Virus record (IMG/VR): IMGVR_UViG_3300030419_006513 | Span: 19,138 to 46,969 of that record | From: a virus | Strand: one strand, 5' to 3' | Length of the DNA stretch: 27,832 bases | Part shown: positions 1 through 27,832 of the stretch, in pieces | Numbering within the stretch: the first letter of the stretch is position 1 | Layout of the letters: every line of letters begins with the position of its first letter | The notes under the pieces: model-generated | Databases searched by the model: none | Told to the model about the DNA's origin: nothing | The model's input: only the letters and a program-made list of their open reading frames with translations | Position numbers and translations under genes: made by a program

Positions 1-2350
1 CATCATTAAAAGAAGGGCAGCTTTTCTGTGGGTCAACAGGTGGTTGTTGATTTAGGAAATTGTCGCGGCCCGAAGGGGGCCTAGCTGCTTTGCGCAGTTT
101 TGCCGGCTTGTTAGTATCATTGAATTTCTCCATACCTCTTTTTGCAATATTTACCAATGTTTTGGCATCATTTGGGTCAAAAAATAAAAATTCATCCGGA
201 TCAGTTAAATTTTCATCCGGTGTAACCATATCTAAATTATTGTTAGCAGGATCATCACCATATGATCCCGCCTTTATTTGTTCCAATACAGACCATCTAG
301 TTTGAGTAAATGTATTAACATGTTCACCGCATTGTTTCCAGCTTGAAACACAAAATGATTTAACTTTTGAGGCGCCGCCTCTATTCCTAAGAAAGTATTG
401 TCGTGCCTCTTCTTTAAAGAAAGCTGGGGATTTTAAGCCGTTCAAGATGCATTCTCTTGAGATATTGAGATCATAATAAAAGCTAGAACCACCAATACTT
501 AAAATAGGAATATAATTTCTATTTTTTGAAATTAAATCTTGCGGTACACCATCAACATCAACATCAATACCTCTCTCGTATAAAGCTTCACCACGATTTA
601 ATCTATAATGTAGGCATTCTGCCTCGTATTGATTACTTTCGCCGCCTCGAAATGCCATGTATGTTTGGCCATCAAGTGGATCATATGAGACATCAAAGCC
701 ATCAGAATCAACTTCAACTTTACCACCCGCAACAAAACACTTATACTGTCTTGCTACCCTTGGCGTATATATTGGTCGAATTTCATCTGCAATTGCCTCA
801 GAATGAGTGCCATCAAACGAAACTAGTTGAAAGCCAATATATACAGATGCACCAAATTGCCGATGTTGTTGATCCCATTTAGCATCAATAAGATACATAT
901 CAAATCCATAAAAAACTTCATATGGAAATTTTGTCTGAGCCGTTAACGCTTGTGCCCCGGATGGAACTACTTCTCCCGGGAGTTTTATTCTGTCAAATTT
1001 CGCAAACCATGGTAGAATCACACCCGTTAAAAGTTTAAATTCTTTTGCCTTTGATTTAATTATTTCAGAAATATTTCTTGCTTTATTAATTGATTCTACG
1101 GGATCATCATAAATAGCATATGATATATCCGGGTTTATTACAACTCCTAAAGCGCCCACTTTTTTGGACAAGCCAAAAATATATTCAGCAAATTGTCTAG
1201 ACATGCCCAAATTTACTCGACCCCAAAGAAACACAGATAAGCCAGCCTTTGAGAAAGCTCTAGAGAATGCTTGTAATTTATTAATAGCATATGTTTTTTG
1301 TTCCGGTGAGTTAATATCTCCTTCGGGTGGACCTTGCCATATAGCTTCTAAAAATATAGTATCAACACCAGATTTTTTAAGTCTCCGAATCGCGTCTCTA
1401 GGTGTTCTCATAAATTTAGTGCTACCTAGCGAGTTTGCATATATTATGATGCTTTTAGAGTTCTCTCTCATTTCTAATTCAACTCTACCTGATAAATCTC
1501 TTTTGAGTTTTCTGGAGAAACTATTATCATTAGCGTCATTGTTTGCTTCATCTTCGGACATGTTTCCGGCTTGGCCGGCACTAGATGGACTGTTGGGGTC
1601 AAAATTTACTTGAGAAAATGGTACTTTATATTTATGATCTTCAGCGATCATAATTCTGTCGGCATATGCTCCTCCAGTGCCTGTTCTGGCGCCAGCGCCG
1701 GCGCCAGACGCGGAAACACTTGCATTTGGGTCAGTATTGGAAATTTTTGGCTGGGGTTGAGCCATACCAGAAGAGCCAATTGGGTCACCTTGTGGAGATT
1801 CCGCCATTAACGCAGGTTTAGACCCAAAAGCATCTCTTGGAGAACAAACTAGGCCCGGGGCAACCGTTGATGAATCAGAATTGATTACAATTCCACCTTT
1901 CATATTCTTTTTGTCTGTAAAATCAACGACAACTATATCTTCTGGTGCAATCGGATTAACATCGTTACCTTGAAAAACAAAGTCTGGATACATGTTAATT
2001 ATTTCTTGATGTGGTCCATCATTAGAGCCGAACTCTGTCGGCACTGGTAAATGTGCATGTATCTCTGGTATGCGTATTTTGACAACTATTGTAGCTGGTA
2101 CTTGCCCCTTAACATCTTCAAAAAATCTAGATAAATAATCATCTGGGGCATATGCTCCAGTTGGCTTATCTATCCTCAAAACAATACCTTTATATGGACC
2201 TGTGTCTTTAAAGACATCATTAGCCATACTATCTTTCATATTCTGCTTGAGTTGACCAAATAAAGAATTGGGCAGCCTATCACTTAATCTAGACTGTCCT
2301 TGTCGGGGACTTATAGGGTTTATCGCACCATATGGCAGTTTAACACTCAT
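1..2350 (-). CDS. Large tail/baseplate hub-like protein, C-terminus beyond left edge
   Basis: The reading frame is open from an ATG at 2350 to the window edge (783 codons, no stop), so the C-terminus is missing. Residues about 1-150 read like an OB-fold baseplate-hub segment of the T4 gp5 type: 'YKGIVLRIDKPTG', then 'VKIRIPEIHAHLPVPTEFG', then an 'INMYPDFV' and 'IVVVDFTD' run. A Gly/Ala/Asn/Asp-rich linker follows (about 190-280). From about 290 to 640 a second domain has alternating strands and helices ('KSIIIYANSLGS', 'GVDTIFLEAIW', 'GLSVFLWGRVNLG', 'GALGVVINPDIS', 'GVILPWFAKF'), which resembles a TIM-barrel glycoside-hydrolase fold. The likely role is a tail-tip or baseplate protein able to cleave or bind an envelope glycan; this is inferred from domain order. 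It is the last gene of a chain of coupled genes that includes the late sigma factor. The phage-structural call is fairly sure, the enzymatic domain much less so. Confidence 0.6.
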   Translation of the reverse strand, partial: MSVKLPYGAINPISPRQGQSRLSDRLPNSLFGQLKQNMKDSMANDVFKDTGPYKGIVLRIDKPTGAYAPDDYLSRFFEDVKGQVPATIVVKIRIPEIHAHLPVPTEFGSNDGPHQEIINMYPDFVFQGNDVNPIAPEDIVVVDFTDKKNMKGGIVINSDSSTVAPGLVCSPRDAFGSKPALMAESPQGDPIGSSGMAQPQPKISNTDPNASVSASGAGAGARTGTGGAYADRIMIAEDHKYKVPFSQVNFDPNSPSSAGQAGNMSEDEANNDANDNSFSRKLKRDLSGRVELEMRENSKSIIIYANSLGSTKFMRTPRDAIRRLKKSGVDTIFLEAIWQGPPEGDINSPEQKTYAINKLQAFSRAFSKAGLSVFLWGRVNLGMSRQFAEYIFGLSKKVGALGVVINPDISYAIYDDPVESINKARNISEIIKSKAKEFKLLTGVILPWFAKFDRIKLPGEVVPSGAQALTAQTKFPYEVFYGFDMYLIDAKWDQQHRQFGASVYIGFQLVSFDGTHSEAIADEIRPIYTPRVARQYKCFVAGGKVEVDSDGFDVSYDPLDGQTYMAFRGGESNQYEAECLHYRLNRGEALYERGIDVDVDGVPQDLISKNRNYIPILSIGGSSFYYDLNISRECILNGLKSPAFFKEEARQYFLRNRGGASKVKSFCVSSWKQCGEHVNTFTQTRWSVLEQIKAGSYGDDPANNNLDMVTPDENLTDPDEFLFFDPNDAKTLVNIAKRGMEKFNDTNKPAKLRKAARPPSGRDNFLNQQPPVDPQKSCPSFND

Positions 2351-2354
2351 ACAA

Positions 2355-2657
2355 TCATTCCTCGGTTTCTTCCTTCTTAATTAAGTCATACAAATTATTT
2401 TTATCAGCAGAGGTAAAATCAAAATTAGATTTTTCCTTCTGCTCTTTCTGCATAATTGCAGAAATTTTAACCAATTGTTCATTTGATCTTTGTAGTGTTT
2501 CAACATATTTGGCAGCAGTGAGGCCAACGTCCTTATGATTCTGTTCATTTTTAGCAATAAATTGTATCAAATCAGTCAATAATTCATTAGTAACTTCTCT
2601 ATCTTTCCGAATATTCTCTATGGCTTCGCCAATATATTTTTCTAGTTTACTAGTCAA
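2355..2657 (-). CDS. Small helical phage protein coupled to the late sigma gene
   Basis: A protein of about 100 residues, almost entirely predicted helix: 'TSKLEKYIGEAIENIRKDRE', a central 'ELLTDLIQFIAKNEQNHKDVG' and 'AAKYVETLQRSNEQLVKI'. It ends in an acidic tail. I chose the TTG at 2657 because it overlaps the TGA of the upstream sigma-factor gene (TTGA) and follows an AGGAGG ribosome-binding site at good spacing. The ATG at 2675 has no comparable site. Its position directly after a gp55-like gene and before a tail gene is typical of marine T4-related phages. The function is unknown; a structural chaperone or transcription accessory role would be guesswork. Confidence 0.75.
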   Translation of the reverse strand: MTSKLEKYIGEAIENIRKDREVTNELLTDLIQFIAKNEQNHKDVGLTAAKYVETLQRSNEQLVKISAIMQKEQKEKSNFDFTSADKNNLYDLIKKEETEE

Positions 2658-3364
2658 ATGTTCCCCTCCTCCCATTCGTTCTTGAAAGATTTATACTTCA
2701 CTCTCATCTTGTTCAATTGTGCGACAATCTGTTTGGTATTTAAACCAGTAATCTCTCGCAAGTATAAGTAAATAGCTTTTTTGTTAAATATTTCTAATTT
2801 ATCAGCATTTGTAAAAATGGTTTTTATTGCTTCATATACCTTTTTTTCATTTGGGCGCATATTTGTAGAGTCCCATGAATTTATTTCAGCCCAAAAACTT
2901 TGCCAAAATTCATCTCTTTCTCGATCATGCAAATACTGATCTTCAGTTTGCAATACTGCTGCATCGTGATTGTAGTACATATAATCATCAATTGAGATTT
3001 CCCTTTTTATCTTTTTAGAAGTTCGTTTAACTTTTGCAATAAACCAATTTTTCGTAATTACTGAAAAATATGAAAAGGCTTTGGAGCCTTTGCTTGGGTT
3101 ATATTTATGCAATATTGTTGTCAACCAAACTTTGCATTCATCTTTTAAGTCGTTAATGTTTGGCAAAGTTGTAAATTTATAAGTGTACACTATTTTGTCT
3201 ACCATCTCATCAAAGGCCGGCCTAATATATGTTTCATATAATTGACATTTCTCATTATAATTGTCACTAGCTACATATTGTATAATTGCATCTTCATGTA
3301 CTTGAGTAAAATACTTTCTTTGTGTAGACTTTCTTCTACCCCTCTTCTTCGTTGTCGTCGTCAT
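2654..3364 (-). CDS. 55: T4 gp55-like late sigma factor
   Basis: A protein of about 236 residues with a basic N-terminus ('KKRGRRKSTQRK'). A sigma region-2-like core follows: 'YIRPAFDEMVDKIVYTYKF', 'LPNINDLKDECKVWLTTIL', 'KYNPSKGSKAFSYFSVITKN', with the aromatic/basic -10 recognition helix around 'KNWFIAKVKR'. The FSYFSVITKNWF stretch matches the pattern of phage late sigma factors, which direct host RNA polymerase to TATAAATA-type late promoters. The C-terminal part ('KKAIYLYLREITGLNTKQIV') could be a small helix-turn-helix. I prefer the ATG at 3364 over 3385 because an AAGGAA site precedes it; the upstream 50-base overlap would otherwise be coding twice. It is coupled to the next gene by TTGA. 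Family confidence is good; the exact start is less certain. Confidence 0.8.
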   Translation of the reverse strand: MTTTTKKRGRRKSTQRKYFTQVHEDAIIQYVASDNYNEKCQLYETYIRPAFDEMVDKIVYTYKFTTLPNINDLKDECKVWLTTILHKYNPSKGSKAFSYFSVITKNWFIAKVKRTSKKIKREISIDDYMYYNHDAAVLQTEDQYLHDRERDEFWQSFWAEINSWDSTNMRPNEKKVYEAIKTIFTNADKLEIFNKKAIYLYLREITGLNTKQIVAQLNKMRVKYKSFKNEWEEGNI

Positions 3365-3653
3365 AATTGTTTGTTTCCTTTTCATCTTCGAAAAGCACTA
3401 GCATGTTTGTATAAGAGTTTATACTTTCATCAACAACCTTCATATGATCAACTAGTGCTTCTAGCGTTTTATCGCCATAATATGTTTCTTTGTCATAAAC
3501 TGTTTTAAGATGATTTGAGAAATTAGTCATGATAACGCTGATATTATCAAATTCTTGTGTTACATCAACCAAATTTCTAAGGAGTTTGTACATGTACCAC
3601 CCCATTATAAAGTTCAACACTAGCGACACAGTCAAGCAAATATATAATGTCAT
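3336..3653 (-). CDS. Small membrane-anchored phage protein
   Basis: A 105-residue protein with one N-terminal transmembrane segment ('LYICLTVSLVLNFIMGWYMY', residues about 3-22). A helical, probably coiled segment follows ('LVDVTQEFDNISVIMTNFSNHL'), and the tail is strongly acidic (DEKETNNYDDDNEEEG). The start ATG overlaps the upstream stop by ATGA. Its 3' end overlaps the beginning of the sigma-factor gene. No enzymatic motif is visible. Single-pass proteins of this size next to gene 55 are common in T4-related marine phages, but I do not recognise a function. Confidence 0.7.
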   Translation of the reverse strand: MTLYICLTVSLVLNFIMGWYMYKLLRNLVDVTQEFDNISVIMTNFSNHLKTVYDKETYYGDKTLEALVDHMKVVDESINSYTNMLVLFEDEKETNNYDDDNEEEG

Positions 3654-3907
3654 TCTTCTATATCCCTATTGGTTGTTTGTTTTTTCATTTTTTCCAATTC
3701 TTTTCTATTTTCTTCTATATATTCATCCGTAAGGTCACCAACTTTCTTGCGCCCACTCGGCTTTTTAAAATCAGAAACCATTGACGGAACTCTGGTCAGG
3801 CAATTTGATGCACCACACTTAGAGCATTCACTTAGCACATCTTTTATACTATGCCACGCTTCAAATGTAACTAAACATGCATCACAATAGTATTTATACT
3901 TCGGCAT
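3650..3907 (-). CDS. FmdB-type zinc-ribbon protein
   Basis: An 85-residue protein starting 'MPKYKYYCDACLVTFEAWHS' with two CxxC knuckles (C8/C11 and 'CSKCG' about 20 residues later). This is the layout of the FmdB/CxxC zinc-ribbon regulatory family. A basic/acidic helical tail follows ('GDLTDEYIEENRKELEKMKK'). It overlaps the upstream gene by 14 bases and is coupled downstream by ATGA. The ribbon should bind one zinc; whether it binds DNA, RNA or a protein partner cannot be told from sequence. Confidence 0.75.
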   Translation of the reverse strand: MPKYKYYCDACLVTFEAWHSIKDVLSECSKCGASNCLTRVPSMVSDFKKPSGRKKVGDLTDEYIEENRKELEKMKKQTTNRDIEE

Positions 3908-4157
3908 CTTTTTTATTTGTCCTTAGAACTGGAGGGTTTATAACTACCAATTCGCCGCCTTTGGCTTCCGAAAATTTCATACCTTTCAAAACTGGAACAA
4001 TATCTGATTGATGCATCAGGCTATCCTGTAATGCCATCATAATGGCTCCCAGAGCTTGATCTGATAGTGTTTTTTGTTCTATTTTTTTATTTGCATTATC
4101 CCTAGAGCTTAATTTAACGGTCTGGAAATTGTCATCTTCTGTGTATTTGTATTTCAT
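3894..4157 (-). CDS. Conserved hypothetical phage protein
   Basis: An 87-residue protein of unknown family. It has a helical centre ('LSDQALGAIMMALQDSLMHQ') and a short beta-like end ('GGELVVINPPVLRTNKK'). The start ATG at 4157 has a good AAGGAG site and overlaps the upstream sulfotransferase stop (ATGA). That places it in the same coupled transcript at the junction between the glycan cassette and the late-gene cassette. Confidence 0.65.
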   Translation of the reverse strand: MKYKYTEDDNFQTVKLSSRDNANKKIEQKTLSDQALGAIMMALQDSLMHQSDIVPVLKGMKFSEAKGGELVVINPPVLRTNKKDAEV

Positions 4158-4798
4158 ATTTTCTCCTTTTTAATATATTGATTATACAATTTAAAGTCAT
4201 CAGCATATAAGTGTCTTATTATGTGTTCATTCTTGGCTGATATGTATATTTCATTTGGTTTGGATGAGTTTATTGTTGGCCATTGCTTTCTTGCCCATTT
4301 CATATCATAAAAATTTATAATTTTTAAATCAAATAAAATATCAGGTATAAATGATTTTTGAGTGTTAAAGTGGTGTGGTTCATCAATTTTATTTAAAAAT
4401 AACATATTAGCCAATACCGCATCACAAACATTGCTTTCATTAAGGTGTTGAAGTTTTGGTGTGTAATATGGAGAATCACCCCTTATACTTTCTAACCATT
4501 TCTTTCCAACATGATGTCTTCCCCCTGCCAAGAAAAAATGCGAGAGTAGCGATTTAAATCTATCTATTGGATCTCTTAATATTGCCCATGCTCTAACTAT
4601 TTCACCCGTATGTATTACTTTGTTTATAATCTCCTTTTTATTTACAGAAACAGCAGTGCGATCCCTTATGTTATGAATAACTTTAATTGTGGTACTAGCA
4701 TTCTTAGGAATTTCAACCCATAGCTCATTTTTATTTATTTTCCATAAATAACTGTTTTTTTGGCAATACTTACATTCGCACTCAATATATTTTATCAT
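4154..4798 (-). CDS. Sulfotransferase family 2-like protein
   Basis: A 214-residue protein with the two PAPS-binding signatures of carbohydrate sulfotransferases. The 5'-phosphosulfate loop is 'EIPKNASTTIKV' (K32, S35, T36-T37), and the 3'-phosphate motif is 'AILRDPIDRFKSLLSHF' (R76, D77-P78, R81, S84). It would transfer sulfate from PAPS to a hydroxyl, probably on a glycan, given six sugar-active genes directly upstream. An unusual N-terminal cysteine cluster ('CECKYC', C7/C9/C12) could bind a metal. The ATG at 4798 has a GAGGAA site and overlaps the end of the GDPD-like gene. The family call is good; the acceptor is unknown. Confidence 0.72.
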   Translation of the reverse strand: MIKYIECECKYCQKNSYLWKINKNELWVEIPKNASTTIKVIHNIRDRTAVSVNKKEIINKVIHTGEIVRAWAILRDPIDRFKSLLSHFFLAGGRHHVGKKWLESIRGDSPYYTPKLQHLNESNVCDAVLANMLFLNKIDEPHHFNTQKSFIPDILFDLKIINFYDMKWARKQWPTINSSKPNEIYISAKNEHIIRHLYADDFKLYNQYIKKEKI

Positions 4799-5234
4799 TG
4801 AATTTCCTCATATACAAAGATGGATAATCCGTACATATGCCATAATAATTATCGAAATTTTGTTTTGTTTTTTCTGGCAATAAACATATAGATTTTCGTG
4901 GGTCAACTGATATAGAGTTGGGGTACGACCAAATAAACCCTTTGCTGGTTATCGTGTATGCATCTTCTTGATGCCAAAAACAATGTATATCTTCATTTAA
5001 CATATTCTCTAAAGCTTCTATATTTTTTGCATGACACCATAGTCCATCTTGATGTAAAAATTCTAAATCAACTTTATATCTTTCTTCGTCATGTCCCAAA
5101 TAAAATCCGTCGTTATACCATACATCGATTTCAACGTCAAAATTTATTTCCAGCATTTTTCTTATCTGTTCCGGATTATTTTCCAAAGTATAGTCTTCCC
5201 CATCTATATATCCTCTGTGAGATATAATTCTCAT
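4782..5234 (-). CDS. Minimal GDPD/PLC-like phosphodiesterase
   Basis: A 150-residue TIM-barrel-type phosphodiesterase remnant or minimal form. It has 'ISHRGY' (H6, R7), 'VEIDVWYNDGFYLGHDE' (E35, D37, H48) and 'LWCHAKN', matching the active-site order HR...E-x-D...H of glycerophosphodiester phosphodiesterases. Canonical enzymes are about 240 residues, so the C-terminal half is short here. In bacterial capsule clusters such proteins sit beside a nucleotidyltransferase, as here, and act on phosphodiester-linked sugar or glycerol groups. The ATGA overlap couples it to the nucleotidyltransferase. The fold is fairly sure; the substrate is unknown. Confidence 0.68.
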   Translation of the reverse strand: MRIISHRGYIDGEDYTLENNPEQIRKMLEINFDVEIDVWYNDGFYLGHDEERYKVDLEFLHQDGLWCHAKNIEALENMLNEDIHCFWHQEDAYTITSKGFIWSYPNSISVDPRKSICLLPEKTKQNFDNYYGICTDYPSLYMRKFNDKIY

Positions 5235-5947
5235 TTCGCACTTCTTAAATAATTGTTTAAATCTTCGGGAGTTCCAATGCCATGCATTTTGTGAACGTAA
5301 AACGGAATTAAAGTTTTTCCATCTTGTATTAATTCATTATAAACTGGGGCTATATAAAATTCATTTCTAACTCTTATGTCTTTTTGTATCATTTGCTCTG
5401 CGTATTTAACAAAATCACTCCCTCTTTTATACCAATATATGCCACATGTAGCTATATTGCTAATTGGCCTTTTTTCGGCTACCTCAGTACAAAAACCTCT
5501 AGCGTTTGTCTTAACAAAACTCCATTTAGGGTGAACAGCGTTAAAAGTCCATACTATAGAATCAACATCAGTTAAGTTCCTAAGCATATTGAAATTATTA
5601 GCTTCATATTCTATAATTTGATCTGAATTTGCTATCAATAAAGATTCGTCACTATTAATTAATTTTTTAGCCAGCAAAGCTGTACAGGCGGCACCCTCGG
5701 TTAAACCATCCACTTCTATATGTGAAAATCTGCCATTTGTTATCCTATCTAATGTATCTACAAGGCCATCATATTTTTTAATATGTCCCTTCCTGACTAA
5801 GAAGATATATTCACAATCAAAATCTAGATTTTCAACAACTCTTTGAATCATAGGCTTGCCATTGACATCTATCAATGGTTTTGGGAATGTATACCCTTCC
5901 TTAGAAAACCGACTTCCTTCGCCGGCCATTGGTATTAGTACCTTCAT
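5231..5947 (-). CDS. Sugar-phosphate nucleotidyltransferase
   Basis: A 238-residue GT-A-fold NTP transferase. The N-terminal signature is 'PMAGEGSRFSKEGYTFPKPL' (residues 6-25), with the nucleotide loop G9-E10-G11-S12-R13 and the catalytic K23. 'GKPMIQRVVENL' and the metal-binding 'LLIANSDQII' follow. It would join NTP and a sugar-1-phosphate or alditol phosphate to make an activated donor. The 'MAGxGSRF...GY..PKPLI' subtype is usually found in capsule or LPS-modification clusters with HAD and GDPD partners, exactly as here. ATGA overlaps on both sides. Which nucleotide and which sugar cannot be read from the sequence. Confidence 0.8.
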   Translation of the reverse strand: MKVLIPMAGEGSRFSKEGYTFPKPLIDVNGKPMIQRVVENLDFDCEYIFLVRKGHIKKYDGLVDTLDRITNGRFSHIEVDGLTEGAACTALLAKKLINSDESLLIANSDQIIEYEANNFNMLRNLTDVDSIVWTFNAVHPKWSFVKTNARGFCTEVAEKRPISNIATCGIYWYKRGSDFVKYAEQMIQKDIRVRNEFYIAPVYNELIQDGKTLIPFYVHKMHGIGTPEDLNNYLRSAK

Positions 5948-6543
5948 TTTATTTCACCCCTTATATTATTATACGTTACATCATATATGTCATCAACTTC
6001 CATCACAATAGCTCCCGATTTGTGAGCCGATTCTCTGCCTTTTGGAGAGTCTTCTACGATCAAAACTTCATTTGGTTCAACGCCAAGCATTTTCATAGCC
6101 AATAAATAACAATCTGGTGATGGTTTATTATTTTTAACATCTTCATTGCTAACTAACAAATCTATATATTCATATTGGCCGGTAACCTTAAGCATCTCTC
6201 TCGCTGTAATTCTTATAGAGTTTGTGACACAGCCTATAATATAACCTTCGCTCTTTAATTTTTCCAACATTCTTGTTTTATATTTGTCTTTAAACCCATA
6301 TTGTTTAATGTTTTCTATTGTTTTATCTTGCTTCATTTGCCAGATATTTTTTTTAATTGTTTCTGGAATGGTTAGCATGTCTAATTTAACACTAGTGGGT
6401 AATCCATTGAATCTTTGTATGTGATCATCATATTCTATTTCTATGCCAACATAATACCTCAAAGCATCATTCAAAGAGTGATAATGCCAATCACATGCAT
6501 CAACTAGAACTCCGTCTAAATCAAATAAAATAACTTTTATCAT
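5944..6543 (-). CDS. HAD-superfamily phosphatase/mutase (beta-PGM-like)
   Basis: A protein of about 199 residues with the four HAD motifs: 'ILFDLDGVLVDA' (nucleophile D8, acid D10), 'IGCVTNS', the lysine in 'KPSPDCY', and 'VLIVEDSPKG'. A helical cap lies between motifs I and II, as in beta-phosphoglucomutase-like enzymes. I use ATG 6543, preceded by GAGGT and overlapping the upstream stop as ATGA, rather than the TTG at 6558. Within the cassette it probably dephosphorylates or isomerises a sugar phosphate feeding the adjacent nucleotidyltransferase. Confidence 0.8.
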   Translation of the reverse strand: MIKVILFDLDGVLVDACDWHYHSLNDALRYYVGIEIEYDDHIQRFNGLPTSVKLDMLTIPETIKKNIWQMKQDKTIENIKQYGFKDKYKTRMLEKLKSEGYIIGCVTNSIRITAREMLKVTGQYEYIDLLVSNEDVKNNKPSPDCYLLAMKMLGVEPNEVLIVEDSPKGRESAHKSGAIVMEVDDIYDVTYNNIRGEIK

Positions 6544-7223
6544 ATCAACCTCGACCAAATATTAATTCTTAAATTTCTATGCTCTTTGTTGTGTTTGACG
6601 TATGAGAACGGATTGCAATATATTTTCGCTTTATCTCTAATTCTCATACTCCACTCGACGTCCTCTTGTTCGTGTGCAGTTAGAGTCTCATCTAATGGAT
6701 TTTCTATAAAAAATTGCTTCTTAACTAAAAAATATCCACCACTAATATATTGATGTTTTATCATAGAAAGATCATTATAATTCAAAGCCTGTTGATAATC
6801 ATTAGTATTCGGATTATACCATGTCATCCAATCAGTTGGATCTCTTCTGTCATCAATCATATATATGGGATTACAACAAACATCACAATTCATGAATTGA
6901 TCGTACACCTTTAAATAACCTTTGTACCAGTTCCTATGAAAAACAAAATAATCATGCATTATAACAAGGTTTTCATATTTGGCTATTTCCGCAATAACAT
7001 TCTTTTTTTTTGTGATCCAGCCGGGCTTCTGTGATTCATCAAAATTAATTTTTTTAAAATCACCTCTCTCAGATTCAAACTGGTCTATCTCACCACCGAT
7101 AACTAATATTTCATAGTTTGGAATTTGCAAATTTCTAATACTCTTGACAATATCGACAATTCTCAGGCAAGCAGCGTGAGAATTATCAGTAATTATACAA
7201 AAACTAAAATCCAAATCAGACAC
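6540..7223 (-). CDS. GT-A type glycosyltransferase (GT2/GT7-like)
   Basis: A protein of about 227 residues. It begins with a nucleotide-binding strand 'FSFCIITDNSHAACLRIVDI' and 'YEILVIGGEID', has a central metal-site candidate 'NLVIMHDYFVFHRNW', and ends with 'YISGGYFLVKKQFF' and 'HEQEDVEWSMRI'. That last pair resembles the GG...EDxE region of GT2/GT7 transferases. I prefer the GTG at 7223, which sits inside the stop region of the dehydratase gene and follows an AAGAGG site at six bases. An ATG at 7253 is also possible. It most likely transfers a sugar within the glycan cassette. Donor and acceptor are unknown. Confidence 0.7.
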   Translation of the reverse strand: MSDLDFSFCIITDNSHAACLRIVDIVKSIRNLQIPNYEILVIGGEIDQFESERGDFKKINFDESQKPGWITKKKNVIAEIAKYENLVIMHDYFVFHRNWYKGYLKVYDQFMNCDVCCNPIYMIDDRRDPTDWMTWYNPNTNDYQQALNYNDLSMIKHQYISGGYFLVKKQFFIENPLDETLTAHEQEDVEWSMRIRDKAKIYCNPFSYVKHNKEHRNLRINIWSRLI

Positions 7224-8196
7224 TATCAACCTCTTTAGAATAATCTTCCTCATACATCATTTCTGCTAATTCACGAAATGTAACAGTGGGGCACCACCCA
7301 AGCTTATCTTTTGCTTTTGATGGATCTCCCCATAATTTAGGAACTTCACATGGTCTATAAAACTTAGGATCAATAAACACATGCTCTTTTATATCAAGAC
7401 CCGCATAATCAAATACGTATTCTAAAAATTGTTGTACTGAATTGGTTTGCCCAGTTGCAATCACATAATCATCTGGGTTTTCTTGTTGTAACATCAGCCA
7501 CATTGCTTCAACATAATCACCAGCAAAACCCCAGTCTCTTTGTGCCTCTAGATTGCCTAAAAACAACTTTTCTTGCAGCCCTAACTTAATCCGAGCAGCA
7601 GCCTTAGTAATCTTCCTTGTGACAAAGTTTTCACCCCTTCTTGGTGATTCGTGGTTGAATAATATACCAGAAGAGGCATGCACATCATATGATTTTCTGT
7701 AAGTTCCAACCATATGATGTGCAGCCAATTTGGCACACGCGTAAGGAGATACTGGAGAGAAAAAGGTATCCTCACTCTGAGGACATCTTGTATTATCTCC
7801 GAACATTTCAGATGTTGAAGCTTGATAAAACCTACATTTTGGCTTCAACAAACGAATTGCCTCAAGGGCGTATAAACAGCCCATTAAATTAATTTCTGTA
7901 GTACTAACCGGGGTTTTAAAGGAAACCCCAACGTGAGATTGGGCCGCGAGATTATAATATTCATCTGGCTGGTAGTTAGATACTAAATGGAATATTGAAG
8001 AACTATCTGTAACATCAGCATTTTCAATAATAAAATTACTATTTCCTAATAAATGTTGAATATTATCGTAACTATCGCTAGCTACAGTCCTTCTCTTTAG
8101 TCCAACCACAGTATAACCTTTATTTATTAACAGATCCGATAGATATGAACCATCTTGACCATTAACACCGCTTATCATAGCAACTTTGTTGCTCAT
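7216..8196 (-). CDS. gmd: GDP-mannose 4,6-dehydratase
   Basis: A 326-residue extended SDR enzyme. It has the Rossmann motif 'ISGVNGQDGSYLSDLL', 'ADVTD', 'NLAAQSHVGVSF', the catalytic 'ASTSEMFGD' and YxxxK in 'VSPYACAKLAAHH'. The GMD-specific 'LFNHESPRRGENFVTRKIT', 'LGNLEAQRDWGFAGDYVEAM' and 'RPCEVPKLWGDPSKA' are also present. It converts GDP-D-mannose (or possibly a GDP-heptose) to the 4-keto-6-deoxy sugar, the precursor of GDP-fucose, GDP-rhamnose or GDP-perosamine. No GDP-fucose synthase or reductase follows in the window, so the product may be completed elsewhere or by host enzymes. It is coupled to the upstream transferase by ATGA. Confidence 0.92.
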   Translation of the reverse strand: MSNKVAMISGVNGQDGSYLSDLLINKGYTVVGLKRRTVASDSYDNIQHLLGNSNFIIENADVTDSSSIFHLVSNYQPDEYYNLAAQSHVGVSFKTPVSTTEINLMGCLYALEAIRLLKPKCRFYQASTSEMFGDNTRCPQSEDTFFSPVSPYACAKLAAHHMVGTYRKSYDVHASSGILFNHESPRRGENFVTRKITKAAARIKLGLQEKLFLGNLEAQRDWGFAGDYVEAMWLMLQQENPDDYVIATGQTNSVQQFLEYVFDYAGLDIKEHVFIDPKFYRPCEVPKLWGDPSKAKDKLGWCPTVTFRELAEMMYEEDYSKEVDSV

Positions 8197-9422
8197 TTTT
8201 TGCCACTAAATGAAGTATATTTATCTAGATCATCAACCATATCACAAAACTTATTATACATCTTTTCTTCTGTATATGTCTTTAGAAGATGTTTTTTTAA
8301 TGTTGTTGCTTTCGATTTATATTTTTTATAATTTTCATTTACGTCACGCATCAACCTTTTTGCATGTTCAGTATTTGGAATTGCCCAAGCGCTCTCAGGA
8401 TGTAAAACTCCCGCCCATGCGGCCCGTGAATCAATTTGGCGCAAATCATATTTAACAGATGCAAACATATCTTTGTCATTTTTTTGTAGAAAATCTAAAT
8501 GCCCACTCCAGCCGGTAGCCAAAACAGGCATGCCATTACATGCTGCTTCATAGAGAGGCAATCCGAATCCTTCGCCATGTGTCAAAGTTGCGAAGCATTT
8601 AATTTTCTTATGATTATAAAGAGCGCTCATCTCATCATCTGTCATAGCTCCATGAAGAATATAGACCCGGCATTTTTTATCTTTTGTTTCTGGTATAGTG
8701 GATAGCAATCCCTTAATTCTAGACTTTGTAGCATAATAATCCATAATGCTATTATTAGCGCCAGAAATTTTGAGAACTAAGCCAACATTATTATCTTTAA
8801 ATTCTTCTACAAAGCACTTTACAAGCGATTCAATGTTTTTCCGGGGGCCGGCTTGTGCAACACACAAGAAGTTAAAATCGCTGGTCAAATTAATATCTAA
8901 CTTGGTACTTTTTGATGCTTTGGTGCTGGCTGGAAAACCAATATATTCAACGGGGGTAGTACACTTCAACGAATGTGTGTCTCCGTTTTCTCCTTTTGCA
9001 TCATATACTGTACTCTTAAAAACATCAGCAGAATGTTTTGAAATGGTTATAACTTTATCTACATTACTATTTGCTGAATTAATCCACTCTGGTGATATAT
9101 CAGTGGTTTCAATGCCGGCAGTATACCCGATATTAATAGAGGCATACTCCTTTTTCCATTCATTAGGAATTGTAGTTTGTATCGAAACATCAAATACACC
9201 ACCTTTTTGTTGATACATAATGGTTTCTTTTAGTTTGCGATCAACATATCTTCTCTCTTCGTCGTCTTCCCATAGCCAACCAGTTTTACCCCAGTTGGTA
9301 GTGTGTACAAATATGTCATATTGATCCTCTTTAGTTCTCAAGGAACGAAGGGCAAAACGAGCCATTTCTCCGTACCCAGAGCGGGACAAAATTGGACCAG
9401 TTAATAGTATTTTCTTTTTCAT
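8193..9422 (-). CDS. GT4-family glycosyltransferase
   Basis: A 409-residue GT-B-fold protein. The N-terminal domain starts 'KKKILLTGPILSRSGYGEMA'; the inter-domain region reads 'NFLCVAQAGPRKNIESLVKC'. The C-terminal nucleotide-sugar site is 'THGEGFGLPLYEAACNGMPV' followed by 'LATGWSGHLDFL', with the E-x7-E-type signature of retaining GT4 enzymes. The start ATG has a GAGGAG site and overlaps the upstream GT4 stop by four bases. Two GT4 enzymes in series imply at least a disaccharide. Proteins of this kind in marine phages could decorate virion proteins or remodel host surface sugars. Confidence 0.82.
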   Translation of the reverse strand: MKKKILLTGPILSRSGYGEMARFALRSLRTKEDQYDIFVHTTNWGKTGWLWEDDEERRYVDRKLKETIMYQQKGGVFDVSIQTTIPNEWKKEYASINIGYTAGIETTDISPEWINSANSNVDKVITISKHSADVFKSTVYDAKGENGDTHSLKCTTPVEYIGFPASTKASKSTKLDINLTSDFNFLCVAQAGPRKNIESLVKCFVEEFKDNNVGLVLKISGANNSIMDYYATKSRIKGLLSTIPETKDKKCRVYILHGAMTDDEMSALYNHKKIKCFATLTHGEGFGLPLYEAACNGMPVLATGWSGHLDFLQKNDKDMFASVKYDLRQIDSRAAWAGVLHPESAWAIPNTEHAKRLMRDVNENYKKYKSKATTLKKHLLKTYTEEKMYNKFCDMVDDLDKYTSFSGKK

Positions 9423-10726
9423 GCTGCAATCTCCTCAAATCTATAGCCTTTATATTGTTGTCTAGTATCCCAAGACCCATGTCTTTCACAGGTTTCGGTT
9501 ATCAAATTAATCCATTTAGTTCTGAAATCGTCAAAATTATAGTTTTTCATAACATGCTTTCTGCCGGCTGCACCGAGAGCTTGTCTGGCTTCTGGGGCTT
9601 GATAAAAAATCTTTTTCAATGCATTTATAAAATCCTCTCTAGACACTCTATCTTCATAAATGTACGGTACTGCTTGAGATCCTATAATCGCTTTTGACGC
9701 AGGTTGAATGCCAACACCAAACCAATTAGTGCCATCAGTTACTTGTTCCTGTAGTCCACCGGTCATATTGACGATGATTGGTGTTTCACATGAAAGAGAT
9801 TCAAGCGTAGCTAATCCAAAACCCTCAGCGTCTGAAATGTTAATAGTGCAGTCTGCAATATTATAAAGTAAGGCCAATTTTTCTGGTGGTATTTTATCTG
9901 TAGAAAGTAAGACTTGACCATCTGCCAAATCAAAGTCATGAATAATGGCATGTAGATCTTGACCATATTGATCTCTAGGATCAGTGTGCAAAATTAAACT
10001 AGCTTTATCATGACCGACTTCATCTAAGAAATCTTTAAACCAAATTACCAAAGATCCGGTTTGTTTTCTTCTAGCATTTCTATTGTTCCAGAAAAACAAC
10101 ACTTTACCGTTTGTACCATGATGATCATCAAACGCAGTACGAAAAGCATGTGCATCTTCTGGGCTTGCTTTTTTAAAAGTATCACTATCAACAGCGTGTG
10201 GAAGATATACCTCTTCTACATCTGGTGCAACAGTTTGTACGATATCGCTAGTAACTTTTGATATTGTCGCAATTACATCATTTGATTCATAATAAGCTTT
10301 ATTGTACATTGGGTATGGTTTATTGTCCCATACATGATAATATACCATCGGCATAAGAGGTCTTAGTTCTTGTTCTATCTCCCATAGCCAGCCCCAAAAT
10401 CGAGGGTCGGTCATAAACCATAGCATATCAGGCTTTTCTTGTCTAACAATAGATCTCACCATATCTTGGTTACCATAATTATCAACTGGATATATTCGCC
10501 AATCATCGCCATATTCTTCTGTTTTCTGTGGCTTATAGTCTTGGTGCTTTATGGCACCACCCAAGCTAATAATTTCAAATTTGCCTGTTTGCAGGAGGGC
10601 TTCTAAAATATATTTGGTTTGTGTACCGACCCCCGAAGGTGAAAGGGGGTGATCTGAAATGGTTAGTAATTTATATTTTTTCGTATTACCATCCAAATTA
10701 AATGTTTTGTTTTCTGTTTCGCTCAT
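9419..10726 (-). CDS. GT4-family glycosyltransferase
   Basis: A protein of about 435 residues in the GT-B fold. It has 'LLTISDHPLSPSGVGTQTKY' near the N-terminus, 'HAVDSDTFKK' and 'VLFFWNNRNARRKQTGSLV' at the hinge, and the acceptor-proximal 'ISDAEGFGLATLESLSCETP' with 'IIVNMTGGLQEQV' in the donor site. I chose ATG 10726, which has an AAAGGAG site and begins just after the nuclease stop. The in-frame upstream start at 10765 would overlap the nuclease gene and lacks a site. It is the first transferase of the glycan cassette. Confidence 0.82.
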   Translation of the reverse strand: MSETENKTFNLDGNTKKYKLLTISDHPLSPSGVGTQTKYILEALLQTGKFEIISLGGAIKHQDYKPQKTEEYGDDWRIYPVDNYGNQDMVRSIVRQEKPDMLWFMTDPRFWGWLWEIEQELRPLMPMVYYHVWDNKPYPMYNKAYYESNDVIATISKVTSDIVQTVAPDVEEVYLPHAVDSDTFKKASPEDAHAFRTAFDDHHGTNGKVLFFWNNRNARRKQTGSLVIWFKDFLDEVGHDKASLILHTDPRDQYGQDLHAIIHDFDLADGQVLLSTDKIPPEKLALLYNIADCTINISDAEGFGLATLESLSCETPIIVNMTGGLQEQVTDGTNWFGVGIQPASKAIIGSQAVPYIYEDRVSREDFINALKKIFYQAPEARQALGAAGRKHVMKNYNFDDFRTKWINLITETCERHGSWDTRQQYKGYRFEEIAA

Positions 10727-10752
10727 TGTGTTTTTATCTCCTTTTATACACG

Positions 10753-11529
10753 TTATGGACACCATTTTGTCTTATGAAGTTCACACTTTGCGCATGAAGT
10801 TCTATTTTTAATATAATTTTTTTTGTGAATGTTGTGTAGTGCTTTTTTTAGTAATTCAAGTGCGTTTTTTGTCCTTTTTGGACCAGATGTAACTTCAAAT
10901 ATTTCTACATTTTTACCTTTTGCTGTTCTTTTTAAAAGTCCAAAGTGACATTTAATTTTTTTTGGGTCAATGTTATGCTTTATAGCATAATAATATTTGT
11001 AAAACACTAACTGATAGGTTGTCATTTTATCAGTCTTTCTTTTATAGTCCCATCCCCATGAACAAGTCTTCCAATCTAAAATATGATATACATCATCAAC
11101 TTTAACTACTAAATCAATATAACCTTTAAAATGATACTTGTCAAGTAAAAAATCATTTATTTCATCATATATTTGCTCTTCACATGAAAATATTTCGAAA
11201 TTAGGACCAAAATAATCACTTAAAACAGAATAATAATTATCGATAAGTGATGTGCCTTGGTTGGTAAACGAATCTAAAATGACATCTTCGTATTTTTCTT
11301 GAAGCGAAGCAATCTGTTCTTCGAAGTCTCTTTGGAAAAAATCGTACTGTTCAGATTCAGTTACTTCTTTCAATAAGAATTTTTCAATAGTGCTATGCAT
11401 CGCAGTGCCAAAAGCAGTGTAAATATTACCAGAAAATGCATCTTCAATTTTATCAATATTAACTAACTTGTGATAGAATGGACATTTTACCCAGTTTTTT
11501 AATTGTGAAAAAGATATATGTTTTTTCAT
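10753..11529 (-). CDS. Cas4/RecB-like PD-(D/E)XK Fe-S nuclease
   Basis: A 258-residue protein. It opens 'FSQLKNWVKCPFYHK' and carries H45 ('GTAMHSTIEKF'), D139 ('FKGYIDLVVKV'), D152 and K154 ('HILDWKTC') and Q173 ('TTYQLVFYKYY'), the order of a PD-(D/E)XK exonuclease. Four cysteines, C16 near the start and C246/C249/C257 ('CAKCELHKTKWC') at the end, match the iron-sulfur staple of Cas4 and AddB. It is predicted to be a single-strand-type exonuclease in recombination or replication. No Cas1, Cas2 or repeat array is present, so a CRISPR role is not supported. The ATG at 11529 follows GAGGAA and abuts the upstream stop. Confidence 0.82.
   Translation of the reverse strand: MKKHISFSQLKNWVKCPFYHKLVNIDKIEDAFSGNIYTAFGTAMHSTIEKFLLKEVTESEQYDFFQRDFEEQIASLQEKYEDVILDSFTNQGTSLIDNYYSVLSDYFGPNFEIFSCEEQIYDEINDFLLDKYHFKGYIDLVVKVDDVYHILDWKTCSWGWDYKRKTDKMTTYQLVFYKYYYAIKHNIDPKKIKCHFGLLKRTAKGKNVEIFEVTSGPKRTKNALELLKKALHNIHKKNYIKNRTSCAKCELHKTKWCP
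11116..11144 (-). promoter_or_regulatory. Candidate internal sigma70 promoter inside the nuclease gene
   Basis: TTGACA (11139-11144), a 17-base spacer and TATATT (11116-11121) lie within the nuclease coding sequence on the same strand. The bases before the -35 (TTTTTTACTTGACA) resemble those before the two intergenic promoters in this window, and the spacer ends GGT as at 12.87 kb. It could fire the glycan cassette separately. It may also be chance in AT-rich coding DNA. Confidence 0.3.
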
Positions 11530-11856
11530 TTATTCCTCAAGAGTAGTAGTTTTAGATTTCCTTCTCTTGTTAGACGTAGTAGTGGTTGATTTTATTTCAT
11601 TTTTTTTCTTTTTTTCTTCAAAAACCCATTCACCACACAATATAGCTGGTGGAGCATTCTTGGTTGTGTAGTTTGTTAGGACAGTCGGGCCAGACTTCAT
11701 GGTGAGGCTTTCAATATTGTGTCCAGCAGAAGTAAGTAACCCCTTGACTGTTTCCAATTGTACATTTTCGACTGGTTCATTAATGAAATTTCTTTCATTC
11801 AGTTCAATGCAAACGTGAATTAAACCATCTTTTTTATTAATTTTGTGACTTTTCAT
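11530..11856 (-). CDS. Hypothetical protein with basic, Thr-rich tail
   Basis: A protein of about 108 residues. The first two thirds look folded ('GLIHVCIELNERNFINEP', 'VQLETVKGLLTSAGHNIESL', 'PPAILCGEWVFEEKKKK'). The tail is low-complexity and basic ('STTTTSNKRRKSKTTTLEE'). I placed the start at ATG 11856, which has a perfect AAGGAG site five bases away; an in-frame upstream ATG at 11883 would overlap the metallopeptidase gene. No family was recognised. It lies directly before the Cas4-like nuclease and is likely translated with it. Confidence 0.62.
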   Translation of the reverse strand: MKSHKINKKDGLIHVCIELNERNFINEPVENVQLETVKGLLTSAGHNIESLTMKSGPTVLTNYTTKNAPPAILCGEWVFEEKKKKNEIKSTTTTSNKRRKSKTTTLEE

Positions 11857-11869
11857 ATGTTCTCCTTGT

Positions 11870-12595
11870 TTATTTTGGGTCAAAATCAGCTATTTTTTCA
11901 AACTGAATTAATTTTTTATATACTTGAGGGCTTATATCTTTGATACTATTTCCGCCCTTTAAATAATAAGATTCAAATGCAGTTGCAAAATATTCTCGCA
12001 GTGACGTTGCTGCATATGCGCGAACAAATAATGTTGGTGCGATATTTTCTATTTTCTTGTATCCTATCTTTTTAAATAATAAATCGTCAAACTCTTTATC
12101 GTAATCTAAATTTAAAAAATCAAAATAATTTAATTTATAATCCACATCATCGTTATGTAACAAATCATATAATCGATTTCGTTTTCCTAAAAATTCATTA
12201 ACTATTTTTTGGTCTTCATAAATATCTTCTGCAAACTTCTCTTCAACGCAATGTGCAATTTCATGCACAAAGTCATCAATAAAATTTACTTCACCCTCTT
12301 GGTTGCTGTCAATATAGATGTGACCATCATCATGTAAGGCTGAAATATTGCGCTTTTTTAAAATATCAAAATTGCCTATCTTGACGGATTTTACACGGTT
12401 TAAAAAAATGTCCGGTATATTGTCTCTTATTAAGGACAATATTTTATTAATATCAACATCTTTTGGTGGCTTATCTTTGATAATAACCTCAACATCTCTA
12501 TTTAACTGATATCTTCGCTTTTCGCTCAAATACCTTTTGTTTGAGTTATTGATTATTTTGAGTAGATTCTTTCTTGTTTTTTTCAAGCTGTTCAT
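11870..12595 (-). CDS. HEXXH zinc metallopeptidase-like protein
   Basis: A protein of about 241 residues with a zincin signature 'FIDDFVHEIAHCVEEKF' (H111, E112, H115) and a candidate third ligand E201 in 'SLREYFATAFESYYLKGG'. The preceding 'DDGHIYIDSNQEG' resembles the edge strand above the zinc site. No signal peptide or membrane segment is seen, so it probably acts in the cytoplasm or is packaged. I chose ATG 12595; the frame stays open upstream to 12697, but that extension runs inside the preceding gene. A GGGAG-like site lies about 12 bases upstream. The substrate is unknown. Confidence 0.68.
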   Translation of the reverse strand: MNSLKKTRKNLLKIINNSNKRYLSEKRRYQLNRDVEVIIKDKPPKDVDINKILSLIRDNIPDIFLNRVKSVKIGNFDILKKRNISALHDDGHIYIDSNQEGEVNFIDDFVHEIAHCVEEKFAEDIYEDQKIVNEFLGKRNRLYDLLHNDDVDYKLNYFDFLNLDYDKEFDDLLFKKIGYKKIENIAPTLFVRAYAATSLREYFATAFESYYLKGGNSIKDISPQVYKKLIQFEKIADFDPK

Positions 12596-12842
12596 TATAT
12601 AATTGCTCTCCCAATTCTGTATCATGAAGCGCCTGATGGTAACCTCTAATAAAGTTTTCTTCCGCAATTGCCAACAAGAATTCTGGAAAATCTTCACTCA
12701 TAACTTTGACAATGTGGTCAACGGTCACATCATTATTTTCTGGATTTGTTTTGTTGCCAACATAATTGATTAAAAATGATTTAAGTTCATTATTTGATTC
12801 AACTGTTTTATCTAAATCTGGGCTTCTTTCCCATTCGTTCAT
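12546..12842 (-). CDS. Hypothetical small acidic protein
   Basis: A 98-residue, mostly helical, acidic protein ('LKSFLINYVGNKTNPENN', 'HIVKVMSEDFPEFLLAIAEE', 'RGYHQALHDTELGEQLYNEQ') with a polar tail. The ATG at 12842 has an AAGGAG site and lies about 17 bases downstream of the predicted transcription start of a consensus promoter, so it opens the operon running into the glycan cassette. Its 3' end overlaps the metallopeptidase start by 50 bases. No family was recognised. Confidence 0.7.
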   Translation of the reverse strand: MNEWERSPDLDKTVESNNELKSFLINYVGNKTNPENNDVTVDHIVKVMSEDFPEFLLAIAEENFIRGYHQALHDTELGEQLYNEQLEKNKKESTQNNQ

Positions 12843-12865
12843 TTTATGCTCCTTATTTAATACTA

Positions 12866-12894
12866 ATTATAACCACTATTTATACATTTGTCAA
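12866..12894 (-). promoter_or_regulatory. Consensus sigma70 promoter with embedded T4-late-like box
   Basis: TTGACA (12889-12894), a spacer of exactly 17 bases and TATAAT (12866-12871) form a perfect housekeeping-type promoter 24 bases upstream of the ATG at 12842. Inside the spacer, TATAAATA (12877-12884) is the T4 late-promoter consensus. The site could therefore be read by host sigma70 early and by the gp55-like factor late. The promoter is seen directly; the dual use is inference. Confidence 0.75.
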
Positions 12895-12903
12895 GTATTT
12901 TTT

Positions 12904-13572
12904 CTATTTTCTACAAAATTTTAACCTACAGGCTGTTTTATTAACACCACCGTAGAATCCAAAAACTGATTGTCCTACAATGTATGGAGTTATTAATGGT
13001 GGAATTTCTTCTAACTTTGGTGGCCACATCTCAAAAACTTCTGTCGTGCTTCCACCAAAAGGGCCTTGTTCTTTTATTTTTGTGAGTTTCCATTGCGGTT
13101 TCCAACGAATCCGGCCCCATGCAGTTTTATTAGAAGAACTAATAACTTTACCCTTTTCATCGTAAAGGAATGTTTGAAAAATAGAATATTTATCGCCAAC
13201 AGAAACCACAGTACGGAGAGTCCAATGTGAATTCTGTATACCGCATCTAACAGCATCGCTGTAATCGCACCTATTATAAGTCGGCATGTATTGTATATTT
13301 CTCCAATCATAGACATTGATTTCACCCCTCCATACTTCATGTGCTGATAAGTATTGCAATCTATGGTCAAGCATAGATGTTTTTTGTGCAAGATCCGAAA
13401 TCATCAAATTCAGAGGCACAGAAGTGCCCTTCGATCCATCTGGAGCATGCACCTCGGTTATATCAACATATATTTGAATTACTTGGTAATTTCCTCTCTT
13501 CTCTTCAACAACAATGGTATCATCTGGCAATTGCGCTAGAGCAAAAGACATTAAAAACAATAATATAGACAT
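12904..13572 (-). CDS. Secreted protein of unknown function
   Basis: A 222-residue protein with a short signal peptide ('MSILLFLMSFALAQ', cleavage probably after ALA). The mature part is rich in beta-type segments ('YQVIQIYVDITEVHAPDG', 'WTLRTVVSVGDKYSIFQTFL', 'ITPYIVGQSVFGFYGGV'). It has four cysteines, two around residues 100-110 and two at the C-terminal end, which could form disulfides in the periplasm. The start has a GGAG site and lies just after the PhoH stop. Its end is followed by the promoter at 12.87 kb. I do not recognise the family. An exported phage protein suggests a role at the host envelope. Confidence 0.68.
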   Translation of the reverse strand: MSILLFLMSFALAQLPDDTIVVEEKRGNYQVIQIYVDITEVHAPDGSKGTSVPLNLMISDLAQKTSMLDHRLQYLSAHEVWRGEINVYDWRNIQYMPTYNRCDYSDAVRCGIQNSHWTLRTVVSVGDKYSIFQTFLYDEKGKVISSSNKTAWGRIRWKPQWKLTKIKEQGPFGGSTTEVFEMWPPKLEEIPPLITPYIVGQSVFGFYGGVNKTACRLKFCRK

Positions 13573-13582
13573 TTTTTCTCCT

Positions 13583-14935
13583 TTACAGTATTTTGGAGGC
13601 TTCGGTAGCCAAGCGACTTCTTTCGCCTTTTTTGAAGGTAATATGGCCGGCTAATGGCGAATCTTTAAACTTCTCAATACAGTATGTCAAACCGTTCGAT
13701 GTTTCGTTTGTATATACATTATCAATTTGTTCAATATCACCAGTTAAAACTATTTTTGTATTCTCGCCAACACGGGTAATAATTGTCTTTACTTCGTGGG
13801 CTGTGAGATTTTGAGCTTCATCAACAATTATGAAAGCATTAGAAATAGATCGACCACGGATATAAGTCAGCGCTTCAATTTCAATTTCGCCAGACTCAAT
13901 ATATGACCTAAACATTGTACGATCATTTCCTAAAATAAATTGCATATTGTCTTGAATTGGCATAAGCCATGGCATCATTTTTTCATGCATAGAGCCGGGC
14001 AGGAAGCCAATATCTTTTCCTAACGGTTGGACTGGTCTTGAAACTACAATCTTTTTGTATTTTGGTTCGCCAAGATCCATAACATTATTCGTACCTAAAG
14101 CTTGTTCCATGCCGGATGCGATGGCCATCAGAGTTTTCCCGGAACCGGCCTTACCAATCAATGTAACCAGCGGTATATTGTCGTCAAATAATAAATCAAA
14201 GGCAAAAGATTGTTCTTTATTCCTAGGAGAGATACCCCATGATAATGATTTCTTTTCTTTTATTTTAATCAATGGTGTTGTATAATTAGTAAATCTAACT
14301 AATGCCGATTTTTTAATGTTCGAAGATGATTGTAACATTAGAAATTGATTTGCATGTAGAAGTATATTTTGAGAGCGTGGTAAATCTTCTGATATCAATA
14401 TTTCTTCTCCAGCATAATGTTGTTCAATCATTTGATCATCAACCACTAAAGTTTCAAAGCCACTGTATAATTTCTCTGCGTTCTCTACAACTTGGGATGT
14501 TATATAGTCCTCGGACTCTAAACCAATTGAATTGGCAATTACACGCATGTTTATGTCTCTTGACACAACAACCGTTTTACGCTTTTCCCAGTCTTTCTGG
14601 ACTTTAAGAGCAGAAGCTAATATTATATGGTCAGCGATTTTTAAATCAAGAGATTTTGGAAGTATATTTTGATCTTTGGGGTCGCATACTTTGACGATTC
14701 CCTTACCTTGTTCAGGTCTGATGCCTTTGTTTAGAGATCCTTTTGCGCGGAGACTATCTAAATGTTTAATTATTCTCCTAGCATTAAAACCAACAGAATC
14801 TTGTCTTTTTTTGTGTTTATCAATTTCTTCTAATACTTTTAATGGAATGAATATGTCATTGTTTTCGAAATTAAACAAAGAGTCGGCATCAGATAGAAAA
14901 ACAGAGGTATCAATTACATAATTTTTTTTAGCCAT
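13583..14935 (-). CDS. phoH: PIN-PhoH fusion ATPase/ribonuclease
   Basis: A 450-residue protein in two domains. Residues 1-140 form a PIN nuclease: 'NYVIDTSVFLSDADSLFNF' with D9, 'PLKVLEEIDKHKK', then 'DHIILASALK' and 'VVVSRDINMR'. The rest is a PhoH-type P-loop ATPase with 'LVTLIGKAGSGKTLMAIASG' (Walker A), 'AFIIVDEAQNLTAHEVKTII' (Walker B) and 'IVLTGDIEQIDN'. The PIN-PhoH (PhoH2/YlaK-like) pair is linked to RNA unwinding and cleavage in bacteria, and phoH is frequent in marine phages. The start follows AAGGTG. The gene diverges from the plus-strand protease across a 93-base gap. Confidence 0.92.
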   Translation of the reverse strand: MAKKNYVIDTSVFLSDADSLFNFENNDIFIPLKVLEEIDKHKKRQDSVGFNARRIIKHLDSLRAKGSLNKGIRPEQGKGIVKVCDPKDQNILPKSLDLKIADHIILASALKVQKDWEKRKTVVVSRDINMRVIANSIGLESEDYITSQVVENAEKLYSGFETLVVDDQMIEQHYAGEEILISEDLPRSQNILLHANQFLMLQSSSNIKKSALVRFTNYTTPLIKIKEKKSLSWGISPRNKEQSFAFDLLFDDNIPLVTLIGKAGSGKTLMAIASGMEQALGTNNVMDLGEPKYKKIVVSRPVQPLGKDIGFLPGSMHEKMMPWLMPIQDNMQFILGNDRTMFRSYIESGEIEIEALTYIRGRSISNAFIIVDEAQNLTAHEVKTIITRVGENTKIVLTGDIEQIDNVYTNETSNGLTYCIEKFKDSPLAGHITFKKGERSRLATEASKIL

Positions 14936-15028
14936 TTTTCACCTTATTAAATAATATTACTATTATTTCTTACTATAAGTAGATCTGCGCTATAGTTAAT
15001 TTATGAAGCCAGTGAGTTTTTTTATGAA
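14936..15028. promoter_or_regulatory. Divergent intergenic region with symmetrical -10-like boxes
   Basis: This 93-base gap must hold promoters for PhoH (minus) and the protease (plus). The motif ACTATA (14972-14977), then AGATCT, then TATAGT (14991-14996) is an inverted repeat in which each arm is a -10-like box for one direction. For the minus strand, TTAACT at 14994-14999 is a possible -35 with a 16-base spacer. No good plus-strand -35 is seen. The arrangement would let one regulator or one polymerase control both genes. Confidence 0.35.
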
Positions 15029-15808
15029 ATGAGATACCTTAGAATGTTACCTTTATTATTTTTAGCCTGTAGTTTGAAACTAAATCATATTCGACAAGTA
15101 GAATATATGACTAGTCCGGCCGTTTGGAAACAAGGTGTCTTTAGAATTAATTCCCATGATAAAGCAGAAATATGTGAAACAAAAGATGAAGATGGTGAAA
15201 TTTGCAGAACAATTGATGGAATGTCAACTGGCACTGGTTTTGCTGTAGAAACTACTAAAGAAAAAAATAAAACACACATAATAACAGCGGCACATGTATG
15301 CTCGCTAGATATGGCTCCTCCAATAGATATAAATGAATTGCATAAAAGAGGTATAAGAGTAAAAAGCTTCGAAAGGACTTTGTTTGTTGATGATGGGGTT
15401 TCTCAAGTACCTGCGGAAGTAAAAGCTGTGGATCTTGCACATGATTTATGCTTATTGGAAATCAAAGTTGATGTTAAAAAAGAATTTGAAATTTCTGATG
15501 TTTATCCTGCATATAGCGAGGAAATATATAATATTGGCGCACCAGCCGGGTTTTATGAGCCGGGAGCTAAATTTTATTTAGAGGGCCATTATGTAGGTGT
15601 CATATTCCAATGGACAGCATTTGCCCCTAAACCTGTTTTACAGCAAGTGTTTTCAATACCCGGTGTTGGAGGGTTGTCTGGCTCTCCTTTAATCAACCAA
15701 GAAGGTAGAATTGTTGGAATGATTCATTCAATAAGGCTCGATTATCCTTATATAACATTTTCATGCACAATAGATGATTTGAATAGACTTATCTCTCACG
15801 TTTTATAA
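15029..15808 (+). CDS. Trypsin-like serine protease, lipoprotein
   Basis: A 259-residue protein and the only plus-strand gene. It has a lipoprotein signal 'MRYLRMLPLLFLAC' (lipobox, acylated C14). A chymotrypsin-fold triad follows: H89 in 'IITAAHVC', D139 in 'AHDLCLLEI', and S217 in 'VGGLSGSPL'. 'EGRIVGMIH' comes after the serine, as in trypsin-like and HtrA-type domains. No PDZ domain is present. It should sit on the host inner or outer membrane facing the periplasm and cleave envelope or incoming proteins. Its last 20 bases overlap the 3' end of the convergent kinase gene. Strand and function mark it as a likely moron gene. Confidence 0.82.
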   Translation: MRYLRMLPLLFLACSLKLNHIRQVEYMTSPAVWKQGVFRINSHDKAEICETKDEDGEICRTIDGMSTGTGFAVETTKEKNKTHIITAAHVCSLDMAPPIDINELHKRGIRVKSFERTLFVDDGVSQVPAEVKAVDLAHDLCLLEIKVDVKKEFEISDVYPAYSEEIYNIGAPAGFYEPGAKFYLEGHYVGVIFQWTAFAPKPVLQQVFSIPGVGGLSGSPLINQEGRIVGMIHSIRLDYPYITFSCTIDDLNRLISHVL

Positions 15809-18800
15809 TACTCTTCAAATATGAACGTTCAATGTTGGTAAATTCTTGAAGTGCTGTCACTTGTTTATCTGGGGCTTTTGTTCTAGATGTCTTTTGCTTG
15901 AACATCCCAACATCAACAATTACAATGTCTTTAGTTTCTGGTCTAATTAAGACATTTTGATCATGCATATCTACTGCGCCTAGGCCGGTAATATTTCTAA
16001 CAGCCTCTATGGCATTTAAGATACTTTCGGCGCCGGGGTATCCGGCTCCTTTTGTTTCTTTTGGGGCGCCATGGAGATGGTGCTTGGCGCTTATAGGTGA
16101 AATGCCAACTGGGGTCCAATTGCGATACATGTGGATAAAATCTTCTACTGCCATCTCAAGCTCTTGAAATAGAGGGTTATATCCCATGCTTTCGACTTCA
16201 AATTCTTTTTCATATGCTTTCATCGAAGTATAAAGAAAATAACTCATAAAAGACATTGCTGGCCAGCCATCTGGGCGCATATCATCTATTATAGTGTCTA
16301 TTAAATCAAATATTTTAGCGGATTGTTCCATATTTTGAATTGCATATTGCCATTTCTTTTTTGGCCATTTCATATTTCTAAAATTTGAAGACATTAAAAC
16401 ATCTTTAATATATTCTTTACCAGTTGGGACATAGTAAATCATTTTATCTATGATCATTTCCTTAGTTTTTGGGTCAGATACCATCAAGCTAGCTCGTCTA
16501 CCAATGTTCTTTAATATATCCAAGTCTTGCAGAGCTAAGTCTGCCCTTCTAAATCCAACTTCTCCTTGGCCAAAAATATCTTGAATAACTGCTTTGGCGT
16601 TTGGGTCGACTTCAAGAAATTCCATTACAATTAAAATAAGATTTCTTTTTTTATCATGCCTAACCATATCTACTCTTGGAAAATGTTTTGCAATTAAATC
16701 GTTTTCTTTACGCGCATCGGAAATAGCTCTATAGACTTTTGCTTCATGTTTACCATCCCCATTAGATGGCAATACTTTAATAGCGTGTTCTACTCCATCA
16801 TAGCTATCCCAAGTGCCCTTATATACTGATCCAAACATACCACTGCTAATATATTTTATATTACCAAAGCCAATTTCTCTAATTGCCTCTTCATGCTTGT
16901 TTTTGTCAGCCCGAGATGGCCACCACGACTCATTTAAAGATTGAGGTTGCTCTTCCTCTTTTTCAAAATATTTTGAAGCGCCACGAGTTTTGAAAAATTC
17001 ACTCCTCTTTAAATATTCAATAAACACTTGATTAAAATATTTGTTTATTTCTTGATAATTGTCGTCAATGTATTTATAATAATTATATGCTATATCCACT
17101 TCTTCCAAGTCATCACTGCTAACTTCAAAATCAGAAGACATCTTAATTCTTATCCCGACACCTTCGGCAAAGCCTATATATGGGCTAGCAAAATTCGGAG
17201 TTGACATGACTTTCTGTGCTTCTTGATGTTTGAAGTTTGGAAAATCGATTTTAACTTGCCTCAGAGATGCTTGGTATGCGGCTCTTTGAATCTTCTCTAT
17301 AATGCCACGAAATAGTTTTAAAACAGTTGTGTGGTTGTGTTTTTGAAGGTGATATATCACATCACTTACAAAAGCATCGCGATTCTTTTTTTGGGTTTTT
17401 TTATCTAAAGCGATTATACCCTCTTGATTGAACGGTATCATAAAATCAATGTTATATGTAAAATCTAAAATGACGTCTTTTGCATCATCTTCGTCAAAAG
17501 ATTCAACTCTATCTGTTTCATATGTAACGAAAACTCGCTTGAATATTTCTTCGCCATCTTCCAGTCTCTGTATCAAAGACAAGACCTTTTTGTACCCTTC
17601 ACTTCGCTCTATATCTGGGGATCTTCGAATTATTGCATTGTTTATCCCAGCAACCAAATCTTCAACAATACCATCATCAAAATAATGAGAAACTGAATCA
17701 ATTGCACCTTCCATTTCTGATGCATCAGTGTACAAAGCATCATCTATCCATAATGGCATTTCAACCAACAATTCTTTGTCACCATTAAACCTAACTTGGA
17801 TTGTTTCATCCATTTCTTCCCCCCGGTTCATTGCAATATCTTCCGGGTGGTAATATCCAAGTGCATCGCGAACATCTTCTGTATCGAAAATATCCTCCAT
17901 ATTCTCAACTAAAAAATCATGATATTCATCTTCTTGGCCGCTATCGATAACAAACTCTGGAATTTGGATTAATACGCTTAAATATCCATATAAAGATGCA
18001 TACGGCGGATCATCATAGTCCTCATAATGCGCATCCCATTTTAATGATCCAACATCAAACGATTTATCCCATTCATTCTCTTCGTTAATTCTATCGCATA
18101 ATTCTTCCAATGCTTTATCTGTTGCTGGTGGAAATTCTGCTGCATGATCCATAATTGCTTGAATAACTTTATCATAAACTCTTTGAGGTAGCATACCATT
18201 ATTAGATGCATCTAATATTAATTCTTCCGGTTCATCATACCAATCATTATCTCTATCCCAAAACCCTTCAATCCATTGCTCACTATCATCACCAGAAATC
18301 TGAATAGCTGCTCTTGCCCATGTGTTGTCTTGGTTCCTAGCATCATCTCTTATAAAATAAAATATTTTTCCATCTTTTTCCGTGTATTCATTAAAATATC
18401 TATTTCCCGTTTTTGTAATACACCAATTCGTTTTATTTCCAAAATAACAAGATGATTGCACATTAAAAGGTCGAACAACAAAAAATTGATTATCTTCATA
18501 AACAACAGAATGAGAATCTTTATCAAATGCATACGAAAATCTTCCTTCTTTGTCTTTTTGTCTTATAGCTCTAGCTTTCATAATTCTAGGAAGTTTGAGG
18601 TCATTATAGAGAGCTTTCTTGAGAGAACCTAGAGTTTTATAGTCACTAAGAGATTTTTTCTTCATAATTTGGCGGGATTTATGAAAATCATTAACTGCTG
18701 AAACTATATCTATCGCCCAACGAATAAGATTGTTAGCTGAACCGCCGTAAGGATCGTTATATGTATTTATCAGCATTTTCCCCATATCAGTTAGGTATTT

Positions 18801-19151
18801 ATTTTGCGCTCTCGGAGGATGATCTTCAACCATGCCATCCAATATTTCTTTTACATTTACTCTTACTTCGGTTGGGTATTTTTCTTTTGGATCTTTACCT
18901 GTTTTAGCCCATCTTGGCTCGGACATGTATAGAGCCGCGATTTTATCATAAAATACTTCTCTAAATTTTTTCTCTCTATTTTCAATTAATAAAATTAATT
19001 CTGCTTCTGTCAGGAGATGCTCAATTCCCTTAGCATCAATTGAATATTTTTCAAAATTATTTTCGCACTTTAATGAAGGGTCGTATTTAAAATCTTCTTT
19101 ATATGATTCATTTAATAGGAAGTCACTCCACATTTTGTTAAATCCACTCAA
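15789..19151 (-). CDS. Giant phage protein with C-terminal protein kinase domain
   Basis: An 1120-residue protein. The start is the TTG at 19151 (GAGG nine bases upstream) or ATG 19133. The head 'MWSDFLLNESYKED' resembles a T4 capsid-targeting sequence with an L-x-E prohead-protease site. Residues about 230-290 hold a 'NKTNWCITKTGNRYF' / 'GKIFYFIRDDA' domain seen in marine-phage proteins. From about 760 there is a kinase fold: glycine loop 'SSGMFGSVYKG', K792 in 'HAIKVL', hinge 'LIVMEFLEV', catalytic loop D1061-M-H-D-Q-N1066, and D1080-V-G1082 in place of DFG. All core catalytic residues are kept, so an active Ser/Thr-type kinase is plausible. It lies downstream of a terminator, isolated from its neighbours. 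Targets are unknown. Confidence 0.78.
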   Translation of the reverse strand: MSGFNKMWSDFLLNESYKEDFKYDPSLKCENNFEKYSIDAKGIEHLLTEAELILLIENREKKFREVFYDKIAALYMSEPRWAKTGKDPKEKYPTEVRVNVKEILDGMVEDHPPRAQNKYLTDMGKMLINTYNDPYGGSANNLIRWAIDIVSAVNDFHKSRQIMKKKSLSDYKTLGSLKKALYNDLKLPRIMKARAIRQKDKEGRFSYAFDKDSHSVVYEDNQFFVVRPFNVQSSCYFGNKTNWCITKTGNRYFNEYTEKDGKIFYFIRDDARNQDNTWARAAIQISGDDSEQWIEGFWDRDNDWYDEPEELILDASNNGMLPQRVYDKVIQAIMDHAAEFPPATDKALEELCDRINEENEWDKSFDVGSLKWDAHYEDYDDPPYASLYGYLSVLIQIPEFVIDSGQEDEYHDFLVENMEDIFDTEDVRDALGYYHPEDIAMNRGEEMDETIQVRFNGDKELLVEMPLWIDDALYTDASEMEGAIDSVSHYFDDGIVEDLVAGINNAIIRRSPDIERSEGYKKVLSLIQRLEDGEEIFKRVFVTYETDRVESFDEDDAKDVILDFTYNIDFMIPFNQEGIIALDKKTQKKNRDAFVSDVIYHLQKHNHTTVLKLFRGIIEKIQRAAYQASLRQVKIDFPNFKHQEAQKVMSTPNFASPYIGFAEGVGIRIKMSSDFEVSSDDLEEVDIAYNYYKYIDDNYQEINKYFNQVFIEYLKRSEFFKTRGASKYFEKEEEQPQSLNESWWPSRADKNKHEEAIREIGFGNIKYISSGMFGSVYKGTWDSYDGVEHAIKVLPSNGDGKHEAKVYRAISDARKENDLIAKHFPRVDMVRHDKKRNLILIVMEFLEVDPNAKAVIQDIFGQGEVGFRRADLALQDLDILKNIGRRASLMVSDPKTKEMIIDKMIYYVPTGKEYIKDVLMSSNFRNMKWPKKKWQYAIQNMEQSAKIFDLIDTIIDDMRPDGWPAMSFMSYFLYTSMKAYEKEFEVESMGYNPLFQELEMAVEDFIHMYRNWTPVGISPISAKHHLHGAPKETKGAGYPGAESILNAIEAVRNITGLGAVDMHDQNVLIRPETKDIVIVDVGMFKQKTSRTKAPDKQVTALQEFTNIERSYLKSIIKRER

Positions 19152-19199
19152 TTTGTATTACCTCATCGTATTGTAACAATAAATAGTTAGTTTTTGCGC

Positions 19200-19235
19200 A
19201 AAAAAAAAGAGAAGGCCACAAAAAGCGGCCATCTC
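19200..19235 (-). terminator. Intrinsic terminator
   Basis: On the minus strand a G+C-rich hairpin (arms 19209-19219 and 19225-19235, core GGCC/GGCC flanked by GAGA/TCTC, five-base T-rich loop) is followed by nine T residues (19208-19200). It ends the operon running from 22.4 to 19.27 kb and separates it from the kinase gene starting at 19151. No T-tract exists on the plus strand, so it is one-directional. Confidence 0.85.
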
Positions 19236-19266
19236 AGGTTCGGGGGGGGTTATAATGAAGTGAAAT

Positions 19267-19461
19267 TCATTTCTTGTCATTCTTAATATATAGTTTATAT
19301 TTAGCGTAATCCTTATAATTATCGTTTATTTTTTGATCAATAATATTAATTTTCTTATCTATCTTATTAAAAATTTGATTTCTATAATAAATATTACAAA
19401 CATCAATTAAAAGCTTAATGAAAAATAAAAATATTAATATTTCTAATAAAATTTCATACAT
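19267..19461 (-). CDS. Small membrane protein with coiled-coil tail
   Basis: A 64-residue protein: one transmembrane segment at the N-terminus ('EILLEILIFLFFIKLLIDVC'), then a basic helical region with repeated Ile/Asn/Lys ('IFNKIDKKINIIDQKINDN'). The start codon overlaps the previous stop (TAATG), which indicates coupling. It is the last gene before the intrinsic terminator. The function is unknown; the size and layout would suit a membrane-acting phage accessory protein. Confidence 0.6.
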   Translation of the reverse strand: MYEILLEILIFLFFIKLLIDVCNIYYRNQIFNKIDKKINIIDQKINDNYKDYAKYKLYIKNDKK

Positions 19462-19922
19462 TACTTATTTTCCAAGTTTTTAAAGGCGCCTGTTTTAGTT
19501 TGTGATACCGCTTCAATAGCATTTTTAACAATATGAGAAGAGCTATTTGCTTTATCTTCTCCACCCACACCCCATAACATTTCAATGTCAAGATTCTCAC
19601 ATACATCCATTTCTGGAGTATTTTCTCTACCTCGATCCCCACCATTTGCAAAATAATCAGGTCGATGTAAAGTAATGGCTGAACAAACAGTTCCATCTGA
19701 ATCATCGACTGCACAAACATCTGATACATCTGCAAGGGCGTACAAAATTTCAACCCTTTGCTCCCAAGGCATAAAAATAAACCCTTTTTTACGTTTAAGC
19801 CATTCATCTGAGTTAACAGCAACTAATACATCCCCATATTCAGCAGCTTCCTGTATCATTCGAACGTGACCTACATGAATTGGGTCAAACCCACCAGAAA
19901 CCATTATTACTTTTTTGCTCAT
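19461..19922 (-). CDS. HxGH nucleotidyltransferase (HldE C-terminal-like)
   Basis: A 153-residue nucleotidyltransferase-fold protein. It has 'VSGGFDPIHVGHVRMIQEAA' (H16-x-G-H19), 'VLVAVNSDEWLKRKKG', 'FMPWEQRVEILYALADV' and a late 'SSSHIV' replacing the usual ISSTxI. This pattern fits the adenylyltransferase half of HldE/RfaE and related cytidylyltransferases, which activate a sugar or alditol phosphate. It lies in an operon with phosphomannomutase, so it probably makes an activated precursor for phage-directed glycan synthesis. The ATG has a GGAGATG site and overlaps the upstream stop (ATGA). The true substrate is open. Confidence 0.8.
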   Translation of the reverse strand: MSKKVIMVSGGFDPIHVGHVRMIQEAAEYGDVLVAVNSDEWLKRKKGFIFMPWEQRVEILYALADVSDVCAVDDSDGTVCSAITLHRPDYFANGGDRGRENTPEMDVCENLDIEMLWGVGGEDKANSSSHIVKNAIEAVSQTKTGAFKNLENK

Positions 19923-20380
19923 ATTTTTTTCATCTCCTTTAGTATTTTTTTTAAGTCATATTTTTTATCATTTTTATTATAAATGTTTACATTTTTTATT
20001 TTGTTTAAAACCTCTTGAGTGTTCCCCACAACATCTGATATTACATAAGGCATTATTTCGCTCATATCTTTTATCATAAGCAAAAAACATTGAACTATAT
20101 TAAAACACATTTTATCCTTTTGAGTTGTTAATGCAACTGGCAGGATAATCCTATAATCTGATGTTATAGCAAAGGCGATTAATGGTTCGCCATTATGAAG
20201 AATATAAAGATTGTCTTCAAACATATATGTCAAGGATTCATTTTTAAGAATCTCATTAATGTAGAGTTGTATATAATAAAAAAATTCATATTTTTCAATT
20301 TCATTATTAATCTTGCAAGAACTAATATCCATACCATATTTAAGAAACTTCTCTACAAGAGTACTCATTTTTTTACTCAT
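19919..20380 (-). CDS. Hypothetical protein
   Basis: A 153-residue protein of unknown family. The middle reads as alternating strands ('NLYILHNGEPLIAFAITSDY', 'RIILPVALTTQKDKM') and the end is a lysine-rich helix ('KYDLKKILKEMKKI'). The ATG at 20380 follows an AGGGG site, and a second in-frame ATG lies four codons in. A TTGACA-like element near the end of the upstream gene could serve it, but its -10 is poor. ATGA couples it to the nucleotidyltransferase. Confidence 0.6.
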   Translation of the reverse strand: MSKKMSTLVEKFLKYGMDISSCKINNEIEKYEFFYYIQLYINEILKNESLTYMFEDNLYILHNGEPLIAFAITSDYRIILPVALTTQKDKMCFNIVQCFLLMIKDMSEIMPYVISDVVGNTQEVLNKIKNVNIYNKNDKKYDLKKILKEMKKI

Positions 20381-20420
20381 TTATTCCCCTTCATATGACG
20401 CATTATCACAATAAAATATT

Positions 20421-21245
20421 CTATAGATTTGGTATAATTTTAGATGTCAATAGATCTATACAATTGTCTGGCCCAGTAACTTCAAAAGCTCTACCCTCTT
20501 CCTTTAGAACATCATATAGTGGCTTGTCGTTACCATCTGGTCCACATTTGTCTCCTAAAAACCATGGAGTGTCATACCCTTTATTGATGAAAAACTGCAA
20601 ACAAAAGGTTTTATCCCAGCCAACTGGGTAGATATCAAAAGACGTCGATCCACCAATTACTATATCTACCATTGATTGACCACTAGCATCATATAAAAAG
20701 CTTCTATAATCTTCCATTTGTTCTAAAAATAATTTATAATATTTTCTTCTAATATTGTGATCTGAGTCTAGACCTTTGAACCATTCCCTCTCTATATTAT
20801 CTGCATTTCTTCCAATTGGACACCAGTTAATTGTTGATTCCCTATTTGAGACAAAATGACCAGTAAGAGGAAACTCAAATTCGTCCACCATTTGTGATTG
20901 TAGGCGACAAATAATTTTCATTAGTTCTTTAAAAGCAAATTCCCCTATTTGATCTTTCATGTTCATTTTTACTTTCATTTCGTGACGTAAATGTGGTTTT
21001 TCTGGGGCCGGCCAATATTCAGTACCATTGCAAGGTAATAAATGAACGCTAGGCCGAAGCACAACATCATTTAAGAGTGGCCATAATTGATTTTGCACAT
21101 AATCATAGCCAGATCCTGTCACAATTCCAATTTCTGCTTTACATTGAACTGCTAAATATCTTAACATTTTGTGCATTGATTTTTCAATACATTTTCTAGG
21201 TTCTGTTAAGGTACCGTCCATATCAAATAATACTATTTTCTTCAC
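20421..21245 (-). CDS. pmm: Eukaryotic-type phosphomannomutase (HAD-IIB)
   Basis: A 274-residue protein. It has 'VLFDMDGTLTEPRKCI' (D8 nucleophile, D10), 'IGIVTGSGYDYVQNQL', the PMM-specific 'STINWCPIGRNADNIER', 'GGSTSFDIYPVGWDKTFCL' and 'PWFLGDKCGPDGNDKPLYDV' with 'EVTGPDNCIDLL'. The order and motifs match the alpha-PMM family of eukaryotes and some bacteria rather than the bacterial ManB/AlgC type. It interconverts mannose-6-P and mannose-1-P, the step before GDP-mannose, the substrate of the Gmd encoded at 7.2-8.2 kb. The start is GTG 21245 with an AAGGAT site. No mannose-1-P guanylyltransferase is obvious in the window. Confidence 0.88.
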   Translation of the reverse strand: MKKIVLFDMDGTLTEPRKCIEKSMHKMLRYLAVQCKAEIGIVTGSGYDYVQNQLWPLLNDVVLRPSVHLLPCNGTEYWPAPEKPHLRHEMKVKMNMKDQIGEFAFKELMKIICRLQSQMVDEFEFPLTGHFVSNRESTINWCPIGRNADNIEREWFKGLDSDHNIRRKYYKLFLEQMEDYRSFLYDASGQSMVDIVIGGSTSFDIYPVGWDKTFCLQFFINKGYDTPWFLGDKCGPDGNDKPLYDVLKEEGRAFEVTGPDNCIDLLTSKIIPNL

Positions 21246-21247
21246 TT

Positions 21248-21511
21248 CTAATCCTTAGTTAAACATATGACTTCGCTTTCAGTTTCAATCCATACTCTAG
21301 CGCCACAAGAAAGCGGATTATCAGGAGAATATATAATCTTACATGGCCCAGATACATATGCTTCATGACAATAATCATTCGAACGATGTGTCTTGTAAAA
21401 GTCTCCATTCTTTTTCTTCCCATACCCTTTTACAGTCAACACCGCTTCTCGATTGCCAGATTTATGATTTGAGCGGATTTTGTTTTGATTTACATGTATG
21501 ATTTTTTTCAT
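21248..21511 (-). CDS. Conserved small phage protein
   Basis: An 87-residue basic protein beginning 'KKIIHVNQNKIRSNHKSGNR', then 'EAVLTVKGYGKKKNG', then 'CHEAYVSGPCKIIYSPDNPL' and 'SCGARVWIETESEVICL'. The pattern IHVNQ..IRSN and 'SPDNPLSCGARVWIET' is one I associate with small proteins recurring in marine phages and some bacteria. The function is unknown; the beta-rich plan and cysteines are compatible with a small nucleic-acid-binding fold. A GGTGA site precedes the ATG. Confidence 0.72.
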   Translation of the reverse strand: MKKIIHVNQNKIRSNHKSGNREAVLTVKGYGKKKNGDFYKTHRSNDYCHEAYVSGPCKIIYSPDNPLSCGARVWIETESEVICLTKD

Positions 21512-21519
21512 TTTTTCAC

Positions 21520-21544
21520 CTATGTCTTTTATAAGACGACATAG
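21520..21544 (-). promoter_or_regulatory. Leader hairpin before the 21511 gene
   Basis: CTATGTC (21538-21544 on the minus strand) and GACATAG (21520-21526) form a 7-bp inverted repeat with an 11-base loop, ending right at the AGGTGA ribosome-binding site of the gene starting at 21511. It could modulate translation start. The only evidence is the symmetry and the position. Confidence 0.3.
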
Positions 21545-21556
21545 AAAATAAAGTAT

Positions 21557-21739
21557 TCAAATTTCTTTTAAATAAATCATTAAATCTTTCTTAAGTTTGA
21601 CTTCGTGCATAACTCCAATAACAGCCACTCTGAACCAAAGCCAGCAGTAATCATCATCTTCTCTAAAACAAGAACACACCATGTCTCTCTCAAATATACT
21701 AAAATTCTCTAGTATTTTATAATTCTTGCCAACATACAT
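21557..21739 (-). CDS. Hypothetical small protein
   Basis: A 60-residue protein ('MYVGKNYKILENFSIFERD', 'CSCFREDDDYCWLWFRVAVI', 'VMHEVKLKKDLMIYLKEI') with three cysteines and a Trp-rich centre. It has only a weak ribosome-binding site, but its ATG starts three bases after the stop of the upstream 57-residue micro-ORF. That suggests coupled translation. No family was recognised. Confidence 0.5.
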   Translation of the reverse strand: MYVGKNYKILENFSIFERDMVCSCFREDDDYCWLWFRVAVIGVMHEVKLKKDLMIYLKEI

Positions 21740-21742
21740 ACA

Positions 21743-21916
21743 TTATTCTTGCGAATAATACCAGTTAACATATCCAATGCCGCATAATGACGCACAAAGT
21801 ATATTAAAAAGTATAATTAAAGAACTTCCTCCTGTAAGATAACTATTGACTCCCATAAAAATATTCAAAAACACACATAATAAGCATAAATAAGCAACTA
21901 TTCTTTTTTGTAACAT
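21743..21916 (-). CDS. Two-pass membrane microprotein
   Basis: A 57-residue frame on the minus strand from ATG 21916 to TAA 21743. It reads 'MLQKRIVAYLCLLCVFLNIF' then 'MGVNSYLTGG' then 'SSLIILFNILCASLCGIGYV' and a short 'NWYYSQE' tail. This gives two clear hydrophobic segments joined by a short polar turn. The start overlaps the end of the VOC gene by 19 bases; the stop touches the next gene. Its hydropathy and tight packing support a real gene. The function is unknown, and size and topology are compatible with a holin-like or membrane-modulating peptide. Confidence 0.55.
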   Translation of the reverse strand: MLQKRIVAYLCLLCVFLNIFMGVNSYLTGGSSLIILFNILCASLCGIGYVNWYYSQE

Positions 21917-22200
21917 AAAACTTCCACCACATTTCCATCCGGATCTCTTATATAACTATATATGCTGGAATCTCTATGAACACCCATTGTGTTTGATGGT
22001 ATATCGTTGACGGAATCGACAGAGAACGCAAAATGAGGAGGATGTTGAGACTTTAATGTAAGGGCCAATTTAGTACCACCAATTTCTAACATTCCCCATG
22101 TATCATCTTCATAAAGCACAGAAGCGTTAAATTTGTTACAATACCATTTGATGGACCTTTTTATATCCTTAACTGTTATCGCAATATGATCAAGTTTCAT
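21898..22200 (-). CDS. VOC-superfamily (glyoxalase-like) protein
   Basis: A 100-residue single VOC module. 'LDHIAITVKDIKRSIKWYCN' is the first beta-alpha unit with a candidate metal His. 'WGMLEIGGTKLALTL' and 'PHFAFSVDSVNDI' follow, and 'YSYIRDPDGNVVEVLCYK' carries the usual DPDGN-x-x-E metal ligand. It may be a small lyase/dioxygenase or, in phage settings, an antibiotic-binding or metal-binding protein. A GGTGA site precedes the ATG, which overlaps the upstream gene by 11 bases. Confidence 0.78.
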   Translation of the reverse strand: MKLDHIAITVKDIKRSIKWYCNKFNASVLYEDDTWGMLEIGGTKLALTLKSQHPPHFAFSVDSVNDIPSNTMGVHRDSSIYSYIRDPDGNVVEVLCYKKE

Positions 22201-22375
22201 TATTCACCAATTTTATATTATCAACCATTTCGGCTTTCACGCTATTACTTTTAAAATAATATACATTATACCATTTACATTTTGAAGCAGAATAACATTC
22301 ACCCAAAATAATACCCAAGCCACTAGTATGGCTTGGGTTTTTGCATCTATCAATTACTAAATCGCCTCTTTTCAT
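22190..22375 (-). CDS. Hypothetical small protein, probably leaderless mRNA
   Basis: A 61-residue protein: 'MKRGDLVIDRCKNPSHTSGL', 'GIILGECYSASKCKWYNVYY' and 'SNSVKAEMVDNIKLVNNET'. It is a small beta-rich fold similar in feel to SH3-like 'MKxGDLV' proteins of phages. The ATG at 22375 has no ribosome-binding site but lies seven bases after a perfect TATAAT, so the mRNA should begin at or next to the start codon. It is the first gene of the operon ending at the 19.2-kb terminator. Confidence 0.65.
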   Translation of the reverse strand: MKRGDLVIDRCKNPSHTSGLGIILGECYSASKCKWYNVYYFKSNSVKAEMVDNIKLVNNET

Positions 22376-22381
22376 GAGGTA

Positions 22382-22410
22382 ATTATAACACAAATTTTAT
22401 TTAATGTCAA
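22382..22410 (-). promoter_or_regulatory. Perfect sigma70 promoter overlapping the hsp20 3' end
   Basis: TTGACA (22405-22410), a spacer of 17 bases and TATAAT (22382-22387). The -35 overlaps the last codons of the Hsp20 gene. The A of the ATG at 22375 is seven bases downstream of the -10, predicting a leaderless transcript. The preceding AAAATAC is shared with the promoter at 12.87 kb. Confidence 0.8.
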
Positions 22411-22822
22411 GTATTTTTGGCATTTTATGTTGTTTCATTGGAATTTCAATCTTCAATAAACCATGTTCAAAAATAACTTTTGATTCCGGAAGATCTAACT
22501 CGTTATTGTAGTCAATGAATGTTCTTTCGAATCCTCTGCGAGCAATTCTACTTTTGCGGCCATTCACCAACGCCTCAACTCCTTCAGAACTAATAGTAAT
22601 TTGATTTGATTGTGTTTGGACTTTGATATCTTCTTTTCTGAATCCTGCAAGAGCCATCTCAATCACTTGATTATGATTATCATCAGTATAAATATCTGTA
22701 ACTGGATAGCCACTGGTGGATTGTTGCATCACTTTTGATGGATTTGTGTGAAAATCATCAAAAAATTTGTGCCAAACGGCTCTACCCATAACTGATGGGA
22801 TTTGTAGTGTATATTGTGTCAT
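22397..22822 (-). CDS. hsp20: Hsp20/alpha-crystallin small heat-shock protein
   Basis: A 141-residue small chaperone. The N-terminal arm ('VWHKFFDDFHTNPSKV') leads to an alpha-crystallin domain, residues about 40-135. It contains 'GYPVTDIYTDDNHNQVIEMA', 'LAGFRKEDIKVQTQSNQITI', 'RRGFERTFIDYNNELDLPES' and the closing 'FEHGLLKIEIPMKQ' (the usual GxLxIxxP). It should form oligomers that hold unfolded proteins, and is frequent in marine T4-related phages. The ATG has an AGGAG site. A strong promoter with a leader hairpin and an upstream repeat array drives it. Confidence 0.9.
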   Translation of the reverse strand: MTQYTLQIPSVMGRAVWHKFFDDFHTNPSKVMQQSTSGYPVTDIYTDDNHNQVIEMALAGFRKEDIKVQTQSNQITISSEGVEALVNGRKSRIARRGFERTFIDYNNELDLPESKVIFEHGLLKIEIPMKQHKMPKILDIK

Positions 22823-22857
22823 TTTGTTTTCTCCTATATTAGCAAGTTATGACTTGT

Positions 22858-22880
22858 GTGTACCCCATTCGGCGGTACAC
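22858..22880 (-). promoter_or_regulatory. Inverted repeat in the hsp20 leader
   Basis: GTGTACC and GGTACAC (22874-22880 and 22858-22864) form a perfect 7-bp dyad with a nine-base loop, starting about five bases downstream of the -10 box. It would be at the very 5' end of the hsp20 mRNA, or act as a repressor operator on DNA. It is not the CIRCE sequence. Confidence 0.5.
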
Positions 22881-22884
22881 TTAA

Positions 22885-22912
22885 ATTATAATCACCATTT
22901 TTTAAGAGTCAA
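22885..22912 (-). promoter_or_regulatory. hsp20 promoter
   Basis: TTGACT (22907-22912), a 16-base spacer and a perfect TATAAT (22885-22890), about 63 bases upstream of the hsp20 ATG. A-rich repeat units begin nine bases upstream of the -35, in the UP-element position. Confidence 0.75.
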
Positions 22913-22920
22913 GTGAAAAA

Positions 22921-23010
22921 GGCACCAGTTAAAGAAAAAAGGCACCAGTTAATAAAAAAAGGCACCAGTTAATAAAAAAAGGCACCAGTTAATAAAAAAA
23001 GGCACTAGTT
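22921..23010. repeat. Five tandem 20-bp repeats (GGCACCAGTTAATAAAAAAA)
   Basis: Units begin at 22921, 22941, 22961, 22981 and 23001. The ten-base core GGCACCAGTT is perfect in four and has one change (GGCACTAGTT) in the fifth. The spacer is AATAAAAAAA or AAAGAAAAAA. The period is exactly 20 bases, so the A-tracts recur about every two helical turns. The array lies between the lipoprotein stop and the hsp20 -35 box. It could be an intrinsically curved upstream activating region, a set of regulator sites, or iterons. Confidence 0.95.
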
Positions 23011-23021
23011 TATACAACAAA

Positions 23022-23912
23022 TTATTGCAAATATCCTGTACCGACAACTTCCCATTCCATATGTGTCTCAATATAAGAATTGAAAATATCTGTTTCTACT
23101 AATTCAACCTTGTGCCTAGCTAGATGGATAGCAGCTAATGAGCCGGATGGGAACATATTAAGATATTCTGCGGGGATTTGCAAGAAACCATTGTCCTCCC
23201 CAACACATGTAGCGTGACCAAAGAATACTGAACCATCTCCAGAATAAGCTGCTACGCGAATCATAAACACAGAATTGACACTTGTGGGCGCCCAACTAAA
23301 AGCTGCCCCAGATCTGTTTATAGGGGCGGCAAAGGCATATGATGGATCAACATAAAACATGGTGTATGGTTCAATAAAGTCAAATCCATGGCTAGAAAAG
23401 AAAGAGTAGGCGCCGGCATCTGTCTGAACTTCATATAGGGCATCTCTCTGCAATTGGGCCTCATAAATATTTTCAGTCTGAAATAGGCCAGTTCCAACCT
23501 GTGTTGCCATAAAATTGTGACCAGCACTTGTGACATTGAGTGTGGCGCCAACATCAACTGGAATAGTAGAGGGGTTGATACCCGTCAAGGAGTTTGTACA
23601 CTCTCCAACTTCCGGTATCCATTCAGTATGATTATCGGAAATGGGTTGATGAAATTCAGCAGCGAAATTAATCCGGATTTCTTGCGATTCCCCCATACAG
23701 GCCGGACAAGCCACTTGCCTTAAGTGTAAATGCGTATAGCCACTAACCCCCACCCTTTCATCAGAAGGCTCAAAACTAGGCTCTATGGCCGGCTCTGGGG
23801 ATGTATTGGTATCTGTTGTAATATCCGATGTGTCTTGAGCTTTGTCATCTCTCTTCATTATACTTACATCACTTCCACATGCAAGTAACAATGCTAAAAA
23901 TATATATTTCAC
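23022..23912 (-). CDS. Secreted lipoprotein of unknown function
   Basis: A 296-residue protein with a lipobox signal 'MKYIFLALLLACGSD' (acylated C12). A low-complexity linker rich in Asp/Thr/Pro/Glu/Ser (residues about 20-55) leads to a beta-rich domain. Notable stretches are 'LHLRQVACPACMGESQEIRI' (a CxxC pair), 'GATLNVTSAGHNFMATQVGT' and 'VNSVFMIRVAAYSGDG'. A fifth cysteine ('HATCVGED') is near the end. Linkers of this composition are common in lipoproteins of deltaproteobacterial-type hosts. The GTG start overlaps the phosphoesterase stop (GTGA) and has a GGAGG site. Surface exposure suggests a role in host envelope modification or exclusion of rival phages, which is inference. Confidence 0.72.
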   Translation of the reverse strand: MKYIFLALLLACGSDVSIMKRDDKAQDTSDITTDTNTSPEPAIEPSFEPSDERVGVSGYTHLHLRQVACPACMGESQEIRINFAAEFHQPISDNHTEWIPEVGECTNSLTGINPSTIPVDVGATLNVTSAGHNFMATQVGTGLFQTENIYEAQLQRDALYEVQTDAGAYSFFSSHGFDFIEPYTMFYVDPSYAFAAPINRSGAAFSWAPTSVNSVFMIRVAAYSGDGSVFFGHATCVGEDNGFLQIPAEYLNMFPSGSLAAIHLARHKVELVETDIFNSYIETHMEWEVVGTGYLQ

Positions 23913-24601
23913 TTTTCCTCCAGTGTTCTATAATTATACTTCTTTAATCTTAATTTACCATCTTTTAAAATAATATATGTTGTATGTTCTACCCAATCGC
24001 CTGTGTTAGCATATGTTCTGATATTTTCATCCTGATCAATCCAAATAACAGCTTCTGGGATATGTGTGTGACCCATTATAAAAACATCTACATCATCATT
24101 CCATTTGATAATATTCCAAATTCGTTTAAGTTTCTTCTTTTTGGCAAATATCTTAACCAACAACGCTGCTAAGTTTTTTTTGAAATATCTTTCTAACCAA
24201 TCATGACATATAGAGACAACATTCATCATAAATCTCCAATGTACTAATCCAGTCTCATATTGGTCACCATGTTGGATTCTGAATGATCTATTTCCATATT
24301 CAAATTCATATTGTGAAACAAACTCAATATTTGAACATGTTAAACCAACAAATTTCTCAAATGCGATATCGTGATTGCCGACAACATATACTATTTTTTT
24401 ATCTAGTTTTGAAAGATAACTAAATATTTTTGTTGTTATTTCTGTAAATTTGGGAATTTTTATAAAATCTATTATGTCCCCCGCTAATATCAATTCATCA
24501 AATTCTACATTCTGGAGGAATTGGAGAAGTTCCTTTTCTTTTGAATAAAAGCTTCCCAAGTGGACATCTGATATAATCAGTCTTACATAATCTTCGGCCA
24601 T
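23909..24601 (-). CDS. LpxH-like metallophosphoesterase
   Basis: A 230-residue calcineurin-fold enzyme with all five motifs: 'LIISDVHLGS' (D12, H14), 'LILAGDIIDFI', 'VVGNHD', 'IQHGDQYE' and 'IMGHTHIPE'. The layout and the long helical insert between the fourth and fifth motifs ('RYFKKNLAALLVKIFAKKKK') resemble UDP-2,3-diacylglucosamine pyrophosphatases and related phosphoesterases. It may act on a lipid-linked or nucleotide-sugar diphosphate. A GAGGTGAG site precedes the ATG. Confidence 0.82.
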   Translation of the reverse strand: MAEDYVRLIISDVHLGSFYSKEKELLQFLQNVEFDELILAGDIIDFIKIPKFTEITTKIFSYLSKLDKKIVYVVGNHDIAFEKFVGLTCSNIEFVSQYEFEYGNRSFRIQHGDQYETGLVHWRFMMNVVSICHDWLERYFKKNLAALLVKIFAKKKKLKRIWNIIKWNDDVDVFIMGHTHIPEAVIWIDQDENIRTYANTGDWVEHTTYIILKDGKLRLKKYNYRTLEEK

Positions 24602-24610
24602 CTCACCTCG

Positions 24611-24718
24611 CTAGAATAATAAATTGTTTAAATAATCATAATAATATTTTTTAAAAGGGGTTTTTGTAATTATACGCTCAAAAATCGTTTTGGAACGTAT
24701 AACCTTAAAATTTTCCAT
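24611..24718 (-). CDS. Basic micro-ORF
   Basis: A 35-residue frame starting 'MENFKVIRSKTIFERIITKT' and ending 'PFKKYYYDYLNNLLF'. Its ATG overlaps the stop of the upstream membrane microprotein (TAATG). The peptide is basic and aromatic. Evidence is limited to coupling and the absence of another gene here. It could be non-coding leader for the phosphoesterase gene. Confidence 0.35.
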   Translation of the reverse strand: MENFKVIRSKTIFERIITKTPFKKYYYDYLNNLLF

Positions 24719-24876
24719 TATTCTTCTTTATTGCGCCAGTTGTTCAAGCAAAAAACACAAAACCCCGTACAAATAAGACCCCAAATTATATTACTGTCCA
24801 TAAAAGATTGAATTGCAAAAGCTCCATTTAAAACTCCACAAAACAAACTAACTTTTTTAGATGCTAAAAAATCCAT
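24718..24876 (-). CDS. Two-pass membrane microprotein
   Basis: A 52-residue protein: 'MDFLASKKVSLFCGVLNGAF', then 'AIQSFMDSNIIWGLICTGFC' and 'VFCLNNWRNKEE'. Two hydrophobic segments flank a short polar turn, and the tail is charged. The ATG follows an AAGGAG site at good spacing, five bases after the stop of the preceding small gene. Layout and size echo the 57-residue microprotein at 21.8 kb. Confidence 0.6.
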   Translation of the reverse strand: MDFLASKKVSLFCGVLNGAFAIQSFMDSNIIWGLICTGFCVFCLNNWRNKEE

Positions 24877-24879
24877 ATA

Positions 24880-25035
24880 TTACTCCTTCTCTATTAACTT
24901 CTTTGATAAAATAAAGTGACCACCAATCTCATCATGTTTTATTTTATAACTTTCTTCATATATTTCAACTATTGTCCCTGTTTTATAAGTATCATCTTTA
25001 AGATTATATATTCTTACTCTGTCATTAATTTCCAT
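24880..25035 (-). CDS. Small beta-rich protein
   Basis: A 51-residue protein: 'MEINDRVRIYNLKDDTYKTG', 'TIVEIYEESYKIKHDEIGGH' and 'FILSKKLIEKE'. The pattern 'INDRVRIYN...GTIVEI...YKIKHDEIGG' looks like a small SH3/KOW-type barrel as found in phage accessory proteins. The ATG has an AGAGG site and lies 19 bases downstream of the tRNA-Leu. Confidence 0.62.
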   Translation of the reverse strand: MEINDRVRIYNLKDDTYKTGTIVEIYEESYKIKHDEIGGHFILSKKLIEKE

Positions 25036-25054
25036 ATTATCCTCTTATTAGTTA

Positions 25055-25138
25055 TACCCAAGGAGGGACTTGAACCCTCACGCTCTTATGAGCAACGGAT
25101 TTTAAGTCCGTTGTGTCTACCAATTCCACCACTTAGGC
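25055..25138 (-). tRNA. tRNA-Leu (UAA)
   Basis: An 84-base class II tRNA: acceptor GCCTAAG/CTTGGGT (with G-U pairs), D-arm 'TGGTGGAATTGGTAGACA', anticodon loop CTTAAAA with anticodon TAA (25102-25104), a long variable arm, and the T-arm 'GGGTTCAAGTCCC'. The CCA end is not encoded, so the host must add it. UUA is a favoured Leu codon in this AT-rich genome. It is transcribed directly after the tmRNA. Confidence 0.95.
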
Positions 25139-25144
25139 AAAAAA

Positions 25145-25497
25145 TGGTGGAGGCGGGGGGAGTCGAACCCCCGTCCACAGCAGCTTAGATTAGAGTCATT
25201 CACAGGCTTAGTTTATTTTTTCTAAAACAAACAAAAATAAACGGATAACCACCACGCTTACCGTTATAGGCGTTCCACCCCGGAGGGGGACCAATTTCAG
25301 CTTTGTTCTTTTCGTTGGAGCTACCCACTTAGCTTCTCTTGGTTAGATGGTTTGAAGCGACCACCCGATTAAGCCGCTAAGGCTACTTCGAAATGATTGT
25401 TGTTATTTGCAACTATTGTTTTTGAACTTTTAAGGTTGTATCTTACCTACCTGCACTCGTCCTCCGAGTTCTACCCTGTCGAAACCATTGCGCCCCC
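25145..25497 (-). ncRNA. ssrA: tmRNA (SsrA), one-piece, encoding tag ANNNNHFEVALAA
   Basis: A one-piece tmRNA of about 353 bases. The 5' end is GGGGGCGCAATGGTTTCGAC and the 3' end CGACTCCCCCCGCCTCCACCA, pairing as a seven-base acceptor stem with the G3-U70 pair used by alanyl-tRNA synthetase. The T-arm and an encoded CCA are present. The resume codon GCA is at 25410-25408 and the tag frame ends with TAA at 25371-25369. The tag ends in -ALAA, the usual ClpXP degron. It rescues stalled ribosomes. Carriage by a phage is uncommon. Confidence 0.93.
25369..25410 (-). other. tmRNA tag reading frame
   Basis: GCA AAT AAC AAC AAT CAT TTC GAA GTA GCC TTA GCG GCT TAA encodes ANNNNHFEVALAA. The four consecutive Asn and the H-F-E centre are unusual, while the C-terminal ALAA is the conserved protease signal. 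Confidence 0.88.
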
Positions 25498-25498
25498 T

Positions 25499-25561
25499 TT
25501 ATTTACAGCAACATTCACACCCACAAGGTGCGTTGCAGCCACAGCATTCACATTTTTCCAT
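25499..25561 (-). CDS. Nine-cysteine micropeptide, metallothionein-like
   Basis: The complete product is MEKCECCGCNAPCGCECCCK: 20 residues with nine cysteines (C4, C6, C7, C9, C13, C15, C17, C18, C19) as CxC, CC and CxCC clusters. The ATG at 25561 has an AGGAGG ribosome-binding site eight bases upstream. It lies between the UV endonuclease stop and the tmRNA: the stop codon ends one base before the mature tmRNA 5' end, so its mRNA must be separated from the tmRNA by processing. The composition would suit binding of Zn, Cu or Cd by thiolate clusters. Family membership cannot be proven at this length. Confidence 0.6.
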   Translation of the reverse strand: MEKCECCGCNAPCGCECCCK

Positions 25562-25582
25562 AATCAAGCCCTCCTACAATAA

Positions 25583-26500
25583 CTAGTTAATACTAAAGTC
25601 TTTGAGATATTTGAAAAGAGCTTGTTCTTTCTTTTTACACTCTAACACAACATCTACCGGTTCGTTGAAATTCTCAAACGGAGTATAATACCAGTCAGAA
25701 TGTGCATTTGCTCGAACTGAACTATCTTCATATCGTTTCTTGGAGTTAGAATGGTGACATTGTTGTTTAACACCACGATTTTGCCATGTCTCACGGGCAA
25801 GATAAAAAGCTTTTTGATAAGTAGAGTCTTGTGGACCTAGGTCATGGTGATGAGAGTCAAATACAATTGGTATACCAGTTGGCTTTGAAACGCCATGATA
25901 TAACATTTTTGTAGAATACATAGAAGCTTTATCGTCATTCTCAACAGTAAGACGTGCTTGCGTATTTGCGTCCAACTTAGAATAGTTTTTGCAGAAACGT
26001 GCCATGGCAATATCATGCTCACCGTATGCACCACCGACATGAATATTGATTTTAGCTCGGGGGGATGCTGGTAGACCCATAAGATCCATCTGAACTGAAT
26101 GTGCATTGAGTTCTGCGATAGTTTTTGCAACAGTTGCATCGTTTGGAGATGCAAGACAATTAAAAGGACCCGGATGGAACGATAAACGTTGACCAGCATC
26201 CATAGCAATTTTACCAGCAGAAGCCATTGTGTCAGCAATAGCGTCAATATCTGGTAGATCGAAGATATCATACTCAGACATCCACGGAAACAAACATGAA
26301 GTCATACGATATACAGAAATACCATTTGCATTATTCCATTCGATGATTTTTTTAAGGGCACGTACATTTGAAAGTGCAATCTCAGAAGCATATGGGACAC
26401 CTTTTGCTTTGAAAGTGCGTTTGATCATACCACGATTGCATGATATTTTTTGTTTTTGTAGTGCCATGTTGATACAGGCATAGCCAAGATTGATAGACAT
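25583..26500 (-). CDS. uvsE: UV-damage endonuclease (UVDE/UvsE)
   Basis: A protein of about 305 residues. It has 'INLGYACINMALQKQKI', 'NVRALKKIIEWNNANGISVY', 'YRMTSCLFPW', the metal-site 'RLSFHPGPFNCLASPN', 'INIHVGGAYGEHD', 'ARLTVENDDKASMY' and 'GIPIVFDSHHHDLG'. This His/Asp/Glu set in a TIM barrel is the UVDE family, which nicks DNA 5' to UV photoproducts. I use ATG 26500 (GGAG six bases upstream) instead of 26527. A repair enzyme of this kind fits a surface-water phage. It leads the stretch holding the micropeptide, tmRNA and tRNA. Confidence 0.92.
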   Translation of the reverse strand: MSINLGYACINMALQKQKISCNRGMIKRTFKAKGVPYASEIALSNVRALKKIIEWNNANGISVYRMTSCLFPWMSEYDIFDLPDIDAIADTMASAGKIAMDAGQRLSFHPGPFNCLASPNDATVAKTIAELNAHSVQMDLMGLPASPRAKINIHVGGAYGEHDIAMARFCKNYSKLDANTQARLTVENDDKASMYSTKMLYHGVSKPTGIPIVFDSHHHDLGPQDSTYQKAFYLARETWQNRGVKQQCHHSNSKKRYEDSSVRANAHSDWYYTPFENFNEPVDVVLECKKKEQALFKYLKDFSIN

Positions 26501-26562
26501 AATAATCTCCGTTTGTTGTGTGTTCAATTATTAGACGAACATCCCGGAAAATTATTCATTCA

Positions 26563-26895
26563 TTATTCTTTCATTGACTTAGAGCCACGGCACTTCCATT
26601 TCTTTCTAGATAAGTCGTTTGCACAGGGAGGATTCTTGCATTTTTTAATCTTAGCTGATCTAGCACAATATGCATCACCTTTCTTAGTTCCGGGTCTAAT
26701 TCTAGCCCCGCCATCTTTTGCTTTACCTGCTTGACCGTAAGATCTGCATCTACCATTCACTCTTTTAACGAACTTCTTGCCCTTTGCTTTCTTGCAAGGC
26801 TTTTTCTTTTTTTTCTTTTTTTTCTTTTTTTCCGCCAAGACAGCTTTAAGTTCTTCAGCAATGATTTTTCTGAGTTCTGATTCAGTTATATTCAT
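26563..26895 (-). CDS. Lys-rich basic protein with shared N-terminal head
   Basis: A protein of about 110 residues. The head 'MNITESELRKIIAEELKAVL' is nearly identical in plan to that of the next gene. Ten consecutive lysines follow (residues about 28-37), then a Cys-containing basic part ('RVNGRCRSYGQAGKAKDGG', 'RIRPGTKKGDAYCARSAKIK', 'CANDLSRKKWKCRGSKS'). The 'PGTKKGDAYCARS' and 'LSRKKWKC' stretches recur in marine-phage proteins. The ATG overlaps the upstream stop (ATGA) and has AGGAGG nine bases away. It is probably a packaged or DNA-binding protein. Confidence 0.72.
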   Translation of the reverse strand: MNITESELRKIIAEELKAVLAEKKKKKKKKKKPCKKAKGKKFVKRVNGRCRSYGQAGKAKDGGARIRPGTKKGDAYCARSAKIKKCKNPPCANDLSRKKWKCRGSKSMKE

Positions 26896-27614
26896 TTCTT
26901 TTTGCCTCCTTTCTTGCCCCATTTTTTACCTTTTCCTCGACCTTTGCATGCTGATGGGGTTGGCCTACATGCAGGGTATTTCTTGCGTTTCTCACCCTTC
27001 GAGCGGCCACAAGACTTGTAACCACCTTTGCCATCCGGAGCATTACAGTCGACCCAGCCACCTTTGCTTCCTTTGGCGCCTTTTCGTTTAAACCAGTCTC
27101 TTAAATTAGTTTCAGAACTAGGTTTTTTTGTTAATTTTCTTTTGCGCTTTCGCTTTTTCTTTTCTTCAATTTTTTTTTTAACTTCGATTTCTTCGCCATC
27201 ATCTAAGATATAATCACCATCTTCGTGTTGGCCAACATTTTCCATGGATTTTAAAATATCTTTAATTTCTTTTTCTGATGCATCATCGATAGCTTTTAAG
27301 AAAGGATCCAGTCCAGAGGCTCCGCCTTCATCTTTCAATACTTTTTCGATATCTTTTCTATCGACAGATTCGTTCTTCTTGCTTTTATTGCCCCAGTTCT
27401 TGGCGCCTACTTTTCTGCATTTAGAAAGGGCACCAGAAGCATATGCAGATGGCCAAACTTTATATCGTGATTTAACTTTATGATAACATGCATCTCTTTT
27501 GGCTTTCTTTTTTGCCTTTTTCTTTCTTTGTCGTTTCGAGCCTTTCTTCTCGTCGAGAATTTGCATAAGCTCTTCAACAATTATTTTTCTAAGTTCTGAT
27601 TCTGATATTTTCAC
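26892..27614 (-). CDS. DUF5872-like basic protein with shared N-terminal head
   Basis: A 240-residue protein. The head is 'MKISESELRKIIVEELMQIL' followed by a D-E-K-K, and is amphipathic. A basic segment 'KRQRKKKAKKKAKRD' leads to 'CYHKVKSRYKVWPSAYASGA' and 'LSKCRKVGAKNWGNKSKKNE', the pattern I associate with DUF5872. An acidic middle follows (about 95-150), then 'LRDWFKRKGAKGSKGGWVDC' with 'YKSCGRSKGEKRKKYPACRP' and a Gly/Lys-rich end. The GTG start has a GAGGA site and overlaps the upstream stop (GTGA). It is likely a virion-internal, nucleic-acid-binding protein, by analogy only. Confidence 0.74.
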   Translation of the reverse strand: MKISESELRKIIVEELMQILDEKKGSKRQRKKKAKKKAKRDACYHKVKSRYKVWPSAYASGALSKCRKVGAKNWGNKSKKNESVDRKDIEKVLKDEGGASGLDPFLKAIDDASEKEIKDILKSMENVGQHEDGDYILDDGEEIEVKKKIEEKKKRKRKRKLTKKPSSETNLRDWFKRKGAKGSKGGWVDCNAPDGKGGYKSCGRSKGEKRKKYPACRPTPSACKGRGKGKKWGKKGGKKK

Positions 27615-27832
27615 AATATTTCCTCAATCCAAGTCTTGATTATATCTTCGTTCCAACCAGAAACACCACGATATACAATCATTTCTTTCGTAATTAGTAC
27701 CATAGTAGGGTAAGCGGTTACCGGATACCCTTCTTCGCCTGACAAATCAATCATATCTCCCGCAGCTAAAATCGGTTCATCAACATTTCCCATTAAAGCC
27801 CACTGTTGTAGATCGCTTATATCGGGCTTATT
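27611..27832 (-). CDS. Thioredoxin-fold protein, N-terminus beyond right edge
   Basis: The frame is open to the right edge, so the N-terminal part, including any CxxC site, is missing. The visible 73 codons read 'ISDLQQWALMGNVDEPILAA', 'LSGEEGYPVTAYPTMVLITK' and 'MIVYRGVSGWNEDIIKTWIE'. 'YPVTAYPTMVLI' is the strand with the cis-proline of thioredoxin folds, and 'IVYRGVSGW' the following edge strand. It is probably a TlpA- or thioredoxin-like redox or periplasmic protein. Its stop overlaps the downstream GTG start. Confidence 0.6.
   Translation of the reverse strand, partial: NKPDISDLQQWALMGNVDEPILAAGDMIDLSGEEGYPVTAYPTMVLITKEMIVYRGVSGWNEDIIKTWIEEIL

Follow-up and report, generated by a model that had tools for sequence, protein, structure and literature searches.

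What does a frame of 20 residues, nine of them cysteine, contribute to a virus when it ends at the very edge of a tmRNA gene? The window, the whole 27,832-nucleotide stretch analysed here, is part of a 67,031-base virus record that also encodes a PhoH-like protein, a late-sigma-like factor and Hsp20. The initial annotation of the window drew attention to this frame and saw in it either a metallothionein-like peptide or a leader whose cysteine codons sense cysteine shortage beside the rescue RNA. The locus raises three questions: whether the frame is a gene, whether its place before the tmRNA has a meaning, and what its product would do. Its features are as follows.

25054–25139, minus strand: tRNA-Leu (anticodon taa), downstream of the tmRNA (ARAGORN and Rfam RF00005)
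25145–25497, minus strand: tmRNA (ssrA) with tag ANNNNHFEVALAA (ARAGORN and Rfam RF00023, 113.5 bits)
25499–25561, minus strand: micropeptide ORF MEKCECCGCNAPCGCECCCK, translated as 20 residues with nine cysteines, ATG start and TAA stop
25570–25575, minus strand: Shine-Dalgarno sequence AGGAGG, with an 8-nt spacer to the ATG of MEKCECCGCNAPCGCECCCK (from the sequence)
25583–26500, minus strand: uvsE, UV damage endonuclease, upstream (Pfam PF03851, UvdE, E=2e-53; phrog_8420)

Translation and sequence bear out the peptide as first described: 20 residues, 45% cysteine, arranged in CxCC, CxC and CC clusters with one CCC, behind an AGGAGG site. The same AGGAGG lies 8–9 nt before the ATG in the related loci L002, L003, L007 and L022. 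The stop codon occupies 25499–25501, so that a single base separates it from the 5′ end of the tmRNA at 25497, again as described, and 21 nt separate the uvsE stop from the ATG. As to the single transcript that the initial annotation envisaged for uvsE, peptide, tmRNA and tRNA, a scan between uvsE and the tRNA revealed no terminator-like site on the ORF strand and no promoter-like sites above chance. An Rfam tmRNA_permuted match over the ORF was discarded, as it is due to the shared tmRNA 5′ domain and the window tmRNA is not permuted. Elsewhere in the window (26563–27614, minus strand), two adjacent lysine-rich ORFs have an N-terminal stretch in common (ITESELRKIIAEEL and ISESELRKIIVEEL); the pair looks as if it were duplicated or as if it carried a common sorting or assembly signal.

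Short ORFs are abundant, and the frame might be a product of chance, or of a constraint on non-coding sequence, its cysteine-rich reading being incidental. The window alone contains 382 tiny ATG ORFs, 17 of them with a Shine-Dalgarno-like motif. Among its most biased tiny ORFs, MEKCECCGCNAPCGCECCCK is the sole cysteine-rich one, and the probability of at least nine cysteines in 19 codons at the base composition of the window is about 2e-9, in keeping with the initial view that such a content is unlikely to be accidental. Comparative evidence, which points the same way, weighs more against chance than this composition p-value. By searching through uvsE, blind to the peptide, we obtained 21 loci. 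A tmRNA adjoins uvsE in three of them, and all three have a Shine-Dalgarno-led, cysteine-rich frame in between:

L003, between uvsE and the tmRNA: peptide MEKCECCGCNPPCSCKCC
L007, between uvsE and the tmRNA: peptide MKCKCCECCACECEKCC
L022, between uvsE and the tmRNA: peptide MEKCKCCNCKCC

Loss of the frame in relatives that keep uvsE and ssrA, which had been put forward as grounds for rejecting the gene, was thus looked for, and the frame was found retained throughout these loci. In L099, MKKCNCCECCKCECSNCC likewise precedes a tmRNA, with what we take to be a GMP-reductase-like gene upstream, not uvsE. The gap between peptide and tmRNA, 1 nt in the window, is below 10 nt in the other tmRNA loci. 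A match of L024 to a 23-base pattern was dismissed as chance, there being no small ORF at the site.

Pattern scans extended the comparison beyond these loci. The first scans combined a Shine-Dalgarno sequence, an ATG and CxCCxC patterns; a strict pattern was then defined at codon level as GGAG-N6-12-ATG-N0-6-K-C-[K/E/D/N]-C-C-x-C. In IMG/VR, the strict pattern occurred in 63 stretches, and in 56 of these the match is an ORF of at most 30 codons with at least 35% cysteine, whereas a control with valine codons of equal base composition returned three stretches and no tiny valine-rich ORF. Applied to bacterial and archaeal genomes totalling 257 Gb, the same pattern gave 20 stretches and two tiny cysteine ORFs, L161 and L149, the latter in a Flavobacteriales MAG and possibly on a phage contig. 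A script counted L157 as a third such member; it reads only 'MC' and was rejected as an artefact.

Selection on the amino-acid sequence was assessed in 30 disjoint nearest pairs, matched in length and at least 60% identical, with the codons fixed by the search pattern excluded; a pN/pS over all codons was dropped, as part of these codons are fixed by that pattern. The pairs yielded 34.5 synonymous (S) and 40.5 non-synonymous (N) changes, where 20% synonymous change is expected without selection, corresponding to a pN/pS of 0.29 (p=6e-7), so that the test for purifying selection proposed at the outset was positive outside the searched codons. Cysteine was retained at 110 of 110 paired positions outside the searched motif, although all carriers in this test have at least 35% cysteine and these limits favour cysteine retention somewhat. 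In the 20-residue peptides, A11, P12, C13, C15, C17, C18, C19 and K20 are invariant in nine of nine, third bases vary at most of these positions, and the cysteine codons switch between TGT and TGC. A ribosome-binding site 8 nt from the start, together with evolution biased to synonymous change, is what a protein-coding gene would show. From these comparisons we regard MEKCECCGCNAPCGCECCCK as a real gene, conserved at the amino-acid level. An origin by chance or from non-coding constraint is extremely improbable for the window and, judged by the selection and pattern-scan data, already refuted at the level of the family.

The family comprises at least 78 non-identical loci and at least 60 distinct peptides of 11–24 residues, about half cysteine, in at least about 31 downstream contexts, a count made after a few clearly unrelated, cysteine-rich chance frames had been removed by hand. 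Among its members are MEKCECCGCNAPCGCECCCK, MEKCKCCNCKCC and MCKCCKCCNCTCCE, and large carrier records mostly hold a single copy. Across 49 distinct peptides, cysteine makes up 52% of residues without Met1, followed by K, E, N, D, G, S and T; the members were gathered by their cysteine motif, so this composition is partly selected and divergent members or those with fewer cysteines are missed. The cysteine number is six, eight or nine, apart from a single case of seven, and the cysteines lie in arrays of the CxCCxC(C) type whose spacers are mostly Lys, Glu, Asp, Asn, Ser, Thr and Gly. F, Y, W, H, L and M are absent after the start Met. Outside the motif, hydrophobic, aromatic or histidine residues account for 5 of 250 non-cysteine residues, all of them I or V, where random codons would give about half; the remaining 245 are polar, Gly, Ala or Pro.

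No entry in Pfam, PHROGs, NCBIfam or the PDB matches the cysteine peptides, and at about 20 residues kinship may be undetectable. A tblastn search of MEKCECCGCNAPCGCECCCK against an annotated phage collection gave no match, an expected outcome since the low-complexity filter was active, and no prior description was found in the literature on phage metallothioneins and small cysteine-rich phage genes, of which our coverage is incomplete. The nearest annotated relatives of the studied loci, all distant, are T4-like phages of Synechococcus, Prochlorococcus and Pelagibacter, from which we infer a marine origin. No ORF of the family pattern was seen in the annotated T4-like Pelagibacter phage HTVC008M, Syn1, S-CAM1, S-SZBM1, C48C1 or a 642-kb uncultured record, matches in C48C1 and S-SZBM1 being single background matches that were excluded, and no cultured carrier emerged from this set of annotated T4-like phages, which have the same gene neighbourhoods. 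As judged from these searches, the peptides are a widespread, unannotated family found almost only in viruses.

The tmRNA setting is one context among many. Of 11 contigs in which the tmRNA begins with the same 5′ sequence, eight have no cysteine ORF ahead of it; such absences are weak evidence because IMG/VR contigs are often fragments, and one of the contigs, L134, ends just past the tmRNA start. Other genes found downstream of the peptide encode a cytidylyltransferase, a PD-(D/E)XK exonuclease, IscU, an IscA-type protein, and a structured RNA with tRNA-Asn. The initial annotation had attached a functional meaning to the adjacency of peptide and rescue RNA. The comparison does not support this idea, as close homologues precede other RNA and protein genes: the tmRNA is a neighbour of MEKCECCGCNAPCGCECCCK and no functional part of the cysteine-peptide family. 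Several contexts are listed here.

L002 3280–3390, minus strand, and L067 7812–7910, plus strand: RNA (about 95 nt, beginning GCGCTGTTCTGCTCGC) between the cysteine peptide and, usually, tRNA-Asn
L200 3577–4050, plus strand: tiny cysteine ORF directly before IscU (PF01592), then IscA
L320 290–337, minus strand: tiny cysteine ORF directly before an IscA-type gene (PF01521)
L161 1501–1551, plus strand, from an archaeal MAG (Diapherotrites): MKCKCCCCCCECKQKK, followed after about 130 nt by a class-V aminotransferase gene resembling IscS/NifS

The RNA of about 95 nt follows the peptide, mostly of the 20-residue type, in at least 13 loci, occurring also in L052, L179, L191, L205, L267, L294, L298, L300, L306 and L315; in these phages the tmRNA, where found, is 2–3 kb away. 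Base changes in its last stem preserve pairing (CCGGTT/AACCGG versus ACGACTT/AAGTCGT in L300), and a run of T often comes after this stem. It has no Rfam match, and its folding energy alone is no better than that of shuffles. We regard it as a new, conserved and apparently structured RNA.

Two further types of cysteine-rich ORF were encountered. Small proteins with a motif close to CxxCxC[DN]PC[DE]CxW occur near the cysteine peptide, uvsE or the tmRNA:

L088 7666–8109, plus strand: second-type protein whose start overlaps the stop of the tiny peptide (ATGA), with no Pfam match
L227, near its end: second-type protein
L322, 5592 onward: second-type protein
L003 5271–5550: second-type protein
L013 89–254: second-type protein
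L139 1248–1380: second-type protein

Separately, a Shine-Dalgarno-led, 48-residue ORF with 38% cysteine (MNKKCNCCKCAEVIGCDCGCGC...) lies in a Bacillota MAG (L151 80–226, minus strand) and is perhaps a bacterial metallothionein.

What, then, would the peptide do? The best explanation, and in our judgement a probable one, is a metallothionein-like, metal-thiolate peptide made during infection and acting in trans. The metal-thiolate part is favoured because the composition matches that of metallothioneins, with cysteine clusters, polar spacers and no aromatics. The trans-acting part rests on the contexts: at least about 31 of them argue for a diffusible product rather than a cis sensor beside the rescue RNA. 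The latter alternative, in which ribosomes slow on the cysteine codons when Cys-tRNA is scarce and so alter expression of the next gene, draws on members with a sulfur or Fe-S gene immediately or shortly downstream (L200 with IscU, L320 with an IscA-type gene, L161 with an IscS-like desulfurase), and short gaps or start-stop overlaps (L170, L088) would permit translational coupling. These three loci are exceptions, however: the window has a tmRNA downstream, and most contexts, such as tmRNA, tRNA-Asn, cytidylyltransferase and exonuclease, have no cysteine theme, while coupling is inapplicable to a tmRNA, a tRNA or a structured RNA. Nor does an attenuator before the tmRNA fit into gaps of 1 nt in the window and under 10 nt elsewhere; no terminator-like site was found on the ORF strand, and folding of the leader region does not exceed that of shuffled sequence (z=+1.43). 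Selection on the cysteine codons alone would leave the other residues free, yet 245 of 250 fall within the polar, Gly, Ala or Pro set and A11, P12 and K20 are invariant. The codon-sensor idea of the initial annotation is weakened accordingly by constrained non-cysteine residues, the missing leader structure and the lack of room for an attenuator, and we consider it unlikely. Described polycysteine leaders of mycobacteria and uORFC-8-2 resemble the phage ORFs in being short, in having many or tandem cysteine codons and in sometimes lying near a sulfur-related gene; the phage peptides differ in their canonical Shine-Dalgarno sequence, their constrained non-cysteine residues and a downstream gene usually unrelated to cysteine, with no terminator or leader structure at the peptide. 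In uORFC-8-2, which precedes cysS, the conserved cysteine codons are only two, in tandem, and a terminator follows (PMC8632094). MKCKCCCCCCECKQKK of L161 could nevertheless be a real cysteine-sensing leader.

Two other trans-acting roles were weighed, each of which we think improbable. A sulfur or Fe-S relay, in which the peptide would carry a persulfide or nascent cluster, or protect one, for phage or host Fe-S assembly, is suggested by its position directly before IscU–IscA in L200 and before IscA in L320, the two virus contigs in which it adjoins such assembly genes (IscU/NifU_N, IscA/HesB). In addition, 6 of 50 carrier records contain an IscA-type gene (PF01521), compared with none of 50 non-carriers, but five of the six belong to one context (cytidylyltransferase) and are not independent, so the link from whole records comes mostly from one lineage and serves as a lead only. 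The peptide has no homology to IscU or IscA, most tested carriers lack these genes, and both are absent from the record of the window and from all tested carriers with the structured-RNA or tmRNA context. An attack on a protein of the host or of a defence system, such as removal of Zn from a zinc-ribbon protein or exchange of disulfides, would agree with the near restriction of the peptide to viruses. Phages carry many small host-takeover proteins, and exposed CC pairs compete strongly for zinc and exchange thiols readily. Against it, no target is indicated, the same pattern recurs in contexts that are unrelated, and most non-cysteine positions tolerate change, which suggests no specific protein interface.

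The metallothionein-like reading fits the make-up of the peptides, which are small, very rich in cysteine in CxC and CC clusters, without aromatics and with polar or charged spacers, so that the composition first noticed in MEKCECCGCNAPCGCECCCK (45% cysteine) extends to the family. They match no described metallothionein family in Pfam, NCBIfam, PHROGs or the PDB. Metallothioneins are defined by composition and binding, not by common descent; a peptide may therefore act like one without such a match, and 20 residues may be too few for detection. Bacterial SmtA, BmtA and MymT and the small fungal copper metallothioneins, roughly 22–60 residues long, share with the phage peptides a very high cysteine content, CxC, CC and CxCC clusters, a lack of aromatics and polar or charged spacers. 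The phage peptides, in contrast, are 11–24 residues long, about half cysteine, with CCxC and CCC runs, viral, and with no detectable sequence relation. Counted against the reading are that bacterial metallothioneins less often contain CCC and CC runs, that IscU and IscA, the only metal-related families tested there, are absent from the genome record of the window, and that peptides so short may degrade fast.

In the metallothionein-like reading, the ORF would be translated as a phage gene during infection, and the peptide, in reduced form inside the infected cell's cytoplasm, would wrap a small metal-thiolate cluster. Nine cysteines would be an appropriate number for a Zn/Cd cluster of three metals or for a cluster of Cu(I). 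The peptide might then buffer or sequester a metal such as Zn or Cu, or one related to them, and would incidentally buffer thiol redox; translation, metal binding, the identity of the metal and the benefit to the phage are what we infer here. On a broader reading, which we consider evenly poised, the peptides would form a virus-specific class of smallest metallothioneins (11–24 residues, about half cysteine) that controls the metal or thiol chemistry of the infected cell in many phage lineages and was overlooked by gene finders for its length.

Whatever their chemistry, these loci indicate that pattern, together with evidence of synonymous change, allows conserved genes of 11–24 codons to be identified from DNA alone. 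If they bind metal, the peptides would be the shortest natural metallothioneins known to us, and they would represent a widespread phage function in zinc, copper or thiol chemistry that has been overlooked because annotation skips genes this short.
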